64,000 nt of DNA, taken from Streptomyces sp. NBC_01707 (lineage in GTDB: Bacteria; Actinomycetota; Actinomycetes; Streptomycetales; Streptomycetaceae). The DNA is taken from the NCBI RefSeq assembly GCF_041438805.1, contig NZ_CP109190.1:3348001-3412000 (forward strand), written 5' to 3'. The notes under the pieces were generated by a model that was given only the letters and a program-made list of their open reading frames with translations, had not been told where the DNA came from and made no database searches. How positions within the stretch are numbered: position 1 is the first letter of the stretch; each line of letters opens with the position of its first letter. A program made the position numbers and the translations under genes. Positions 1 to 64,000 of the stretch are shown piece after piece.

Positions 1-715
1 AATCCGTGTGCCAGAACGAATCGTTCGCCCCGGACTCCTGCGCCCGCTGGTACGCCTGGCTGTACTCGTCGCGGATCGCCTCCGCGTCCTCCCGCGTCAG
101 GATCACGACCTGCGAGCGGGCCCCCGACGCCATCCAGCAGAACGCGTACGCGAGGATCGCCTCACCCCGGTCCTTCTTCGGGAGGGTCAGCGCCGGCCGA
201 TGGGTGAAATCAAGCGGGGCCGGGGCGGTCGGCTCAAAGTTCCACTCGTCGCCCTCGTGGATCATCCCGACGTGGACCGAGCCGACCCGGCCCGACCGGT
301 ACATCAGCTCGACGTAGCCCTGAGCCATCGGCACGAACACGGCTTGCTTGCCCTCGCGCCGGATGACCGCGTGGCGGCCGTCCGGGATCAGGCCGAACCG
401 GGCGCAGGTCAGGAGCGCCTGCAACAGGGACGCCGGGGTGCAGCGGACCAGGCCCGGCAGGGCGGCCCGCACAGCGGCCAGGAACGCCCCGGTGTCGATG
501 TGCGACGGCAGAGCCCGGGTGAACTCGTTGCCGTACCGCTCCAGCCAGTTCAGTGCGACGTCGGCGATGTCGCCGCCCTCGGCCTGCGCCGACGTGTGCA
601 GCTGCTCCGGCGTCGACGGCTTCGCATCCTCGGCGAGACCGAACACGGTCGCCTCGGCGGTCGGCTGCTCGGTGGTGGCCGCGCGCACACGGTCCTTCAG
701 GGTGGACAGAGACAT
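1..715 (-). CDS. recT: RecT-family phage recombinase (5' part, runs off the left edge)
   Basis: I translated this by hand from ATG at 715 down to base 1 with no stop, giving about 238 residues of an open-ended protein. The middle carries the RecT pattern: a TPASLLQALLTCARFGLIPDG-like helix, then EGKQAVFVPMAQGYVELMYRSG, then a HEGDEW segment. RecT proteins bind single-stranded DNA and anneal homologous strands. They work with a 5'-3' exonuclease, and the YqaJ-type gene directly upstream (2 bp between them) fits that partner role. The pair forms the recombination module of a phage or integrative element. The C-terminus is outside the window. Family assignment is confident; the element's identity is not. 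Confidence 0.85.
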   Translation of the reverse strand, partial: MSLSTLKDRVRAATTEQPTAEATVFGLAEDAKPSTPEQLHTSAQAEGGDIADVALNWLERYGNEFTRALPSHIDTGAFLAAVRAALPGLVRCTPASLLQALLTCARFGLIPDGRHAVIRREGKQAVFVPMAQGYVELMYRSGRVGSVHVGMIHEGDEWNFEPTAPAPLDFTHRPALTLPKKDRGEAILAYAFCWMASGARSQVVILTREDAEAIRDEYSQAYQRAQESGANDSFWHTD

Positions 716-717
716 GT

Positions 718-1788
718 TCAGATTCCCTTCGCGGGGACGAGGAGGCGGCGGGCGCGAAAGGCGGCGTACGTGTCGGGCTCTTCGGCCTTCAACCGTTCGA
801 CGTCGAGGGCGGGCGCCATGTGCGTGTACTTCGCGGCCAGGTCGGGGTGCGCCTCGGCGAACTGCTTCGACGCGAAGGTGCCGTTGCCCTTCCACGTCCA
901 GGCCGGCTTGCCGCCTGCCTTGGCGACCTCGTTCTCGGCGGTGAGCAGCTTCATCTCGTTCTCGACGAGCCGCAGTTCGTCTTTGATGGCCTTCTCGCGC
1001 GCCTTGACGTCGGCGTGCCTGGCGCGCAGCTCCTTGGCCTTCGACGCGTCGATCTCGGCGATGGTCTCGGCCTTCACGGACCAGAGCTTTGCCAGGAGGT
1101 CGGTGGTCGCCTCAAGGCCGTCAGCCGGGGGCTCGAACCCCTCGACGACGTGGCGCTGAAACCACTTCCCGCAGTAGTCGACGAGGTACTCGCACATCTC
1201 CTCGTCGCGCTCCAGGCGGAGCCACTTCAACTTGTTGCCGCCGACGAGCGCGGCCACGAAACCGTGGTCCCAGCCGCCGACAGCCATGCCCCAGTGGCAC
1301 TGAATCGCGGGGGCGTCGGGGACAGCCCCGTCCTCCCACTGGTCCGCCTGATACTCCGAGCGATTTTTGCATTCCAGCAGGCCAGAGGCCGGGCCCGGCC
1401 GCTCGAACGTGTAGCGGTCGACATTCACCCGCTGCCACGGCCGGTCGACGTGCACTAGAGTGCCGGGCGCCTCCGCAGTCTCGACGCCCGACCGCTTCGT
1501 GAACATGTGGGCAATAAAGTCTTCGATCTCAATGCCGATTTCCGCAGCCTCGTTGCCCTTGAACGTCGACCGGCCGTGCTTCTCCTCGAAGACGTGGCGC
1601 GGGCCGGTGTACTTGCCGCCCAGCCCGAGGATTCCGGCAACGTCCGAACCGCCGATACCGGCACGTCGGACCTCCAGCCACTCCTCCCGGGAGGCGTCGG
1701 CGGGCAGCAGCAGGCGCGCGGTGGGCGCGTCGGCCAGGTGCGAGACCGAGCCGGGGACATCGGTCAGCGCGGGCGTCATGGTGGTCAT
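718..1788 (-). CDS. YqaJ-like viral recombinase / exonuclease
   Basis: This 356-residue protein starts at ATG 1788, which overlaps the stop of the upstream gene as ATGA; a GGAAG motif lies 9 bases upstream. The N-terminal half has the YqaJ/lambda-exonuclease layout: EWLEVRRAGIGGSDVAGILG (the R and the GGSDVA motif), EIGIEIEDFIA carrying the acidic E, and LLECKNRS, the E-x-K of the PD-(D/E)XK core, then a conserved QCHWGMAVGG. The C-terminal third is probably helical. Enzymes of this type resect double-stranded ends to feed a RecT annealase, and recT follows 2 bp downstream. A further upstream start at 1842 would run through the neighbouring gene and is less likely. Confidence 0.85.
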   Translation of the reverse strand: MTTMTPALTDVPGSVSHLADAPTARLLLPADASREEWLEVRRAGIGGSDVAGILGLGGKYTGPRHVFEEKHGRSTFKGNEAAEIGIEIEDFIAHMFTKRSGVETAEAPGTLVHVDRPWQRVNVDRYTFERPGPASGLLECKNRSEYQADQWEDGAVPDAPAIQCHWGMAVGGWDHGFVAALVGGNKLKWLRLERDEEMCEYLVDYCGKWFQRHVVEGFEPPADGLEATTDLLAKLWSVKAETIAEIDASKAKELRARHADVKAREKAIKDELRLVENEMKLLTAENEVAKAGGKPAWTWKGNGTFASKQFAEAHPDLAAKYTHMAPALDVERLKAEEPDTYAAFRARRLLVPAKGI

Positions 1789-2078
1789 CGCGCGGTACTT
1801 CCGTTCTTGGCGAGACGAGTACGGACGCGGCAGGCGTCGCACTGGCAGCGAGAGGCGTGGGACAGGGCGGTCCTACGGCGGACACCGGCCATGGCCTCGA
1901 TCTGGGCGGCCAGGAGGAGCGGGTCCTCGGTGCTCCACGCGGAGGTCTCCAGGTCGGCTGTGCCGTCGGTGACGACCGCCTCGAGGAAGTGCACGAGCCG
2001 CAGGAACCGGTCGGGGTTCTCGGACGAGGCGACGCGCAGGAAAGCCGTGTCGGCCGTGCTGGGAATGGCGACCATCAC
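1785..2078 (-). CDS. small phage-type hypothetical protein
   Basis: A 97-residue protein with no family I recognise. It is coupled at both ends: its GTG/ATG start (2078 or 2075) overlaps the stop of the gene before it, and its TGA overlaps the ATG of the YqaJ-like gene. The C-terminal part has CQCDACR, a short cysteine cluster that could bind a metal, in an arginine-rich tail. The tight coupling argues it is a real gene of the recombination operon. Function unknown. Confidence 0.6.
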   Translation of the reverse strand: MMVAIPSTADTAFLRVASSENPDRFLRLVHFLEAVVTDGTADLETSAWSTEDPLLLAAQIEAMAGVRRRTALSHASRCQCDACRVRTRLAKNGSTAR

Positions 2079-2845
2079 TGGACACCGCCCTCGACCACGG
2101 GACCCGACAGGGCGTGCAGGAAGTCAGCAGCCTGCTTCGCCGACATGTGGCCGTTCCGCGAGCGGAGTTCAGCGCGGATGCGATCGGCATCCTCGCTGTG
2201 GCCGTGCACGTCGAGCATTCGCGCGGCCTGCTGGGCGTGCATGCCGCGCGACTTTTTGACGGCGGTGAGGATCAGGCCGGCCGGGCTGTCCTTGGCCGGA
2301 TGGCTGAGAGCCGGGACGGGCGCCGGGACGAGCGGGAGGAGTACCTCCCGGGACTCCTCCAACACCGCTTCGTACATGTCGACGTGGCCGCATTTGTTTG
2401 CCCACCGGTCGGCGACGTACCAGTCCCCGTCGTGGTGGAAGCGGTGAGGGATGACGGTGTCGAAGCCGCGGGGGCCACCGCACTGCGGGCACCGGGTGGA
2501 GACGGTCACGGTGATGATGCCGACTCCGCTGTATCCGGGGCCGTCGCCGTCGTGGCGGATGCGGACGCTCATGCGGTCCGGCAGGACGGGGACCGGCTCG
2601 TCACCGGCGACATACCGCACCCACAGGGCCGTGCCGTCGGTGTGCCGTGCGGCGTACGCCTCGTATGCACCGGCCGGTTCGTAGGCGGGCATCATCTCCG
2701 CGATCGGGACCCGACGCGCGACGGTCTTGGCGCTCGAACTGCTGGGGTAGAGGGCGGCCATCACCCAATGACCGCGTTCCTCGCGGGCCAGGGCGGTAGC
2801 CGAGGCGTGGTCGGGATGCACCCGGTAGACGCTGCGGGACTTCAC
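2075..2845 (-). CDS. hypothetical phage/ICE protein with a CxxC motif
   Basis: A 256-residue protein starting at GTG 2845, which overlaps the previous stop as GTGA. The central part has CPQCGGPRGFD and later NKCGHVDMYEAV, which could form a small zinc-binding unit. The C-terminal 70 residues are helical and end in a segment (MSAKQAADFLHAL) that resembles a repeated MHAQQAARML motif about 40 residues earlier, suggesting two similar helical hairpins. I do not recognise a family. Its place in the ATGA-linked cluster leading to YqaJ and RecT suggests a phage early-region gene. Confidence 0.6.
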   Translation of the reverse strand: MKSRSVYRVHPDHASATALAREERGHWVMAALYPSSSSAKTVARRVPIAEMMPAYEPAGAYEAYAARHTDGTALWVRYVAGDEPVPVLPDRMSVRIRHDGDGPGYSGVGIITVTVSTRCPQCGGPRGFDTVIPHRFHHDGDWYVADRWANKCGHVDMYEAVLEESREVLLPLVPAPVPALSHPAKDSPAGLILTAVKKSRGMHAQQAARMLDVHGHSEDADRIRAELRSRNGHMSAKQAADFLHALSGPVVEGGVQ

Positions 2846-3015
2846 GACTGGTCACCTCCACGCGGCCGGGACACCCGGGCGAGCTCGGCGCACTGGCGGC
2901 AGCCGGCCGCCTGGTGGGGCTCTTCCACCGGCGCGGTCGCCGTGCGGTGCGCGACGATCGAGGCGGGCAAAAGGACGACGGCCGCGATCACGGCTGCCAG
3001 GACGAGTTCGCTCAT
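2842..3015 (-). CDS. small single-pass membrane protein
   Basis: The ATG at 3015 gives 57 residues: a hydrophobic N-terminal helix (LVLAAVIAAVVLLPASIVA), then a short cytoplasmic or surface tail with CRQC. An upstream start would add 29 non-conserved-looking residues, so I prefer 3015, which also overlaps the stop of the next upstream mini-gene as ATGA. Function unknown; small membrane proteins are common in phage and conjugative-element early operons. Confidence 0.5.
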   Translation of the reverse strand: MSELVLAAVIAAVVLLPASIVAHRTATAPVEEPHQAAGCRQCAELARVSRPRGGDQS

Positions 3016-3149
3016 CGGGCACCCCCGGCGGCGGTCTGCCGGGGCAGGGTGGCCAGCGCGCTGCGCGTCCTCAGCTGGGACAGGTAACGTAGCGGCCCGC
3101 ACAGAGGGCAGGTCTTCGGGTTGTGATCACAGCTAAAGTTCCTACTCAC
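3012..3149 (-). CDS. 45-aa zinc-ribbon-like mini-protein
   Basis: Hand translation from GTG at 3149 gives 45 residues and stops at a TGA overlapping the next ATG. GAGGAA lies just upstream as a ribosome binding site. The N-terminus has CDHNPKTCPLCG, that is C-x2-H-x4-C-x2-C, which would coordinate one zinc. The rest is basic. Reading-frame coupling and the metal motif make it a likely real gene. It appears to be the first gene of the leftward operon ending in recT. Confidence 0.5.
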   Translation of the reverse strand: MSRNFSCDHNPKTCPLCGPLRYLSQLRTRSALATLPRQTAAGGAR

Positions 3150-3241
3150 GGTTCCTCGATTTCGTTCGAGTGGTTGAGGTTCCGGCGACGCTGGGGGCGG
3201 CGACTAAGGCCCGGTATGGCCCGTCGCCCCGGCGGCGTCGC

Positions 3242-3565
3242 CTACGAGACAGCGGCGCTGCGACGCGACCCCGAGGGCCGAATCCCACGGAGGGCGCGGA
3301 CGCGCTCCGGCTCCGGCTCCGCCCTCATCTCTTGGCCTTCGTCGGCCGAGAGGAGTTCGAGCACGCCGACGGGCAGGACGGTGAACATGGCCTGGATGAG
3401 CGCGAGTTCGCAGTCGCAGAACACCGGGGACTGCCCGAACTTCTGGTGAGGCAGGCGGCTGATGTTGTCCTCCAGCCACCGCCGGTTGCAGCCCAACTTC
3501 TCGGCGGCCCGGTCGTAGTCGAAGTTCCGGACGCTCGCGCAGCGGCAGTAGGCGCGGCGCGTCAT
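3242..3565 (-). CDS. excisionase-like helix-turn-helix protein
   Basis: A 107-residue protein starting at ATG 3565. Residues about 15-45 (DYDRAAEKLGCNRRWLEDNISRLPHQKFGQ) read like a MerR/Xis-type winged helix: an AA-x-x-LG helix-turn-helix followed by a turn and wing. The C-terminus is arginine- and proline-rich. Small HTH proteins of this kind act as recombination directionality factors or DNA-binding adaptors in actinomycete prophages and integrative elements. The integrase is 12 kb away, so a direct partnership is only possible, not shown. Confidence 0.55.
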   Translation of the reverse strand: MTRRAYCRCASVRNFDYDRAAEKLGCNRRWLEDNISRLPHQKFGQSPVFCDCELALIQAMFTVLPVGVLELLSADEGQEMRAEPEPERVRALRGIRPSGSRRSAAVS

Positions 3566-3617
3566 GCCGCTACCTCGGTGCGCTGGGCCCGGGCGACGGT
3601 GCCGAGCTGGAGGCCGC

Positions 3618-3833
3618 TCACGCCGCCTCGCTCTGGTGGACCAGGTCGTCGAGGCTGATCTCGTACGCCTCGCTCAGAGCAACCAGCGTCGACAGGCTCG
3701 GCGTGGTGCGGCCGGCGATTAGGCGCCACATCGTCGAGTTCTTGACTCCGATGCGCTGGGCGATGCCGCTGGGTGTCTTCTGTCCGGCCGCCGTCGCCGC
3801 CTTAAGGAGCAGGTCGGTTCGAAGGAGCAACAC
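3618..3833 (-). CDS. XRE-family repressor (Cro/cI type)
   Basis: The GTG at 3833 is preceded by a very good GGGAGGTG ribosome site and gives 71 residues. They form one Xre helix-turn-helix: TPSGIAQRIGVKNSTMWRLIAG, then TTPSLSTLVALSEAYEISLDDLV. It is divergent from a second XRE regulator at 4072, and the 240 bp between them carry a palindrome array. The arrangement looks like a phage or ICE immunity switch, with this gene on the side of the recombination operon. The longer frame back to 4022 runs through the repeats and is not credible. Confidence 0.75.
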   Translation of the reverse strand: MLLLRTDLLLKAATAAGQKTPSGIAQRIGVKNSTMWRLIAGRTTPSLSTLVALSEAYEISLDDLVHQSEAA

Positions 3834-3852
3834 AGAAGCACCTCCCTTCGGT

Positions 3853-4056
3853 GTGCATGCATGCACGTTTGCTTGCATGCATGCACCATAGCACTTGCAT
3901 GCGCGCAAGCACTCCCCCGAAGGTCCGGTTCCACTTGTGCTTTTAGAGTGGACGTACGCCCGCGCACCACCACAACGGCCTGCATAATCAAGACCAAGCT
4001 GGGTTGACCTGCGCAAATGCATGCATGCAAGCCCCTATCGGCGTGCTTGCATGCAC
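3853..4056. promoter_or_regulatory. operator array between divergent XRE genes
   Basis: At least five copies of a TGCATGCA-centred palindrome occur here: GTGCATGCATGCAC at 3853-3866, TGCATGCATGCA at 3874-3885, CTTGCATGCGCGCAAG at 3894-3909, TGCATGCATGCA at 4018-4029 and GTGCTTGCATGCAC at 4043-4056. Three lie beside the leftward gene and two beside the rightward gene. The symmetry and position are those expected of repressor sites controlling two opposed promoters. That one of the two XRE proteins binds here is inference. Confidence 0.7.
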
Positions 4057-4071
4057 GCTAAAGTCCCCCGC

Positions 4072-4512
4072 ATGGACACCCCCGCCTCAGCAGCCGCCCA
4101 GGCCTTCGCCCGCTTCCTGACGGAAGCCGCAGCCAAGGCCGGCTACGACGTCACCTCCGGTGCGGGCGGTCGCAAGCGGCTCGCCGCAGACAGCGGCATG
4201 AGCGCGTCCGCCATCAGTCGCACCCTCGACGGCAAGACCCTCCCTCGCCCCTCCCAGATGGAAGGGCTCGCGAAGGCGGTGAACGTAGATATCCAAACGA
4301 TGCTCGTCCGAGGCAACGTCATTTCGGGTGAATCCTGGAATGATCCGAATGAACCGCATGTACGCTCGGCATCTCTAACCCCTGAGGACGCAGCAGACAG
4401 TTGGGGCATCACTGACCCCATGATTCGCAAGATGCTCATCAGCAACATCCAGCAGGCGATCCGCCTGCAACGGGAGGCTGAGACCGAGGGGGGCGCTGCA
4501 TCGAGGGGGTAA
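4072..4512 (+). CDS. XRE-family transcriptional regulator
   Basis: A 146-residue protein. An N-terminal HTH (RKRLAADSGMSASAISRTLDG, then PRPSQMEGLAKAVNVDIQTML) is followed by a helical tail ending in QQAIRLQREAETEGG. ATG 4072 has no ribosome site; the last palindrome ends only 15 bases upstream, so the transcript may be leaderless. It is followed after 3 bp by a membrane protein gene. It faces the small XRE gene at 3618-3833 and probably forms the other half of a two-repressor switch. Confidence 0.75.
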   Translation: MDTPASAAAQAFARFLTEAAAKAGYDVTSGAGGRKRLAADSGMSASAISRTLDGKTLPRPSQMEGLAKAVNVDIQTMLVRGNVISGESWNDPNEPHVRSASLTPEDAADSWGITDPMIRKMLISNIQQAIRLQREAETEGGAASRG

Positions 4513-4515
4513 TAC

Positions 4516-5073
4516 GTGCTCGTCCAGAGGCGCCGATTCACCGGCCAACTCGTCGTCATTGCGACCACTTTGGGGACGTCAATCTACGGCGGCAGCGTCG
4601 GGATTTCTGGCCTTCGCCATGGCAACTGGATCCGCGCCGTAGGCGGAACCACGGTGCTCACCATCGGGGCCATCTTCAGCGCCGTCCTCCTGATCCGCGG
4701 CTGGCTGGTCCGGCACAGCGCGTCCATGCGCAGTGACCTTGAGACCCTGGCCACCGAACGACGCGCCGTGGAAGACACCGCGCGCCTCGTCGAACGGCAG
4801 ACCGCGACCAATCAGCTGCGCATCGAGAGCATCCAGAAACGACTGGACGACACCCTCGACGAACTGAGCCGCGAACGAGGCCAGCGCATAGCCGTCCAAC
4901 GCGAACTGCGCGAACTGACCGAGGAACACAACCTCCTCATCCAGGAGACGCTGCAGGCCGGCGCCGACCGCTTCGTTCGCCGGTCCAAGGCCCGCGGCGA
5001 CACCCAGACTCCCACCAGACAGCGCGCCCGGATCCCGAACACGGCAGCCCGCGGGGACCACGACCGCGTCTGA
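4516..5073 (+). CDS. membrane protein with coiled coil
   Basis: The GTG at 4516 follows the XRE stop by 3 bases, with GAGGGGG overlapping the end of that gene as ribosome site. The 185 residues have two hydrophobic segments (about 10-30 and 40-62) and then a long charged coiled coil (about 70-150, heptad-like ERQTATNQLRIESIQKRLDD). The tail is basic. Topology suggests a small inner-membrane anchor with a cytoplasmic rod. The gene is co-transcribed with the regulator and ends at a strong terminator. Function unknown. Confidence 0.65.
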   Translation: MLVQRRRFTGQLVVIATTLGTSIYGGSVGISGLRHGNWIRAVGGTTVLTIGAIFSAVLLIRGWLVRHSASMRSDLETLATERRAVEDTARLVERQTATNQLRIESIQKRLDDTLDELSRERGQRIAVQRELRELTEEHNLLIQETLQAGADRFVRRSKARGDTQTPTRQRARIPNTAARGDHDRV

Positions 5074-5140
5074 CAACGTGTTGAGTGAATCGATTCGCCC
5101 GGCCTTCGGTAGGGCGCACCCTCCCCTCATGCGCACACAA

Positions 5141-5168
5141 AAAGGGCCCCGGACGTCGGGGCCCCTTT
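5141..5168. terminator. strong intrinsic-type hairpin
   Basis: AAAGGGCCCCG at 5141-5151 pairs with CGGGGCCCCTTT at 5157-5168 around a GACGT loop, giving an 11-bp stem. A-rich and T-rich flanks make it usable from both sides. It closes the XRE/membrane-protein operon. Confidence 0.8.
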
Positions 5169-5240
5169 CGTTGCCTTAGGCCACTAGGTCCTGTACTTGG
5201 TGATCTAGCAACGGTCGAACGCTGTGCTATTCATGGGCAG

Positions 5241-5870
5241 GTGACGGCTTCCAAAACATCCAGCAGGCCCTTCGACGCGGTCCTGTGCGACCTCGACAAC
5301 GTGATCCGCTTCTACGACATGGCTCCGCTGGCCGAGTTGGAACGCGGCGTGGGACTTGCCGAGGGCACCACCGCAGAGGTGGCCTAGGCCGGCCTAGGCC
5401 CCTGAAGTGGACCTGCCGATCCTCCTCGGCAAGATCACTAAGGAGGCATGGGTGGACTCCATCGCGTCGGCGCTGTCCGACCAGATACCGCTGAGGCATG
5501 CCCGCGACCTGGGAATGGCGCTTGCCGATGCTCCGTTCCGGGCCGACGACGTGGTGGTGGCCATGCTGCGCCGGGTGCGGGGACATGTGCCCCTGGTCCT
5601 GGTGACCAACGCGACCCTGGAGCTGGAGCGTGACCTTGAGTCGATGGGGCTGGCGGATTTCGCGGACCACGTCGTCAGCAGTGCCCGAGTGGGAGTGGCC
5701 AAGCCTGACCAGGTGATCTACGAGATCGCAGCTGAGCGGGCCGGAGTCGCCGCCCACCGGTGCCTGTTCGTGGACGACCGCTGGGAGAACGTCGAGACCG
5801 CCGTCTCGCTCGGGATGACCGGCGTGCACTACCAGGGGCCTGCCGACCTCCAGAAGGGACTTTCTACCCG
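5241..5870 (+). pseudogene. HAD-family hydrolase, disrupted
   Basis: Starting at GTG 5241, the N-terminus carries the HAD nucleophile motif LCDLDNVIRFYD, but the frame stops at a TAG at 5385. The rest of the protein resumes in another frame from about 5407, with motif II LVTNAT, a motif III lysine in VAKPD and the acidic pair FVDDR. At the break lies an exact tandem duplication of GGCCTAGGCC (5381-5390 and 5391-5400). Removing one copy restores the frame but leaves the TAG, so the gene has at least two lesions. Its 3' end then runs into the IS remnant. A former phosphatase of the haloacid dehalogenase family; inactive now. Confidence 0.75.
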
Positions 5871-5925
5871 GCGATTGAGAAGCCCCTCTCCTTCGGCGCC
5901 GGCCCAGGGGCTGTTCGGGGTGCGA

Positions 5926-6200
5926 TCATGTGGCGGGGCGAAGGCTGCGGATCCAGATGATCGAACCCCGCAACTGAAGCCCGGCCAGGTAGCTGTCCGG
6001 CATCTTGTCGTAACGAGTGGCCACGCCACGCTTCATCTTGTTGATCAGCCGTTCCACAGTGTTGCGCTCTCGGTAGAGATCCGCGTCATGGGAGACCGGA
6101 CGCCCGCCCCGGTTCCTCGTTTCCTGCGGTTCGCAGCCTGATCGATCTTCTCCGGAATCACTACGCCCGTCGGCGACCGCTGTTCCCCGTGGTTTCCCGT
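5926..6200 (-). pseudogene. IS5-family transposase remnant (C-terminal end)
   Basis: Read leftwards, the segment GRPVSHDADLYRERNTVERL followed by INKMKRGVATRYDKM matches the C-terminal block of IS5-type DDE transposases, with E of the triad in NTVER. The preceding part (VVIPEKIDQAANRRKRG) is in a different frame, so there is a frameshift near 6112. The N-terminal two thirds are missing. This is a dead fragment; it abuts the broken HAD gene and may mark the event that truncated it. Confidence 0.75.
6181..6200. repeat. GTTCCCCGTG-type tandem repeat
   Basis: Two adjacent 10-bp units (GTTCCCCGTG, GTTTCCCGTC) resemble the tandem repeats at 11.86 and 12.32 kb and, in form, those beside the integrase at 17.51 kb. 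A possible relic of integrase arm sites. Confidence 0.35.
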
Positions 6201-6264
6201 CCAATCGGGCCCGGATGGGGCACGGCGTCGGGGGCTGCTGCTCGGGGGTGATCGATCGTGCCGC

Positions 6265-6714
6265 ATGATGTCCGGCATGTCACTGACCTTTGGCCCGGAC
6301 CGGCAGACCCGCGAGTTCCAGTGTGACTGCTGCCAAGCTCCGATCGAACGGGCGTGGAACTTCATCCACGCTGACGGTGCCGCGTACGCCGTCTACTTCG
6401 CGAACTGCTACCACCACAAGGACAAGGATCACGATGCGTGGATAGACGTGATCTTCGGGACCTGGGGCGCTGGAGCTGAACAGTGGGGCGATCACGTCTC
6501 GTTCGCCTGCCGGGTCGGTCCAGTGGCTGGGCAGAACACGCCGGCTTCGACCTTGGTGACTGCCGGGCTCGCGCACCCCGACGGTCCACTGTTCGGCACC
6601 AAGCTCGATCGTGAGGCTGCTCTCCATCACCCGAGATTGTCGGAGTTCTGGGACGTATCCGACTTCATCCTGGAGCACGACCCGCTCGTACGCGCCCACG
6701 TCTACGGGCGCTGA
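6265..6714 (+). CDS. hypothetical protein
   Basis: A 149-residue protein starting at ATG 6265 (6277 is also possible). The N-terminus has REFQCDCCQAPIERAWNFIH, a CxC-C cluster followed by a typical beta segment; the centre is rich in aromatic residues (DHDAWIDVIFGTWGAGAEQWGDHVSFACRVGP). I do not recognise the family, but codon bias is typical and there are no frameshifts. The next gene follows about 100 bp downstream on the same strand. It may be a small accessory gene of the immunity or stress type; nothing more can be said from sequence. Confidence 0.55.
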   Translation: MMSGMSLTFGPDRQTREFQCDCCQAPIERAWNFIHADGAAYAVYFANCYHHKDKDHDAWIDVIFGTWGAGAEQWGDHVSFACRVGPVAGQNTPASTLVTAGLAHPDGPLFGTKLDREAALHHPRLSEFWDVSDFILEHDPLVRAHVYGR

Positions 6715-6817
6715 CACACGAAGCTGGCTAGGCTCTATGGCCAGGCCAAACCAGCGGGGCACGGTCCATCGATTCAACGGACACGGGTACGGGCCGCTCA
6801 AACGTGGGGTGGGGTGG

Positions 6818-7336
6818 ATGAACGCAGTTGAGCGCGAGCGCTGGGAGATGTGGGCCGAAGGCGGCGTGGGGCCAATACGGTTCGGCATGTCTCCAGCCGA
6901 GGTCGCCGAGGCACTGCTGGCCTCCGAGCCGGAGGCTCGGGTTGGCGGCCCCTACGGGCAGGAAGACTTCCCGGGCGGGGTGAAGGTGTTCTACGCCGCG
7001 GGCAAGCTTGTATGCGTGGCGCTGGATGCGGTCACCGGTCCGCAGTTCTTCCTGGCAGGCTTCCCACTGGCCGGCCGCGATCCAGCGCAGGGCCACCAGT
7101 TCCTGCTGGACCACGCCGCCGAGAACGGGAACTGGGTGCTCTACACCCCTGACGGTTCGCTCGCCCTGACCGATCTCGGACTGCTCCTGCGCTCGCAACA
7201 GGTCGGGGAAGCGCTCCTAACGCGCCCGCTCTTCGTGAAGGAGGAGTGGTTCGAGTCGCAGTACTACCGCGACCACCTTCCGTTGGAAGATGCCCCGGGC
7301 TGGGTGCCCGAGTACCCATTCCCCGCCGTGCCCTAA
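6818..7336 (+). CDS. hypothetical protein
   Basis: From ATG 6818, with GTGGGGTGGGG upstream as a plausible ribosome site, this gives 172 residues. The N-terminal segment (GPIRFGMSPAEVAEAL) is the start seen in several small globular actinomycete proteins of unknown role that begin with a short beta strand and an amphipathic helix. No membrane segment, signal peptide or cysteine cluster is visible. The longer frame back to 6611 is unlikely because it overlaps the previous gene. Function unknown. Confidence 0.55.
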   Translation: MNAVERERWEMWAEGGVGPIRFGMSPAEVAEALLASEPEARVGGPYGQEDFPGGVKVFYAAGKLVCVALDAVTGPQFFLAGFPLAGRDPAQGHQFLLDHAAENGNWVLYTPDGSLALTDLGLLLRSQQVGEALLTRPLFVKEEWFESQYYRDHLPLEDAPGWVPEYPFPAVP

Positions 7337-7525
7337 CGGGACAACAGCCCGTCAAGTGCCCGTGCGGCATCTGACTAGGAGTTCGATCCACCCGCTGCCT
7401 GTCGGGCTCCACCCGTGCACACCCGGGCCGTTCGCGACCGCTGAACGCTGCGGCTGTCCATAGTCGTTGATATCAAAGCTGGATGTCAGCGGAACAGCTC
7501 CGGCATTGGGCAGACTTCCAACGGT

Positions 7526-7684
7526 TCATCCGGTTCGGTCGGCCCATTTCCCCCACGCATGGCGACTGGTGCACTTCCACAGCGCACGGCACGTCCGTTT
7601 ACCGTCGTCCTCCCGCACACAGAGCACGAATCCGCCGAACTGCATGGCTTGGCTGCGCTCAGGGCAGGCTGGGGCGTCGGTCAT
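7526..7684 (-). CDS. possible small Cys-containing protein
   Basis: From ATG 7684, with AAGGTG 7 bases upstream, this gives 52 residues with four cysteines (CPERSQAMQFGGFVLC, then TCRALWKC) that could form a zinc ribbon. No other credible gene occupies 7337-7872, and the rest of that stretch shows nothing I can support. Weak but plausible. Confidence 0.35.
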   Translation of the reverse strand: MTDAPACPERSQAMQFGGFVLCVREDDGKRTCRALWKCTSRHAWGKWADRTG

Positions 7685-7828
7685 GCTGCGCACCTTAACG
7701 GAGCGCGAGGACGCCAAGCTCTGAGCTTTGGAATCCCCGATCTTCCACTCGCTCACAGGTGTCTGACCAGCGTATATGGGTGCCAGGGTGACCTCTGGGG
7801 CTCCCCGTGGCACCCGCCGTTGACCGCC

Positions 7829-7853
7829 GTTCCCCGTCCTACCTGGCACGCTC
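7829..7853. repeat. GTTCCCCGT ... TGGCACGCTCG repeat
   Basis: The 11-mer TGGCACGCTCG (7843-7853), preceded by GTTCCCCGT, recurs in the same order at 11860-11894. Possible relic of an attachment site. Confidence 0.35.
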
Positions 7854-7872
7854 GATGTGGCCAAGGGTTGCC

Positions 7873-8100
7873 TCAGCGAATAGTCCCCTCGGAGATCTGC
7901 CGGGCCAGCTCGTCGACCACTTGCGGCACCATCGGGCTAGCCCCTTCCTCCTCCAAGGCGAGGACCAAGGCTTGCCGGACCGTTGCGTACGGCTGCCCGG
8001 CGTGCGTCGCCCGCGTACGGTCGATGCCTCGTTCCATCTTCTTCAGGAACGCTGACACCGCTGGCATGGCCTTCTCGTACTCGCTCGCCTCCGCCGTCAT
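7873..8100 (-). CDS. small acidic hypothetical protein
   Basis: A 75-residue, mostly helical protein (start ATG 8100; no clear ribosome site). The sequence RATHAGQPYATVRQALVLALEEEG followed by PQVVDELARQISEG looks like a real folded mini-domain rather than an antisense shadow, because hydrophobic spacing is regular. Lone gene between unrelated neighbours; no function suggested. Confidence 0.4.
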   Translation of the reverse strand: MTAEASEYEKAMPAVSAFLKKMERGIDRTRATHAGQPYATVRQALVLALEEEGASPMVPQVVDELARQISEGTIR

Positions 8101-8285
8101 GGTCAGAGTCGATCAAAGGCGCAGGCCTCCGTCAACCAGGCCAGAGCTACCAACGTTGGCCGCGCACGCTTTCCAAGTCTCTTGAGGTCACACGGGCCTG
8201 TATACGAGGCTGTTCACCTGCGCTCGCGTATGGTCAGCGACTAAGCCAGTACCGACTCCCGGCCTGCCCTGAACCCGCGTGAGCT

Positions 8286-8576
8286 GTGCTGACTGAGACG
8301 GGGCATCCGATAGAACGCGTAGAGGCCGAGCTGTTCACCGACGGCGGTAACGACGCGGTGCTCCGCCTCCCGGGGCGTCGCTTCCCCGGAGTCCTGATCC
8401 AGGGCGACACACTTAGCGTTCTCCAGGCCGACGTGGCCGAGCTCGCCGAACTGTGCTCCGCCGGTGACCTGGAGGAGGCTCGAAATGCGGCGAGCCTCCT
8501 CCACGCTGAGCTGCGGGCCAAGCTGGAGCGTTATACCGCTGCGCTCGAAGCCCACGAGATCACGCGGCCCTTCTGA
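8286..8576 (+). CDS. DUF6959-like small protein
   Basis: A 96-residue protein from GTG 8286. It has a clear alpha/beta pattern: VEAELFTDGGNDAVLRLPGR, FPGVLIQGDTLSVL, then two helices ending in ERYTAALEAH. The RLPGRRFPGVLIQGD block is, from memory, the hallmark of a family common in Streptomyces and annotated DUF6959, which is otherwise uncharacterised. It stands alone on the strand. Confidence in the gene is good; the family number is recalled, not searched. Confidence 0.6.
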   Translation: MLTETGHPIERVEAELFTDGGNDAVLRLPGRRFPGVLIQGDTLSVLQADVAELAELCSAGDLEEARNAASLLHAELRAKLERYTAALEAHEITRPF

Positions 8577-8712
8577 TCCGTAGCTCTAGCGCGATGAGTC
8601 AGCGGGGGTCATACCGGCCGCTGGGCGGGCCCGGAGGGACGCTACCGTGCGGGGGCGGTTACTAGGGTTGCGGTACCTGGCTGCCGCACCGCACGATCCA
8701 AACGGGGTGACC

Positions 8713-9072
8713 ATGGAACGGCATGTGCTGGAATCGCTGTTGATCGGTGATGACGAGGCGTCCGTGATAGCTCTGGCCGCCCTCCTCAGCGGCGCCCCCT
8801 ACTCGGTGGAGGAACGGGTACGACCCACTGGTGCGCATGCCGGAGTCTTCAGTCGCCGACTTCAGCGCATGCGGATGCGCGGATTCGAACCTCCTGGCCT
8901 GGAGCGAGCAGTGCAGCTCATCAGGGAATATGGCCGGCCTGTGCGCACAGCGCTGATCGATCCTGACAATCGGACACGGTTCACCCTGCTCTTCCTCACC
9001 GAGGACGGCAGCGCACTCGTGGCCTGCGCTAGCTGGCCACTGCCGCTGGTTGCCAGGAAGCCACCCCTTTAG
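8713..9072 (+). CDS. hypothetical protein
   Basis: ATG 8713, with CGGGGTGA just upstream, gives 119 residues. The composition is mixed helix and strand (MERHVLESLLIGDDEASVIALAALL, then RTRFTLLFLTEDGSALVACA). No known motif. A longer frame back to 8647 adds an unconvincing arginine/proline-rich head. Codon bias is normal. Function unknown. Confidence 0.5.
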   Translation: MERHVLESLLIGDDEASVIALAALLSGAPYSVEERVRPTGAHAGVFSRRLQRMRMRGFEPPGLERAVQLIREYGRPVRTALIDPDNRTRFTLLFLTEDGSALVACASWPLPLVARKPPL

Positions 9073-9181
9073 GAGCGAGGTTGGTCCGCGTCCGCGGCTG
9101 ACCTGCAGGATCCCAGTCCTGCCCGCAGCTGGCCTAATACTCCAGCCGTAGATCGCTGGTGCGCCGGCCGACCGACCGCGC

Positions 9182-9559
9182 CTACGGGTGCGTGTCCGTG
9201 ATCGCGATGACCTCATCGAGGCGGTCCAGGGCGGCCTGCAGGTCGTCGACCTTGGCCTGGATACGGTCGCGCTCGGCGCGCAGCATGGCTCGTTGCTCGG
9301 CGTCGGTGTGCCCGGAGTCCCAGCACGGAAGGAGTTCGGTGATCCTTCGGCTGGTGAGGCCGGCGGCGAACATCTGCTGGAAGAAGCGCACCAGGGTGAC
9401 GGCGTCCTGCCGGTAGAGGCGCTGGCCGGATGGGCTGCGCTCCGCGATGAGCAGTCCCTGCTGCTCGTAGTAGCGCACGGCGCGTACCGAGACGCCGGCG
9501 CCCCGCGCCACCTCGCCGATGCGGATCAGCCGCTCGGCCGCGGCCTGCGTGACGGTCAT
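9182..9559 (-). CDS. MerR-family transcriptional regulator
   Basis: A 125-residue protein starting at ATG 9559 with AGGAA upstream. The N-terminus is a standard MerR winged helix: IRIGEVARGAGVSVRAVRYYEQQGL, followed by the wing GQRLYRQDAVTLVRF. The C-terminal half is a coiled-coil dimer helix (AMLRAERDRIQAKVDDLQAALDRLDEV) with no cysteine-rich metal loop, so it is not a metal sensor of the classical sort. It is divergent from an SDR oxidoreductase, and a palindrome in a 19-20 bp promoter spacer lies between them, so it very probably activates or represses that gene. Confidence 0.85.
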   Translation of the reverse strand: MTVTQAAAERLIRIGEVARGAGVSVRAVRYYEQQGLLIAERSPSGQRLYRQDAVTLVRFFQQMFAAGLTSRRITELLPCWDSGHTDAEQRAMLRAERDRIQAKVDDLQAALDRLDEVIAITDTHP

Positions 9560-9595
9560 GGTGATTCCTCTCACCCCGGTCCTGACGACCAGCAC

Positions 9596-9627
9596 TTGCC
9601 TCTGACGTCAACGTCAGGTTTTAGCGT
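9596..9627 (+). promoter_or_regulatory. MerR-type promoter with palindrome in the spacer
   Basis: TTGCCT (9596-9601) and TTAGCG (9621-9626) are spaced 19 bp apart, the over-long spacing typical of MerR-activated promoters. CTGACGT (9602-9608) and ACGTCAG (9611-9617) form an exact 7-bp inverted repeat filling the spacer. The SDR start codon is at 9635, about 8 bases after the -10, so the transcript is probably leaderless. Confidence 0.7.
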
Positions 9628-9634
9628 ACCGGAC

Positions 9635-10363
9635 ATGGATATCAACAACTCAGTTGCCCTTGTCACCGGAGCCAACCGCGGCCTGGGCCGCGCCTTCGCC
9701 CAGCGCCTGCTCGAACGGGGCGCCCGCAAGGTCTACGCGACGGCCCGCCGACCGGAGACCGTGGACCTGCCCGGGGTCGAGGTGCTGCGCCTCGACATCG
9801 CCGATCCTGCATCCGTGAGGGCCGCCGCCGAGGCCGCCCCGGACGCCTCGCTACTCATCAACAACGCGGGAATCAGTACGGGGACCGACCTGGTGACCGG
9901 TTCGCTGGACGCGGTGCGGCACGAGCTGGAGACCAACATGTTCGGCCACCTGGGAATGATCCGGGAGTTCGCGCCGGCACTCGCCAGGAACGGCGGGGGC
10001 GCGATCGTCAACGTCCTCTCCGCCATGTCGTGGTTCGGTGTTAAGGGCGCCAATGCCTACCACCTGACCAAGGCCGCCGCCTGGGCCATGACCAACGGCG
10101 TCCGCCTGGAGCTCGCCGAGCAGGGCACGCTCGTCACAGCGGTACACCTCGGCCTGGCCGACACCGACATGTCCGCGGGCTGGCCCGTGGACAAGATCGC
10201 TCCGTCGGACCTGGCCGACGCGGCGCTCGACGGTGTCGAGGCGGGCTCCGCCGAGGTCCTCGCCGACCAGTGGAGTCGGGACGTCAAGTCCCGGCTGCCG
10301 CGGACGCCGGAAGAGTTCAACGCCGCGATGGACCGCGCCCTGGCGGCGCTAACGGCGACCTGA
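9635..10363 (+). CDS. short-chain dehydrogenase/reductase
   Basis: A 242-residue classical SDR. The Rossmann motif TGANRGLGRAF lies at about residues 10-20, NNAGIS at about 72-77, and the catalytic Ser-Tyr-Lys set appears as S in NVLSAMS, then YHLTK. It uses NAD(P)H to reduce an unknown carbonyl substrate; the length is normal. It is transcribed away from a MerR regulator and preceded by a MerR-type promoter. Such pairs often respond to electrophiles or aldehydes, but the substrate cannot be told. The IS701 element lies just downstream. Confidence 0.85.
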   Translation: MDINNSVALVTGANRGLGRAFAQRLLERGARKVYATARRPETVDLPGVEVLRLDIADPASVRAAAEAAPDASLLINNAGISTGTDLVTGSLDAVRHELETNMFGHLGMIREFAPALARNGGGAIVNVLSAMSWFGVKGANAYHLTKAAAWAMTNGVRLELAEQGTLVTAVHLGLADTDMSAGWPVDKIAPSDLADAALDGVEAGSAEVLADQWSRDVKSRLPRTPEEFNAAMDRALAALTAT

Positions 10364-10418
10364 GGGGCCCTCGAGCCACGCTGGCTTCGGTCGGTTGCTT
10401 CTGAGGTCGGTCAATTGA

Positions 10419-11835
10419 TACTCCACCCGCAGTTGTGGATCTTCATGTTGTGACTTCGCGTCGGCGGTAGTGGCAGTCGCGGGGGCGCGCCTGGGGGCGG
10501 CGACGCCATAGGGACCAGCGCAGGCGATGGTCGCGTTGGTCGTTCGGCGATGCGGCGGGCAGGGCGAATAGTCGCTGTATTTCGTTGCAGGTGAGGGCGA
10601 TGAGTCCGGTGGGGGCCGGGTGTTCGCGATGCTCGTCGGCGCGGATGACGGCCAGGAAGGCGTGGGCGAGCATCGCGAGGGTCACCCAGCGCAGCCAGGG
10701 GGTGTGGCGGCGGACCTGGTGCTCGTCCAGGCCGGCGAGGCCCTTGCTGGCCTGGAAGGTCTCCTCGATCCTCCAGCGGGTTCCGGCGACGCTGGCCAGG
10801 GCGGGCAGCGGTACTGGCCGCGGGCTGAAGCAGCGGTAGTAGGCCACCTCGCCGGTGGTGTGGTTGCGGCGGATCAGCAGCTGGCAGGTGCCCGCCGAGT
10901 GGGTGGGGATCAGGCCGACGGTGGCCCAGTCGTAACGGTGCGGGCCTTTTGCGCCGGTGCCTGCGGACAGTTGCTGCCAGCCGCGTCGGGGCACCTTGCG
11001 CATCAGCACGTCGACACGGAACTTGCCAGCAGGGGTGTGTACTTCGGTGCGGCAGGAGACGGCCATGACGTATCCCGTCCCGTGCGTAGCGATCATCGAC
11101 AGTAGGGCCGGGTTGCCGCCGTAGCCCTCGTCGCCGGTGACCCAGCCGGCCGTGTGACCGCCGGCCCAGAACCTCTCGAGCATCGCGGCGGCGAGCTGCG
11201 TCTTGGTGGCGAAACGCACCTCGTCGGGGTCCAGGCCCGCCCTGCGGCACCGCTCGGGATCGTCGGTCCATGCCCTGGGCAGGTACAACTCACGGTCGAC
11301 GGCGGCGTGCCCGCGCGGGGTGGCATGGACAAGATAGACCGCGACCTGGGAGTTCTCGATCCGCCCGGCGGTGCCGGTGTACTGGCGCTGCACCCCGACG
11401 GTCGCGTTCCCCTTCTTCACGTCGCCAGTCTCGTCGACGACGAGGACGGCCTGCTCGGCGCCGAGGTGATCGACGACGTACTCGCGCAGATCATCGTGGA
11501 CTGCGTCCGCGTCCCACTTGGCCCGCTCCAACAGATGCTGCATGCCATCCGGCGTGGCCTCACCGGCCCACTCAGCGATCGTCGAGCAGTTCTTGCGGGG
11601 CAGATTGGCCAGCAGTCCGCGAACGAACTTCCCCACCCGACGCCGGGGTTCAGAACGGGCGAACCGCCCGGCTATGCGCTCCATCAGCCCCTCGAACTCC
11701 TCGTCCCAACGGGCAGGGCCTACGCTGTGACCTGCGGCCACCGTCTGATCTTCTGTCTTCACACACGATGATCACCGGTGGCCGCACCCGTCGGCACCGC
11801 CTCACCCTCCAAGATCCACAACTACGGCTGGAGTA
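10419..11835. mobile_element. IS701-family insertion sequence, apparently complete
   Basis: Imperfect 25-bp terminal inverted repeats lie at 10419-10443 and 11811-11835 (shared core TACTCCA, CCG, AGTTGTGGATCTT, with two mismatches). They enclose a single full-length transposase gene. No unambiguous target duplication is visible at the edges. A stray copy of the terminal sequence (ACTCCAGCCGTAG) lies 1.3 kb to the left at 9137-9149. Confidence 0.8.
10443..11762 (-). CDS. IS701-family transposase
   Basis: A 439-residue DDE transposase starting at GTG 11762. The triad is visible: D in VLVVDETGDVKKG, D in WVTGDEGYG, and E in TRWRIEETFQASKG. The N-terminal helical region (KFVRGLLANLPRKNCSTIAEW) is the usual start for this family. 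There is no frameshift, so the element is probably still active or only recently arrived. It catalyses cut-and-paste movement of the flanking inverted repeats. Confidence 0.9.
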   Translation of the reverse strand: MKTEDQTVAAGHSVGPARWDEEFEGLMERIAGRFARSEPRRRVGKFVRGLLANLPRKNCSTIAEWAGEATPDGMQHLLERAKWDADAVHDDLREYVVDHLGAEQAVLVVDETGDVKKGNATVGVQRQYTGTAGRIENSQVAVYLVHATPRGHAAVDRELYLPRAWTDDPERCRRAGLDPDEVRFATKTQLAAAMLERFWAGGHTAGWVTGDEGYGGNPALLSMIATHGTGYVMAVSCRTEVHTPAGKFRVDVLMRKVPRRGWQQLSAGTGAKGPHRYDWATVGLIPTHSAGTCQLLIRRNHTTGEVAYYRCFSPRPVPLPALASVAGTRWRIEETFQASKGLAGLDEHQVRRHTPWLRWVTLAMLAHAFLAVIRADEHREHPAPTGLIALTCNEIQRLFALPAASPNDQRDHRLRWSLWRRRPQARPRDCHYRRREVTT

Positions 11836-11859
11836 CTAAGCAACCGTTAGGCCCCCGGA

Positions 11860-11894
11860 GTTCCCCGTTGTTCCCCCCTCGTTCTGGCACGCTC
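11860..11894. repeat. TTCCCC tandem repeat with TGGCACGCTCG
   Basis: Two TTCCCC units about 10 bp apart are followed by TGGCACGCTCG at 11884-11894, the same 11-mer as at 7843-7853. Located just outside the right end of the IS. Possible relic of an integrase arm site. Confidence 0.35.
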
Positions 11895-11914
11895 GTGGCA
11901 CGCCGTGAATTTGA

Positions 11915-12145
11915 TTATGCGGTCGGCGGAGTCTGATTCGCGGTGATGTCAGGGTCCGAGGCAGTCTTGGCACTCGCCCGCTGCGCCGTTTCTCGCCCGT
12001 ACCGGGTCGCCGACAACGTGAGCCCCGAGGCCAAGAGAAACCGGGTGATCGCGTTGTCTTCGACGGTCACAAAGATCAAGAGCGGCAGTATCGGTATCAC
12101 CAGGTGCCAGCCTGGATGGTTCTGCCACTTCGGCTCGCGCTTCAT
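11915..12145 (-). CDS. small membrane protein
   Basis: ATG 12145, preceded by AAGGGG, gives 76 residues: a basic N-terminus, a hydrophobic segment (LVIPILPLLIFVTV), an acidic turn, a second hydrophobic stretch and a polar tail. It looks like a small two-helix membrane protein. No family recognised. The stretch upstream to 12393 has no gene but holds a three-unit tandem repeat. Confidence 0.45.
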   Translation of the reverse strand: MKREPKWQNHPGWHLVIPILPLLIFVTVEDNAITRFLLASGLTLSATRYGRETAQRASAKTASDPDITANQTPPTA

Positions 12146-12319
12146 GTCGCCCCTTCGTCTGCGGCACCCTAGCGCGCGGGCGTTGTAGCGACTTTGGCCG
12201 GGAGTTTCAATGCCCCAGTCAAGTACCCTCGCGCTCGGATCCTGGAGCACAGTTTGGAAGATCGCGTATGTGGATCGGGGCTGACCTGGCAGGCCGCTGA
12301 CCTGGCACTCCGTGGACAA

Positions 12320-12345
12320 TTCCCCGTTGTTCCCCGTTGTTCCCC
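12320..12345. repeat. three tandem 10-bp TTCCCCGTTG units
   Basis: TTCCCCGTTG occurs twice in direct succession, followed by a third partial unit TTCCCC. The iteron form is like the GTGCTCCCACG pair next to the integrase, but the sequence differs. Possible arm-site relic of a lost element. Confidence 0.4.
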
Positions 12346-12393
12346 TTTGGCGCCCGTGGAAAGCTGCCCGATCGGGCACGCGGAGGGCACGAG

Positions 12394-12651
12394 TCACTCG
12401 TAGATGCGAGCGGCGTCAAGCGCCCGGGCGAAGAACGTCCAGTCGCCCTCTGGGGGCATCTCCTGCCCGAAGTTGGCGTACCACCCCGGAGAGTCCGTGA
12501 TCCAGGCTCCCAGGGCCTCCAGGAACCCGTCCAGCGTGGGGTTCTCCCACTCCTCGCCGTCCTGCGCATAGTCGTCGCGAAGACGCTCCACGAAGGCGGC
12601 GAGGGCTTCCCGGCCGGCTATGTGATCGTCGGCATCGATGTGGGCGTCCAT
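12394..12651 (-). CDS. DUF7660-like small protein
   Basis: An 85-residue acidic protein from ATG 12651. The sequence AAFVERLRDDYAQDGEEWENP, then LDGFLEALGAWITDSPGWYANFGQ and WTFFARALDAARIYE is a pattern I know from many actinomycete genomes, annotated as DUF7660 (recalled, not searched). It is compact and helical, with no motif pointing to an activity. Proteins of this sort are often found singly in accessory regions with immunity-like genes. Confidence 0.65.
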   Translation of the reverse strand: MDAHIDADDHIAGREALAAFVERLRDDYAQDGEEWENPTLDGFLEALGAWITDSPGWYANFGQEMPPEGDWTFFARALDAARIYE

Positions 12652-12887
12652 GCGACGCACCGTACAGCGCCCATCCGTTGCGGCCGGTTGCGGTGTTGCG
12701 AGCGGGGGAGCAGGACGGCGAAGCACCACGGGATCCTTGCCGAGCCCTGGAGACCCCCTGGATGCGAACACCGGCTGACCGGTCGCTGAGGTCTCCTGGG
12801 CTGCTCAGGCAGCCGGTGGTGCTATTACGGTCGGTGGTGGTCGGCATGGTTGCTGTACTTCCGTGTTGTACCGCATGGCCACGGTGA

Positions 12888-13508
12888 CTAGCAGAACTGC
12901 GGTGGGCCGATGACGGTCTGGCCAACCTGCTTAGCCAACCACGAGGCATGCCGCTCGCTATACCCGTTGTTGCTCCGGTCGCGGACGTGGACAAGGACCG
13001 TGTGCCCGTCGGACCACTCGTCCATCTCGCGGGTGGCGGCGTTGAACAGCACGGTGACTTCGGCGTGCTTGTAATCCGCGTAGAGCCCATGCTCTGGAAC
13101 TTCCGGCCATCCGAAGAAATACCAGCGAATCTCTGCCATGTACGTGCTGGCGACCGCTGTGAAGGTGTCCTCAATGCTCCCTACGGGTTGATCAAGCATC
13201 GAAGCCCACAGCGGCAGGTGCGTGGTCAGGAAGGCGGCGTCCACGGACAACTGCGGCCCATGAACCCCAGCGTGCAGCCCAGTCGGGTCGCTTTCATCCC
13301 GAACCCAGTCGTCGACGTCCTCTTTCCTGAACCACGCGTCGGGCATTGTCCTCAGGATGAGCAGGACATCTTCAACTCTGGGGAGCTCAACATCCACGTC
13401 CACCTTCGCGTGCTCCAGGTCACCCACGCCGAGCAACTGACGGGCCACGCGCAGGGCGAGTGCGGGATCGGGAGTGCGGAAGACGGGGTACGCGACGTCA
13501 TTGGACAT
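12888..13508 (-). CDS. hypothetical protein, paralogue of the short ORF at 14369
   Basis: A 206-residue protein from ATG 13508. The N-terminus (AYPVFRTPDPALALRVARQLLG) closely resembles that of the shorter ORF at 14369 (AWPVLRTTDLAEALTLADRLL), so the two are paralogues. The middle has PLWASMLDQPVGSIEDTF and the C-terminus DGHTVLVHVRDRSNNGYSERHASWLAKQVGQ, an alpha/beta arrangement of unknown function. No signal peptide or membrane helix. Possibly an immunity protein of an actinomycete polymorphic-toxin or similar system, but that is a guess. Confidence 0.55.
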   Translation of the reverse strand: MSNDVAYPVFRTPDPALALRVARQLLGVGDLEHAKVDVDVELPRVEDVLLILRTMPDAWFRKEDVDDWVRDESDPTGLHAGVHGPQLSVDAAFLTTHLPLWASMLDQPVGSIEDTFTAVASTYMAEIRWYFFGWPEVPEHGLYADYKHAEVTVLFNAATREMDEWSDGHTVLVHVRDRSNNGYSERHASWLAKQVGQTVIGPPQFC

Positions 13509-13614
13509 GCGCGCACCCTGCCACAACGATCAGCAGCCGAAGATCGATTTTTCTGCCGGGATGAGAGCGGCACTGTTCCGGCGCGGTCGGTGGAACGGCT
13601 TTGGGCTGGAGCTG

Positions 13615-13725
13615 CTTTGGGGCGAGTGATCATGGCCCCGTAAGCTCATCGCGAGTCGGGCAGTCTGTGGACCTGCCCGTTAAAGCACGACGTTGGGGCC
13701 ATGATCTTCGAGGCTCGCCCCAAAG
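13615..13725. repeat. 111-bp inverted-repeat (MITE-like) element
   Basis: Outer arms CTTTGGGGCGAG (13615-13626) and CTCGCCCCAAAG (13714-13725) are exact complements. Inner arms GATCATGGCCCC (13628-13639) and GGGGCCATGATC (13695-13706) are too. They are offset by 1 and 7 bases, with a 55-bp non-coding centre. The size and structure fit a miniature inverted-repeat element or a solo IS relic. No transposase lies inside. Confidence 0.6.
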
Positions 13726-14368
13726 TGGCTGCCTAAAGCCGTGGAGCCGGCCGCCCCCGCCGATGGGCAACGACCGTGGAAGCGGGTCCGTCGACATTGC
13801 ACCGTCGCCGCGATCCGGCCTTAGTCGAAGCACAACGCGTCGTTGACCTGCACGTATGGCGTCACCTCATGCCCCTGTGATCACGTGTTTTCGCCCTTCT
13901 GCGGGCGCGGGCGGTCGCCGGCGCGCGCCCCCACTGGCGTAGACATGGTGGAGGGCGTGCGGCGGCGGCCGACCGGCGCCGCCGCGCTCTGCTCTGCGCG
14001 GCCTTCAATCCTCTGGATTGATCCTTCTGGACTTGGATCTACTTCGTTGTCCTGGTGGTTCTTGGGGTTTCTGGGGTTCCGCCCTGCACTGTGTCCGGCG
14101 AGATCAGCCGGCGCTCTTCCCTCTCCCAGGCCAGATCGCGGCGGCGGTGTGATGCCGGCGCGCACGCGTCACCATGGGCGTGATCACTTCAGGCGGAGCC
14201 GGTGTCGGCCTCCGAGGTGTGTCTACGAGCCCCCGGGCCGGCGAGCGAAGCGAGCCTCTTGATGAAGTAGAGAAACTCTTACCGCGCCAGGGGGCTGTCC
14301 TGTCTCCGTTGACTGCCTCTGCATGCTGCGTACACCTGGGAGAACGATCACTCTGGCAGGATGCGGAT
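13726..14368. other. no convincing gene
   Basis: About 640 bp with open frames on both strands but none with credible composition, start or known motif. The most open frames are rich in arginine and proline, as expected of antisense or random high-GC DNA. I see no RNA gene or clear promoter. Confidence 0.4.
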
Positions 14369-14668
14369 ATGGGGAACACATGTGCCTGGCCCGTGTTGCG
14401 GACCACGGACCTGGCTGAGGCATTGACCCTCGCCGACAGGTTGCTGTCCGTCGCTTCCTGGCACGAGCCGAGCGACTGCTACTTGGATGCTTGGGCGCGC
14501 ACTGATGATGATCTGCGGCGTCTGACAGAGGCCCTGCCGGGCGTGAGGGCTAGGTCGTACGGGGAAGGCGGTGCTGGCCTACCTGTGAGCCTGAGCCTGA
14601 GCGCCCTCTCAGTCACTCCTGGCTGTGCGGCTCTGCGTCCCGGCCGGTCGGTCCGTTCAGCGCCTTGA
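14369..14668 (+). pseudogene. truncated paralogue of the 12888-13508 protein
   Basis: From ATG 14369, 99 residues. The first 70 (AWPVLRTTDLAEALTLADRLL and the following region to LTEALPGVRARSYGEGG) align by eye with the N-terminal third of the 206-residue protein encoded at 12888-13508 on the other strand. The rest is missing and the last 25 residues run antisense into the end of the DUF4328 gene. I judge it a 3'-truncated duplicate. Confidence 0.5.
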
Positions 14669-15341
14669 CGTGTTGCATGTGCGTCAGGGTGCGGACCAGC
14701 CGGACTGCGAGAACGGCGCAGACGACGTCGAGGAGGTCGCTGAGCATGACAAGGCCGAGACCCACGTTCGTCTGGCCGATTGATTCGGCCGTGTCGTAGA
14801 CCGCGCCGCCGGCCAGGGCGACGAAGCCCCCGGCGAGCCAGAAGCCCCACCAGAGGTTGATCAGGCCATGCCCCGGCCGGTTGGGCGCGTACGGTCCCAC
14901 GGGACGGCTCGCGTCCCAGATATCGAGGGTGATCCGCCGCGGGAACCACAAGTTGACGACCGGGATAAGCCAACTCCAGCCGGTCCAGCTGCGGCCTCGT
15001 CGGTGAGTGCCCGGTGCGAAGACTTCGGCGTTGTCGCGCAGGCGGTAGAGCCAGCACACGTAGACGATTCCGGTGGAAAGGTAGAGCAGGCTCTGAAGCA
15101 GGCCGGAGAGGTCGTAGTAGAACTGCCTGTTCTCGACGCCGGGGAACGTCCCCAGGGCCGTCGCGGAGCGCGGCATGCCGCGCAGCAGGTCGTACAGATA
15201 GCCACCCGAGGCGATAGACAGTATGTCCGTGACGATCACGGTGAAGAGCAGAAGGGAAGTGGCCACCCCCAGCCCGACTGGTGAACGCAGCACCGCGAAG
15301 GAGGCGGGCGAAGTGGGCGCGTGCGTTGAGTTCGAGTTCAC
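14613..15341 (-). CDS. DUF4328 membrane protein
   Basis: A 242-residue protein from GTG 15341. Hydrophobic segments lie near residues 22-45, 78-95, about 125-140, 165-185 and 195-215. Between them is the conserved DUF4328 signature: VYVCWLYRLRDNAEVFAPGTHRR, then SWTGWSWLIPVVNLWFPRR and the DIWDASRP block. The family is widespread in Streptomyces as a polytopic membrane protein of unknown function, often with a proline-rich N-terminus that is absent here. The 3' end overlaps the truncated ORF on the opposite strand by 56 bp. Confidence 0.85.
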   Translation of the reverse strand: MNSNSTHAPTSPASFAVLRSPVGLGVATSLLLFTVIVTDILSIASGGYLYDLLRGMPRSATALGTFPGVENRQFYYDLSGLLQSLLYLSTGIVYVCWLYRLRDNAEVFAPGTHRRGRSWTGWSWLIPVVNLWFPRRITLDIWDASRPVGPYAPNRPGHGLINLWWGFWLAGGFVALAGGAVYDTAESIGQTNVGLGLVMLSDLLDVVCAVLAVRLVRTLTHMQHVKALNGPTGRDAEPHSQE

Positions 15342-15698
15342 AGTCCGACCAGCGCCTCCACCATCCCAGACGTCACTCCCCTAGCCACTCCAGGCCTCCC
15401 GCCAAGGACTCCGGACGGCACGTCACATCACAACAGGGCCAACGTTGCCTGCTACGGCACTAGTTTGGAAAACGAGTGACACGGATGCGGCCTGAGCTCG
15501 GGAGCGTCTGGCCTGGGCCTTAGCGTCACTGTGGCCGTCACGCCCCGTGACTCCCCGCCGCTTCCCGCTGGATCAGGCACGCGGCGGGCACAGAGCCTCT
15601 TCGTACCGAACTATCGGCAGGGCGGGCGCTGGGGATCCCTGGGGTCTTCGCTGCCGGTCAGCCGACCCGACAACATCGATCACGACCCCGAACAGGCC
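15342..15698. other. intergenic, no gene
   Basis: About 350 bp between the DUF4328 start and the integrase stop. It contains several CCCCG-type direct repeats around 15541-15580 but no credible ORF, tRNA or terminator. Given its position just past the 3' end of the integrase it could include part of an attachment region. Confidence 0.3.
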
Positions 15699-17492
15699 CT
15701 AGGAGACCGGCTGCGACCCTTCCTGGGCCGTCCCTGCCCCAGGGTTGAGGGAGCAGATCCGGAGCGCGTCCGCGCGGGCCTCGGCGAACGTTTCTCGGAC
15801 GGAGTCCTCATCCCTCCCCCAGGCTCGAGCAACTGTCTGCGCCTGCGGGCCAATACGCCGCTCGACGGCGGGGCGCGAAAGCTCTTCCGTGTAGAGGTCC
15901 TCGAAGTCCCAGCGCCACGAGCCGCGCAGTTTCGCCGCGCTCGGATTCGTGACGACCTCGGACCCGTCCGGGGCGTACACGGCTGGCCCCGCCTCCCACA
16001 CCCAGGCACGCCGCGGCGTCTGCGAACGCACGGACTTCAGCGCGCTGTCCGCACTGGCCCCATCGCCGAAGGTGCCGATCCACCCGTCGCTCGTCATCCT
16101 CTCGACGTGCACCGAGCCACCGTGCTCGCGCACCCAGCGCTCAGCCGTCCCCTCGGCGTCGTCCAAATCCCAGAAGCCGATCCGCTGCGCACCGATGTGC
16201 GCGACGTGCACCGCCCGACCACCGTCACGCTCGGGGCCGTTCTCCTGCGACGCCGCACGAGCGGGCGGCGTGAAGCCCATGACCCGATCGATCGTCACCA
16301 GGGCGGCCGTGTGCGCCGTCTCCAGCAGGTGCCCGTACGTGTCGGAGGTCGTCGTGATCGACTCGTGCCCCAGGCGCCGCTGCACGTACGTCAAGCTGTG
16401 CCTGTCCGACAGCAGCGCCGCAACGTGCGAGTGCCTCAGGTCATGGATTGTGGGGAACTTCCACTGCGGCAGCACCCCTCGCTTCTTGGCCTCAGCGACC
16501 CCTGCCATCCACCGGTCGTAGAACGTCGAGTAAGGGAGCCGGCCGCCGCTGCCGTCGTGGAAGATCAGGTCGTCCTTCCCCAGCCCGGCGACGCCATGGT
16601 CGAGAAGCTCTTGCCAGAGTCCGGCCGTGATCTCGACCGTCCGTCGCCCCGCCTTCGACTTCGGCGGTCCGAGACACCATTCCTCGCCCGGCACCCGCTT
16701 CCACGCCCGGGTGACGCGCAGCTCGTACTCGCCGGGCCGGGGATTGCGGGCATGCCGCGCCGCGAGCGCGCTGATCTCGCCCCACCGTAGTCCGCTCCCG
16801 TACGCCGTCCGCACGAGCATCCGATCACTGGGGCGAGGGAAGCACTCGACGAGACCGGCGATCTCTTCAGGAGTCATGAACTCCATGTCGTCGCTCGACT
16901 CGTCGTCGCCGATGCCCCAATCGTCATTGCTGGGGAGCCGGGTCAGGTCACACGGGTTGCGGTCTCGAAGCGGCGGCTCGGCAACTACGGCTTCCTTCAG
17001 GACTGACGACAGCAGCCCATGCAGACCCCGCAGCGTCTCCGGCGACATGTCCTTTGTCTTCGACCCGCGCTTGACCTTCGTCTTCAGCATCTTGTTGACC
17101 CACGCTCCGACCGTCGCCTTGCTGAAATGCTCGGCAGATCGGATGTCGCAGTTGCCGAAGGACGGGAACATGTACATCTCCAGCGCACGAATGCGCTGTT
17201 GCTTGTACCGCTTGCTCGCGGTGCGATTCTCGACGGACTCAACTGCCCAGCGGTCGAAGCGATAACGCAGCTCATCCGCAGCTGCCGGGTCGATGTAGCC
17301 CTTGCCCTTCACCCAGCCAGGGGGCCAGTGCTGCCTGGCCTCGTCAACCGCGTCCCTAAAGACCTTCGCCGAGTCCTCATCGTCGAAGCGTTCGGTCTGT
17401 TGCTCACCAGTCCTCACACCCCCTTCGCGCCACCGCACCTGGTAGCTGGAGACCTCCCCAGCCCTGTTCCTACGCGCAACAAGGTTCGCCAT
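15699..17492 (-). CDS. int: tyrosine recombinase/integrase with C-terminal extension
   Basis: A 597-residue protein from ATG 17492. An AP2-like N-terminal and SAM-like core-binding region occupy about 1-200. The catalytic domain shows R236 (GLRWGEIS), H350-x-x-R353 (IHDLRHSH), H376 (LGHES) and Y386 (SDTYGHL). It integrates and excises a mobile element at an attachment site. Typical actinomycete integrases end about 40-50 residues after the tyrosine; here a further 170 residues follow in frame, including two WDL/WVR-type strands and RGSWRWDFEDLY, of unknown role. Tandem repeats GTGCTCCCACG/GTGCTCCCATT lie immediately upstream. No tRNA target is visible nearby. Confidence 0.9.
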   Translation of the reverse strand: MANLVARRNRAGEVSSYQVRWREGGVRTGEQQTERFDDEDSAKVFRDAVDEARQHWPPGWVKGKGYIDPAAADELRYRFDRWAVESVENRTASKRYKQQRIRALEMYMFPSFGNCDIRSAEHFSKATVGAWVNKMLKTKVKRGSKTKDMSPETLRGLHGLLSSVLKEAVVAEPPLRDRNPCDLTRLPSNDDWGIGDDESSDDMEFMTPEEIAGLVECFPRPSDRMLVRTAYGSGLRWGEISALAARHARNPRPGEYELRVTRAWKRVPGEEWCLGPPKSKAGRRTVEITAGLWQELLDHGVAGLGKDDLIFHDGSGGRLPYSTFYDRWMAGVAEAKKRGVLPQWKFPTIHDLRHSHVAALLSDRHSLTYVQRRLGHESITTTSDTYGHLLETAHTAALVTIDRVMGFTPPARAASQENGPERDGGRAVHVAHIGAQRIGFWDLDDAEGTAERWVREHGGSVHVERMTSDGWIGTFGDGASADSALKSVRSQTPRRAWVWEAGPAVYAPDGSEVVTNPSAAKLRGSWRWDFEDLYTEELSRPAVERRIGPQAQTVARAWGRDEDSVRETFAEARADALRICSLNPGAGTAQEGSQPVS

Positions 17493-17511
17493 GAGCGGAG
17501 GGTAACCGCTC

Positions 17512-17533
17512 GTGCTCCCACGGTGCTCCCATT
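17512..17533. repeat. tandem 11-bp repeat upstream of int
   Basis: GTGCTCCCACG (17512-17522) and GTGCTCCCATT (17523-17533) are adjacent direct repeats 20 bp upstream of the integrase start. Tandem repeats in this place are commonly arm-type integrase binding sites of attP. Confidence 0.5.
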
Positions 17534-17593
17534 ACCCCATCTGAACCGGCCAAGATCCGACTATCGAAGCAGCTCAAGGTGCAGATACGCAGG

Positions 17594-17630
17594 AACGGCC
17601 GGAGCCCCCGCACAGTGGGCTCCGGCCGTT
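17594..17630. terminator. 14-bp perfect hairpin terminator
   Basis: AACGGCCGGAGCCC (17594-17607) pairs exactly with GGGCTCCGGCCGTT (17617-17630) around a 9-base loop. It lies at the element/chromosome boundary, downstream of the leftward aldehyde dehydrogenase, and would stop transcription from that gene into the integrase. Confidence 0.8.
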
Positions 17631-17706
17631 CGTCTGCCGCCTGCTGTCGTGCTGTCCAGGCGGATTACAGGCGGCTGTGGTGGACCGGTTCGATCCTGCT
17701 CAGGAA

Positions 17707-19152
17707 CTACAGGGCGAGGCCGGTGAGGACCAGCACGCGCTCGTAGGTGTAGTCGTCCATCGCGTAGCGAACACCCTCGCGGCCGACGCCGGACTGCTTG
17801 GCTCCGCCGTACGGCATCTGGTCGGCGCGGTAGGAGGGGACGTCACCGATGATGACGCCGCCGACCTCGAGGGCGCGGTGGGCGCGGAACGCGGTCTGCA
17901 GGTCGTGCGTGAACACACCTGCCTGCAGGCCGTACTTGGACGAGTTGACGGAGGCGAAGGCCTCGGCCTCGCCGGCCACCTTCTCGATGCTGAGCACCGG
18001 TCCGAACACCTCCTCGGAAGCGAGGGTGACGCCGGCCGGGAGCTCCGTCAGAACGGTGGGCGCGTACGTCGCGCCGTCCCGCTTGCCGCCGGCGAGCAGC
18101 TGGGCGCCGGCCTGCACGGCCTCGTCGACCCAGGACTCGACGCGCTTGGCGGCGTCCTCGTTGACCAGCGGGCCGACATCGGTCGCCGCGTCGGACGGGT
18201 CACCGGTCACCTGCGCCTCGACGGCAGCGACGATCTTCGGGACGAGCCGGTCGTAGACCGCGGCGTCCGCGATGACGCGCTGCACCGAGATGCAGGACTG
18301 GCCGCCCTGGTAGTTGGAGAAGGTCGCGATGCGGGTCGCGGCCCAGTCCAGGTCCTCGTCGGAGGCGTAGTCGCCGAGGACGACCGCAGCGCCGTTGCCG
18401 CCGAGCTCCAGCGTGCAGTGCTTGCGCGGCACCGACTCCATGATCGAGTAGCCGACCGCGGCCGACCCGGTGAAGGAGATCACGGGCAGCCGCTCGTCCT
18501 GCACGAGGGCGGGCATGCGGTCGTTGGGCACCGTGAGCACGGACCACGAACCGGCCGGAAGGTCCGTCTCGGCCAGCAGCTCACCGAGGATCAGCGACGA
18601 GATCGGGGTGGCCGGGGCGGGCTTCAGGATGATCGGGGCGCCGACGGCGATGGCCGGGGCCACCTTGTGGGCGCTCAGGTTCAGCGGGAAGTTGAAGGGC
18701 GCGATGCCGAGGATCGTGCCGCGCGGGAAGCGACGGGTCAGCCCGAGTCGGCCCGTGCCACCGGCGTCGGTGTCGAGGCGCTGGGCCTCACCGCTGTTGA
18801 AGCGGCGGGCTTCCTCGGAGGCGAACCGGAACACGGAGACGGCGCGGCCGACCTCACCGCGGGCCCACTTGATGGGCTTGCCGTTCTCGGCGGAGATCAG
18901 CTGGGCGATCTCCTCGGTGCGCTCCACGAGACGCCGTACGACGTGGTCGAGCGCGGCGGCGCGGACATGGGCAGGCGTCGCGGCGAACTCCTCGCGCACG
19001 GCGTGCGCGGCGGCGACGGCCTCCTCGATCTGCGCGTCGGTCGGCACGCTGACCGTGCCGACGAGTCGACCGTCCCAGGGGTTCGTGACGTCGAAGCTGT
19101 CCTCGCCGGTGGCCTGGCGGCCGGCGAGCCAGAAGGCGTGGGTGGAAGTCAT
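17707..19152 (-). CDS. aldehyde dehydrogenase (NAD(P)-dependent)
   Basis: A 481-residue ALDH superfamily member from ATG 19152. It has the substrate/cofactor motif APFNFPLNL, Gly-rich SFTGSAAVGY, the general base E in LELGGNGA, the catalytic C in GGQSCIS, and the C-terminal EEVFGPVL. It oxidises an aldehyde to the acid in the cytoplasm. The adjacent PucR regulator and nearby gabT suggest a role at the GABA end of polyamine breakdown (succinate semialdehyde or a related substrate). FNFPLNLSAHK and the GQSCIS active site are more like the glyceraldehyde-3-phosphate/lactaldehyde-type ALDH11 group, so the substrate is uncertain. Confidence 0.85.
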   Translation of the reverse strand: MTSTHAFWLAGRQATGEDSFDVTNPWDGRLVGTVSVPTDAQIEEAVAAAHAVREEFAATPAHVRAAALDHVVRRLVERTEEIAQLISAENGKPIKWARGEVGRAVSVFRFASEEARRFNSGEAQRLDTDAGGTGRLGLTRRFPRGTILGIAPFNFPLNLSAHKVAPAIAVGAPIILKPAPATPISSLILGELLAETDLPAGSWSVLTVPNDRMPALVQDERLPVISFTGSAAVGYSIMESVPRKHCTLELGGNGAAVVLGDYASDEDLDWAATRIATFSNYQGGQSCISVQRVIADAAVYDRLVPKIVAAVEAQVTGDPSDAATDVGPLVNEDAAKRVESWVDEAVQAGAQLLAGGKRDGATYAPTVLTELPAGVTLASEEVFGPVLSIEKVAGEAEAFASVNSSKYGLQAGVFTHDLQTAFRAHRALEVGGVIIGDVPSYRADQMPYGGAKQSGVGREGVRYAMDDYTYERVLVLTGLAL

Positions 19153-19348
19153 GGAGGTTCCGGCCCTTCGGAGTCGTGGGGTGTCCTGTCCCCCACCGTA
19201 GGGCCGTACCGGCGGCCTGGCGTTTGTCCGGTGCGGAGCAGAAGCGGGCGTGCATGCGCCGGTTTGTCGGATGACCCGGCCCACCGGGACGGTTCACCGC
19301 GACCGACCGCCGAGCAGCTGCGTGCCCAGGGGCCGGACGGGCTTCGTC

Positions 19349-20920
19349 TCACGGCGTCGTCGGGGAACTCGTGGCCTTCAGTGCCAGCCACAGCTCCATC
19401 CGCACATCCGGGTCGTCCAGGGAGCGGCCCAGGATCTCCTCCACCCGCCGCATCCGGTACCGCAGGGTGTGACGGTGCACGCCCAGGTCGGCCGCGGCCG
19501 CATCCCACTGACCGTGGTGGCTGAGCCAGGCGCGCAGCGAGGCGACCAGGTCGCCGCGGCCCTTCGCGTCGTGTTCGCGCAGGGCCCGGAGCATGCCGTC
19601 GGCGAAGGCCCGGACCGCGTCGTCCGCGAGCAGCGGCAGGACCGAGCCGGCCGCCAGCTCCTCGTGCTCGACCATGGCCCTGCCCCTGCGGCGGGCGACC
19701 GAGAGTGCCTGTTCGGCCTGCTTGTACGCGGCGGAGACGGCGGTCGGACCGGCCGGTGCGGACAGTCCGACGACCACCTCGGTGTCCTCCGGCGCCGCCT
19801 GGTCGTGCGGGGTTCGCTCCTCCTGGGCCGCCGCGTATGCCGCGCAGGCGGCGACGGCCGCGCCGCCGTCCGCGGCGAGGACGACGAGCCGTTCCCCTTC
19901 GGGGACCATCAGCAGGGCCTCCCCGGACCGGGCGGCCGCCGACTCCATCGCCTCGCCGAGCAGGACCGGTGTCGCCGGATCGGGCGCCTCCGCGATCAGC
20001 AGACGGAACGGGGCGTCGAGCAGCCCTCCGTACAGGTCCCCGGCGACGGCCCGCGCATGGTCCGGCTGGCCGGCGAGGAGCATCCGGAGTACCGCGGCGC
20101 CCAGCCGCTGTTCGGCGCCCTGAAGGGCGCGGGAGCGGGCGGTGGTGAGGGTCAGCAGGGCGACGGCCGAGTGCACGGCGTACCGCTCGGCGGTACCCAG
20201 AGCCGACCCGGTGCCCACGGCCAGGGCGCCACGTGCCCGACGGCCGGTGCCCAGGGTCTGGAGCTCGACCCGGTCGTCGGAGTCACCGACGACGACACTC
20301 GCCGGGGCCGGGCGGTCGCGCAGGCGTTCCACATCGGCGGTGAGCCGGGCCGCTCTGCGGGCGGCCCAGTCGGGGGCGGCGGCCACGACGGCGCCGGACG
20401 CGTCGTACAGCGCGGCCCAGCCGTCGACCTGGGCGGCGAGCCGGCTGAGAAGTTCGCCGGGCCCCTCCCCGGCGAGTGCGGCCTTGGTGAGATCGCGCTG
20501 AGCCTCGAAGCCCGCTGTCACGGCGCGGTACTGGTCGGCGGCGATCGCCGAGGAGACGGCCTTGGCGATGGCGAGGAAGGCGGTGCGGCGCGGGACTTCG
20601 AGGAGTGGCAGTCCCGCTTCCTCGGCGGCGTCGATCAGTGGCTGCGGCACCTCGTCGTAGTTGACGCCCACCGCGAAGCCGAGCCCGACGACTCCGGCGG
20701 CTGCCAGCCGGCGCACGTACCGGCGCATCGCTTCGGGGTTCTCGGCGTCGAGGTTGGTGGCGGTGACGAGGAGGAGTTCGCCGCCCTCCATGTACGGAAC
20801 GGGGTCGGCCAGCTCGCTGGCGTGCGCCCAGCGCACCGGCGCGTCGAGCCGGTCCGCCCCCGCACGCACCGTGAGTTTGAGCGCCGAATGCTGGACGAGC
20901 GAGGCGAGAGTGGGGGGCAT
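19349..20920 (-). CDS. PucR-family transcriptional regulator
   Basis: A 523-residue regulator with an N-terminal PucR (purine-catabolism type) domain at about 10-130, a GGDEF-like central region, and a C-terminal helix-turn-helix of the PucR/CdaR type (WDAAAADLGVHRHTLRYRMR, then RVEEILG). PucR proteins usually activate neighbouring catabolic genes when bound to a nitrogen-containing metabolite. It sits between an aldehyde dehydrogenase (same strand, downstream) and, beyond one gene, gabT, and in Streptomyces this arrangement is linked to GABA/polyamine use. Ligand unknown. Confidence 0.85.
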   Translation of the reverse strand: MPPTLASLVQHSALKLTVRAGADRLDAPVRWAHASELADPVPYMEGGELLLVTATNLDAENPEAMRRYVRRLAAAGVVGLGFAVGVNYDEVPQPLIDAAEEAGLPLLEVPRRTAFLAIAKAVSSAIAADQYRAVTAGFEAQRDLTKAALAGEGPGELLSRLAAQVDGWAALYDASGAVVAAAPDWAARRAARLTADVERLRDRPAPASVVVGDSDDRVELQTLGTGRRARGALAVGTGSALGTAERYAVHSAVALLTLTTARSRALQGAEQRLGAAVLRMLLAGQPDHARAVAGDLYGGLLDAPFRLLIAEAPDPATPVLLGEAMESAAARSGEALLMVPEGERLVVLAADGGAAVAACAAYAAAQEERTPHDQAAPEDTEVVVGLSAPAGPTAVSAAYKQAEQALSVARRRGRAMVEHEELAAGSVLPLLADDAVRAFADGMLRALREHDAKGRGDLVASLRAWLSHHGQWDAAAADLGVHRHTLRYRMRRVEEILGRSLDDPDVRMELWLALKATSSPTTP

Positions 20921-21095
20921 GGGACCGCGGGACCTTCGGGAGTCGATTTCGCCGTCCCGTACGAACGGCTCCTCCCGATTCTGCCAGGACGGCAGGGTCG
21001 GCCGTAACCACTCCCGGTGACCCGGGTACCGCCGCGGCCCACCGGATCCACTGCGGCGAGCCCGGCCCGCACGTCATGGCCGCCCAGTTGCCGGT

Positions 21096-23525
21096 TCAGC
21101 CGTTCAGGTTCACCAGCAGGGGCGGCGCGTGCTCCCCTCGTACCGTCGTCAGGGACAGCACCGCGTGTCCGGCGGGTACGCGATGGGCCAGTTCGGAGGC
21201 CGACCAGCGTTCGCGTTCGACCTGGCGCACGGTCACCGCGTCGGTGGTCACCGCCTTGCCGGTGACCAGCTTGCGGAAGGCGTGGATGGCCCGGGTCATC
21301 GGCTGGTCGGCGAAGACCGTGCGCTGGGTGACGTCCCGGGTCTCGACCCATTCCGTACCCCATGCCTCGGCGAACCGCTTGCCGTCCCACGTGGTGATCC
21401 CGGAGAACGCCATCCGGCAGCCGACCGCGCCCAGCAGCGCCGTGTGCAGGCTCTCCGGGACGTCGTCGAGGGTGCGCAGCGTGAGCACGGCCCCGGCGTG
21501 CGCGGAGCGCAGTCGCTGGATGCCACGGACGGTGTCGGGGGTCAGCGTGCGGGTCGCGTCGTCGAGGACCAGGCAGGCGAAGAGGGAACGGTCGGCGCGG
21601 GCGGCCGCGCTCGCCGTGAACTGGGCGAGGACCAGCCGGGCCAGCATCCGCGACGCCTCGGCGTGACCGCGTTCGGGCAGATCGATGCGGACCCTGAGCG
21701 GATGCTCCAGGGCCCGCAGGGAGAAGGGGCGGGCCTTGCCCGTGGTGTCGAAGAATTCGGCGAACGCGGGCCGGTCGAGCAGTGCGACCCGGTCGGCGAG
21801 TGCGGGTCCGGGGTCTCCAGGAGCGCCGGACTGGCGGGCGCGTGCGTCGAGTTCGCGGTGCATGCTCTGCGCGCCCGCCGTGTCGACGGCCTCGCGCAGG
21901 GCCGCGAGCGCGGCCGGGACACCGTCCAGCAGCTCCCGCAGCTCGGGGACGGCGGGAAAACGGCCGTGGGCGGCGCGGTGGGGGCCGAGGAGCTGGGCGA
22001 GGGCGGTGGCGGCTCGCCTGCTGTCCACCTCGGGGAGGTCCCCGACGAGCCCCTCGGCCAGGACCGCCGCGGCTTCGTCGGGATCGGTGGTGCCGCCGTA
22101 GAGGTCGAGGTCGTGTACGGAGGCCGGGTCGCCGAGCTTGACCACGACGTCGAACCCCTTGTCGGCTCCGAGCTGGGTGCCGGTGGCGCACACCGCGACG
22201 ACGGCGGCCCGCCCGGCGAGTGCCTGAAGGGCGAGGGATTCGACGACAGGCCGGATCAGTGCGCGGCTCTTGCCCGCCCCCGGCGGTCCGACGGCGAGCA
22301 GGGAGGTGCCGAGCAGTCCGGGGTCGAGGGCGATTCCGCTGCCGCGGCGGGCATACGGGTTGCGCTCGTTGTCGTCGACCGTGCCGATCCTGACCTGGTC
22401 GACGAGCAGATCGTGCCGGGCGGAGCGGACCGGGAGATCGCGCGCGCCGGAGGGATGGGTGCAGGCGGCGGCGCCGTTGCGCAGCACGGTGTCGGTGAAG
22501 GCGGGCAGCCGGGTGCTGTCGGCGCGTACGGAGGTCCAGGCACGTCGGATACGGGCGTAGTCGACGTCGTTCATCCGGCCCGACCGGGCCTCCTGGGCGA
22601 GCTTCGCTGCGGCCTGGTCCTGTCCGGCGGCGCGCAGGTCGGGCCACTCGGCCGGATCGTCCGCGCCATCCGCTGTCCGGCCCTCCGCGTCGTGGCCCGC
22701 CTCGCGGGCGGTGCCCCGGTCCGCGGTTCCACGCGCGCTCGGAGTGCCGGCCCCTGCCGTCGGCGGCTGCGGCGGGCGGGAGCCGTCGGCGTTCCTGCGG
22801 CGCAGCCGGGACCATCGGCCCAGCTTCGCGAAGGGCCACACGATCACCAGCGTGATCAGGGCGTACAGCGTGTAGGTGACCACGGTGGTCAGGGTGCGGT
22901 CGGTGCCCATCCACGGGCCGGCCACGAAGCTGAAGGTGAGCTCCATGCCCGGCACCGTCCCCGTCCACACGAGGATCCAGACCAGCAGCGCGCCGGCAGC
23001 CGCAGCGGCCGCGCGGGCAGCGGGTCCTCGGCCGGCGACCGAGCGTTCGAAAGCGGCGGGCCAGTTACCCAACCGGCCGAACCCGTAGACGATGGCTCCG
23101 ATGATCAGCAGACGGTAGATGTCGAGCGCGCGTACCGCCCCGTGGGTCAGCGGCTGGTGGTCGAACGGTCCCCACCATTCGTCGGGGGTGAAGAGGGTCA
23201 GCGGGACCCGCCAGTACGGGATGTATCCGTTGCGCCAGAGCGACCAGACGAGGATGCAGGCAAGGAGCGAGATCACCGCTCCGCCGACCAGCGTGCGGTC
23301 GGGCGTGCGCTCCGCCTCCTCGGCGGGACGGTCGGTGTGTCCGGACCGCCAGACGCCCGGTTCCGCGAAGGGCCGGGGGATGCGCAGCCAGTCCCCGAGG
23401 GAGGGGCCGCCGGCCGGTGCGTGGCCCGGCATGGGCGGCAGTACGGGCGGTGGCGGGCCGGCCGGCCGCGGCACCGAATGACCGGAGCGGGTGCCGCGTG
23501 AGTCGTACGTGCCCTCGGTGTCCAT
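21096..23525 (-). CDS. large membrane-anchored ATP/GTP-binding protein
   Basis: An 809-residue protein. A proline-rich head is followed by hydrophobic segments at about 85-105, 145-165, 180-200 and 220-240. A soluble ATPase begins with Walker A GPPGAGKSRALI at about residue 415 and continues with a TraD/FtsK-like region. It resembles a conserved actinomycete protein usually annotated simply as ATP/GTP-binding, with a type IV coupling-protein-like core. No partner secretion genes are next to it, so it may act alone in the envelope. The C-terminus has ERWSASELAHRVPAGHAVLSL. Conserved in core Streptomyces chromosomes; function unknown. Confidence 0.7.
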   Translation of the reverse strand: MDTEGTYDSRGTRSGHSVPRPAGPPPPVLPPMPGHAPAGGPSLGDWLRIPRPFAEPGVWRSGHTDRPAEEAERTPDRTLVGGAVISLLACILVWSLWRNGYIPYWRVPLTLFTPDEWWGPFDHQPLTHGAVRALDIYRLLIIGAIVYGFGRLGNWPAAFERSVAGRGPAARAAAAAAGALLVWILVWTGTVPGMELTFSFVAGPWMGTDRTLTTVVTYTLYALITLVIVWPFAKLGRWSRLRRRNADGSRPPQPPTAGAGTPSARGTADRGTAREAGHDAEGRTADGADDPAEWPDLRAAGQDQAAAKLAQEARSGRMNDVDYARIRRAWTSVRADSTRLPAFTDTVLRNGAAACTHPSGARDLPVRSARHDLLVDQVRIGTVDDNERNPYARRGSGIALDPGLLGTSLLAVGPPGAGKSRALIRPVVESLALQALAGRAAVVAVCATGTQLGADKGFDVVVKLGDPASVHDLDLYGGTTDPDEAAAVLAEGLVGDLPEVDSRRAATALAQLLGPHRAAHGRFPAVPELRELLDGVPAALAALREAVDTAGAQSMHRELDARARQSGAPGDPGPALADRVALLDRPAFAEFFDTTGKARPFSLRALEHPLRVRIDLPERGHAEASRMLARLVLAQFTASAAARADRSLFACLVLDDATRTLTPDTVRGIQRLRSAHAGAVLTLRTLDDVPESLHTALLGAVGCRMAFSGITTWDGKRFAEAWGTEWVETRDVTQRTVFADQPMTRAIHAFRKLVTGKAVTTDAVTVRQVERERWSASELAHRVPAGHAVLSLTTVRGEHAPPLLVNLNG

Positions 23526-23782
23526 GTGCTGTCCCTCGTCCCCTGACCAGCGCCGACCGGTAACCGCGGGCGCAGGCGCCCCGATCCCCTCAATCTAGTG
23601 CCCAGTGGCACCCCGTCAGACGCTGTCGGCCGGGAAGTCCCGCGACCGGTCGCCGGGCCGTCGCTATGTCCGTGACGGACAACCGCGTCGGGCCACTTCT
23701 CCCGAACGGAACATGCCGGACCCCCGGCCTCACCCCTAGCCTGCAGACAGAGAAGCGTCCGAAACACCCCCAGGAGCCCCTC

Positions 23783-25123
23783 ATGACCGCAATTCCGCAG
23801 GAGCGCCGCGTCGTCACTGCCATTCCCGGCCCGAAGTCGGTGGAGCTGCAGGCCCGCCGTCTCGCGACGGTCGCCGCAGGTGTGGGCTCCACCCTGCCGG
23901 TGTTCACCGCCCGCGCAGGCGGCGGCATCATCGAGGACGTGGACGGCAACCGTCTGATCGACTTCGGCTCCGGCATCGCCGTGACGTCGGTCGGCGCCTC
24001 CGCCGAGGCCGTCGTGCGCCGCGCCTCCGCGCAGCTCGCCGACTTCACCCACACCTGTTTCATGGTCACGCCGTACGAGGGGTACGTCGAGGTCTGTGAG
24101 CAGCTCGCCGAGCTGACTCCGGGCGACCACGCCAAGAAGTCCGCGCTGTTCAACTCGGGCGCCGAGGCCGTCGAGAACGCCGTGAAGATCGCCCGCGCCT
24201 ACACCAAGCGCACCGCGGTGGTCGTCTTCGACCACGGCTACCACGGCCGGACGAACCTGACGATGGCGCTGACCGCCAAGAACATGCCGTACAAGCAGGG
24301 CTTCGGTCCGTTCGCACCCGAGGTGTACCGGGTCCCGGTGGCGTACGGCTACCGCTGGCCGACCGGTGCGGAGAACGCCGGTGCCGAGGCTTCCGCCCAG
24401 GCCATCGACCAGATCACGAAGCAGATCGGCGCCGACAACGTCGCCGCGATCATCATCGAGCCGGTGCTCGGCGAGGGTGGCTTCATCGAGCCGGCGAAGG
24501 GCTTCCTCCCGGCGATCGCGCAGTTCGCCAAGGACAACGGCATCGTCTTCGTCGCGGACGAGATCCAGTCCGGATTCTGCCGCACCGGCCAGTGGTTCGC
24601 CTGTGAGGACGAGGGCATCGTCCCCGACCTGATCACCACCGCCAAGGGCATCGCGGGCGGTCTGCCGCTCTCGGCCGTGACGGGCCGCGCCGAGATCATG
24701 GACGCCGCGCACGCGGGCGGCCTCGGCGGTACGTACGGCGGAAACCCGGTGGCCTGCGCGGGTGCGCTCGGCGCCATCGAGACGATGCGCGAGCTGGACC
24801 TGAACGGGAAGGCGAAGCGCATCGAGGAGGTCATGAAGGGCCGCCTCGCCGAGATGCAGGCGAAGCTGCCGAACGGCGATGTCATCGGTGACATCCGTGG
24901 CCGTGGCGCGATGATCGCGATCGAGCTGGTGAAGGCCGGCACGAAGGACCCGAACCCGGAGGCCGCCGCGACGCTCGCGAAGGCCTGCCACGCGGAGGGC
25001 GTGCTCGTCCTCACCTGTGGCACGTACGGCAACGTGCTGCGCTTCCTGCCGCCGCTGGTGATCGGCGAGGACCTGCTCAACGAGGGCCTCGACATCATCG
25101 AGCAGGCTTTCGCCCAGATCTGA
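23783..25123 (+). CDS. gabT: 4-aminobutyrate aminotransferase
   Basis: A 446-residue class III PLP aminotransferase from ATG 23783 (CAGGAG upstream). It has FNSGAEAVENAVKIAR, the FADEIQ motif as FVADEIQSGFCRTG, and the PLP lysine in TTAKGIAGGLPLS. GabT transfers the amino group of GABA to 2-oxoglutarate, giving succinate semialdehyde and glutamate. This is the exit step of the putrescine pathway whose other enzymes are encoded 5-20 kb downstream. The length and motifs match the family closely. Confidence 0.9.
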   Translation: MTAIPQERRVVTAIPGPKSVELQARRLATVAAGVGSTLPVFTARAGGGIIEDVDGNRLIDFGSGIAVTSVGASAEAVVRRASAQLADFTHTCFMVTPYEGYVEVCEQLAELTPGDHAKKSALFNSGAEAVENAVKIARAYTKRTAVVVFDHGYHGRTNLTMALTAKNMPYKQGFGPFAPEVYRVPVAYGYRWPTGAENAGAEASAQAIDQITKQIGADNVAAIIIEPVLGEGGFIEPAKGFLPAIAQFAKDNGIVFVADEIQSGFCRTGQWFACEDEGIVPDLITTAKGIAGGLPLSAVTGRAEIMDAAHAGGLGGTYGGNPVACAGALGAIETMRELDLNGKAKRIEEVMKGRLAEMQAKLPNGDVIGDIRGRGAMIAIELVKAGTKDPNPEAAATLAKACHAEGVLVLTCGTYGNVLRFLPPLVIGEDLLNEGLDIIEQAFAQI

Positions 25124-25246
25124 TCCGATCCTGGCGCCGATACCGACCGGGTCCACGTGAGGGCCTGTGAAGAAGGTGTGGGGGGCCGATGGCGGGATGC
25201 GGTTCCCGCTGTCGGTCCCCCGTCGGCTGCCGTACGGTTCCTGCAG

Positions 25247-26071
25247 ATGAGAGAAACACCCCGCCCGCAGGGGACTGCGGGTGATACCGGGTCGGAGCAT
25301 CCCCAGCACCGTCCTGGTCGTGCCACCGCGCACACCACTGGAGCCTCCGGCTCCGGAACTCCTCACCGATCGGATGGCCGCTCGCCCCAAACCCCCCGGG
25401 GCGCGCGGCAAACCGATCACGGCGGCCGCCCCGGAACCACCCCCCCTGTTCCGGGGCGGCCGGCTCCTCTCCTCTTCCCGCTGCCGCTGCTTCTCGCGGT
25501 CTTCGCGCTCCTCACCTGGCAGGTCGTGGCCGACGGCCCACTGCGCAGACTGGACGAGCGGATCGGCCGGAGCGTCGTCGGCCACGGCCCAGGCAGCCTC
25601 ACCGAATTCCTCGCCGATCTCGGCAATATGCAGGTCGCTCTCCCGGTCCTGGGATGCGCGGTCGTGTACGCCCTGGCTCGGGGCGCCCGCCGGCTGCCGC
25701 TGTACGCCGCTCTCGTCATGGCCGCGGTGCCCGCACTGGTCGTCCCGCTCAAGGACTGGACCGCCCGGACGGGACCACTGACCGAGGAGACCGGCTACTA
25801 CCCGTCGGGCCACGCGGCGACGGCCGCGGTGGCGTACGGGGCGGCGGCCTTGCTGATCGCGTACCGCACCACGCCTGCGGAGCGGTCGAAGCGGTCATGG
25901 ATGATGCCCGTCGCCGCTGTCCTGCTGACAGTGGCGACGGGCATCGGTCTGGTGCTGCGCGGCTATCACTGGCCGCTGGACGTGCTCGCCGGCTGGTGCC
26001 TGAGCGGGCTGTTGCTCATGGCGCTCAGCTGGTCGAGTGGTCGGTCACGGCGACGTCAGCCGCCGAAGTAG
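25247..26071 (+). CDS. PAP2-family membrane phosphatase
   Basis: A 274-residue protein from ATG 25247. A long disordered, serine/threonine/proline-rich head (to about residue 80) precedes five or six membrane helices. The PAP2 signature is complete though diverged at the first motif: KDWTARTGP, then PSGHAATAAV and GLVLRGYHWPLDVLAGW (catalytic H in RGYHWPLD). Such enzymes dephosphorylate phosphatidic acid or undecaprenyl pyrophosphate at the outer face of the membrane. The 3' end overlaps the convergent chitinase gene by 16 bp. Confidence 0.85.
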   Translation: MRETPRPQGTAGDTGSEHPQHRPGRATAHTTGASGSGTPHRSDGRSPQTPRGARQTDHGGRPGTTPPVPGRPAPLLFPLPLLLAVFALLTWQVVADGPLRRLDERIGRSVVGHGPGSLTEFLADLGNMQVALPVLGCAVVYALARGARRLPLYAALVMAAVPALVVPLKDWTARTGPLTEETGYYPSGHAATAAVAYGAAALLIAYRTTPAERSKRSWMMPVAAVLLTVATGIGLVLRGYHWPLDVLAGWCLSGLLLMALSWSSGRSRRRQPPK

Positions 26072-27879
26072 GCGTCGAAGTTCTTCGAGAACTCACCGTT
26101 GTTGAAGCGGTCCCAGTTGATCGACCACGTCATCAGTCCGCGCAGTCCGGGCCAGGTCCCGTGTGTCGTGTACGAACCGCAGTCGGTCTTCTTCGTCAGG
26201 CAGTTCAGCGCCTTGTCGACCTCGCTGGGCGAGGTGTAGCCGTTGCCCGCCTGGGTGGAGGCGGGAAGCCCGATGGAGACCTGGTCGGGTCGGAGCGCGG
26301 GGAAGACCTTGGTGGTGTCACCGGCCACCGGGAAGCCGGTGAGCAGCATGTCGGTCATGGCGATGTGGAAGTCGGCGCCACCCATCGAGTGGTACTGGTT
26401 GTCCAGACCCATGATGGAGCCCGAGTTGTAGTCCTGGACATGCAGCAGGGTGAGGTCGTCACGCAGGGCGTGGATGACCGGGAGGTAGGCACCGGCGCGC
26501 GGGTCCTGGCCGCCCCAGGGTCCCGAGCCGTAGTACTGGTAGCCGAGCTGCACGAAGAACGTCTCGGGGGCCATGGTCAGCACGAACTTGTCGCCGTACT
26601 TGGCCTTGAGGGTCTTCACCGCCGAGATCAGGTTGACGACGACCGGGGTGGTCGGGTTGCGGAAGTCGGTGTCGCCGGTGTTCAGCGAGAGCGAGTGGCC
26701 CTCGAAGTCGATGTCGAGACCGTCCAGACCGTAGTCGTCGATGATCTTGCTGACCGAGGAGACGAAGGTGTCACGGGCGGCGGTGGTGGAGAGCTGTACC
26801 TGACCGTTCTGGCCGCCGATGGAGATCAGCACCTTCTTGCCCGCGGCCTGCTTGGCCTTGATGGCCGCCTTGAACTCGGCCACGGACTCGACGTTGGGGC
26901 ACTCGGTGACCGGGCAGAGCGTGAAACGGATGTCGCCCGAGGTGACGGAGGTGGGCTCGCCGAAGGCCAGGTCGATGACGTCCCAGGAGTCGGGGACGTC
27001 CGCCATCCGCGTGTAGCCGGAGCCGTTGGCGAAGCTGGAGTGCAGATAGCCGACGAGCGCGTGGGTGGGGAGGCCGGAGCCTCCGCCTCCGCCGCCCGCC
27101 GCGGTGGTGGCGGTGACGGTTGCGGACTTGGCGGACTCACCGGCGGAGTTGGTCGCGGTGACCTGGAAGCTGTACGCGGTCGAGGCTGCCAGGCCCGTCA
27201 CGGTGGCGGACGTCCCGGTGACGGAGAGGACCTTCGTACCGCCCCGGTAGACGTTGTAGCCGGCGGCTCCGGTGGAGCCGGTCCAGGAGAGGGCGACGGA
27301 GGAGGAGGTGGTCGTGCCGGCCCTCAGTCCGGCGGGTGTCGCGGGGATCGCGACCGGGTCGCCGCCGGGGCCGACGAGGGTGAGGTCGTCGGCGTAGTAG
27401 GTGGGGGTGCCGTACCACCCGTGGGTGTAGATCTTCACGGACGTCGTGGCGGCACCGGTCTTGAACGTGGTGGTGAGCTGCGTCCAGCCGGGAGAGGACT
27501 GCGTCCAGGTCGACACATCGGTGGTGCCGGTCCCGGACGCGCCGAGGTAGACGTAGCTGCCCTGCACCCAGGCGCTCAGTGTGTACGTGGAGTCCGGCTT
27601 GACCGTGACGGTCTGCGAGCACTCGGCGTTGTCGCTGCCGGCCGGCGTCGCCTTGAGTGCGGAAGTTCCGCCGTGGGTGGGTGTGCTGACGACGGCTCCG
27701 CTGCCGCCCGTACAGCTCCAGCCGTCCAGACCGGCCTCGAATCCGCCGTTGCGCGCAAGATCGGTGTCGGCCGCCGCGGCGGCCGGCGCCGAGGCCGCCA
27801 GGCCACCGGCGACGAGCAGAGCCGCCGAGAGGGCGGCCAGAAGTCCGGAAAATCGGGCGGGGGGTCCCGTGCGTTCCAC
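26056..27879 (-). CDS. secreted family 18 chitinase with CBM and FnIII domains
   Basis: A 607-residue secreted enzyme from GTG 27879 (GGAGG upstream). A Sec signal peptide (about 1-40, ending in ASAPAAAAA) is followed by a carbohydrate-binding module (about 40-175), one fibronectin III domain (about 180-265, APATPAGLRAGTTTSSSVAL-type start), a glycine linker and a GH18 catalytic domain. The active site DGLDIDFE lies near residue 386; the last E is the acid/base. It hydrolyses chitin outside the cell. A DasR-type dre and 12-bp direct repeats overlap its promoter, the standard arrangement for Streptomyces chitinase genes under N-acetylglucosamine control. Confidence 0.92.
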   Translation of the reverse strand: MERTGPPARFSGLLAALSAALLVAGGLAASAPAAAAADTDLARNGGFEAGLDGWSCTGGSGAVVSTPTHGGTSALKATPAGSDNAECSQTVTVKPDSTYTLSAWVQGSYVYLGASGTGTTDVSTWTQSSPGWTQLTTTFKTGAATTSVKIYTHGWYGTPTYYADDLTLVGPGGDPVAIPATPAGLRAGTTTSSSVALSWTGSTGAAGYNVYRGGTKVLSVTGTSATVTGLAASTAYSFQVTATNSAGESAKSATVTATTAAGGGGGGSGLPTHALVGYLHSSFANGSGYTRMADVPDSWDVIDLAFGEPTSVTSGDIRFTLCPVTECPNVESVAEFKAAIKAKQAAGKKVLISIGGQNGQVQLSTTAARDTFVSSVSKIIDDYGLDGLDIDFEGHSLSLNTGDTDFRNPTTPVVVNLISAVKTLKAKYGDKFVLTMAPETFFVQLGYQYYGSGPWGGQDPRAGAYLPVIHALRDDLTLLHVQDYNSGSIMGLDNQYHSMGGADFHIAMTDMLLTGFPVAGDTTKVFPALRPDQVSIGLPASTQAGNGYTSPSEVDKALNCLTKKTDCGSYTTHGTWPGLRGLMTWSINWDRFNNGEFSKNFDAYFGG

Positions 27880-27922
27880 AACGGCCTCCGTGCAGGGGGG
27901 AATTGAGTGTGGCGCCACAACA

Positions 27923-27952
27923 TGGTCCAGACCAATCAGGTTGTCAAGACCT
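27923..27952 (-). promoter_or_regulatory. chitinase promoter with dre site
   Basis: TGGTCCAGACCA (27923-27934) is a one-base variant of the DasR-responsive element TGGTCTAGACCA. A second related 12-mer, TTGTCAAGACCT, lies at 27941-27952. On the minus strand, TTGACA at 27947-27942 and a CATGTT 17 bases downstream could be the -35 and -10, placing the dre between them. DasR repression relieved by glucosamine-6-phosphate is established for chitinase genes; its action here is inferred. Confidence 0.75.
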
Positions 27953-28015
27953 CTGGCGCCGTCCCGGGCCCGCCACACCGGATGTCGACCCCACCACCTC
28001 GCCCCCGGCACCCTT

Positions 28016-28519
28016 TCAGCCCCCGGCGCCCGACCAACCACCCCCGTCCCCGTCCCTGCTGCCGCCGAGACCGCCGCCCCGGGCCGTCGCCGCTGCCTCG
28101 TGCATCGCCAGCTCCAGCAGAGCTGCGTCGATCAGCGCGTCCGAGCCGTCGGGCGGTATCAGCCAGCGCACCCCGCCGGACGCCCGCCCCGGGTACGGCA
28201 CGAGGATCCAGGTCCCGAGTCCCACCCCCCGCACCCCCGTTCCGATCCAGCGGGCGACCGTACCGGGCGGCACGAAGAAGCCCATGCGGCCGTCGCCGAA
28301 GCCGGAGAGGACCGGCCCCGGCCGACTGACGAGACGGGTGAGCACGTCGAACGCCGGATAGCCGAGCTCCCGCGGAAGGACCAGTACGTCCCACCGCCTG
28401 CCTGCGGGAAGGAGCGCAACCCCCTGGGGGTTGCGCTCCCATTCCCACCGGCACGCAGCCGGATCCGGTGCCACCGAGGCGAGCCATTCGACTGCCGCCC
28501 TCACGTCCGAGCCAGTCAT
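28016..28519 (-). CDS. conserved hypothetical protein
   Basis: A 167-residue protein from ATG 28519. It has a compact N-terminal part (WLASVAPDPAACRWEWERNP, then GVALLPAGRRWDVLVLPREL), a PGPVLSGFGDGRMGFFVPPG segment and a glycine-rich disordered tail after residue 145. The pattern resembles the small bifunctional primase/polymerase-like hypotheticals seen in Streptomyces, but no catalytic motif is evident. It is a single-gene unit between the chitinase and the polyamine operon. Function unknown. Confidence 0.65.
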   Translation of the reverse strand: MTGSDVRAAVEWLASVAPDPAACRWEWERNPQGVALLPAGRRWDVLVLPRELGYPAFDVLTRLVSRPGPVLSGFGDGRMGFFVPPGTVARWIGTGVRGVGLGTWILVPYPGRASGGVRWLIPPDGSDALIDAALLELAMHEAAATARGGGLGGSRDGDGGGWSGAGG

Positions 28520-28660
28520 GACCGGCCCCCCCTTTCCGTGCGCACCGACAGTGCGTCCACACGGCGAGAGAGGGGGTTCGGCCCGGATGATTACGCGAGT
28601 CGGGGGCACCAGCCGGAAGTGAATTGAGTCACACCGTGACCGGTGTCCCCCGGACCTGGG

Positions 28661-30076
28661 TCAGCTGTCGAAGCCGAGCCCCATCCGGTCCATCGTGCGC
28701 AGCCACAGATTGCGCCGGCCCCCCTGGCTGTCCGCCCTGGCCAGGGACCTCTTCGTGAGTTCGATCCCGGCCCAGGCGAACGGCTCCGGCGGGAACGGCA
28801 TCGGCTTGGTGCGCACCATCTCCAGACCGGTCCGCTCGGTCCGTTCACCGGAGAGCAGATCCAGCATCACGTCGGCGCCGAACCGGGTGGCTCCGACGCC
28901 GAGTCCGGTGAATCCGGCGGCATAGGCGACCCGCCCCCGGTGGGCCGTGCCGAAGAAGGCGGAGAAGCGGGAACAGGTGTCGATCGCGCCGCCCCAGGCG
29001 TGACTGAAACGCACCCCTGCCAGCTGCGGGAAGCACTCGAAGAACTGGCCCGCGAGTTTGAGGAACGTCTCCGGCCGCTGGTCGAGATCAGCGCTCAGCC
29101 GGCCGCCGTACGGATAGATCGCGTCATAGCCGCCCCACAGGATCCGGTTGTCCTCGGACAGCCGGAAGTAGTGGAACTGATTGGCGCTGTCGCCCAGTCC
29201 CTGCCGGTTCTTCCAGCCGATGGAGGCGAGCTGGTCGGCGGTGAGCGGCTCGGTCATCAGCGCGTAGTCGTAGACCGGGACGGTGTACGGGCGCACTCGC
29301 TTGACCAGCGACGGGAAGATGTTCGTGCCCAGTGCGACCCGGTGCGCGAGGACCTTCCCGTACGGCGTGCGGACCGCCATCCCGGTGGCGGTCCTGGCCA
29401 GTTCGAGGCCCCGGGTGTGCTCGTACACCCGCACCCCCAGATCGAGGCAGGCCCGCTTCAGGCCCCAGGCCAGCTTGGCGGGGTTCAGCATGGCGACTCC
29501 GCGCCGGTCCAGGAGTCCGCCGAGGAAGGTCGGTGAGTCGACTTCCGCGCGCAGTGCCTCCTGGTCGAGGAATTCCACTCCGGTGAAGCCGAGCTTCTCG
29601 GCTTCCTGGTGCCATTCCCGCAGCTCTTCCAGCTGATGCGGTTCGGTGGCGACATCGATTTCACCGGTGCGCTCGAATGCGCAGTCGATGGAGTACCGGG
29701 CGACGGCCGCCTCGATGGCGTCGAGGTTCTGTTCGCCCAGTTCTTCCAGCTTCTTGATCTCGTCCGGCCAGCGTTCCAGGCCGTTGGGGAGGCCATGGGT
29801 GAGGGAGGCGGCGCAGAATCCGCCGTTGCGGCCCGAGGCGGCCCAGCCCACCTCGTGCCCCTCGATCAGTACGACGTCCCGTTCCGGATCGCGTTCCTTG
29901 GCGATCAGCGCGGTCCACAGTCCGCTGTATCCGCCGCCGATGACGAGCAGATCGCAGTGCTCGTCGCCGGTGAGCGCGGGAAGGGCATCGGGCCTGCCGG
30001 GGTCGTCCAGCCAGAACGAGACCGGCCGTGCGCCGGAGAGTGATTGTGCAGCAGTACGCATGGCAGCTGGGGCCAT
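28661..30076 (-). CDS. FAD-dependent oxidoreductase (gamma-glutamylputrescine oxidase-like)
   Basis: A 471-residue flavoprotein from ATG 30076, with GAAGGAG upstream. The N-terminal FAD motif is DLLVIGGGYSGLWTALIAKE, and the flavin-contact region GHEVGWAASGRNGGFCAAS is typical of the DAO/PuuB group. The C-terminal GFTGLGVGATRFGADVMLDLL is the second conserved block. It oxidises an amine such as gamma-glutamylputrescine to the aldehyde with release of ammonia and peroxide. It is the last gene of the leftward operon ALDH-potD-potA-potB-potC, which fits uptake of putrescine followed by oxidation. Substrate specificity is inferred. Confidence 0.85.
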   Translation of the reverse strand: MAPAAMRTAAQSLSGARPVSFWLDDPGRPDALPALTGDEHCDLLVIGGGYSGLWTALIAKERDPERDVVLIEGHEVGWAASGRNGGFCAASLTHGLPNGLERWPDEIKKLEELGEQNLDAIEAAVARYSIDCAFERTGEIDVATEPHQLEELREWHQEAEKLGFTGVEFLDQEALRAEVDSPTFLGGLLDRRGVAMLNPAKLAWGLKRACLDLGVRVYEHTRGLELARTATGMAVRTPYGKVLAHRVALGTNIFPSLVKRVRPYTVPVYDYALMTEPLTADQLASIGWKNRQGLGDSANQFHYFRLSEDNRILWGGYDAIYPYGGRLSADLDQRPETFLKLAGQFFECFPQLAGVRFSHAWGGAIDTCSRFSAFFGTAHRGRVAYAAGFTGLGVGATRFGADVMLDLLSGERTERTGLEMVRTKPMPFPPEPFAWAGIELTKRSLARADSQGGRRNLWLRTMDRMGLGFDS

Positions 30077-30099
30077 GGTTTCCAACTCCTTCAGGACTT

Positions 30100-30903
30100 T
30101 CAGGGTCGTGCGCTGTTTTTTCGCCGGTTCGAGATGAGCTGGCCGGCGACGACCACCAGAACGGCGATGACGAACATCGCCGTGCCGATGACGTTGATCT
30201 GCACGGGTGTGCCGCGTTGCGCCGAACCCCAGACGTACATGGGGAAGGTCACGGTCGAGCCCGCGTTGAAATTGGTGATGATGAAATCGTCGAAGGAGAG
30301 CGCGAAGGCGAGCAGCGCTCCCGCGGCGATTCCGGGGGCGGCGATCGGCAAGGTCACCCGGACGAATGTCTGCACGGGGCCCGCGTACAGATCGCGGGCC
30401 GCCTCCTCCAGTCGCGGGTCCATCGACATCACGCGTGCCTTGACCGCCGTCACGACGAAGCTCAGACAGAACATGATGTGTGCGATGAGGATCGTCCAGA
30501 AGCCCAGTTGGGCACCCATGTTGAGGAAGAGGGTGAGCAGCGAGGCAGCCATGACGACCTCGGGCATCGCCATCGGCAGGAAGATCAGCGAGTTGATCGC
30601 GCCGCGCGCCCGGAAGCGGTAGCGGACCAGCGCGAAGGCGATCATCGTGCCGAGCGCGGTCGCGCCGATCGTCGCCCAGGTGGCGATCTGGAGGGAGAGC
30701 GAGAGCGAGCCGCACATGTCGGCGACGCCGCAGGGGTCGGTCCAGGCGTCCAGTGAGAAGCGCTGCCAGGCGTAGTTGAAGCGCCCGTTCGGCTTGTTGA
30801 AGGAGAACACCATCACGACGATGTTCGGAAGGATCATGTAGGCGAGGGTCAGCAGACCCGCGATGACGATCAGATGGCGGCGGAGCCAGCGCAGTACGGG
30901 CAT
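30100..30903 (-). CDS. potC: spermidine/putrescine ABC transporter permease PotC
   Basis: A 267-residue inner-membrane permease with six hydrophobic segments. The cytoplasmic EAA loop (RLEEAARDLYAGPVQTFVRVTLP) contacts the ATPase. Its ATG at 30903 overlaps the potB stop as ATGA. Together with PotB it forms the transmembrane channel of the importer, and the gene order PotD-A-B-C is the usual one. Family and orientation are clear; the exact polyamine preference is not. Confidence 0.92.
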   Translation of the reverse strand: MPVLRWLRRHLIVIAGLLTLAYMILPNIVVMVFSFNKPNGRFNYAWQRFSLDAWTDPCGVADMCGSLSLSLQIATWATIGATALGTMIAFALVRYRFRARGAINSLIFLPMAMPEVVMAASLLTLFLNMGAQLGFWTILIAHIMFCLSFVVTAVKARVMSMDPRLEEAARDLYAGPVQTFVRVTLPIAAPGIAAGALLAFALSFDDFIITNFNAGSTVTFPMYVWGSAQRGTPVQINVIGTAMFVIAVLVVVAGQLISNRRKNSARP

Positions 30904-31835
30904 CAGACCAGGTCCTCCGTCCCGGAGCGGCGGATGTAGACGGTCACCATCAGCAGGACGACCGCCATGAGGATGAAGGAGAGCGCGGCCGCCATCGGGT
31001 AGTCGAGGACGCGCAGGAACTGGGTCTGAATGACGCTGCCGACCATCTTGGTGTCGGTGGAGCCCAGCAGTTCGGCGTTGACGTAGTCACCGCTGGCCGG
31101 GATGAAGGTCAGCAGCGTGCCCGAGACGACACCCGGCATGGAGAGCGGGAAGGTCACCTTGCGGAAGGTGGTGGCGGGGGTCGCGTACAGATCGCCGGCC
31201 GCCTCGTGCAGCCTGCCGTCGATCCGCTCCAGCGAGGTGTAGAGCGGCAGGATCATGAACGGCAGGAAGTTGTACGTCAGACCGCAGACCACGGCCATCG
31301 GTGTGGCCAGCACCCGGTTGTTCTCGGTCCAGCCGAGCCAGCTGGTGACATCCAGGACGTGCAGGGCGTTGAGTACGTCGACGACCGCGCCGCCGTCCGC
31401 GAGGATCGTCTTCCAGGCGAGGGTACGGATCAGGAAGCTGGTGAAGAAAGGCGCGATGACCAGCACCAACACCACATTGCGCCAGCGGCCCGCCTTGAAC
31501 GCGATGAGATACGCGAGCGGGTAGCCGAGCAGCAGGCAGAGAATCGTCGCGGTGCCCGCGTACAGCAGGGACCGGATGAACTGCGGGTAGTACTCGGACA
31601 GCGCGTCCCAGTAGGTCTGGACGTGCCAGGTGACCTCGAACCCCTTCTCCAGGGATCCGGTCTGTACGGAGGTCGATGCCTGGTAGACCATCGGCAGGGC
31701 GAAGAAGACGACCAACCAGAGGATGCCGGGCAGCAGCAGCCAGTACGGGACGAGCCGCTTTCGGGTGGAGGCCTTGCGTACGGGGAGTTCGGCGGGGTCC
31801 GTGGACGGCGCGGGCGGCGCTTCGGTGACGGTCAC
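30903..31835 (-). CDS. potB: spermidine/putrescine ABC transporter permease PotB
   Basis: A 310-residue permease. GTG 31835 overlaps the potA stop as GTGA, so I chose it over the long upstream frame. Six membrane helices follow a short polar head; the EAA loop RLHEAAGDLYATPATTFRKVTFP precedes the C-terminal helices. It pairs with PotC to form the polyamine channel. Translational coupling to potA and potC keeps the subunits in balance. Confidence 0.92.
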   Translation of the reverse strand: MTVTEAPPAPSTDPAELPVRKASTRKRLVPYWLLLPGILWLVVFFALPMVYQASTSVQTGSLEKGFEVTWHVQTYWDALSEYYPQFIRSLLYAGTATILCLLLGYPLAYLIAFKAGRWRNVVLVLVIAPFFTSFLIRTLAWKTILADGGAVVDVLNALHVLDVTSWLGWTENNRVLATPMAVVCGLTYNFLPFMILPLYTSLERIDGRLHEAAGDLYATPATTFRKVTFPLSMPGVVSGTLLTFIPASGDYVNAELLGSTDTKMVGSVIQTQFLRVLDYPMAAALSFILMAVVLLMVTVYIRRSGTEDLV

Positions 31836-32983
31836 GTCGCGTCCTCCACCGTCTCCACACCGGCGTCGATGTCCTGGGCCGCGTCGAGGCCGAAGGTGTG
31901 CTCCGGGTCCCAGTGCAGGACGACCTCGGCGCCGCGGGTGAGTCCCGCGCGGTGCCCGACGTTCTGCTCGTAGACCTGAAGTGCCTTGCCGGCCGGGCTC
32001 TCCACCACGTACTGCGTGGAGACGCCGATGAAGCTGGAGTCGACGATTCGGCCGGTCACCCGGTTGCGTCCGGCGGCTATGGTGTCCGCTTCGCCGGCGG
32101 AAGCGAGGGCGATCTTCTCCGGGCGGATGCCGACCAGGATTTTCCCGCCGCGAGCGGTGGGGGCCGAGCACCGCCCGGCGGGCAGTCGCAGTGTGCTGCC
32201 GCCCACGCCGACGACGATGTCCGTGCCGGACTCGGTGATCTCGCCCTCGATCAGGTTGGAGGTGCCGAGGAAGTTGGCGACGAAGGTCGTCTTCGGGTTC
32301 TCGTACAGGTCGGCGGGGGCGCCGAGCTGCTCGACGCGGCCCGCGTTCATCACCGCGACGGTGTCGGCCATGGTCATGGCCTCCTCCTGGTCGTGGGTGA
32401 CATGGATGAACGTGATGCCGACCTCGGTCTGGATGCGCTTGAGCTCGAGCTGCATCTGGCGGCGCAGCTTGAGGTCGAGGGCGCCGAGCGGCTCGTCGAG
32501 CAGGAGCACCTGCGGGTGGTTGATCAGGGCGCGGGCGACGGCGACGCGCTGCTGCTGGCCGCCGGAGAGCTGGTGCGGCTTGCGCTTCGCGAAGTCGCCG
32601 AGCTGAACGAGCTCCAGCATGTCGTCGACCTGCTTCTTCACCGACTTGATGCCGCGCCGGCGCAGACCGAAGGCGACGTTCTCGGTGATGTCCAGGTGCG
32701 GGAAGAGCGCGTAACTCTGGAAGACGGTGTTGACGGGCCGCTTGTACGGGGGCAGGTCGGTGATGTCCCGGCCGCCGAGCGAGATGGAGCCGGTGGTGGC
32801 CTCCTCCAGCCCCGCGATCATCCGCAGGGTGGTGGTCTTGCCACAGCCGGAGGCTCCGAGCAGGGCGAAGAAGGAGCCCTGGGGGACGGTCAGGTCGAGC
32901 GGCTGGACGGCGGCGAAGGAACCGTACGTCTTGCTGATCCCGGTGAGGCGGACGTCGCCGCCTTCTGTCTGCTGCTGTGTCAT
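31832..32983 (-). CDS. potA: spermidine/putrescine ABC transporter ATPase PotA
   Basis: A 383-residue ABC ATPase. Walker A GASGCGKTT starts at residue 43, the signature LSGGQQQR is near 143, Walker B is VLLLDEPLGALD, and the H-loop is VTHDQEEA. A C-terminal TOBE-type beta domain (VGIRPEKIALAS and onward) regulates uptake. It hydrolyses ATP to drive polyamine import through PotBC. It follows potD and is coupled to potB. Confidence 0.93.
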   Translation of the reverse strand: MTQQQTEGGDVRLTGISKTYGSFAAVQPLDLTVPQGSFFALLGASGCGKTTTLRMIAGLEEATTGSISLGGRDITDLPPYKRPVNTVFQSYALFPHLDITENVAFGLRRRGIKSVKKQVDDMLELVQLGDFAKRKPHQLSGGQQQRVAVARALINHPQVLLLDEPLGALDLKLRRQMQLELKRIQTEVGITFIHVTHDQEEAMTMADTVAVMNAGRVEQLGAPADLYENPKTTFVANFLGTSNLIEGEITESGTDIVVGVGGSTLRLPAGRCSAPTARGGKILVGIRPEKIALASAGEADTIAAGRNRVTGRIVDSSFIGVSTQYVVESPAGKALQVYEQNVGHRAGLTRGAEVVLHWDPEHTFGLDAAQDIDAGVETVEDAT

Positions 32984-33041
32984 GGGTCGCAGTCCCAGTG
33001 GTGTCAGGGGGAGATCGGGCGAGAGGGAAAAGGCACCGCGG

Positions 33042-34292
33042 TCAGGCGCCGATGAGCTTGGCGAACTTCTCCTCGTACGCCGTCTCTTCCTTGCTTGTCA
33101 GCGAGCGGAAGGCGTGCGATCGGGCCGCCATCTCCTTGTCGGGGAGGATGAGTGTGTTGGCGGCCATCGCCTTGTCGATCTTGGTGAGTTCCTCACGGAC
33201 ACCGTCGACCGGACAGACATAGTTGATGTACGCGGCGAGCTGGGCGGCGACCGGCGGCTCGTAGTAGTAGTCGATGAGCTTCTCGGCGTTGGTCTTGTGC
33301 CGGGCCTTGGCGGGGACCAGCATGTTGTCGCTCGACGTGATGTATCCGGCGGCCGGGATCGCGTACTTGATGTCCGGGTTTCCGGACTGGAGCTGGATGA
33401 TGTCGCCGGCCCACGCGATGCAGGCGGCGATGTCGCCCTTGTCGAGGTCCGCGGTGTAGTCGTTGCCGGTGAAGCGGCGGATCTGCTTCTTGTCGACGCC
33501 CTTCTGGATCCGGCCGATCGCCGCGTCGAAGTCGGCGTCCGTGAACGTCCCGGGGTCCTTGCCCATGTCGAGCAGGGTCATGCCGACGGAGTCACGCATC
33601 TCGGAGAGGAACCCGACCCTGCCTTTGAGGGAGGGGTCGTCGAGCAGCTGCGTGATGGAGTCGACCTTGCGCCCGCCGGTCGCCTTGGAGTTGTAGGCGA
33701 TGACGGTCGGAATGCCCGTCCACGGGTAGGAGTGGGCGCGGCCCGGGTCCCAGTCGGGGGTGCGGAACTGGGACGAGAGGTTGGCGAAGGCGTGCGGCAG
33801 GTTCACCGGGTCGAGCTTCTGGGCCCAGCCGAGCCGGATGATCCGCGCGGCCAGCCAGTCGGTGACGATGATGAGGTCCCGGCCGGTGTCCTGGCCCGCG
33901 GCCAGCTGCGGCTTTATCTTGCCGAAGAATTCGACGTTGTCGTTGATGTCCTCGGTGTACTTGACCTTGATACCGGTGCGTTTCGTGAACGCCTCCAGCG
34001 TGGGCCGGTGCTTCTCGTCGTCACTGACGTCCATGTATTCGGTCCAGTTGGAGAAGTTGATCTGCTTCTCCTTGGCCGAGTGGTCGTCCGAAGCCGCTGC
34101 GGCGTCCCCTTCCCGCTTCGCCGGCGGGATGCCGCATGCGCTCAGCGTCCCCAGTCCGCCGAGCGCGAGCGCGCCCATGCCGGAGGCGCGGATGAGCGAA
34201 CGCCGGGTGAGGGCGCCCCTGCCGCTGGTCAGACTGCGCCGCATCGCGGCCAGCTGCGCCGCAGAGAGGTGCTCGGGCTCGTACTGCTCCAT
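33042..34292 (-). CDS. potD: polyamine-binding lipoprotein PotD (Tat-exported)
   Basis: A 416-residue extracellular solute-binding protein. The head has a twin-arginine motif (TRRSLIRASG), a hydrophobic stretch and a lipobox LSAC, so it is probably Tat-exported and lipid-anchored. The mature part begins INFSNWTEYMD and has ERTG-like and YTEDINDNVEFFGK segments seen in PotD/PotF. It delivers spermidine or putrescine to PotBC. About 40% of residues appear shared with the second binding protein at 40970, including FTGNDY and the YYYEP-A-AQLA-YINYVCPV block. Confidence 0.9.
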   Translation of the reverse strand: MEQYEPEHLSAAQLAAMRRSLTSGRGALTRRSLIRASGMGALALGGLGTLSACGIPPAKREGDAAAASDDHSAKEKQINFSNWTEYMDVSDDEKHRPTLEAFTKRTGIKVKYTEDINDNVEFFGKIKPQLAAGQDTGRDLIIVTDWLAARIIRLGWAQKLDPVNLPHAFANLSSQFRTPDWDPGRAHSYPWTGIPTVIAYNSKATGGRKVDSITQLLDDPSLKGRVGFLSEMRDSVGMTLLDMGKDPGTFTDADFDAAIGRIQKGVDKKQIRRFTGNDYTADLDKGDIAACIAWAGDIIQLQSGNPDIKYAIPAAGYITSSDNMLVPAKARHKTNAEKLIDYYYEPPVAAQLAAYINYVCPVDGVREELTKIDKAMAANTLILPDKEMAARSHAFRSLTSKEETAYEEKFAKLIGA

Positions 34293-34334
34293 GCGCGTTG
34301 CCCTTTCGGGTGGGAATGGCCGTTGTCGGCCGGG

Positions 34335-35849
34335 CTATCGGTCCCCGAAGATCGTGCGGTGCCAGTCCTTGCGGGCGACCGCGGTGTTGTCATACATCAC
34401 GTGCTTGACCTGCGTGTACTCCTCGAAGGAGTACGCCGACATGTCCTTGCCGAAGCCGCTGGCCTTGTATCCGCCGTGTGGCATCTCGCTGATGATCGGA
34501 ATGTGGTCGTTGACCCAGACGCAGCCCGCCTTGATCTCGCGGGTGGCGCGGCCCGCCCGGTACACGTCCCGGCTCCAGGCGGAGGCGGCGAGTCCGTACG
34601 GGGTGTCGTTGGCAAGAGCGATGCCCTCGTCGTCGGTGTCGAAGGGCAGCACGACCAGGACCGGGCCGAAGATCTCCGACTGGACGATCTCGCTGTCCTG
34701 GGCGGCTCCGGCGACGAGCGTCGGCCGGTAGTAGGCGCCGTCCTCGAGGTCGTCACCGGGCGCCTCGCCACCGGTGACGACGGTGGCGTACGCACGGGCG
34801 CGCTCGACGAATCCGGCGACCCGGTCCCGCTGGGCGTGGCTGATCAGCGGGCCGAGGTCGGTCGACGGGTCGAAGGGGTCGCCGAGCCGGACGGTCGCCA
34901 TCAGCTCGGCGACCCCATTGACGAAGGCGTCGTGGAGCGGGCGCTGGACGTAGGCGCGAGTGGCGGCGGTGCAGTCCTGGCCGGTGTTGATGAGCGCTCC
35001 GGCGACCGCCCCGTTGACGGCGGCGTCGAGGTCGGCGTCGTCGAAGACCAGGAACGGGGCCTTGCCGCCGAGTTCGAGATGGAGGCGCTTGACGGTGGCG
35101 GTGGCGATCTCGGCGACCCGCTTGCCCACCGCGGTGGAGCCGGTGAAGGAGGTCATCACGACGTCCGGGTGGCCGACGAGGTGCTCGCCCGCGTCCTTGC
35201 CCGCCCCGGTGACGATGTTGATCACACCGTCCGGGATGCCGGCCTCGGTGGCCGCCTGCGCGAACATCAACGAGGTCAGCGGGGTGATCTCGGCGGGCTT
35301 CAGCACGATCGTGTTGCCTGCCGCGATCGCCGGGAGGATCTTCCAGGCGGCCATCTGGAGCGGGTAGTTCCATGGGGCGATGGAGCCGACGACACCGATC
35401 GCCTCACGGCGTACGTACGAGGTGTGGTCACCGTCGTACTCACCCGCGGACCTGCCCTCGAGATGGCGGGCGGCACCCGCGAAGAAGGAGGTGTTGTCGA
35501 TGGTGCCCGGCACGTCGAACTCGGTGGAGAGCTTGATCGGCTTGCCGCACTGGAGCGACTCGGCGTACGCGAAGTCGTCGGCCTGCTCGGCGAGTACGGC
35601 GGCGAAGCGGTGCATCGCCTCGGACCGCTCGGCCGGGGTGGCGCCGGACCAGCCGGGGAATGCTTCCCGGGCGGCGGCGACGGCAGCGTCGACATCGGCG
35701 GTGCCCGCCAGTTCGTATGTGTAGACGGTCTCGCCCGTCGCCGGATTCACGACCGCGTGACTGCGTCCCGATGTGCCGGACCGCAGACTTCCGCCGATGT
35801 ACTGCGCGCCGTCCGCGAAGCGGTCCTGCACCTGGAAGCCGTTGCCCAT
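34335..35849 (-). CDS. aminobutyraldehyde dehydrogenase-like ALDH
   Basis: A 504-residue ALDH from ATG 35849, first gene of the leftward polyamine operon. It has PWNYPLQMA, FTGSTAVGKR, general base E in LELGGKAP, catalytic C in NTGQDCTAATR and SEIFGPVL. The NTGQDCTAATR and MPHGGYKASGFGKD motifs are those of gamma-aminobutyraldehyde/betaine-aldehyde-type enzymes (PatD/PuuC). It would convert the aldehyde from putrescine oxidation to GABA, which gabT then uses. An inverted-repeat operator lies about 100 bp upstream. Confidence 0.88.
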   Translation of the reverse strand: MGNGFQVQDRFADGAQYIGGSLRSGTSGRSHAVVNPATGETVYTYELAGTADVDAAVAAAREAFPGWSGATPAERSEAMHRFAAVLAEQADDFAYAESLQCGKPIKLSTEFDVPGTIDNTSFFAGAARHLEGRSAGEYDGDHTSYVRREAIGVVGSIAPWNYPLQMAAWKILPAIAAGNTIVLKPAEITPLTSLMFAQAATEAGIPDGVINIVTGAGKDAGEHLVGHPDVVMTSFTGSTAVGKRVAEIATATVKRLHLELGGKAPFLVFDDADLDAAVNGAVAGALINTGQDCTAATRAYVQRPLHDAFVNGVAELMATVRLGDPFDPSTDLGPLISHAQRDRVAGFVERARAYATVVTGGEAPGDDLEDGAYYRPTLVAGAAQDSEIVQSEIFGPVLVVLPFDTDDEGIALANDTPYGLAASAWSRDVYRAGRATREIKAGCVWVNDHIPIISEMPHGGYKASGFGKDMSAYSFEEYTQVKHVMYDNTAVARKDWHRTIFGDR

Positions 35850-35946
35850 GACGCTCTCCTCCGCCGCTGTCCCCGTCGACCGGGGCGGCGTAGCTTCTGC
35901 TCGAATTGAGTGCCGATCCTGACAGAGGACACCGAGCCCAACAAGT

Positions 35947-35982
35947 GATTCCGTTGTTGCCTTTTGGTTACGCAACGGAATC
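35947..35982. promoter_or_regulatory. inverted-repeat operator before the pot operon
   Basis: GATTCCGTTG (35947-35956) and CAACGGAATC (35973-35982) are exact 10-bp complements with a 16-bp spacer. A closely similar site with the same 16-bp spacer lies at 43846-43881 next to the Lrp/AsnC gene. Long-spaced A/T-edged palindromes fit Lrp-type regulators. The binder is inferred. Confidence 0.65.
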
Positions 35983-36055
35983 TGTCGACCATGTGTCGCG
36001 TCAGTGCGGAATTCCACGTACGGAGTGTCAGTGGCGGATGCCACACTCGCATGCC

Positions 36056-36604
36056 ATGGAACACATGAACGATCTTGTGGCGCGGACCCGTCGCGGCGAG
36101 AAGGTGAAGTACCTGCGGTTCTGGGGACACCGCCCGCTCCCGGACGGGCGGACAGGTGCGAGCTGTCTCAGTCAGTGGTGGCCGTCGCCGTTCACCGTCG
36201 ACGGCGTGGCCTACGCGTCGGCCGAGCACTGGATGATGGCCGGCAAGGCGCGGCTCTTCGGCGACGAGGAGGCGGAGCGCCGGGCCCTGTCCGCGAGCAG
36301 CCCCGCCGCGGCGAAGAAGACGGGCCGGCTGGTCCGCGGTTTCGACGGGTCCGTGTGGGAGCGGGAGCGGTTCGCCCTGGTGGTGGCGGGCAGCATCCAC
36401 AAGTTCGGCCAGAACGCCGATCTGCGGGAGTTCCTGGTGAACACCGGGGACCGGGTGCTCGTCGAAGCCAGCCCGGTGGACCGGATCTGGGGCATCGGGC
36501 TGGCGGCGGACGATCCGCGTGCCGAGGACCCGGCGAGCTGGCGTGGGCTGAATCTGCTGGGGTTCGCGCTGATGGACGCGCGGGCGGAGCTGCGCACATC
36601 ATGA
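36056..36604 (+). CDS. NADAR (YbiA-like) domain protein
   Basis: A 182-residue protein from ATG 36056. It has the NADAR/COG3236 features: FWGHRP, then LSQWWPSPFTVDGVAYASAEHWMMAGKARLFGD, KKTGRLVRGFD and the C-terminal RIWGIGLAADDP, with WRGLNLLGFALMDAR closing the fold. Known members are N-glycosidases acting on riboflavin intermediates or on ADP-ribose attached to guanine bases. It is a cytoplasmic, single-gene unit here. A housekeeping or damage-repair role is likely; substrate not decided. Confidence 0.88.
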   Translation: MEHMNDLVARTRRGEKVKYLRFWGHRPLPDGRTGASCLSQWWPSPFTVDGVAYASAEHWMMAGKARLFGDEEAERRALSASSPAAAKKTGRLVRGFDGSVWERERFALVVAGSIHKFGQNADLREFLVNTGDRVLVEASPVDRIWGIGLAADDPRAEDPASWRGLNLLGFALMDARAELRTS

Positions 36605-36712
36605 GGCGGCCCGGACGCTCGACGGCCGGGCGGGCCGGAGCCCGGCCCGCCCGGCCGTCAGGTGGGATACGGCACCGGTTCGCAAGATTCCGGTACCGCC
36701 GCCCGACATCGC

Positions 36713-37423
36713 CTAGCGCGTGACGTCGACGACCAGGGACGAGGCGAACGGGTCGTCGTTGTAGGTGTTGTCGTCGAAATCGTCGGCATGGGCGACGAAC
36801 AGCCAGATGAAGAAGCCGATGATCGCCACACCGAGGGCCATGCCGATGGACCCCATGATGATCCCGGCGAGCGCCTGACCGCTGTTGGTCGCCTCGCCGC
36901 GCTGCACCCGCTTACGGCCCAGGATGCCGAAGATCAGGGCGAGTGCGCCCAGGATCAGGCTGGGTATCCCGTAGATGCAGAACAGGCAGACGGCCAGGAT
37001 GCCGAGCACCATGGCTGCCGTACCCATGCCGTTGGAAGGCGCGCTGCCCCAGGGCGTCTGGCCGTAGCCGGTGTACCCCGGGTAGCTCCCGTACTGCGGG
37101 CCCGGCGCGGCCGGGTAGCCGTACTGCCCCGCGGCCGGAGGGACCTGCTGGCCCGGTCCGTTCGGTGCGATCGGCGGAGGCGGTACCTCCCCGGGGCCGG
37201 CTGCCGGCGCGGGACCGGTCGGATCCGCCGGACCGAACCCCGGTCCGGTGGCAGGTGCCGGGCCGTCCCCCACACCCGGCATCGACGTCACCGTCGGCTG
37301 ATCGTGCACAGCAGGCGGACGAGGATCACCGGACGGCTTCTCCAGCGGCACTCTGCTGTCCGGCGGAGCCCACGGGTCGCGTGGCTCCGCCCCGCCCCCT
37401 GGCTGCTCTGTGTTGTCTGACAT
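36713..37423 (-). CDS. DUF4190 membrane protein
   Basis: A 236-residue protein from ATG 37423. The first 150 residues are a proline/glycine-rich disordered segment (PPAAGQYGYPAAPGPQYGSYP), followed by two hydrophobic helices with the DUF4190 pattern: GMGTAAMVLGILAVCLFCIYG, and a second helix after GQALAGIIMG. A short acidic C-terminus follows. Such proteins are small envelope proteins of unknown role in actinomycetes. It is divergent from the deaminase gene. Confidence 0.85.
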   Translation of the reverse strand: MSDNTEQPGGGAEPRDPWAPPDSRVPLEKPSGDPRPPAVHDQPTVTSMPGVGDGPAPATGPGFGPADPTGPAPAAGPGEVPPPPIAPNGPGQQVPPAAGQYGYPAAPGPQYGSYPGYTGYGQTPWGSAPSNGMGTAAMVLGILAVCLFCIYGIPSLILGALALIFGILGRKRVQRGEATNSGQALAGIIMGSIGMALGVAIIGFFIWLFVAHADDFDDNTYNDDPFASSLVVDVTR

Positions 37424-37556
37424 GGGCCTCCCCCATCGTGGTCCCGTCATGCTACGGCCCGCTCCCGCCGGCCCGGGCCCGGCCTACGATGATCCCCGTC
37501 CCGCCCCGGGCCGCAATGCGCCCGGACCGCTCGAACCTCACGTTCCGGAGGATCCG

Positions 37557-38591
37557 ATGACCGATCTGCACCCCTTCATCGCGGGGTTGCCCAAGGCCGA
37601 ACTGCATGTCCACCATGTCGGATCCGCCTCTCCCCGCATCGTCGCCGAACTGGCCGCCCACCACCCGGACTCCAAGGTCCCCACCGACCCCGAGGCGCTG
37701 GCCGACTACTTCTCCTTCACCGACTTCGCCCATTTCATCGACGTCTATCTCTCCGTCGTGGACCTGATCCGCACCCCGGAGGACGTCCGGCTGCTGACCT
37801 TCGAGGTCGCCCGTGACATGGCCCGCCAGAACATCCGGTACGCGGAGCTGACCGTCACCCCGTTCAGCTCGACCCGGCGCGGGATCCCGGAGCAGGGCTT
37901 CATGGAGGCCATCGAGGACGCCCGCAAGGCCGCCGAGGCCGAGCTCGGGGTCGTACTGCGCTGGACGTTCGACATCCCCGGCGAGGCCGGTCTGGAAGCC
38001 GCCGAGGAGACCACCCGGCTCGCGGTCGGGCTGCGGCCCGAGGGGCTCGTCGCGTTCGGGCTCGGCGGCCCGGAGATCGGCGTGCCCCGCCCGCAGTTCA
38101 AGCCCTACTTCGACCGGGCCATCGCCGAGGGCCTGCACTCCGTCCCGCACGCCGGGGAGACCACGGGGCCGCAGACCATCTGGGACGCCCTCACCGAGCT
38201 GCGCGCCGAGCGCATCGGCCACGGCACCAGCGCCACCCAGGACCCGAGGCTCCTGGACCACCTCGCCGAGCACCGGATTCCGCTCGAGGTCTGCCCGACC
38301 TCGAACATCGCGACCCGCGCCGTCACCGACCTCGACCGGCACCCGGTCAAGGAGATGGTGGACGCCGGTGTTCTGGTCACCATCAACAGCGACGACCCGC
38401 CGATGTTCGGCACGGACCTCAACAACGAGTACGGGGTGGCGGCCCGTCTCCTCGGCCTGGACGAGCGCGGCCTCGCCGCACTCGCGAAGAACGCGGTGGA
38501 GGCCTCGTACCTCGACCCGGCCGGCAAGCGGACGCTGGCCGCCGAGATCGACACGTACACGACGAGCTGGCTGGAGGGCACCGGCCGGTGA
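37557..38591 (+). CDS. adenosine deaminase family (adenosine or aminodeoxyfutalosine deaminase)
   Basis: A 344-residue metal-dependent deaminase from ATG 37557 (GGAG upstream). It has the H-x-H motif in ELHVHHVGS, the zinc/base site VPHAGET, and the C-terminal SDDPPMFGTD. The family removes the amino group from adenosine-type nucleosides. In Streptomyces a protein at this locus has, to my memory, been linked to 6-aminodeoxyfutalosine in menaquinone synthesis, so adenosine should not be assumed. The next gene starts within or just after its stop. Confidence 0.85.
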   Translation: MTDLHPFIAGLPKAELHVHHVGSASPRIVAELAAHHPDSKVPTDPEALADYFSFTDFAHFIDVYLSVVDLIRTPEDVRLLTFEVARDMARQNIRYAELTVTPFSSTRRGIPEQGFMEAIEDARKAAEAELGVVLRWTFDIPGEAGLEAAEETTRLAVGLRPEGLVAFGLGGPEIGVPRPQFKPYFDRAIAEGLHSVPHAGETTGPQTIWDALTELRAERIGHGTSATQDPRLLDHLAEHRIPLEVCPTSNIATRAVTDLDRHPVKEMVDAGVLVTINSDDPPMFGTDLNNEYGVAARLLGLDERGLAALAKNAVEASYLDPAGKRTLAAEIDTYTTSWLEGTGR

Positions 38592-38614
38592 GCGGAGGCG
38601 GTGACAATGGCCCC

Positions 38615-39319
38615 ATGGCCACCTCTGTCACCGCCGTGGCTCACCGCGGCGATCCGTACCGTGTTCGCGAGAACACCCTCCCGTCGATCCGCTCCGCGAT
38701 CGAACGGGGGGCGGACGCGGTCGAGATCGACGTCCGGGTCACCCGCGACGGGGTGCCCGTCCTGCTGCACGACTCCACGCTGGAACGGCTGTGGGGCCTC
38801 GACCGCAGGCTGGACGGGCTCACCCATCAGGAGCTCACCGAAGCGACCGCGGGTGGTGTGCCCACCCTGCGCGAGGCGCTGCTCGCCGCCGGAACGCATC
38901 GCCTCATGGTCGACCTGCCCGGCTCCACCGACGAATCGGTCCGCAGGACCGTCGGTGTGGTCCGCGAGTGCGGAGCCGGGGAGCGGGCGTACTACTGCGC
39001 GGGCCCCGAGGCCATGCTGCGGGTGCGTGCAGCCGATCCGTCCGCCGAGATCGCCCTGACCTGGACGACGCTCGCGCCGCCCCGTGCCGCCCTGCTGGAC
39101 GCGGTGCGGCCGCGCTGGCTGAACTACCGGTTCGGCCTGGTGAGCCGGGAGTTGACGGACCGTGTCCACCGGGACGGGCTGCTGGTCTCGGCCTGGACGG
39201 CCGACACCAGGCGCACCATGCGCCGCCTGATCGCGCACGGCGTCGACTCGATCACCACCAACCGGGTCGACGCCCTGCACGGCCTGCTCGCCAACTCGGC
39301 CGTCTCCGAGCCTCGTTGA
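38615..39319 (+). CDS. glycerophosphodiester phosphodiesterase
   Basis: A 234-residue GDPD-family protein. It has the active-site AHRGDPYRVRENTL, the acidic pair EIDVRVTRDG and HDSTLER that bind metal, and a TIM-barrel C-terminus ending VSAWTADT-type and DSITTNRVD. It splits glycerophosphodiesters into glycerol-3-phosphate and an alcohol. I chose ATG 38615; a GTG at 38588 overlapping the deaminase stop is an alternative and would add nine residues. It is probably co-transcribed with the deaminase. Confidence 0.87.
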   Translation: MATSVTAVAHRGDPYRVRENTLPSIRSAIERGADAVEIDVRVTRDGVPVLLHDSTLERLWGLDRRLDGLTHQELTEATAGGVPTLREALLAAGTHRLMVDLPGSTDESVRRTVGVVRECGAGERAYYCAGPEAMLRVRAADPSAEIALTWTTLAPPRAALLDAVRPRWLNYRFGLVSRELTDRVHRDGLLVSAWTADTRRTMRRLIAHGVDSITTNRVDALHGLLANSAVSEPR

Positions 39320-39384
39320 TCCATCCGGCATGATGGACGGTGCCTCATCGATCGAGATGTCGCCCCGGCCCCGGAGGAGCAGAT

Positions 39385-40200
39385 GTGACTGACGTGACCG
39401 ATCCGCGGAGCAACCCCCTTTCCCCCCGGGTCCGTTCCGACATCGCGCACAACGCCCGGGTCTGGAACTACTGGCTGGGCGGCAAGGACAACTACCCCGT
39501 CGACCGCGCGGTCGGCGATCGGGTCACCGGTATGTACCCGAGCATCGGTGAAGTGGCCCGCGCCGACCGGGCGTTCCTGGGGCGCGCGGTCCGCCATCTC
39601 GCCGGTGACATGGGTGTCGGCCAGTTCCTGGACATCGGCACCGGCCTGCCGACGGCGGACAACACCCATGAGGTCGCGCAGCACACCGCGCCGGACGCCC
39701 GCATCGTCTACGTCGACAACGACCCGATCGTGCTCGCGCACGCCCGCGCGCTGCTCACCAGTTCGCCGGAGGGTGCGACCACCTACATCGACGCGGACGC
39801 CCGCCAGCCGGAACGGATCCTGCAGGCGGTCGAACCGACCCTGGACCTGAGGAAGCCGGTCGCGGTGATGATGCTCGGCGTCCTGAACTTCGTCCTCGAC
39901 ACGGTCGAGGCGCGGAGCATCGTACGGAAGCTGATGGACGCCATGCCGTCCGGCAGCTATCTGGTGCTCACCCACCCCACGCTGGAGCTGGGCGGCGCGG
40001 GCAACGAAGCGGCCATGCGGTTCTGGAACGAGAACGCCACACCACCGATCACCGCCCGCAGCCGCGCCGAGTTCGCCTCGTTCCTGGAGGGTCTGGAGCT
40101 CGTCGGACCCGGCATCGTGTCGTGCGCTCGCTGGCGCCCCGGCCCGGTCACGGTGGGGGCCGAGGTCGCCCAGTTCGGCGCAGTGGCCCGAAAGCCCTGA
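39385..40200 (+). CDS. SAM-dependent methyltransferase (DUF574 type)
   Basis: A 271-residue protein from GTG 39385 with an excellent GGAGGAG site. The Streptomyces-specific family starts with SDIAHNARVWNYWLGGKDNYPVDR, then QFLDIGTGLPTADNTHEVAQ (SAM-binding glycine motif) and VYVDNDPIVLAHARALL. The family is very abundant in Streptomyces and poorly characterised; a methyl acceptor is not known. Third in the same-strand run after the deaminase and phosphodiesterase. Confidence 0.88.
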   Translation: MTDVTDPRSNPLSPRVRSDIAHNARVWNYWLGGKDNYPVDRAVGDRVTGMYPSIGEVARADRAFLGRAVRHLAGDMGVGQFLDIGTGLPTADNTHEVAQHTAPDARIVYVDNDPIVLAHARALLTSSPEGATTYIDADARQPERILQAVEPTLDLRKPVAVMMLGVLNFVLDTVEARSIVRKLMDAMPSGSYLVLTHPTLELGGAGNEAAMRFWNENATPPITARSRAEFASFLEGLELVGPGIVSCARWRPGPVTVGAEVAQFGAVARKP

Positions 40201-40369
40201 CGGCGCCGGCCCCATCCGTCCACGTGGCATCGGCCCGAGGGCACCCGGGGCCGGTCCCCGGACCGTGGAGGTCCTGGGACCGTCACCGGAACGGGTCCGA
40301 TCGGCATCCGGGAACGCGCCTCGGTCAGCAGGCGGTACCGCCCGCTCGGCGCCCGGTCGGCCGGGTGAC

Positions 40370-40915
40370 TCAGACCGCCGGAGCCGCCGCCGGGCCGGCC
40401 ACCGGATCGGGCGTCCCCTCCAGCGCCTCCAGCCGCTTGATCATCCGGTGGACGACGAGCAGCGGGATCACTCCGATGACACCGAACGACATGTCGATGA
40501 CCGACCACCAGAAGGGGATCCCCCGGACCGGTCCGCAGATCAGCGCGAGCGGGATGATCCCGGCGCAGGCGATCATGCCGAACTCGATGACCCAGATGTT
40601 GCGGACCGGGTCGCGGTACGGACCGTAGAAGGCGACGGCGATGACGAGGTGGGCGAATGCCAGCCAGTCGGTGCCGTACAGCACGAAGGGGTACTCCGTG
40701 TCGGCCTCGTCCAGACCGGTCCGGACCCGGGTGATCCACTCCATCAGAGCCGGGAAGTGCTCAGGCACCGGCGAGGCCGAGGACCTCAGCAGGTCCTCGG
40801 TCCAGTGGAGTTCATGGACGAGCGGGAAGGCGGTCAGCCCGCTCAGCACCAGACAGACGATAAAGGCGACCAACCACACGCGTATGCGCCTCAGCAGGGC
40901 TCTTCGCTCGCTCAT
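40370..40915 (-). CDS. EXPERA/DUF-type four-helix membrane protein
   Basis: A 181-residue protein from ATG 40915 with four predicted membrane helices (about 10-32, 85-100, 107-127 and 135-152). It resembles small conserved actinomycete membrane proteins without assigned role. Its position between a methyltransferase and a polyamine-binding protein is not informative. The assignment to a named family is tentative. Confidence 0.6.
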   Translation of the reverse strand: MSERRALLRRIRVWLVAFIVCLVLSGLTAFPLVHELHWTEDLLRSSASPVPEHFPALMEWITRVRTGLDEADTEYPFVLYGTDWLAFAHLVIAVAFYGPYRDPVRNIWVIEFGMIACAGIIPLALICGPVRGIPFWWSVIDMSFGVIGVIPLLVVHRMIKRLEALEGTPDPVAGPAAAPAV

Positions 40916-40969
40916 GCCCGCAGCGTACGCCCGGGTTTACCTGCTCTTTACGCCGCCCCGGCAGCTCCC

Positions 40970-42133
40970 TCAGAGGCCGACGACGGAGTTCCATTTCTTC
41001 GCGAATTCGGCGCGTTCCTCGGACGTGATGTCGCGGGCGATGGCCAGCCGTCTGCGCATCGCGTCGTCGGGGAAGATCAGTGGATCCTCGGCGAGGGCGG
41101 CGGTCTCCTCGTCCTTGGCCGAGGCCAGGACCTCGCGGGCGGCCGGGACGGGACAGACGTAGTTGACCCAGGTGGCGAGTTCCGCGGCGACCTCGGGCTC
41201 GTAGTAGTAGTCGATCAGCTTCTCGGCACTGCGCTTGTGGCGGGCGAGGTTGGGGATCATGAGCGACTCGGCCCAGAGCTCGGCGCCCTCCTCGGGGACG
41301 ACGAACTCGATCTCCGGGTTGTCCGCCTGGAGTTGGATGACATCGCCCGAGTAGGCCTGGCAGGCGAGCACATCGCCGGTGGACAGATCCTTGATGTAGT
41401 CGTTCCCGGTGAAGCGGCGGATGTGCTTCTCCTTCACCAGCTTCTCCACCTGGTCGCACGTCGTGTAGAAGTCGTCCCGCGTCCAGCGGGTGACGTCGAC
41501 GCCGTTGCCCTGCATCAGCAGGGCGAAGGACTCGTCGAGCCCGGAGAGCAGCGTCACCTTGCCGCGCAGGTCCGCCGCCCAGAGATCGCTCGTGTGCTTG
41601 ATCTCGCGGCCGAGCTTCTTGCGGTTGTACGCGATGCCGGTGATCCCGGACTGCCACGGGACGCTGTGCAGGCGCCCCTGGTCGAAACCGGGCGAACGAA
41701 GCTGCGGGTCCAGGTACTTGGCGACGTTGGGCTGCTCGGTCCGGTCCATCTCCTGCACCCAGCCGAGACGTACGAACCGGGCGGCCATCCAGTCGCTGAT
41801 GACGATCAGGTCCCGGCCGGTCTGCTGGTGGTTCATCAGCGCCGGGCTGATCTTCCCGAAGAACTCGTCGTTGTCGTTGATCTCCTCGGTGTACCCGACG
41901 GAGATCCCGGTGCGCTCGGTGAACGTGTCGAGGGTGGGCCGCTTGGACTCGTCCTCGTCGTCGGTGTCGATGTACAGCGGCCAGTTGGCGAACCGCAGCG
42001 TGTGGTCGGTGGCGGAGAAGTCGCGTCCGGCGCGGTCACCGGGCTGCACGTACGCGGCGGGCACTCCGCAGCCGGCCAGCGTGGCACCGGCCGCTCCCGC
42101 CCCGAAGGCGCGCAGCAGGGACCGGCGGGACAT
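40970..42133 (-). CDS. second PotD-like polyamine-binding lipoprotein
   Basis: A 387-residue solute-binding protein from ATG 42133 (GTG 42157 is an alternative). The head has a Tat motif (SRRSLLRAFGAG) and a lipobox LAGC. The mature part parallels the PotD at 33042: TLRFANWPLYIDTD, YTEEINDNDEFFGK, RRFTGNDYIKDL and YYYEPEVAAELATWVNYVCPV. No permease or ATPase adjoins it; the full PotABC set is 8 kb away, so it may share that transporter. It lies next to an ALDH and Lrp regulator of the same pathway. Confidence 0.85.
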   Translation of the reverse strand: MSRRSLLRAFGAGAAGATLAGCGVPAAYVQPGDRAGRDFSATDHTLRFANWPLYIDTDDEDESKRPTLDTFTERTGISVGYTEEINDNDEFFGKISPALMNHQQTGRDLIVISDWMAARFVRLGWVQEMDRTEQPNVAKYLDPQLRSPGFDQGRLHSVPWQSGITGIAYNRKKLGREIKHTSDLWAADLRGKVTLLSGLDESFALLMQGNGVDVTRWTRDDFYTTCDQVEKLVKEKHIRRFTGNDYIKDLSTGDVLACQAYSGDVIQLQADNPEIEFVVPEEGAELWAESLMIPNLARHKRSAEKLIDYYYEPEVAAELATWVNYVCPVPAAREVLASAKDEETAALAEDPLIFPDDAMRRRLAIARDITSEERAEFAKKWNSVVGL

Positions 42134-42312
42134 GGGGTGGTTCGGGATCGCTCGCACCTGCGCAGGATGCCGGTCGGCGGGTTCGGCGGACAATGGACCA
42201 TTCGTCCAGCGGCATGCGCTCCACCCGCACACCCTGTCGATGCCCCGTCAGGAGCGGGGCACGGAAACGGCCCCGGGCCGGAGCCCGGGGCCGCCACCGC
42301 ATGCACGGAGGG

Positions 42313-43752
42313 TCAGTCGTCGAGAGACGTCATGACGTGCTTGATGCGCGTGTAGTCCTCGAAGCCGTACGCGGAGAGGTCCTTGCCGTAGCCGGACTTC
42401 TTGAATCCGCCGTGCGGCATCTCGGCGACGAGCGGGATGTGGGTGTTGATCCACACGCAGCCGAAGTCGAGGTTCTTGGACATCCGCATCGCCCGCGAGT
42501 GGTCCTTGGTCCACACCGAGGAGGCGAGGGCGTACTCGACGCCGTTCGCGTACTCCACGGCCTGCGTCTCGTCGGTGAACGACTGGACGGTGATGACCGG
42601 GCCGAAGACCTCGTTCTGGATGATCTCGTCGTCCTGGCGCAGGCCGGAGACGACGGTCGGGGCGTAGAAGTAGCCCTTGTCGCCGACCCGGTGGCCGCCC
42701 GCCTCGACCTTGGCGTGGGCGGGGAGCCGCTCGATGAAGCCGCTGACCTGCTTCAGCTGGTTGGCGTTGTTGAGCGGGCCGTACAGCACGTCCTCGTCGT
42801 CCGGCCGACCCGTCTTCGTCTCGGCGGCGGCCTTCGCGAGCGCGCTGACGAACTCGTCGTGGATCGACTCGTGGACGAGGACGCGGGTCGCGGCCGTGCA
42901 GTCCTGGCCGGCGTTGAAGAAGCCCGCGACGGAGATGCCCTCGACGGCCTTGGCGATGTCGGAGTCCTCGAAGACGACGGCGGGTGCCTTGCCGCCGAGC
43001 TCCAGGTGGACGCGCTTGACGTCCTTGGCGGCCGACTCGGCGACCTGCATGCCGGCCCGTACCGAACCGGTGATGGAGGCCATCGCCGGGGTCGGGTGCT
43101 CGACCATCGCACGGCCGGTGTCCCGGTCGCCACAGATGACGTTGAAGACGCCCTTGGGCAGGATCTGGCCGATGATCTCGGCGATCAGCACGGTCGACGC
43201 CGGGGTGGTGTCGGACGGCTTGATGACGACGGTGTTGCCCGCGGCGAGCGCCGGGGCGAACTTCCAGACAGCCATCATCATCGGGTAGTTCCACGGCGCG
43301 ACCTGCGCGCAGACCCCGACCGGCTCGCGGCGGATGATGGAGGTCAGACCCTCCATGTACTCGCCGGCCGAGCGACCTTCGAGCATCCGGGCGGCACCCG
43401 CGAAGAAGCGGATCTGGTCCACCATCGGCGGGATCTCTTCGGTGCGGGTGAGTTCGAGCGGCTTGCCGGTGTTCTCCGACTCCGCGGCGATCAGGTCCTC
43501 GGCGCGCTCCTCGAAGGCGTCCGCGATCTTCAGCAGGGCCTTCTGGCGCTCGGCGGGCGTGGCGTCGCGCCAGGCGGGGAAGGCGGCGGCCGCGGCGGTC
43601 ATGGCGGCATCGACATCGGCCTGGCCGGAGAGCGGCGAGGTCGCGTAGACCTCTTCCGTCACCGGGTTGACCACGTCGATGGTCCGCCCGTCCGCGGCGT
43701 CCCGGAATTCTCCGTTGATGTAGTTGCGCAGACGGCGCACCTCGGTGGTCAC
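42313..43752 (-). CDS. gamma-aminobutyraldehyde dehydrogenase-like ALDH
   Basis: A 479-residue ALDH from GTG 43752 (GGAGGGG upstream). It has PWNYPMMMA, ITGSVRAGMQ, E in LELGGKAP, catalytic C in NAGQDCTAATR and NEVFGPVI, and a C-terminus with MPHGGFKKSGYGKDL. It is paralogous to the enzyme at 34335 and probably oxidises aminobutyraldehyde or a propanal derivative. It is divergent from the Lrp gene and aminotransferase, sharing an operator region with them. Confidence 0.88.
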   Translation of the reverse strand: MTTEVRRLRNYINGEFRDAADGRTIDVVNPVTEEVYATSPLSGQADVDAAMTAAAAAFPAWRDATPAERQKALLKIADAFEERAEDLIAAESENTGKPLELTRTEEIPPMVDQIRFFAGAARMLEGRSAGEYMEGLTSIIRREPVGVCAQVAPWNYPMMMAVWKFAPALAAGNTVVIKPSDTTPASTVLIAEIIGQILPKGVFNVICGDRDTGRAMVEHPTPAMASITGSVRAGMQVAESAAKDVKRVHLELGGKAPAVVFEDSDIAKAVEGISVAGFFNAGQDCTAATRVLVHESIHDEFVSALAKAAAETKTGRPDDEDVLYGPLNNANQLKQVSGFIERLPAHAKVEAGGHRVGDKGYFYAPTVVSGLRQDDEIIQNEVFGPVITVQSFTDETQAVEYANGVEYALASSVWTKDHSRAMRMSKNLDFGCVWINTHIPLVAEMPHGGFKKSGYGKDLSAYGFEDYTRIKHVMTSLDD

Positions 43753-43845
43753 AACCACCCCTCCTGTCGACACGTCCAATGGGTGAGATGTCCAGCCTAG
43801 TCGCTGGGGTAACGCTTTCGACATACCCAACCGCCGTGAACTTCG

Positions 43846-43881
43846 GATTCAGTTAGATCAAGGCCTCCAAACAACGAATTT
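43846..43881. promoter_or_regulatory. inverted-repeat operator between ALDH and Lrp genes
   Basis: GATTCAGTTA (43846-43855), a 16-bp spacer and CAACGAATTT (43872-43881) resemble the perfect site at 35947-35982 (8 of 10 and 7 of 10 bases) with identical spacing. It lies in the 178 bp between the divergent genes. Likely the Lrp autoregulatory and ALDH control site. Confidence 0.55.
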
Positions 43882-43930
43882 CATCGATCCGGGGTTGCCA
43901 GACAGACGAGTCCCAGTGCAGAGTGGATCC

Positions 43931-44422
43931 GTGGCCAGTCGCAGCGCAGACTCCAGGACCGGGAACGGATCGTCACCAGCGGTCGATGCCGTGTCCCTCG
44001 CAATCATCGAGCAGCTCCAGGAGGACGGGCGTCGTCCGTACGCCGCGATCGGCAAGGCCGTGGGCCTCTCCGAGGCGGCTGTACGGCAGCGCGTTCAGAA
44101 GCTGCTCGACCAGGGCGTGATGCAGATCGTCGCCGTCACGGACCCGCTCACCGTGGGGTTCCGGCGGCAGGCGATGGTCGGCATCAATGTCGAAGGCGAT
44201 CTCGATCCCGTCGCGGAGGCGCTGTCAGCCATGGCCGAGTGCGAGTACGTGGTGATGACCGCGGGCTCCTTCGACCTGATGGTGGAAATCGTCTGCGAGG
44301 ACGACGACCACCTGCTGGAAACGATCAACAAACGCATCCGGGCCATCCCCGGCGTGCGCTCCACCGAGAGTTTCGTCTACCTGAAGCTCAAGAAGCAGAC
44401 CTATATGTGGGGAACCCGATAG
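43931..44422 (+). CDS. Lrp/AsnC-family regulator of polyamine catabolism
   Basis: A 163-residue regulator from GTG 43931 (43916 is possible). The N-terminal winged helix is IIEQLQEDGRRPYAAIGKAVGLSEAAVRQRVQKLL, and the C-terminal RAM ligand domain includes VGINVEGDLDPVAEALSAM and VVMTAGSFDLMVEIVC. It is 2 bp from the aminotransferase and probably co-transcribed with it. Divergence from an ALDH and the matching palindrome before the pot operon suggest it controls both. Its ligand may be an amino acid or polyamine; not shown. Confidence 0.88.
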   Translation: MASRSADSRTGNGSSPAVDAVSLAIIEQLQEDGRRPYAAIGKAVGLSEAAVRQRVQKLLDQGVMQIVAVTDPLTVGFRRQAMVGINVEGDLDPVAEALSAMAECEYVVMTAGSFDLMVEIVCEDDDHLLETINKRIRAIPGVRSTESFVYLKLKKQTYMWGTR

Positions 44423-44424
44423 CC

Positions 44425-45786
44425 GTGAGCAAGGACCTCAGCCGAACCGCGTACGACCACCTGTGGATGCACTTCACCCGCATGTCGGACTACGAGAACG
44501 CGCCCGTTCCCACCATCGTGCGTGGCGAGGGCACCTACATCTACGACGACCAGGGCAAGCGCTACCTCGACGGCCTGTCCGGTCTGTTCGTGGTCAACGC
44601 CGGTCACGGCCGTCACGAGCTCGCCGAGGCGGCGTACAAGCAGGGCCAGGAGCTGGGCTTCTTCCCGGTGTGGTCCTACGCTCACCCGAAGGCGGTCGAG
44701 CTGGCCGAGCGCCTCGCCGACTACGCGCCGGGTGACCTCAACAAGGTCTTCTTCACCACCGGTGGCGGCGAGGCCGTCGAGACGGCCTGGAAGCTTGCCA
44801 AGCAGTACTTCAAGCTCAAGGGCAAGCCGACCAAGTACAAGGTCATCTCGCGCGCCGTCGCCTACCACGGCACCCCGCAGGGCGCCCTGTCGATCACGGG
44901 TCTGCCGGCCCTGAAGGCCCCGTTCGAGCCGCTGGTTCCCGGCGCGCACAAGGTGCCGAACACCAACATCTACCGCGCCCCTATACACGGCGACGACCCG
45001 GAGGCCTTCGGCCGCTGGGCCGCCGACCAGATCGAGCAGGAGATCCTGTTCGAAGGCCCGGAAACCGTCGCCGCCGTCTTCCTGGAGCCCGTGCAGAACG
45101 CCGGTGGCTGCTTCCCGCCGCCGCCCGGGTACTTCCAGCGCGTGCGCGAGATCTGCGACAAGTACGACGTGCTGCTCGTCTCCGACGAGGTCATCTGCGC
45201 CTTCGGCCGTCTCGGCACGATGTTCGCCTGCGACAAGTTCGGCTACGTGCCGGACATGATCACCTGCGCCAAGGGCATGACGTCGGGCTACTCCCCGATC
45301 GGCGCCTGCATCGTCTCGGACCGCATCGCCGAGCCGTTCTACGAGGGCGGCAACACCTTCCTGCACGGCTACACCTTCGGTGGCCACCCGGTCTCCGCAG
45401 CGGTCGGCCTCGCCAACCTCGACATCTTCGAGCGCGAGGGTCTCAACCAGCACGTCCTGGACAACGAGAACGCGTTCTTCACGACGCTGCAGAAGCTGCA
45501 CGACCTGCCGATCGTCGGCGACGTCCGTGGCAACGGCTTCTTCTACGGCATCGAGCTGGTGAAGGACAAGGTCACCAAGGAGACCTTCACCGACGAGGAG
45601 ACCGAGCGCGTCCTGTACGGCTTCCTCTCCAAGGCGCTGTACGAGAACGGTCTGTACTGCCGGGCCGACGACCGCGGCGACCCGGTCGTCCAGCTCGCCC
45701 CGCCGCTGATCTCCGACCAGTCGACGTTCGACGAGATCGAGTCCATCCTGCGGTCGGTGCTGACGGAGGCCTGGACGAAGCTCTGA
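44425..45786 (+). CDS. class III aminotransferase (putrescine/spermidine-pyruvate type)
   Basis: A 453-residue PLP enzyme from GTG 44425. It has FTTGGGEAVETAWKLAKQYF, the cofactor region LVSDEVICAFGRLG, and the Schiff-base lysine in ITCAKGMTSGYSPIGA. The family closest by pattern transfers an amino group from putrescine or a related amine to pyruvate, giving an aminoaldehyde for the ALDHs encoded nearby. Its regulator is the Lrp gene upstream in the same operon. A hairpin at 45902-45957 closes the unit. Confidence 0.85.
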   Translation: MSKDLSRTAYDHLWMHFTRMSDYENAPVPTIVRGEGTYIYDDQGKRYLDGLSGLFVVNAGHGRHELAEAAYKQGQELGFFPVWSYAHPKAVELAERLADYAPGDLNKVFFTTGGGEAVETAWKLAKQYFKLKGKPTKYKVISRAVAYHGTPQGALSITGLPALKAPFEPLVPGAHKVPNTNIYRAPIHGDDPEAFGRWAADQIEQEILFEGPETVAAVFLEPVQNAGGCFPPPPGYFQRVREICDKYDVLLVSDEVICAFGRLGTMFACDKFGYVPDMITCAKGMTSGYSPIGACIVSDRIAEPFYEGGNTFLHGYTFGGHPVSAAVGLANLDIFEREGLNQHVLDNENAFFTTLQKLHDLPIVGDVRGNGFFYGIELVKDKVTKETFTDEETERVLYGFLSKALYENGLYCRADDRGDPVVQLAPPLISDQSTFDEIESILRSVLTEAWTKL

Positions 45787-45901
45787 TCCGAACGGTGATC
45801 CGGCTCGTGAGTCGATCGGCCGATCGACCACGGATCGACTGACCGATTGACCACGGTCGGATCATCGCTCATCCGTACTTCCAGCAGTCATTTCATACGG
45901 T

Positions 45902-45957
45902 CCACGCGGCCCGGATGCGCCCATTCGAGTGGGATGGAGCGCACCCGGGCCGCGTGG
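45902..45957. terminator. long hairpin terminator
   Basis: CCACGCGGCCCGG (45902-45914) pairs exactly with CCGGGCCGCGTGG (45945-45957), and inner bases TGCGC/GCGCA extend the stem. It follows the aminotransferase gene. No T-run is present, as usual in Streptomyces. Confidence 0.65.
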
Positions 45958-46066
45958 TGCCGTGCTGCCGTGGTTCGAATCCTTACGGTGCCCAGTGACC
46001 GATCGGCCCCCTCTTCGTTCCCCCGTACAGGGGACGGGAACTCTGATCTGAACCGAGGTGTACGCC

Positions 46067-46804
46067 ATGGTGGCTCCGCCGGACAACGATGTGATCTGGG
46101 CGCGTTCCCTGCACCACTCCCACAACGGCTCACCCGCGCTCGGCGGGGTCTCCCTGGGGGTCCGCGACGGTGAGATCCTCGCCGTGACCGGCCCGCGCGG
46201 CAGCGGCAAGACGACTCTGCTGCACTGTCTCTCCGGTCAACTGGTGCCCCAGCAGGGCGAGGTGTGGTTCAACAGTGTCCCGGTCCACACCATGGGTCCG
46301 CGGCTGCGCGAGCGGCTGCGCCGGGACCGGTTCGGCTGGATCGCGCCCGAGCCCCAGCTCGTACCGGAGCTGAACACCTGGGAGAACGCGGCGCTCCCCC
46401 TGCTGCTGCGCGGCGCCTCGCACCGGGTCGCGAAGAAGGCCGCCATGGAGTGGCTGGAACGGCTCGACATCGGCATGTGTGCCAAGAAGCGGCCGCACAC
46501 ACTCCTCCAGGGGCAGCGCCAGCGGATCGCCGTGGCCCGCGCGCTGGCCGGCACGCCCACAGTGATCTTCGCCGACGAGCCGACCGCGACGCTGCACCGC
46601 GCCGACCGCTCCCATGTGCTGCGAACCCTCACGAGCGCGGCCCGCTCGCACGGCATCACGGTCGTGCTCGCCACCCATGACGCGGAGATCGCCTCGCTCG
46701 CCGACCGCACGGTCCCGCTGCTGGACGGCCGTTGTGTCACCACCGTCGCCCTGCCCTCCGTGTCCGATACGGAAGGCCGCGCGGCGTGCTCGCTCTCCGT
46801 CTAG
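46067..46804 (+). CDS. ABC transporter ATPase (lipoprotein-exporter/MacB type)
   Basis: A 245-residue ATPase from ATG 46067. Walker A is GPRGSGKTTLL; the signature is degenerate (LLQGQRQRIAVARAL), Walker B is VIFADEPTATL, and the H-loop is LATHDAE. Its fold and short length match the FtsE/LolD-like group that works with FtsX-type permeases. It overlaps the permease gene by 19 bp. The modified signature (LLQGQ in place of LSGGQ) is unusual but the Q/R core is kept. Substrate unknown. Confidence 0.85.
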   Translation: MVAPPDNDVIWARSLHHSHNGSPALGGVSLGVRDGEILAVTGPRGSGKTTLLHCLSGQLVPQQGEVWFNSVPVHTMGPRLRERLRRDRFGWIAPEPQLVPELNTWENAALPLLLRGASHRVAKKAAMEWLERLDIGMCAKKRPHTLLQGQRQRIAVARALAGTPTVIFADEPTATLHRADRSHVLRTLTSAARSHGITVVLATHDAEIASLADRTVPLLDGRCVTTVALPSVSDTEGRAACSLSV

Positions 46805-47970
46805 CCCGCGGCACCCATCCGCTGGTCCAGGTACGGCGGCTGCTGGTCGCGGCCGCCTCCGCCGGGGTCGGCTTCCTGCTGCTGTGCACCCTGGGGTACG
46901 CGTCCACGCATCCGGCATACTCGACCACCGCGGCGCTACGGCTGCTGTGGTGCTTCGTACCGCTGGCCGCCACCGTGCAGTTCGCGGTCGCGGTCGCCCG
47001 CACGGATCCCAGTACACGCCCTCGTCCAGGACTGTCCGCCGTCGGTCTCGGGCCGTTCCGGCTCAGCGTGCTCGCCGCGGTCTCCACCGCCGTGTCCTGC
47101 ACCCTCGGGTCGATGGTTGCGCTGCTCCTCTTCCTGCATCTGCGCGGCGATCTGACCGGGCTGCCGTTCGACGGGGCGGCGGCCGGACTGCTCGGCGCAG
47201 GCGCCCCGTTGCCGGTGGCCGCGGCCCTCCTGCTGCTGGCGCTGGCACCGGTGACCGCGGCGACGGCAAGTGCGATGGCGCTGCGCACCCGGCCGGTGCA
47301 GGCGGCAATGCCGGACAACGACGAGCAGGACATCTCGCCGGACGAGCAGATGCCGGCTCCGGCTCCGGCGCCGACCGGACTGCCGTGGGGTGTGGCGATG
47401 GCGGCAGTCGGTCTCGCCGTCGAGGCGTACTCGAGCCGTGATGGCGTGGGCAGCGCGTTCCCCCTGCCGGGGAAGCTCGACACCACCCCTGCATGGGTGC
47501 TGGCGGGATGGTCTCTGACCGCGATCGGTCTGGCCATGGCGGGCTCCGGACTGACGCACTTCGCCGGACGGCTGCTGCAGGCGATGCGCCCTGGAGCCGT
47601 GCGCCTGCTGGCCGGAAGGATGCTGATGGACGAGGCGCACCGGATCGGCCGCCCGCTGGGCGCGGTCTGCGCGGTGCTCTCCGCGGTGATCGCGGCCTTC
47701 GCGCTGTACGGGACGGGACCGCGCCCCTTCGGACCGCTCACCGCGCTCGGAGCCGTACTGGTACTGGGATGTACGACGGCGACGCTGTTGACCTCCGCCC
47801 TGGAGGCGAAGCAGGCACGCGCCCACATGGTGCGGATGCTGCTGCGGCTCGGTGCGCCGGCCTCGGCGCTGCGGGCCGCGACGGCCCTGCGCGTCGCCAT
47901 CCTGCTGGTCGTGTTCACCCCGATCACCTGGGCGATCGCCGAACTGGCCGCGCTGCCGCTGACCGGCTGA
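46786..47970 (+). CDS. ABC transporter permease
   Basis: A 394-residue membrane protein. GTG 46786 lies inside the end of the ATPase gene. About eight hydrophobic segments are visible, with a proline/alanine/acidic loop near residue 180-215 (between helices 4 and 5). The N-terminal and C-terminal halves look like an internal duplication, as in FtsX-like permeases. With the upstream ATPase it forms an exporter conserved in Streptomyces; cargo unknown. The gene ends 185 bp before the LOG-like gene. Confidence 0.8.
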   Translation: MLALRLARGTHPLVQVRRLLVAAASAGVGFLLLCTLGYASTHPAYSTTAALRLLWCFVPLAATVQFAVAVARTDPSTRPRPGLSAVGLGPFRLSVLAAVSTAVSCTLGSMVALLLFLHLRGDLTGLPFDGAAAGLLGAGAPLPVAAALLLLALAPVTAATASAMALRTRPVQAAMPDNDEQDISPDEQMPAPAPAPTGLPWGVAMAAVGLAVEAYSSRDGVGSAFPLPGKLDTTPAWVLAGWSLTAIGLAMAGSGLTHFAGRLLQAMRPGAVRLLAGRMLMDEAHRIGRPLGAVCAVLSAVIAAFALYGTGPRPFGPLTALGAVLVLGCTTATLLTSALEAKQARAHMVRMLLRLGAPASALRAATALRVAILLVVFTPITWAIAELAALPLTG

Positions 47971-48155
47971 GGGGCCGTCGGCCGGCCGTGGAGACGGCCG
48001 ACGGTCAGTCGAGGTGCCTGAAGGCAGCCACTGACTCCCGCGATCCCCGTACGCCCCCGTGCCAGACCCCGCGGCCCCGCGCGTGCGCGCCCCGCTCGGG
48101 GCATGTGACCGTACGAACGAAGCTGTTCGCCCCGGCCGGTACGTAGCATGACAGC

Positions 48156-49274
48156 GTGGACAACCCGGATGACAGCTTTCCTGCACCCGGCGTCGAGATC
48201 GAGTCGGTCGCCGAGTTCGACGCCGCGGCCGCCGCAGGAACACTGGCCGGCCACCGCATCCAGTCCGTCGACCTGACGGACCGCAGCGACGCGCTGCTCG
48301 CCGCCGACACGTCCGGCGCCGTCTTCCTCGGCTGCCGTCTGACGCCCGAGGCGGTCGCGAAGGTGCGCGCCGAGGGGGCGTTCGTGTTCCCGCCCGTGCC
48401 GGGGCTGCCCTTCGACCCGTACCGCGGCCTGCTCTACTCCCCCGACGCGCTCTACGCAGGACTCGCGGACGGAGGCTACGAGGCGACGCCCGACGCCCGC
48501 GCGTACCGATGGTTCCAGCAGACCCGGGCGAACGGCGACACCTTCGCCTCGATGCTGCGCGCGCTCCACGACGACGCGGTCTCCGACGCGCTGGACGAAC
48601 TCCTCACCGGGGCCCGGGTGGTCGGGGTGATGGGCGGCCACGCAACGCCCCGCGGCAGCGCCGCGTACGCGGCCGCGGCCCGGCTGGGCAGAACACTGGC
48701 GCGCAGCGGACTGACGGTGGCCACCGGCGGTGGCCCCGGCGCGATGGAGGCGGCGAACCTCGGCGCCTACGCGGCTCCGCATCCCGATCCGATGCTGGAC
48801 AAGGCCTGCGAACTCCTCGCGGACGTGCCGTCGTTCACCCCGTCGGTGACCGAATGGGCGCTGGCCGCCTTCTCCGTGCGGCAGCGGTGGCCGGCCGGCG
48901 GCGGCTCGGTCTCGATCCCCACCTGGTTCTACGGTCACGAGCCGCCGAACCCGTTCGCGGACCACATCGCCAAGTACTTCGCCAACGCGCTGCGCGAGGA
49001 CGGGCTGCTCGCCCGCTCCACCGCGGGCGTGATCTTCCTGCCGGGCGCCGCCGGAACCGTGCAGGAGATCTTCGACAACACGACGCCGAACTACTACGGC
49101 TCACGCGGCGCACCGACGCCGATGGTGCTGGTCGGCAGCGCCCACTGGACGGAGGAACTGCCCGCCTGGCCGCTGCTCCAGGCACTCGCCGCGGGCCGGC
49201 CGATGGAGTCCCGTATCGCGCTGGTCGACACGGTGGACGAGGCCCCCGAGGCACTCGCCCGGTTGACCGGCTGA
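48156..49274 (+). CDS. LOG-family (lysine decarboxylase-like) nucleotide-binding protein
   Basis: A 372-residue protein from GTG 48156. The Rossmann core carries VVGVMGGHATPRGSAAY, then ATGGGPGAMEAANLGAY and the C-terminal FLPGAAGTVQEIFDN, which parallels the PGGxGTxxE of LOG proteins with the second glycine changed to alanine. LOG enzymes release free bases such as cytokinins from nucleotide monophosphates, but the longer N-terminus (about 150 residues) and altered motif leave the reaction open. Single-gene unit. Confidence 0.75.
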   Translation: MDNPDDSFPAPGVEIESVAEFDAAAAAGTLAGHRIQSVDLTDRSDALLAADTSGAVFLGCRLTPEAVAKVRAEGAFVFPPVPGLPFDPYRGLLYSPDALYAGLADGGYEATPDARAYRWFQQTRANGDTFASMLRALHDDAVSDALDELLTGARVVGVMGGHATPRGSAAYAAAARLGRTLARSGLTVATGGGPGAMEAANLGAYAAPHPDPMLDKACELLADVPSFTPSVTEWALAAFSVRQRWPAGGGSVSIPTWFYGHEPPNPFADHIAKYFANALREDGLLARSTAGVIFLPGAAGTVQEIFDNTTPNYYGSRGAPTPMVLVGSAHWTEELPAWPLLQALAAGRPMESRIALVDTVDEAPEALARLTG

Positions 49275-49299
49275 GGGGCCGGCCGGGAGCCTGTCCGCT

Positions 49300-49752
49300 T
49301 CAGACCGCCGCGAGTCGGTTGACCAACGCGTCGAAGAAGGCCTCCCATCCGTCCTCGGCCGCCGCGTACTGCTCGGGCGTGAGGTTGCCGCCGCGCTGCT
49401 GGAAGACCATCTCGGTGGTCTTGCGGCCGCGCTCGGCGAAGGTGACGGTGACGATCTCGCCCTCGATGTCGGCGGGCGCGCCGGCGTCCTTCAGCGTGAA
49501 GACCAGCCGCTCCGGCGCGACCACCTCGCGGTAGACCCCGTGGAACGGCATCTCGGTGCCCGGCACCACGATGACCAGGCTCCACGTGCCCCCCGGCCTG
49601 ACGTCCATCGACACCCGGTCGAGCGGCACATCGGCATCCCCGCCGTACCAGGCGGCGAAGTGCTCGGGGGTCGTCCAGGCCGCGAAAACCTGTTCCCGTG
49701 GGGCGTCGAAGACGCGGGTGATGTCGATGCCCTCGCGTGCCGTTCCAGTCAT
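49300..49752 (-). CDS. SRPBCC/AHSA1-like protein
   Basis: A 150-residue protein from ATG 49752. The AHSA1 pattern is clear: ITRVFDAPREQVFAAWTTPEHFAAWYG, then DVRPGGTWSLVI, MPFHGVYREVVAPERLVFTL and a C-terminal helix GWEAFFDALVNRLA. It forms a small hydrophobic-pocket fold that binds lipids or other ligands; enzymatic activity is not expected. Cytoplasmic. It is convergent with the LOG-like gene. Confidence 0.85.
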   Translation of the reverse strand: MTGTAREGIDITRVFDAPREQVFAAWTTPEHFAAWYGGDADVPLDRVSMDVRPGGTWSLVIVVPGTEMPFHGVYREVVAPERLVFTLKDAGAPADIEGEIVTVTFAERGRKTTEMVFQQRGGNLTPEQYAAAEDGWEAFFDALVNRLAAV

Positions 49753-49897
49753 GGTCCCTGCCCTTTTTTCGGAGTCGTTCCGGATCTTCCCCGGTCGCAT
49801 GAGGTGTTCCCCGAAACGGACGAAACCGCTCTTCCGGGACACCCGGTAGTGGTCCCGCCGCATGGCGTCGCGAGCGGCACCGACCCGCCGCCCACGA

Positions 49898-50923
49898 TCA
49901 GGCGACGGCAGGCAGCACCACCGTCTCCGACGCGTCGAACGTCACGCCGACCTTCGCCCCCTCCTGGGGGGTGTCCCGCAGCGGGCACTCCGCCTCCAGG
50001 AGCGGACCGCTGTCGGGGCGCAGTGTCACCGCGACATGGTTGCCCCGGAAGGTGCGGGCGCCGACCGTACAGGGCAGGCCGTCCGCCGGGGCACCGATCC
50101 GGACGCCCGCCGGACGTACCAGCAGTGCGCACGGTCCCTGCGGGGCCCCGTCCGGCACCGGCACCCGTCCCCATGGCGTCGCCGCGGCCGCGCCGGTCAC
50201 CGTCGCATCCACCACGTTGTCGAAACCCAGGAACCGGGCGACGAACGCGGAGGCGGGGCGCTGCCAGACCTCCAGCGGGGTGCCCACCTGGGCGATGCGT
50301 CCGTCGCGCATGACGACGACCCGGTCCGCGAGGGCGAACGCCTCGCCCTGGTCATGGGTGACGGCCAGCACCGTCGTACCCAACCGGGCGAACAGCGTGC
50401 GCAGTTCGACGACGAGGCGTTCACGCAGGCTGCGGTCGAGCTGGCCGAGCGGTTCGTCGAGCATCAGCAGCTTCGGTCGCGGGGCGAGCGCCCGCGCGAG
50501 AGCGACGCGCTGCTGCTCGCCGCCGGACAGCGCGGCCACAGCCCGTCGTTCGCTGCCGGGCAGGCCCACCAGTTCGAGGAGTTCGGCGACCCTGCGGTCC
50601 TGGTCGCCACGGGTCACTCCGCGCATCCGCAGCCCGAAGGCGACGTTGGCGCCGACGTCCCGGTGGGGAAAGAGCTGATGATCCTGGAACATCAGCCCCA
50701 GACCGCGCCGGTGCACCGGTACGCCGGTCTGGTCGACGCCGTCGAGGAGCACCCTGCCGTCGTCCGGCGGGTGCAGTCCGGCGACCACCCGCAGCAGTGT
50801 CGACTTGCCGCTGCCGCTCGGCCCCAGCACACAGACGATCTCGTGGTCCGCGACCTTCAGATCCACCGCGTCGAGCGCCGCCCGCTTCCCGAAGAGGACG
50901 GTGGCGGCTTCCAGTGTCAGCAT
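49898..50923 (-). CDS. ABC transporter ATPase, thiamine-type
   Basis: A 341-residue ABC ATPase. Walker A is GPSGSGKSTLL, the signature ALSGGEQQRVALARAL, Walker B LLMLDEPLGQLD and the H-loop VTHDQGEA. A C-terminal regulatory beta domain follows (about 235-341). It powers the transporter formed by the permease and binding protein encoded immediately upstream. The operon is under a TPP riboswitch, so the substrate is very likely thiamine or a precursor. Confidence 0.88.
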   Translation of the reverse strand: MLTLEAATVLFGKRAALDAVDLKVADHEIVCVLGPSGSGKSTLLRVVAGLHPPDDGRVLLDGVDQTGVPVHRRGLGLMFQDHQLFPHRDVGANVAFGLRMRGVTRGDQDRRVAELLELVGLPGSERRAVAALSGGEQQRVALARALAPRPKLLMLDEPLGQLDRSLRERLVVELRTLFARLGTTVLAVTHDQGEAFALADRVVVMRDGRIAQVGTPLEVWQRPASAFVARFLGFDNVVDATVTGAAAATPWGRVPVPDGAPQGPCALLVRPAGVRIGAPADGLPCTVGARTFRGNHVAVTLRPDSGPLLEAECPLRDTPQEGAKVGVTFDASETVVLPAVA

Positions 50924-50945
50924 GTCCAGAACACCCCGAGCATCT

Positions 50946-52712
50946 TCAGAACTCCCCGGACCGGTCCGGGCGGATACGTTCGAGCAGCAGCAGCGACACC
51001 GCGCACACCAGCATCAAAACGGTGCTGAGGGCCATCGCCTGGCCGTAGTTGAGCTCCCCGGACCGCCCGAGAAGCCGGGCCACGGCGACGGGCAGCGTCG
51101 GGTTGTCGGGCCGCGCGATGAACACCGTCGCCCCGAACTCGCCGAGCGACACGGCGAACGCGAAGCCCGCCGCGACCAGCAGCGCCCGCCGAACCAGCGG
51201 CAGGTCGACCTCGCGCCAGGCCCGCAGCGGTGACGCACCGAGCACCGTCGCCGCCTCGCGCAGCCGCCCGTCCACCGACCGTAGAACAGGCAGCATCGTG
51301 CGTACGACGAACGGCACCCCGACCAGTGCCTGGGCCAGCGGCACCAGGATCCAGCTGGTCCGCAGATCCAGTGGGGGCTTGTCCAGCGTGATCAGGAAGC
51401 CGAAGCCGACGGTGACCGCGGAGACCCCGAGCGGCAGCATCAGCAGCGCGTCGAAGCCGCGCACGAGCCGCCCGGCCCGCCTCGTCAGCGCCGCCGCCGC
51501 GAGGCCGCCGACGACCAGCGCGATCGCGGTCGCGACCAAGGCGTACTGCAGCGAGTTCCAGATCGCTTCGAGCGGCGCGACCAGGAATGTGCCGCCGCTC
51601 GCGTCCACGGACCGCAGGGCGCGGTAGTAGTCGAGGCCATGACCGCCGGGCACGTCCAGCGAGCGCTCCACCAGCACACCGAGCGGTAGCAGGATCAGCA
51701 CCAGCACGGTCAGCAGGACCCCGCCGAGCAGCGCCCGCTGTCCGGCACCGCGCGGCCTGCGGGCGGTCTGCGCCGGATCGACCAGCCTCAGCGCCGCCTC
51801 CCTGCGCCGCACGGTCCAGGCGTGTACGGCCAGGACCGTGCCGACTGCGGCGAACTGCACCATCGTCAGCACGGCGGCCGTGGGGAGGTCGAGCAGCTGG
51901 GCGGTCTGCCGGTAGATCTCCACCTCCAGCGTGGAGTACGCCGGACCGCCGAGGATCTGCACGACCCCGAAGGAGGTGAACGTGAAGAGGAAGACCATCA
52001 GCGCCGCGGCGGCCACCGCAGGCGCGAGGGCCGGCAGCGTCACCCGCCGCCACGCCGCGAACCGCCCGGCGCCCAGCACCCGGGCGGCCTCCTCCTGCCG
52101 TGGGTCGAGCTGCGACCACAGCCCACCGACGGTCCGTACGACCACGGCGTAGTTGAAGAAGACATGGGCGAGCAGGATCGCCCACACGGTGGTGTCGAGC
52201 CGTACGCCCGCCAGTTCGTCGAGGAAGCCGCCGCGCCCCAGCAGCGCCAGGAAGGCCGTCCCGACGACGACGGTCGGCAGGACGAACGGCACGGTGACGA
52301 CTGCCCGCAGCAGCTGTTTGCCGGGAAAATCGAAGCGGGCGAAGACATAGGCGCCGGGCAGCGCGATCAGCAGGGTCAGCGCGGTCGAGGCGAGTGCCTG
52401 CCAGGTGGTGAACCACAGGACGTCGAGGATGTCCGGCCGGCTCAGCACCTCGCCGATCCGGCCGAACTGCCAGACACCGTCGGCCTTCAGCCCACGGCCG
52501 ACGATCGCGACGACGGGGTAGGCGAAGAACACCGCGAAGAACGCGACGGGCACGGCCATCAGTCCGAGCCGCACCGCGCCCCCGCGCCACGCCCTCGGGC
52601 GCGCTGCGCTCGCGCGCCCCGCCCGGGCGCGCGGACCCTCCTCGCGCACGCCCGGACCGGGTGCGGGCGCCTTCGCTACTTCACTACGAGCGAGGACCAC
52701 GACTGGACCCAC
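50946..52712 (-). CDS. ABC transporter permease, ThiP-like (fused double domain)
   Basis: A long permease (588 residues if started at GTG 52712) with about 12 membrane helices in two similar halves, each with an EAA-type loop (EEAARVLGAGRFAAWRRVTLP and REAATVLGASPLRAWREVDLP). Such fused double permeases characterise thiamine and iron importers. The true start is uncertain; 52712 lies within the end of the binding-protein gene, and nearer GTG codons at about 52650 would shorten a basic head. It forms the channel for the periplasmic protein encoded upstream. Confidence 0.85.
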   Translation of the reverse strand: MGPVVVLARSEVAKAPAPGPGVREEGPRARAGRASAARPRAWRGGAVRLGLMAVPVAFFAVFFAYPVVAIVGRGLKADGVWQFGRIGEVLSRPDILDVLWFTTWQALASTALTLLIALPGAYVFARFDFPGKQLLRAVVTVPFVLPTVVVGTAFLALLGRGGFLDELAGVRLDTTVWAILLAHVFFNYAVVVRTVGGLWSQLDPRQEEAARVLGAGRFAAWRRVTLPALAPAVAAAALMVFLFTFTSFGVVQILGGPAYSTLEVEIYRQTAQLLDLPTAAVLTMVQFAAVGTVLAVHAWTVRRREAALRLVDPAQTARRPRGAGQRALLGGVLLTVLVLILLPLGVLVERSLDVPGGHGLDYYRALRSVDASGGTFLVAPLEAIWNSLQYALVATAIALVVGGLAAAALTRRAGRLVRGFDALLMLPLGVSAVTVGFGFLITLDKPPLDLRTSWILVPLAQALVGVPFVVRTMLPVLRSVDGRLREAATVLGASPLRAWREVDLPLVRRALLVAAGFAFAVSLGEFGATVFIARPDNPTLPVAVARLLGRSGELNYGQAMALSTVLMLVCAVSLLLLERIRPDRSGEF

Positions 52713-53797
52713 TGCTCACGGTTCTTGGCGATGGTGTCGGGGGCCACGGTGGTCGGCTTGTCGACCGTCGCGCCGAACTCGGTGAAGATCTCCGGCAGCT
52801 TCGCGTCCTTGGTGACCGGACTCACGAACATGTTGAGCGGCATGTCCTCCTGGAACTTCTTGCTGATGAGGAAGTCCAGCAGAGCCTTGCCCCCCGCCTC
52901 GTTCCTCGCGCCGTTCAGCAGCCCCGCGAACTCGATCTGGCGGAAGCAGGTGCCGGTCGCGACCCCCGTCGGGGCCTCGGTCGGCTGCGGCTTCGCGTAC
53001 AGCACCTCGGCCGGCGGGCTGGAGGCGTACGACACGACGAGCGGCCGGTCGGCCTTGGCCTTCTTGCCGCCCGCGGAGCCGGAGAACTCCTCGTTGTACG
53101 CCTGCTCCCAGCCGTCCACGACCTTGACGCCGTTGCTCTTCAGCTTCTTCCAGTAGTCCTGGTAGCCGCTCTCGCCGTAGGTCGCGACGGTGCCCAGCAG
53201 GAAGCCGAGCCCGGGCGACGAGGTCGCGGCGTTCTCCGTGACGAGGAGGTTCCTGTACGCGGGCTTCGCCAGGTCGTCGAAGGTCGTCGGCGGCGCGAGC
53301 TTCCTGTCGGCGAAGTACTTCTTGTCGTAGTTGATGCAGATGTCGCCGGTGTCGATCGGCGTGACCCGGTGCTTGGTCGCGTCCAGCTGGGTGTCGGCCG
53401 CGACCCGGTCGCTGCCCTTCGCTTCGTACGGCGTGAACAGACCGTTGTCGAGGGCGCGGGAGAGCAGCGTGTTGTCGACGCCGAAGAACACGTCACCGCG
53501 CGGGGAGCCCTTGGTCAGGATCTCCTGGTTGAGTGCGGCACCGGCGTCACCGCTCTTGAGCACCTTGACGGTGTAGCCGGTCTCCTCGGTGAACGCCTTC
53601 AGTACGTCCTTGGAGGCGTTGAAGGAGTCGTGGCTGACCAGGGTCACGGTCTTGGACCCGGAGCCCTTCGTGCCGCCCGACCCGGAGGCCGAGCCGTCGG
53701 AACTGCCGCAGCCGGCGAGTGCCGTGACGCCGAGTGCGGCCGCGACGGCCGTCGCCGCAAGCTGCTTGGTGCGGCGCGTGGTGCTGGTGGTGCTCAT
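52676..53797 (-). CDS. thiB: thiamine-binding lipoprotein (ThiB-like)
   Basis: A 373-residue extracellular binding protein from ATG 53797, with AGGAGG 9 bases upstream. A Sec signal with lipobox LAGC lies within the first 30 residues (TALAGCGSSDGSASG). The mature part resembles ThiB/TbpA: TVTLVSHDSFNASKDVLKAF, then FFGVDNTLLSRALDNGLF and a C-terminal QWVQSWSSL. It binds thiamine outside the cell and delivers it to the permease. The TPP riboswitch upstream supports the substrate. Confidence 0.9.
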   Translation of the reverse strand: MSTTSTTRRTKQLAATAVAAALGVTALAGCGSSDGSASGSGGTKGSGSKTVTLVSHDSFNASKDVLKAFTEETGYTVKVLKSGDAGAALNQEILTKGSPRGDVFFGVDNTLLSRALDNGLFTPYEAKGSDRVAADTQLDATKHRVTPIDTGDICINYDKKYFADRKLAPPTTFDDLAKPAYRNLLVTENAATSSPGLGFLLGTVATYGESGYQDYWKKLKSNGVKVVDGWEQAYNEEFSGSAGGKKAKADRPLVVSYASSPPAEVLYAKPQPTEAPTGVATGTCFRQIEFAGLLNGARNEAGGKALLDFLISKKFQEDMPLNMFVSPVTKDAKLPEIFTEFGATVDKPTTVAPDTIAKNREQWVQSWSSLVVK

Positions 53798-53834
53798 CGT
53801 TGATTCCTCCTGGGTTTGACCAGGAAGAGACGCG

Positions 53835-53862
53835 GCCCTGCCCGCCGGGAGGCGGGCAGGGC
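53835..53862 (-). terminator. riboswitch expression-platform hairpin
   Basis: GCCCTGCCCGCC (53835-53846) and GGCGGGCAGGGC (53851-53862) pair exactly around a four-base loop, in the leader between the TPP riboswitch and the thiB start. It could be the terminator or anti-sequestering hairpin switched by TPP. There is no T-run. Confidence 0.65.
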
Positions 53863-53883
53863 GCAACAGCATGAGTTGATGAC

Positions 53884-53982
53884 CGAACTTCCTACCCGGA
53901 ATGACCCGGGCGAGGTTCAGAGGGTCTGCGGCCAACCTGTCGTCGGTGCCGCACTCTCAGCGCTGTGGCGCTCCCCTGTCGG
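53884..53982 (-). ncRNA. TPP (THI-box) riboswitch
   Basis: On the minus strand the leader shows the conserved THI-box elements: a start near GGGGAGCGCC, the CTGAGA core, then GACCCTCTGAACCT and the closing CCGGGTAGG. This layout is the established TPP aptamer. It precedes thiB by about 90 bases and, on binding thiamine pyrophosphate, would switch the thiamine transporter operon off. Confidence 0.9.
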
Positions 53983-54022
53983 AATATGAAATTGATTTCG
54001 GCCCAGATTACACGGGCCGCTT

Positions 54023-55129
54023 TCAGCGCTCGGATGCCGCCAGCTGCCCGCACGCTCCGTCGATCTCCTGGCCGCGGGTGTCCCGCACCGTCACGGGCAC
54101 CCCGTGGGCGGCGATCGCCTCGACGAAGGCCTTCTCGTCCTCGGGCCGCGAGGCCGTCCACTTCGAGCCGGGCGTCGGGTTCAACGGAATCAGGTTGACA
54201 TGCACGCGCTTGCCCTTGAGGAGCCGGCCGAGCAGGTCACCACGCCAGGCCTGGTCGTTGATGTCGCGGATCAGCGCGTACTCGATGGAGATCCGGCGGC
54301 CGGACTTCTCCGCGTACTCCCATGCCGCATCGAGCACCTCGCGCACCTTCCAGCGCGTGTTCACCGGCACGAGCGTGTCCCGCAGCTCGTCGTCCGGCGC
54401 ATGCAGCGAAACTGCGAGCCGGCACTTGAAGCCCTCGTCGGCGAAGCGCAGCATGGCCGGCACCAGGCCCACGGTGGAGACGGTGATCCCGCGCTGCGAC
54501 AGGCCGAGGCCGTCCGGTTCGGGGTCGGTCAGCCGGCGGATCGCGCCGACCACCCGCTTGTAGTTGGCCAGGGGCTCGCCCATGCCCATGAAGACGATGT
54601 TGGAGAGCCGCGCAGGCCCGCCCGGCACCTCTCCGTCGCGCAGCGCCCGCATACCGTCCACGATCTGGTGGACGATCTCCGCGGTCGACAGATTGCGGTC
54701 CAGACCGGCCTGCCCCGTCGCGCAGAACGGGCAGTTCATCCCGCACCCGGCCTGCGACGAGATGCACATCGTCACCCGTTCCGGGTACCGCATGAGGACG
54801 GACTCGACCAGCGTCCCGTCATGCAGCTTCCACAGCGTCTTACGGGTGGTGTCGTCGTCACAGCTGATGTGCCGGACCACGGACATCAGGTCGGGGAACA
54901 TCGCCTCGGCGAGCTTGTCCCGCGAACCGGCCGGGATGTTGGTCCACTCCGCCGGGTCGTGCGCGTACCGCGCGAAGTAGTGCTGCGACAGCTGCTGCGC
55001 GCGGAAGGGCTTCTCGCCGATCGCGGCGACGGCTTCCTTGCGCTCGGCGGGCGTGAGGTCGGCGAGGTGCCGCGGCGGCTTCTTGGCTCCGCGGGGCGCG
55101 ACGAAAGTGAGTTCTCCGGGCTTAGGCAT
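54023..55129 (-). CDS. rlmN: 23S rRNA/tRNA adenine-C2 methyltransferase RlmN
   Basis: A 368-residue radical SAM enzyme from ATG 55129. The CxxxCxxC cluster motif (CGMNCPFC) lies near residue 124, followed by [15 protein letters not shown] and the GMGEPLANY motif. The C-terminal [12 protein letters not shown] carries the conserved methyl-carrying cysteine. It methylates A2503 of 23S rRNA and A37 of some tRNAs. It is the last core gene before the second accessory block. Confidence 0.95.
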
Positions 55130-55248
55130 GGTTCCTCCAGTGTTGCAGACACGCCGTGGTGGCAGAGGCCTTTGCCAGGTCAGGACGGGTGAGGTGCATA
55201 GACGACCGGTCGTCGTTGGTCGTCATTAGTCGACGTCGGCGACCCTTT

Positions 55249-55281
55249 GACGGCCCACAGACGGCCCAGAGACGTCCCAGC
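55249..55281. repeat. three tandem 11-bp GACGGCCCACA-type units
   Basis: GACGGCCCACA, GACGGCCCAGA and GACGTCCCAGC follow each other here. The first 19 bp (GACGGCCCACAGACGGCCC) recur exactly at 55857-55875. The iteron form resembles integrase arm-binding sites. Confidence 0.5.
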
Positions 55282-55359
55282 GATTCCGAGGGACAGTGAC
55301 CGATTACACGAGAGAGAGGGTGCGCGCACGGCGTCCCGCCGGGACCTAGAATCGAATAT

Positions 55360-55701
55360 GTGTCCGAAAACCTCTCTCGTCTGGATCGCCTGCGCATCGT
55401 GCGCGAGTGGCAGGCGTACCAGCTCGGCCGAACCGATCGGACCATCGCCGAACTGGAAGAACGCGAGGCCGCAGCCGCCCGGGCAGCACGCACCCTGCCG
55501 CCGCCGGCACCCGACTGGAAGCTCTCCCTGCAGCGCGCCGGCGGCACGTCCCATGCCGACGCCGTCCACACGGGAGACTGCGGCATGGGCGGCAAGAGAA
55601 CGAAGTCGATGACCCGGGAGCAGGCCCTGCGTGCGCTCACGGAAGACGGCATCACGGCCTGCCCCTACTGCCGGCCGGACAGAGAGCTTGGAGTGCTGTG
55701 A
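55360..55701 (+). CDS. DUF6233 family protein
   Basis: A 113-residue protein from GTG 55360. The N-terminus (SRLDRLRIVREWQAYQL) is helical. The C-terminus has HTGDCGMGGKRTKSMT, then ALTEDGITACPYCRPD, a Cys/His arrangement that could hold zinc. The family (recalled as DUF6233) is abundant in Streptomyces accessory regions and its function is unknown. It is flanked by the two exact copies of the 19-bp repeat, suggesting that it travelled as a unit or marks an integration scar. Confidence 0.7.
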   Translation: MSENLSRLDRLRIVREWQAYQLGRTDRTIAELEEREAAAARAARTLPPPAPDWKLSLQRAGGTSHADAVHTGDCGMGGKRTKSMTREQALRALTEDGITACPYCRPDRELGVL

Positions 55702-55856
55702 ACCGCGGACCGTTGGAGCAACAGCCCGGTCTCCGGCTCCTGAAGCGCTGGTATAGAGCCACCCATCCGCGGGATGCGGCGTCGCTCCGCAATATGCCGG
55801 AGAGCTGCGTGGTTGTGGGTGTCATTGGCCGTTGGCGGTCATCGTCGGCCCCCGTC

Positions 55857-55875
55857 GGACGGCCCACAGACGGCC
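55857..55875. repeat. second copy of the 19-bp direct repeat
   Basis: GACGGCCCACAGACGGCCC, identical to 55249-55267 and 608 bp away. Weaker similarity extends upstream in both copies (CGTTGG, GTCAT). Confidence 0.5.
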
Positions 55876-55929
55876 CGGAGGAAGGCCAAGCGTGCCAAGA
55901 AGGCTTTGACGGATATGCCGCAGGAGACG

Positions 55930-56550
55930 TCATCCGGTCGTCGGGCGGCCCACCAGAAGATCGCTCATTTCGATCATCGAGCGCCAGGCCGCCCTGCGTC
56001 GCTGCTCGCTCTGGGTACTGTCCAGGACGCTCTTCACCTCCTCGGCAACGCGGAACCGGTACAGCGCAAGCTCCGCAGTGCGCTGGGTGGGCTGGAGACT
56101 GTCCCAGAACTGCTTCATCGTGGCCCACTCGTCGAGGTCGGGCAGGTGGCCCCAGTCGGCAACGCTGTGGGTTGCCGGACCAGATCGAAGTGGAGCGCCG
56201 CTGCGGAGGTTGAGGACCTCGCCCCAGGCGTCTTCTGGGATGCCCCTGCGGGTGACGTACCAAGACTCGGGCGATCCCGTCCTGCCAAGCGTCGTAGCCG
56301 TGGCAACGCCAGCCCTCCAGGCGGGCCAGTACTGCATGGAGAGGGTGGGCCGGACGGCGATGCGCACCTCGTTCTTGTCGTCCCATGAGGACAAGCCGTT
56401 GTCGTCGACGTTGTCGGTGTCCTGCAACCAGACCACAGGACCTTCAAAGAGGTCATGGGGTGCACGGTGGCACTGTGGGGTGATGACACCCAAGGAGCGG
56501 ATCTTGTCCCAGCCGTCCGGGTTGGTGAAGTGGTAGAGCGTTCCTGTCAT
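55930..56550 (-). CDS. possible ADP-ribosyltransferase-like hypothetical protein
   Basis: A 206-residue protein from ATG 56550. The start TLYHFTNPDGWDKIRSLGVITP, followed by GPVVWLQDTDN and KNEVRIAV, resembles the HFT...GL..P..VWLT opening of small ART-superfamily or DarT-like proteins, where the histidine contacts NAD. I cannot identify a secure catalytic glutamate, and the C-terminal half (WDSLQPTQRTAELALYRFRVAEEVKSVL) is helical and unfamiliar. A toxin-like or nucleic-acid-modifying enzyme is possible but unproven. It lies in the same accessory block as the ABC-3C operon. Confidence 0.45.
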   Translation of the reverse strand: MTGTLYHFTNPDGWDKIRSLGVITPQCHRAPHDLFEGPVVWLQDTDNVDDNGLSSWDDKNEVRIAVRPTLSMQYWPAWRAGVATATTLGRTGSPESWYVTRRGIPEDAWGEVLNLRSGAPLRSGPATHSVADWGHLPDLDEWATMKQFWDSLQPTQRTAELALYRFRVAEEVKSVLDSTQSEQRRRAAWRSMIEMSDLLVGRPTTG

Positions 56551-56827
56551 GCCTGGAGTGTGGCGTGCCGGAGTGCCCCTTCGTCAGCTGGCACCGGCGC
56601 CTAAGTTTCCTCGGGTGATCAGTACGGGCAGACCGATTGTCAGCCCGAGCGGTGACTGAGGTGAGACGCCGCGGTGGTCATTCTGAGTGTCGTAGGTGCC
56701 CAGCGCCGGTACTGCATGTCATCAGGAGTGATCAGCGTCACAGGGGGAGATCTGGGTTTCATTGCCGGATCGCTGCCGTGCCGGGACCGAGGGGTGAAGG
56801 CTCGAACCTCGTAAAGGAGCATCGCGG

Positions 56828-57787
56828 ATGACGACCAGCACCTCGTGGCCAATCCAGCAGCAGATCAAGCCCAGGCCCCCCGAGCCGTATCCCTTCGTCG
56901 GGGCGGCACTGGAGGGGCACCTGCTGGCGTACGTAGCCGTGAAGCGCAGCAAGGGGGGCGACATCCCGATGTTCGCCTTTGAGAGCGGGGGCGCCGAGGA
57001 GTGCGGCCTGATGGAAATCCGTCCCGACGGGACCGTTGCTCCCGAGATCGCAAACCTCTCGCCCACCAAGTTCGTCACGCTGAACGATCCGGCTCTCCGC
57101 CAGGACCCTGTCGGCCAGCCCGGTCCGCTCCGGTCCCCCTCTGGGCCTGTCCCCGCCCCTGTGCTGCGCACTGCCCGTGCCCTCGCCGCGCGGCAAGCCG
57201 CCGCGGCCGGGAACGGGCGCTCGGTCGAAGCGTTCATGACCGAGGTCCTGGGGTTGTGGCGCGGCGCACGATGGCAGGAGCCGGTCTCCACCGCCCTGTT
57301 GGGTGACTGGGTTGGCTCCCTGCACACCGATGGCCGGGTTGGTCCCGGCGCCTTGGAGTACCTCAAGGCCGAGACCCGGGTACTCCACCGGCAAATGACC
57401 CCCTTGTGGGAGCGCAAGGTCAACGGCAGACGACTGTGGGGCCTGGATTTCGCCCTCGGTGACGGTCTGACGGTCTACGACGTCGTCGCTGGCGGCCCAG
57501 ACCCGTACGAGATGCTTGCCGGTACCGTGCCCGACGACCCGCGGGTGGCAACGGTCCTTAACGACCTCACGCCGGCCGAGCGTGCCGTTGCGATGGCCTG
57601 GGCCGACTCGCAGGTCACCAGCTGGACCGAGGCGGCATCCAGCATTATGGCGCTCGCTCCAGCGCAGTTCACCGGCCTCGACCCGGCCGCACTGGGCGAA
57701 CGAGTCCGCCGCAAACTTAAGCGGCTCGGCGCCCGGCACACCGCCCTCGCCGCCGCGGCCGCCGCCCAGAGGTGGGAGCGGGCGTGA
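56828..57787 (+). CDS. hypothetical protein of actinomycete integrative-element type
   Basis: A 319-residue protein from ATG 56828 with AAGGAG 8 bases upstream. The N-terminal third is a mixed strand region, the middle has alanine-rich helices (RTARALAARQAAAAGNGRSVEAF), and the last 30 residues (VRRKLKRLGARHTALAAAAAAQ) are basic and helical. No known catalytic motif. It is coupled to a small membrane protein gene (GTGA overlap), an arrangement common in conjugative or integrative elements. Function unknown. Confidence 0.55.
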   Translation: MTTSTSWPIQQQIKPRPPEPYPFVGAALEGHLLAYVAVKRSKGGDIPMFAFESGGAEECGLMEIRPDGTVAPEIANLSPTKFVTLNDPALRQDPVGQPGPLRSPSGPVPAPVLRTARALAARQAAAAGNGRSVEAFMTEVLGLWRGARWQEPVSTALLGDWVGSLHTDGRVGPGALEYLKAETRVLHRQMTPLWERKVNGRRLWGLDFALGDGLTVYDVVAGGPDPYEMLAGTVPDDPRVATVLNDLTPAERAVAMAWADSQVTSWTEAASSIMALAPAQFTGLDPAALGERVRRKLKRLGARHTALAAAAAAQRWERA

Positions 57788-57966
57788 CCGTGACCACCCT
57801 GCTCCTGGGCCTGCTGCTCGGCATCGTTACCCTGCTCGTCGGCGCCGGGGTCCTAGTCCTACTCCTCCACCGCCCCGCCTGGTGCGCCCCGCTCGCCGGG
57901 GCCCTCGCCACGATGATGCTCGTAGCCACCGTTACCGGGCTGCTGGTCGCTGTCACCCGCGGCTGA
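57784..57966 (+). CDS. small two-helix membrane protein
   Basis: GTG 57784 overlaps the stop of the preceding gene as GTGA and gives 60 residues: two hydrophobic helices (TTLLLGLLLGIVTLLVGAGV, and the later ALATMMLVATVTGLLVAV) joined by a short HRPAWCAP loop. It resembles the tiny Spd-type membrane proteins of Streptomyces plasmids in size, but identity cannot be claimed. Confidence 0.55.
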   Translation: MTVTTLLLGLLLGIVTLLVGAGVLVLLLHRPAWCAPLAGALATMMLVATVTGLLVAVTRG

Positions 57967-58183
57967 CATCCCCCCTCCCCCGGCGGACCGACGCCTACCA
58001 GTTCCGCTGGGGGACCTGTTGCGCCTGGATAACTACCTGAGAGCACCTCAGGCTCTGCAAGCACTTGACCCGGATGTGTCGGCATTGCATCCAGAGCAGC
58101 GCAGCTCGGAGTCCTAGAACCCGACTCCCATGCGCGAAGGCCTGCCGCATATGCGATCAAGCCGGTAGCATCCCGCAGGGGTG

Positions 58184-58201
58184 AGCTTGTCGTTACAAGC
58201 T
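58184..58201. promoter_or_regulatory. perfect 7-bp palindrome upstream of the ABC-3C operon
   Basis: AGCTTGT (58184-58190), loop CGTT, ACAAGCT (58195-58201). Direct repeats GTTAC lie at 58192-58196 and 58202-58206. It ends 26 bases before the first gene. A possible TAGCAT -10 is at 58166-58171, which would place it in the leader as an operator or RNA hairpin. Confidence 0.5.
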
Positions 58202-58227
58202 GTTACGGCAGGGCCGAAGGGGTGGGC

Positions 58228-59430
58228 ATGGCGGAGCCGGTAGAGAATCTGCTAGAAGCTCTCGCAAGGATGGAGAGTGAAGAGACTGGAACCCGAACCT
58301 TCGCACGTTACCAATGGCAGGCCAAACAAGCGGTACGGCACTGGCTCACATGCTTGAAATCCGACAGTGCCCCCATCGCGATCATTTGCGAGAAGCTCGA
58401 AGATCTAGCCATTATCTACCGTGATTTTGTGCGATTTGCGCAGCTAAAAACTCGTGATCGTGGGTCGTGGAGTGCGAACGCAACTTGCGACAAGGGCCAT
58501 GGAATTGATTCGCTTATTCGCGCATACAAGGGTGCGCGCGAGGTCGGCGTTCACGAAAACTCTGCATTTGAACTGTGGCTCGAAGGACCCATGTCGGATC
58601 TTAAAGAAACTGTTAGTTTCTTCGAGAACCCTACGACTGCACCTAGCGCACTTCGCACCAAGATGGTCACGCTGGGTCTTCCTCGAGGCCACATAGACGA
58701 TTTTCTCGGCCGTCTATTCATTCATGTCAAGCAGCCATCGCGAGCACACATCGATGCCGTCATCCTTCGGGAGATGGCTGCACTTTGGCCAGGCCAGTCA
58801 ATACCCGAGCTAGAGGACGTGTACACGCGGCTCCTCGAAGGTGCCTCAGCAGCACAGGCAGGCGAGCCTCCAAATGGCGTAGTGCGCCGCCTCGTGGCTG
58901 AGTGCGTCGCGTCTCCTGACGAACCAACTGTGCCCGATGATCTAGCAGTTCATTTCCTGAGCAGATCGCAGATAACGTCGATGACTCCACCTCTGGCTAG
59001 CGAAACCGATCAAGACCTACTGGAACGCATGTCAGCTGGCGAAATAACCTCCATGCTGGAACTTAAGATGCGTCGCGCCGGCGTCAGTCCATCCGTGCTA
59101 CAGCAAGCTCAGGACTTGCGCGCGCAGGCAGATATATCCAGGCAACTCCTCCTCGCCAGTCGCTCCGACGTTGACAGCCAGTTCGCGAAGCTAGACACCA
59201 GAATTTTGACTGTTGCGCGCGCAATCGCAGACAAAGCAAGTTTGAATTCTGCCACCAATCCTGTAGCCGCTGCACGACCCGCCGATTACATCAGCGCAGA
59301 ACTACTAAGCAATCCGGGCATTCTTGGTCAGCTTGATAAGTCCGACCTATTTGAGGGAGACGGACTTGAGCTCTACGGATATTTGTGTCATCTGTCGGAT
59401 GCGTGCCGATTCCCATGGAGAGCGGCATGA
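58228..59430 (+). CDS. ABC-3C effector: DUF4297/Cap4-type PD-(D/E)XK nuclease
   Basis: A 400-residue protein from ATG 58228 (AGGGG upstream; GTG 58222 is less likely). The N-terminal 90 residues fit the DUF4297/Cap4 nuclease: GTRTFARYQWQ (Y29, W30, Q31), the acidic CEKLEDLAIIY (E55, E58, D59) and the QLK motif FAQLKTRD (Q72, K74). This is the PD-(D/E)XK core. The rest is helical, with acidic LLSN-type segments that probably contact the partner proteins. In this class of system the nuclease cuts DNA once released by the ATPase. The gene is clearly less GC-rich than the flanks and is ATGA-coupled to the next gene. Confidence 0.8.
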   Translation: MAEPVENLLEALARMESEETGTRTFARYQWQAKQAVRHWLTCLKSDSAPIAIICEKLEDLAIIYRDFVRFAQLKTRDRGSWSANATCDKGHGIDSLIRAYKGAREVGVHENSAFELWLEGPMSDLKETVSFFENPTTAPSALRTKMVTLGLPRGHIDDFLGRLFIHVKQPSRAHIDAVILREMAALWPGQSIPELEDVYTRLLEGASAAQAGEPPNGVVRRLVAECVASPDEPTVPDDLAVHFLSRSQITSMTPPLASETDQDLLERMSAGEITSMLELKMRRAGVSPSVLQQAQDLRAQADISRQLLLASRSDVDSQFAKLDTRILTVARAIADKASLNSATNPVAAARPADYISAELLSNPGILGQLDKSDLFEGDGLELYGYLCHLSDACRFPWRAA

Positions 59431-59993
59431 ATAGATCTCTAGACGTACGGGAAACGATTCCGCGTCACAAGTTTCGTGCGACACCTGAGGCCGAAACACG
59501 CGTGCTTCTATTGATCGATGGGTTCAGCCACAAGCCGAGGGGAATCGGGCGATGCCTTGAGGGCCGCGTAAAGCTGGCGAAGCTGGACTTCTTGCTGCGC
59601 TATCCAAAACACTTAAGTCGAGTCCTTGAGAAGCTTGGCGTAGAAATTCAGCGTCCAGAACTACTTGATACGGATGCGCCGCTCGACTCACGGATGATGC
59701 GATACAAGTATGGGCCCTGGGATCCTTCTTACTACGCAGTTCTGGGCTCTCTAATCGGTCGGGGCCTGGTCAGAGTAGAACCTCTGGAAAGCGCTAACGG
59801 CCTCGGCTACTCTACAACCGCAATAGGAGCGGATCTGTCGGAGAGTTTGCGGGACGACGAGAGTTTCTATGTAATCGATAGCAGGATCAAGCTACTTCGT
59901 AGGCATCTGGATAAAAGCGGATCCACCCTGAAGAAATATCTGTATGAACTTCCCGAGGTGGCCGACTCTACTTGGCACGAGGAGTTGACGTGA
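59427..59993 (+). CDS. ABC-3C middle component (winged-helix)
   Basis: A 188-residue protein from ATG 59427, which overlaps the nuclease stop as ATGA; GGAG lies at 59417-59420. The core KLAKLDFLLRYPKHLSRVL is followed by RMMRYKYGPWDPSYYAVLGSLIGRGLVRV, the winged-helix signature of the small middle component in ABC-3C loci, which bridges effector and ATPase. Codon 63 is TTA (59613-59615), a rare codon in Streptomyces read by the bldA tRNA, so translation may be tied to development. Its stop overlaps the ATPase start as GTGA. Confidence 0.8.
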   Translation: MNRSLDVRETIPRHKFRATPEAETRVLLLIDGFSHKPRGIGRCLEGRVKLAKLDFLLRYPKHLSRVLEKLGVEIQRPELLDTDAPLDSRMMRYKYGPWDPSYYAVLGSLIGRGLVRVEPLESANGLGYSTTAIGADLSESLRDDESFYVIDSRIKLLRRHLDKSGSTLKKYLYELPEVADSTWHEELT

Positions 59994-61900
59994 ACACCAG
60001 AAATGTTCCCTCACGCAGCCACACGCTTATGGTGCTCCACGTGGACTTCGTCGGTGCCAGGCGTTCAGTTGCATTGAAATCAGGGCTCAATGTGGTTCAT
60101 GGAAACATCACCACCGGAAAGACGACCTTCGTGCGCTTGCTGCGGGCACTCCTGGGTACCGTCCCCTCAGGCCTTCCTTCCGAGACGGACGCTATCAGTG
60201 ATATTCGAGCAGAGTTGCGCCTTGGAGGAAGGGAATGGCTCGTAAGTCGCCCTCTAGTAGTCACGCGCACTGCGCCTGTCGATGTAGCTGAAAAGTTCGA
60301 AACAGTAGATTCGGAGCCTGCCGCGTTCCGCGTGCCGGCCGTAGGGTCGAAAGCTTCGTTTGGGCGGTTCCTGCTCGAGCAGACCGGGATCCCTGTCGTT
60401 TCAGTACCGCAAGCGAGGTCGAAACCTACCGAGGGTCTAACGCCAGTAACCATCACGGACTGGCTGGGCTACTGTGTAATCACAGGCGATGAAATCGACT
60501 CTCAAGTATTCGGCCACCTGCACCCATTCCGCGATCAAAAGCGGCGATGGGTATTTGAGCTTATATATGGCCTTTATGATGCACAGGTGGCACGCTTGGT
60601 TGCCGATCTCAAAAGGATTGACTCACAAATCAACTCAATTGAGAGAGAGGGAGAGCTACAAGAGAAATTTCTCGCGGAGACGCCTTTCGCCGATCGGAAC
60701 GTGATCGCAGATCGTGTCGCGGAAATTGATGCTTTGCTCGCGGCCAGTGAATCTGACGCTGCGACCGTTGCGACGAGTGTTATCGAGAGTCTTGATGTTG
60801 GTGAACTTCGCTCCGATCTACTGAGTCGACGATCGGAGGCGAGGAAGGTAGCTGAGGATATTCGTCGAAACGAGGCACAGGTCGGTGACCTACGCGACTT
60901 GAGCGAGCAGCTCCAGAGTCAGTTTTCGCGCTTGACTAGAGCTGTCATATCCGACGAATGGCTTGTTGACTTTGACTTTATCGTTTGCCCAAGGTGCGGC
61001 AACGACGTGACTCCTGCGCGATCGACGGACGATTGCTGCTACCTCTGCTTGCAACAGCCACGCCCCAGCGCAACAAGGGAATCCTTCCTGGCCGAACAGG
61101 ACAGGATTGTCGGGCAGATCCAGGAGACAGAATCGGTCGTGGCTTCCAGAGAGAAGAGCTTGGAAGCACTGCGTTCCCGATACGCAAGCCTCACTCAGCA
61201 GGAACACGTACTAGCAACGCAACTCAATGGACGTACAGAGTCTTTCATCTCTGACAACGCTACAGAAATTCAGTCTCGCGCTGCCCGCCGTGCTTATTTG
61301 ATGGCGGAAAAGGCAAAGTTGGCGGACTTCGCACTCCTCGTCGATCGCTTCAAGCGGACAGCACAAACTAAGCTAGAGCTAGAAGAGAGGAAGTTGACAA
61401 TCCAAGATGCAATCGCGGAGCGTGAATTTGGTGAGTCGACTGCCGAGGTCAAGATTCGTGCACTGGAGGAGAAGCTCCTCTCCTATCTAACCAAACTCAA
61501 TATCCCTACTTTCAGTGAGGATCTGAGTGTGGTAATTAACCGAAAAACATACCTGCCCGAGATCAGTGGCCGCACGTTTGATGAGCTGTCGAGTCAAGGC
61601 CTAAAGACCCTCGTCAACGTGGCCCATTCGTTGGCTCATCATGCCGTTGCTATCGACCTAGACCTGCCACTACCTGGACTCCTGGTGCTAGACGGCCTTT
61701 CAGCTAATGCCGGTCGCAAGGGCTTCGATGAGGATCGAATCCACGACATGTATCGACTCCTAATCGAAGTAGCTGCGGAGTACGGTGACCGGTTGCAAAT
61801 CATCGCCGTGGATAATGATCCTCCGTCAGAATTCTGGGGAGATCTGGAGGATAGAGTAGTCCTTCACCTCACCCAGGAAGATAAGCTCGTACGCTTCTAG
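59990..61900 (+). CDS. SMC/Rad50-like ABC ATPase (DUF3732 type) of an ABC-3C system
   Basis: A 636-residue protein from GTG 59990, overlapping the previous stop as GTGA with GAGGAG at 59979-59984; the frame from 59972 is an extension. Walker A GNITTGKTT begins at residue 38. Two long coiled-coil arms (about 195-325 and 360-500) flank a tip holding four cysteines, C333-C336 (CPRC) and C350-C353 (CYLC), a zinc-hook-like element. The C-terminal head has a modified signature SSQG near 534, Walker B LLVLDG with D568, and VDNDP in the switch position. It senses invading DNA or DNA ends and controls the nuclease; that role is inferred from the family. Confidence 0.85.
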   Translation: MNTRNVPSRSHTLMVLHVDFVGARRSVALKSGLNVVHGNITTGKTTFVRLLRALLGTVPSGLPSETDAISDIRAELRLGGREWLVSRPLVVTRTAPVDVAEKFETVDSEPAAFRVPAVGSKASFGRFLLEQTGIPVVSVPQARSKPTEGLTPVTITDWLGYCVITGDEIDSQVFGHLHPFRDQKRRWVFELIYGLYDAQVARLVADLKRIDSQINSIEREGELQEKFLAETPFADRNVIADRVAEIDALLAASESDAATVATSVIESLDVGELRSDLLSRRSEARKVAEDIRRNEAQVGDLRDLSEQLQSQFSRLTRAVISDEWLVDFDFIVCPRCGNDVTPARSTDDCCYLCLQQPRPSATRESFLAEQDRIVGQIQETESVVASREKSLEALRSRYASLTQQEHVLATQLNGRTESFISDNATEIQSRAARRAYLMAEKAKLADFALLVDRFKRTAQTKLELEERKLTIQDAIAEREFGESTAEVKIRALEEKLLSYLTKLNIPTFSEDLSVVINRKTYLPEISGRTFDELSSQGLKTLVNVAHSLAHHAVAIDLDLPLPGLLVLDGLSANAGRKGFDEDRIHDMYRLLIEVAAEYGDRLQIIAVDNDPPSEFWGDLEDRVVLHLTQEDKLVRF

Positions 61901-62156
61901 TCGCACATACGATCTTTCTTCCCGATGAGCCGGAAACGTCTTAAGTCGCGGAACGCCCTGCAATACGCAGCTGGGTCTGGTGTAGGGCCGCACGGACTGC
62001 CCTGGGTGTCCGTCGGTATGTTGGCCGTAGCCGCGCACCCGTGCTGTGTGAAAGCCGTGAAGCGGCTGAACACGCAGCACGGAAGCAGCGCTGATGTGTG
62101 GCCGGACGCCATGGGACGCTTGGCACCATAGGGGTGGAGACGTGAGAGGAGCCCAA

Positions 62157-62603
62157 GTGTCGGAGGCCAGTCCGCGCGGAACCTACCTGGTCATCTCGGA
62201 GGCTCTGCGGAAGCGAATCGAAGAGGGCGCGTTCGTCGACGGCCTGCCCTCCGAGGCAGAACTTGCGGACGCCCATAGTGTCTCGCGGAACACGATTCGT
62301 CGTGCGCTCAAGGCCCTCGAAACCGAAGGTGCACTTGAGTCTGTGCCCGGGGTCGGCTGGCGCGTCCCGCATGGCGGCGATCGGCGGCCCCTCGTGGAAC
62401 GGATGATCTCCGTGATCGAAGACGACTCGCTCGCGGTGGGGGACGCCTACCCGTCGGAGGCGAGGCTCTGTGAGCGGTTCAGCGTCTCGCGTACCGCTGT
62501 GCGACGTGGCCTTGCTCAGATGGAAGGAACAGGATTGCTCCTCACGGTTCACGGCAGGGGGCGTACGGTGCGTGCCCTCCCGGCTTCCGCCGGCCAGCCG
62601 TAG
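62157..62603 (+). CDS. GntR-family regulator with two winged helices
   Basis: A 148-residue protein from GTG 62157 with GAGGAG at 62146-62151. Two GntR-type winged helices follow one another: FVDGLPSEAELADAHSVSRNTIRRAL, then GDAYPSEARLCERFSVSRTAVRRGL. There is no large C-terminal effector domain, as in the KorSA-like and related regulators of integrative elements. It lies just before an HD-domain gene on the same strand and may control it and the element's transfer genes. Confidence 0.85.
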   Translation: MSEASPRGTYLVISEALRKRIEEGAFVDGLPSEAELADAHSVSRNTIRRALKALETEGALESVPGVGWRVPHGGDRRPLVERMISVIEDDSLAVGDAYPSEARLCERFSVSRTAVRRGLAQMEGTGLLLTVHGRGRTVRALPASAGQP

Positions 62604-62614
62604 TCTTGGTCGCC

Positions 62615-63181
62615 ATGGGACTGAATGAGTGGGCGCACTCGCTATCCGAATCGCTGCTGTCGGACCCGCTGCCCCGGAGGTGGGCGCACTCCCTCGGGGT
62701 CGCCAAGCGGGCTCGGGCCCTTGCTCCGGTTCTCGGCGAGGACGCGGAACTCCTGGAAGCTGCCGCTGTGCTCCATGACGTCGGGTATTCGCCCGCGCTG
62801 GCCGTCACGGGCTTTCATCCGTTGGACGGCGCCCGGTTCCTCCGCAAGCAGGGGGCAGACGAACGGGTCGTTCGCCTTGTGGCTTATCACTCCTGCGCCG
62901 TCCTCGAAGCTGAGGAACGCGGACTCCGAGAAGAGCTTGAGAGCGAGTTCGAGCTTGAGCGCCCCGAGCTCGTGGACGCCCTTGTGTTCTGCGACATGAC
63001 GACGACGCCGGACGGCGTGGAGACCACACCATCCGAGCGGCTGGACGAGATCGTGAAGCGGTACGGCCCGGACACCATCGTGGGCCGCTTCATCCAACGG
63101 GCGGCCCCGGAAATCCACGCAGCCGCAAGACGAGTCGAGGGGCGGCTCGCGCTGGTCAAGGCCGCCGATCAGCCGATGTAG
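62615..63181 (+). CDS. HD-domain phosphohydrolase
   Basis: A 188-residue protein from ATG 62615. The metal motif is H...HD...D: WAHSLGVAKRA, AAVLHDVGYSP, GFHPLDGARFL, AYHSCAV and the final D in FCDMTTTPDG. This is a small HD phosphohydrolase acting on a nucleotide or similar substrate. It follows the GntR gene by 11 bp and converges on the NUDIX gene with a 13-bp overlap of stops. GntR, HD and NUDIX genes in this order are familiar from actinomycete integrative elements. Confidence 0.85.
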   Translation: MGLNEWAHSLSESLLSDPLPRRWAHSLGVAKRARALAPVLGEDAELLEAAAVLHDVGYSPALAVTGFHPLDGARFLRKQGADERVVRLVAYHSCAVLEAEERGLREELESEFELERPELVDALVFCDMTTTPDGVETTPSERLDEIVKRYGPDTIVGRFIQRAAPEIHAAARRVEGRLALVKAADQPM

Positions 63182-63642
63182 GGCTCACGCCGTGAGTCGT
63201 CCAGGCCGTGCGTGATGCGCAGCCGCATGGACGGGTGGATGTCGAGGCCATCGAGGTCCGCTGGATCTATCCAGCGGACCTCTTTCGATTCGCTGCTGGT
63301 ACGTAGCGAACCACCGACCGGACGAGCGCGGAAGCAGATCGAGAACTGCTGGCGCACCTCGCCGTCGTCGTACGCGATCACGTGGTGCGGGTCGGTGTAG
63401 AGACCCACGACGCTGTCGACCACCACAGCAATCCCGGTCTCTTCCGCCACCTCACGGGCGACGGTGTCGGCGACGCTCTCTCCAATATCGTGACCACCGC
63501 CCGGCAGTGCCCACAGATTGTTGTCGGTCCTGTGGATGAGGAGTAGTCGTCCACTGTCATCCCGGACGACTGCCGTGACCGAGGGAACGACCGAGTTTGC
63601 CTGGGGGGCCGACGGGTCGTTGTAGTGGTCGATTCGGCTCAT
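63169..63642 (-). CDS. NUDIX hydrolase
   Basis: A 157-residue protein from ATG 63642. The NUDIX box is visible: GGGHDIGESVADTVAREVAEETG, preceded by NNLWALPG and followed by IAVVVDSVVG. It hydrolyses a nucleoside diphosphate linked to another group; no specificity motif is clear. NUDIX genes of this type (nud) accompany pra and related regulators in pSAM2-like elements. Its ATG overlaps the stop of the next gene. Confidence 0.9.
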   Translation of the reverse strand: MSRIDHYNDPSAPQANSVVPSVTAVVRDDSGRLLLIHRTDNNLWALPGGGHDIGESVADTVAREVAEETGIAVVVDSVVGLYTDPHHVIAYDDGEVRQQFSICFRARPVGGSLRTSSESKEVRWIDPADLDGLDIHPSMRLRITHGLDDSRREPYIG

Positions 63643-64000
63643 GTGCCCTGGCCTCCGATGTCGTCTGGCTTGGAGATGGGCCGGGCGGACTCCCAGACGC
63701 GTTCCACGCTCTCAGCGTAGGTGTCGAACAGCTCTCCTCCTGGCACGCGTTGGAGGTGCAGGACTGGGGCCATGTACGCGCCGACGCCGTACAGGTGACC
63801 GTTCGCCAGCATCTCGTCGTCCGCCCTGTAGATCGAGTTGTAGAGCGTTGTGGAATGAAGGCGGAACTCGACCCCCGGGAGCCCGAACAGTGAGCCGTAG
63901 TTGAGCAGGGCGTTCCGAATCTTGCTGGCCATGGCGGGTCCGAGTCCCTCGTCCGACCCACGTGTTGCAACGGCGGCGCAGTCCGGATCCCCGAGCATGA
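63639..64000 (-). CDS. DUF5919-type XRE regulator (C-terminal part, runs off the right edge)
   Basis: About 120 residues ending at 63639, overlapping the NUDIX start as ATGA. The sequence LGDPDCAAVATRGSDEGLG, then GVEFRLHSTTLYNSIYRADDEML and PVLHLQRVPGGELFDTYAESVERVWESARP is the conserved C-terminal domain (DUF5919-like) of regulators that usually start with an XRE helix-turn-helix. The DNA-binding part should lie beyond base 64000. It is co-transcribed with the NUDIX gene. Confidence 0.75.
   Translation of the reverse strand, partial: MLGDPDCAAVATRGSDEGLGPAMASKIRNALLNYGSLFGLPGVEFRLHSTTLYNSIYRADDEMLANGHLYGVGAYMAPVLHLQRVPGGELFDTYAESVERVWESARPISKPDDIGGQGT

Follow-up and report, generated by a model that had tools for sequence, protein, structure and literature searches.

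A Cap4-type Lamassu operon as cargo of a plasmid-like AICE-type element in Streptomyces

The genome of Streptomyces sp. NBC_01707 carries a compact three-gene operon that stands out from its surroundings by base composition, which raises the question of what kind of system it encodes and how it came to lie there. We analyzed the operon within a window of 64,000 nucleotides (contig NZ_CP109190.1; all coordinates below follow window numbering). Three intact open reading frames lie on the forward strand: lmuA (start GTG 58222 or ATG 58228, stop ending at 59430; 402 amino acids from the GTG), lmuC (ATG 59427 to stop 59993; 188 amino acids) and lmuB (GTG 59990 to stop 61900; 636 amino acids). The coupling by ATGA (lmuA/lmuC) and GTGA (lmuC/lmuB) overlaps that a first-pass annotation had described is present, and a comparably tight arrangement recurs in relatives. 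Of the span 58184..61900 given there, the end coincides with the lmuB stop, whereas positions 58184-58221 form a leader upstream of the lmuA start and outside its frame. The operon has a G+C content of 0.542 against a mean of 0.689 (sd 0.024, minimum 0.652) in same-length stretches taken from the window as far as 58200, in line with the lower G+C noted earlier.

In PADLOC, a Lamassu model ranks first for every one of the three proteins. Judged by these matches, the operon is a three-gene (type II, ABC-3C, DdmABC-like) Lamassu system with a Cap4 nuclease, a kind that is already known. The previously proposed ABC-3C/Lamassu identity and the linkage of the three genes are borne out by a neighborhood survey, in which lmuC adjoins lmuB at 20/20 relative loci and an lmuA relative is present at 19 of them. 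Our overall reading, to which we assign a probability of about 0.85, is that a Cap4-type type II Lamassu working by a sensor-release mechanism rides as a passenger on an AICE.

The assignment of the first gene to Cap4/DUF4297-type PD-(D/E)XK nucleases agrees with a Pfam scan (PF14130 Cap4_nuclease, 32.7 bits, cut-off 26.2) and with the PADLOC LmuA model PDLC03848 (E 5.1e-15, residues 25-397, 54.7 bits). An LmuA profile reached one PDB chain, 8zue_A, named 'Anti-bacteriophage protein A' (E 2.3e-7, residues 13-96). The residues first put forward as catalytic, E58, D59, Q72 and K74 counted from ATG 58228, correspond to E60, D61, Q74 and K76 of the 402-residue protein. In an alignment of 20 rows (the window and 19 relatives; L036 lacks a full frame and was omitted), E57, D61 and K76 occur jointly in 18 rows, and K76 in 19; the two failing rows, L033 and L035, have frames that miss the usual N-terminal part. 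Of the original set, D61 and K76 stand. Two rows have T instead of E60, and Q74 lacks conservation, which makes E57/D61/K76 the better predicted catalytic set.

LmuC, the middle component, matches PADLOC model PDLC03872 (E 2e-12, 45.1 bits, scanned as a 202-residue frame from 59385). Profile evidence for the first two genes is thus uneven: LmuA is recognized by both Pfam and PADLOC, LmuC by PADLOC, with no match in Pfam or NCBIfam and no ABC-3C model among them. The RMMRYKYGPWD motif pointed out previously is present, and its core Y-[KR]-Y-G-P-W-D recurs in 20 of 21 LmuC rows, the exception reading YKYRPWD. As to the putative winged-helix fold first proposed for LmuC, the best PDB match of its profile was a MarR regulator at an E-value of only 0.36.

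LmuB is recognized as an SMC/Rad50-like ATPase by PADLOC model PDLC03862 (E 1.6e-76, residues 17-636 of a 642-residue frame from 59972). It contains Walker A (GNITTGKTT), the signature SSQG (S-Q-G), Walker B (LLVLDG) and four cysteines (CPRC at 333 and CYLC at 350), all as first read, and a weak heptad-like signal flanks the cysteine tip on both sides. The DUF3732 label, on the other hand, could not be upheld in Pfam, where this family is not among the matches at E<=1; the likeness consists in the LmuB profile reaching PDB chains so named (9hqu, 9uxl and 9ny5; 9hqu_A at E 1.7e-14). As for LmuC, no ABC-3C model in Pfam or NCBIfam matched LmuB. PDB searches with single sequences gave no convincing match, and the matches reported here came with profiles.

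The first-pass annotation had further suggested that a zinc element, a non-canonical signature and an unusual Walker B may define a distinct subtype. Across 30 LmuB rows (L015, the same locus as L036 with LmuB in two frames and Walker B read as IES, was left out), the four-cysteine tip is found in 27, from Actinomycetota, Bacteroidota and Alphaproteobacteria, and the Walker-B glutamate is absent from 29. Excerpts of PMC10586767 describe both a CPxCG-like zinc motif in many LmuB proteins and a Walker B without the glutamate (E to Q) as an LmuB trait. Given this report and the 27 four-cysteine rows, the putative zinc element does not set the system apart from Lamassu, and most of the LmuB traits earlier called distinctive are not so. 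The combination of D-G with S-Q-G, however, marks an actinomycete LmuB clade of 11 rows with a support of 99/99, which makes 'subtype' a fair term only in the sense of a sub-lineage of Lamassu. In this tree, L040 and L041 carry a long-branch warning and are placed unsurely; it excludes a second Spirosoma candidate of L117 that is not LmuB-like, and L017 and L018 were dropped because their genomes already contribute L002 and L004, of which they are second copies.

The Rad50-like layout of LmuB would also suit a housekeeping complex for DNA repair (Rad50/SbcC-like) rather than defence. In the Rad50 zinc hook, each chain contributes a single CxxC at the tip of its coiled coil, with zinc shared between two chains; LmuB, with two CxxC per chain spaced 13 residues apart, is predicted to depart from this pattern. 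Relatives are patchily distributed: within the genus, 16 of 295 genomes have one at E<=1e-20 (own genome counted), and within the phylum 3 of 396 at E<=1e-40. The operon is poor in G+C and carried on a mobile element. In addition, a kinase gene takes the place of the nuclease gene in two relatives on other plasmids, one of which also bears a gene whose annotation reads 'ABC-three component system middle component 2'; this is an effector exchange as expected for ABC-3C. A repair role is accordingly very improbable.

Elsewhere, relatives share the order lmuA-lmuC-lmuB, as do plasmid records of Spirosoma, Rhizobium, Methylocystis and Streptomyces. GTDB contigs added five relative loci at 47-61% identity, and 50,697 phage records yielded no LmuB relative at E 1e-5. 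Short or split frames occur in L033, L035, L036 and L021, and a partial view of PMC9513070 gives signs of decay in many AICE cargo genes of a Streptomyces population, both of which would fit a decayed, non-functional cargo remnant. None of the three frames in the window is shortened, however; their motifs are conserved and the overlaps unbroken, and we consider such a remnant unlikely.

The same genome encodes two other Lamassu systems, at C1:3332606-3336034 and C1:9321-12988, each with a complete lmuABC. Their LmuB proteins are best matched by PDLC03863 and PDLC03859 instead of PDLC03862, and have one CxxC each (CVFC, CPLC) and D-S and D-Q in Walker B. In PADLOC, their LmuA proteins score 206 and 319 bits against only 54.7 for the operon studied here, and their LmuC proteins 39 and 158 bits against 45.1, a point against the present assignment. 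The copy at C1:9321-12988 sits 9-13 kb from the main contig end, which fits the placement reported for many Streptomyces Lamassu systems in the part of PMC10482375 consulted.

The system resembles Vibrio DdmABC (Lamassu type II/ABC-3C) in its three genes for nuclease, middle component and SMC-like protein and in its Cap4 domain, which is contained in DdmA according to excerpts of PMC12409362. With type II Lamassu in general it shares an SMC-like ATPase, many of which have a zinc motif, and the missing Walker-B glutamate (PMC10586767, in part). It differs from systems such as DdmABC in its D-G rather than D-Q Walker B, its S-Q-G signature and its distant sequence. By analogy with the family, LmuB would act as the sensor, and LmuA would be kept inactive on it by LmuC and its own C-terminal part. 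The trigger may be an abnormal DNA structure (an end, a hairpin or a blocked fork) arising from a replicating phage or plasmid; on meeting it, LmuB would bind ATP and then close. Since a glycine follows the Walker-B aspartate, hydrolysis should be slow or absent, and closure would be a one-way switch that frees LmuA. The freed LmuA would assemble, as suggested by the nuclease-activating homotetramer of released LmuA given in the addendum of PMC12409362 (citing three preprints), and its PD-(D/E)XK domain would cleave DNA indiscriminately. Infection would be stopped or the plasmid cured, with the cell paying the cost; DdmABC acts on plasmids according to the same source. Knowledge of the trigger stems from Vibrio DdmABC, and the tip of the solved 9hqu_A differs, with one CPMC where window LmuB aligns CPRC and CYLC.

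The flanks place the operon, as cargo, in an AICE-type element of 25.6 kb located between rlmN and cdsA. A 47-bp repeat at 55110..55156 (+) overlaps the first codons of the gene at 54026..55129 (-), which we take to be rlmN from its sequence and into whose 5' end the element is integrated; a perfect copy lies 25,643 bp away at 80753-80799 (16753-16799 of L043). In 9/19 relative loci, rlmN lies within 1.5 kb of a cdsA-frr match, the arrangement of an empty site. The earlier proposal of acquisition by transfer is supported. The first-pass annotation had missed the AICE nature and the identifiable ends, which partly fall beyond the window. A tRNA attachment site was rejected because ARAGORN detects tRNA genes neither in the window nor in L043. 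For another strain, rlmN is on record as the site of an AICE (PMC9513070, in part).

The left end of the element (55157..58221) holds a DUF6233 gene (55360-55698), two frames with no function assigned (55933-56550, -, and 56828-57784, +) and the lmu leader. Downstream of lmuB follow backbone genes for a GntR regulator (62094..62603, +), an mdp-like HD-domain phosphohydrolase (62606..63181, +) and a nud/Pif-like NUDIX hydrolase (63169..63642, -), then an XRE regulator (63645..64000, -) continuing into L043; a tyrosine integrase (PF00589) lies beyond the window at 75575-76840. AICEs combine integrase, replication and FtsK/SpoIIIE-type transfer genes, as stated in the portion of PMC3218068 used here. 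The gene set, likened to actinomycete integrative and conjugative elements of the pSAM2 and SLP1 kind, is shared with NZ_CP107792.1, an 18.5-kb circular plasmid of Streptomyces sp. NBC_00562: both have integrase, Xis, Prim-Pol, a DUF3987/YfjI gene, an FtsK-like gene, GntR and the HD-nudix-XRE cluster, with backbone proteins up to 97% identical. Identity to the plasmid copy is 81% for GntR (the match starting at 62157), 95% for the HD protein, 90% for the NUDIX protein, and 79% and 96% for the relatives of proteins annotated there as Prim-Pol and FtsK-like; the FtsK-like protein had no FtsK match in Pfam, and NCBIfam TraB, at 5.4e-6, stayed far short of its cut-off. Neither lmuABC nor the cytosine methylase of the element is present on the plasmid, and the integrases are 62% identical. 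Given this different integrase and the absence of any match to the 47-bp core anywhere in NZ_CP107792.1, we rejected the plasmid as the free form of the same element. By analogy, this plasmid-like AICE, integrated at rlmN, can probably move between strains by FtsK-type transfer.

Carriage on such an element allows for another emphasis, namely that LmuABC mainly shields the AICE from rival AICEs or plasmids and kills or handicaps cells that take up such rivals, with phage defence secondary. Within the integrated AICE, the operon borders the regulator-nudix block, Lamassu from three LmuB clades (the window included) adjoins such backbone genes, and the reported action of DdmABC on plasmids points the same way. 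Yet 15/20 Lamassu relative loci have no AICE backbone genes and one more has only a YfjI-like gene, while none of 20 close AICE regions has ORFs matching the LmuA, LmuB or LmuC profiles of this system at E<=1e-5. The bond between Lamassu and AICE is loose because of these two counts, and sequence cannot separate a selfish role from general defence; we hold the former possible but not favored. It is compatible with the Lamassu identity.

With none of the 20 close regions matching, we rejected the view that Lamassu is the usual occupant of the AICE slot. In some related elements, the slot beside gntR is filled with other defence-like genes by PADLOC, though against an imperfect control. Among 20 proteins from 15/20 slots, a threshold of E<=1e-3 gave matches in 8 slots and one of E<=1e-40 in 6 (one of these, L097, may be a generic kinase); among 24 arbitrary chromosomal window proteins, 10 families, a count not of proteins, were matched at E<=1e-3, the best at 8.5e-39 and none at E<=1e-40. 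Length and frame quality were not matched between the two sets, and the ORFs of the slots were called mechanically. PADLOC matches alone as proof of a defence slot are weakened by these 10 families. We tentatively propose that the gap between left att end and gntR is a defence exchange slot in this AICE family, each element holding a different AT-richer conflict module, Lamassu included.

With this operon, Lamassu gains a divergent actinomycete branch, and the presence of both LmuB tip forms (one or two CxxC) in one genome makes a direct comparison possible. The main addition is the context, Lamassu as cargo of a plasmid-like AICE element, which weighs more than the operon itself: a system with plasmid-acting relatives is tied to a plasmid-like element. 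A Lamassu able to act on plasmids would have to spare its own carrier if that carrier passes through a plasmid stage; the four-cysteine, D-G form of LmuB is a candidate means of such self-avoidance. As a closely related plasmid free of Lamassu exists, both cargo gain and self-avoidance are testable. If the slot reading is true, the element would act as a natural vehicle and repository for actinomycete defence systems, with undescribed systems among the slots that lack any model match. The analysis thereby points out a defined position for finding further Streptomyces defence systems.

The overlapping genes lmuA (58222-59430), lmuC (59427-59993) and lmuB (59990-61900), which occupy 58222-61900 on the + strand of the window, C1:3348001-3412000, form a Lamassu that is ordinary though somewhat divergent and whose setting in a mobile element is informative. 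The first-pass annotation had described three coupled, overlapping genes in a less GC-rich region, and both traits are real: the overlaps are present, and G+C is 0.542 for the operon versus 0.689 for equal-sized pieces of window sequence ending no later than 58200, with third-position values of 0.54-0.57 in the lmu genes and 0.92 in rlmN. Its assignment to a Lamassu-like system also held, a PADLOC Lamassu model being the best match for all three proteins (LmuA, PDLC03848, E 5.1e-15; LmuC, PDLC03872, E 2e-12; LmuB, PDLC03862, E 1.6e-76), as did that of a DUF4297/Cap4-type nuclease, LmuA scoring above the Pfam cut-off for Cap4_nuclease. Pfam returned no match for LmuC and sub-cut-off matches only for LmuB (best AAA_23, E 0.0054), NCBIfam returned nothing above cut-off for the lmu proteins, and LmuB is covered by a PHROG of unknown function (E 7.4e-25). 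A profile built from 14 LmuB proteins matched 9hqu_A (E 1.7e-14), 9uxl_A (E 7e-5) and 9ny5_D (E 1e-4), PDB chains that all bear the name DUF3732 protein and presumably come from Lamassu structure papers.

LmuB relatives (E≤1e-20) occur in 16 of 295 genus genomes, own genome included, and a GTDB contig scan added five closer ones from Streptomyces, Actinomadura, Micromonospora, Amycolatopsis and Pseudonocardia; the closest named relative and the closest plasmid are both from Streptomyces. Across the 20 relative loci from these two sources, the linkage of the three genes was borne out: lmuC adjoins lmuB in all 20 (in L021 split over two frames) and an lmuA relative is present in 19. A close-clade LmuB profile hit 3 of 396 phylum genomes at E≤1e-40, own included. 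Phage records gave no LmuB match, and 26 of 72,556 plasmid records did, 17 of them named Streptomyces and one [Kitasatospora]. In seven of these plasmids the gene before lmuC was compared: five, from Spirosoma, Rhizobium, Methylocystis and (two of them) Streptomyces, have one annotated "dsDNA nuclease domain-containing protein" there, and the remaining two, both Streptomyces, have a protein kinase gene.

From the alignment, E57, D61 and K76 are best read as the catalytic set of LmuA; they occur together in 18 of 20 rows, K76 in 19. The LmuB features pointed out earlier as distinctive are real, but a tip with four cysteines is widespread among LmuB proteins. Both CPRC and another CxxC are found in 21/21 rows of the narrower alignment, and two CxxC in 27/30 rows of a wider set that includes Spirosoma, Rhizobium and Methylocystis; the other three are the genome's two other LmuB proteins (CVFC; CPLC) and a non-LmuB-like protein from a neighbouring gene. 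Unlike the window protein, 9hqu_A has a single CPMC in place of the two CxxC. Walker B reads D-S in 17 of the 30 rows, D-G in 11 and D-Q in one, with one row not alignable, and the D-G rows form one clade (support 99/99). That many LmuB proteins have zinc motifs, and that the Walker-B glutamate is lost, is already on record in a review (PMC10586767). Heptad-like periodicity with few P/G in LmuB segments 262-330 and 366-428, either side of the tip, hints weakly at coiled coil; the pattern is missing from segment 428-490.

By analogy with the Lamassu family, LmuB would sense phage or plasmid DNA intermediates, its ATP-driven closure would free LmuA, and freed LmuA would assemble and then cut DNA. 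Absence of the Walker-B glutamate would fit a slow, switch-like LmuB ATPase. DdmABC has a Cap4 domain, acts on plasmids and phages and, according to preprints cited in the same source, its freed nuclease component LmuA assembles as a homotetramer (PMC12409362); avcD and ddmC limited a Vibrio phage, and abortive infection as the sole mechanism was doubted (PMC9455884).

With the window's operon, the genome has three complete Lamassu systems, which fall into different model groups. The second operon (L042:4606-8034 in the region left of the window, C1:3332606-3336034) lies 12 kb left of the window and matches PADLOC models for LmuA (PDLC03852, E 1.2e-95), LmuC (PDLC03871, E 4.7e-47) and LmuB (PDLC03863, E 4.7e-149); by eye, its LmuA appears Mrr-like. 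The third (L044:9321-12988), whose LmuB has the D-Q Walker B, lies on C1 9-13 kb from the main-contig end, in line with a report that 31% of Streptomyces Lamassu systems fall in the outermost 1% at either chromosome end (PMC10482375). The window copy, at 3.41 of 9.58 Mb, has a central position, which fits element cargo.

BLAST of the element ends revealed a direct repeat of 604 bp with 92% identity between its copies, which agree perfectly over their first 47 bp (55110-55156, over the rlmN start, and 80753-80799 in window numbering, in the adjoining sequence L043). Right of the right copy stand a second DUF6233 gene and genes we take to be cdsA, frr and pyrH. The DUF6233 gene is doubled inside the repeat, one per element end (55360-55698 and 81002-81340, i.e., L043 17002-17340; 92% identical). 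Part of the right flank was matched in 61/61 genomes searched, own included. In 9 of 19 other genomes with retrieved loci, the cdsA-frr match has rlmN within 1.5 kb, which is the empty site; in the other 10 this flank does not contain rlmN, and a different insert, a contig end or a wider gap may be the reason. Some genomes have core-like matches several kb away from cdsA, which suggest that further inserts occupy the same site. An AICE in rlmN has been reported (PMC9513070). Also within the window, another tyrosine-integrase-like gene (15702-17492, - strand; 23% identical over 16314-17351 to the integrase of the plasmid NZ_CP107792.1) perhaps belongs to a further integrated element on the window's left side, and a 206-aa protein (55933-56550, - strand; start LYHFTNPDGWDKI) by eye recalls ADP-ribosyltransferase-type proteins, with no match in Pfam, NCBIfam or PADLOC.

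The backbone at 62077-76833 matches NZ_CP107792.1, an 18,451-bp circular plasmid of Streptomyces sp. NBC_00562, in four pieces (DNA identity 92-78%). Protein identities are 81% for GntR, 95% for HD, 90% for NUDIX, 96-97% for XRE, 97% for DUF2637, 95% for GGDEF, 96% for RRQRL, 96% for the FtsK-like protein, 79% for Prim-Pol, 90% for YfjI/DUF3987, 70% for Xis and 62% for the integrase. AICE core functions are given as integrase, Rep or Prim-Pol, and FtsK-type Tra, and an mdp-nud-xre cluster as found in several AICEs (PMC3218068). The lmu proteins had no match on the plasmid, and homology to it begins 177 bp past the last base of the lmuB stop codon. A C-5 cytosine methylase gene (L043:7009-8172; PF00145), inserted between the last two plasmid-matching pieces directly before the Prim-Pol gene and lacking from the plasmid, is a second cargo item.

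The same backbone genes adjoin Lamassu in 4 of the 20 relative loci: gntR lies ~0.35 kb (L028) or 0.17 kb (L031) after lmuB, or 0.19 kb before lmuA in the opposite direction (L026), and NUDIX 0.06 kb after lmuB (L021). L022 has only the YfjI-like gene, and backbone genes were absent from the other 15, over stretches of differing length. These four loci and the window spread over three LmuB clades. Because only 127 of the 291 genus genomes searched carry the HD gene, mostly as a single copy, such closeness is, judged informally, unlikely to arise by chance. Upstream of gntR, the regions of related AICEs (L097-L116) carry varied, AT-richer genes. No Lamassu was found in the regions of 20 close AICEs; in 18 of them the called ORF nearest gntR has a third-position G+C of 0.51-0.68. 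Six of 15 slots scanned had PADLOC matches at E≤1e-40, to Hachiman HamB, DarG, PDC-M36A, PDC-S73 with nSTAND3, NsnA/GmrSD and a PD-T4-6 type kinase; a control set of 24 chromosomal proteins was not free of model matches, though they were weaker than those of the slots. Long ORFs without PADLOC or Pfam match at E≤0.001 (L108:3456-5360, L110:1539-2960, L113:1480-3057 and L115:1470-2963) are possible undescribed systems. Restriction-modification and AIPR genes are already described as AICE cargo (PMC9513070), and among the papers listed by a literature search no title or abstract opening mentioned a fixed AICE defence slot. We infer that these AICEs may keep such a slot beside gntR.
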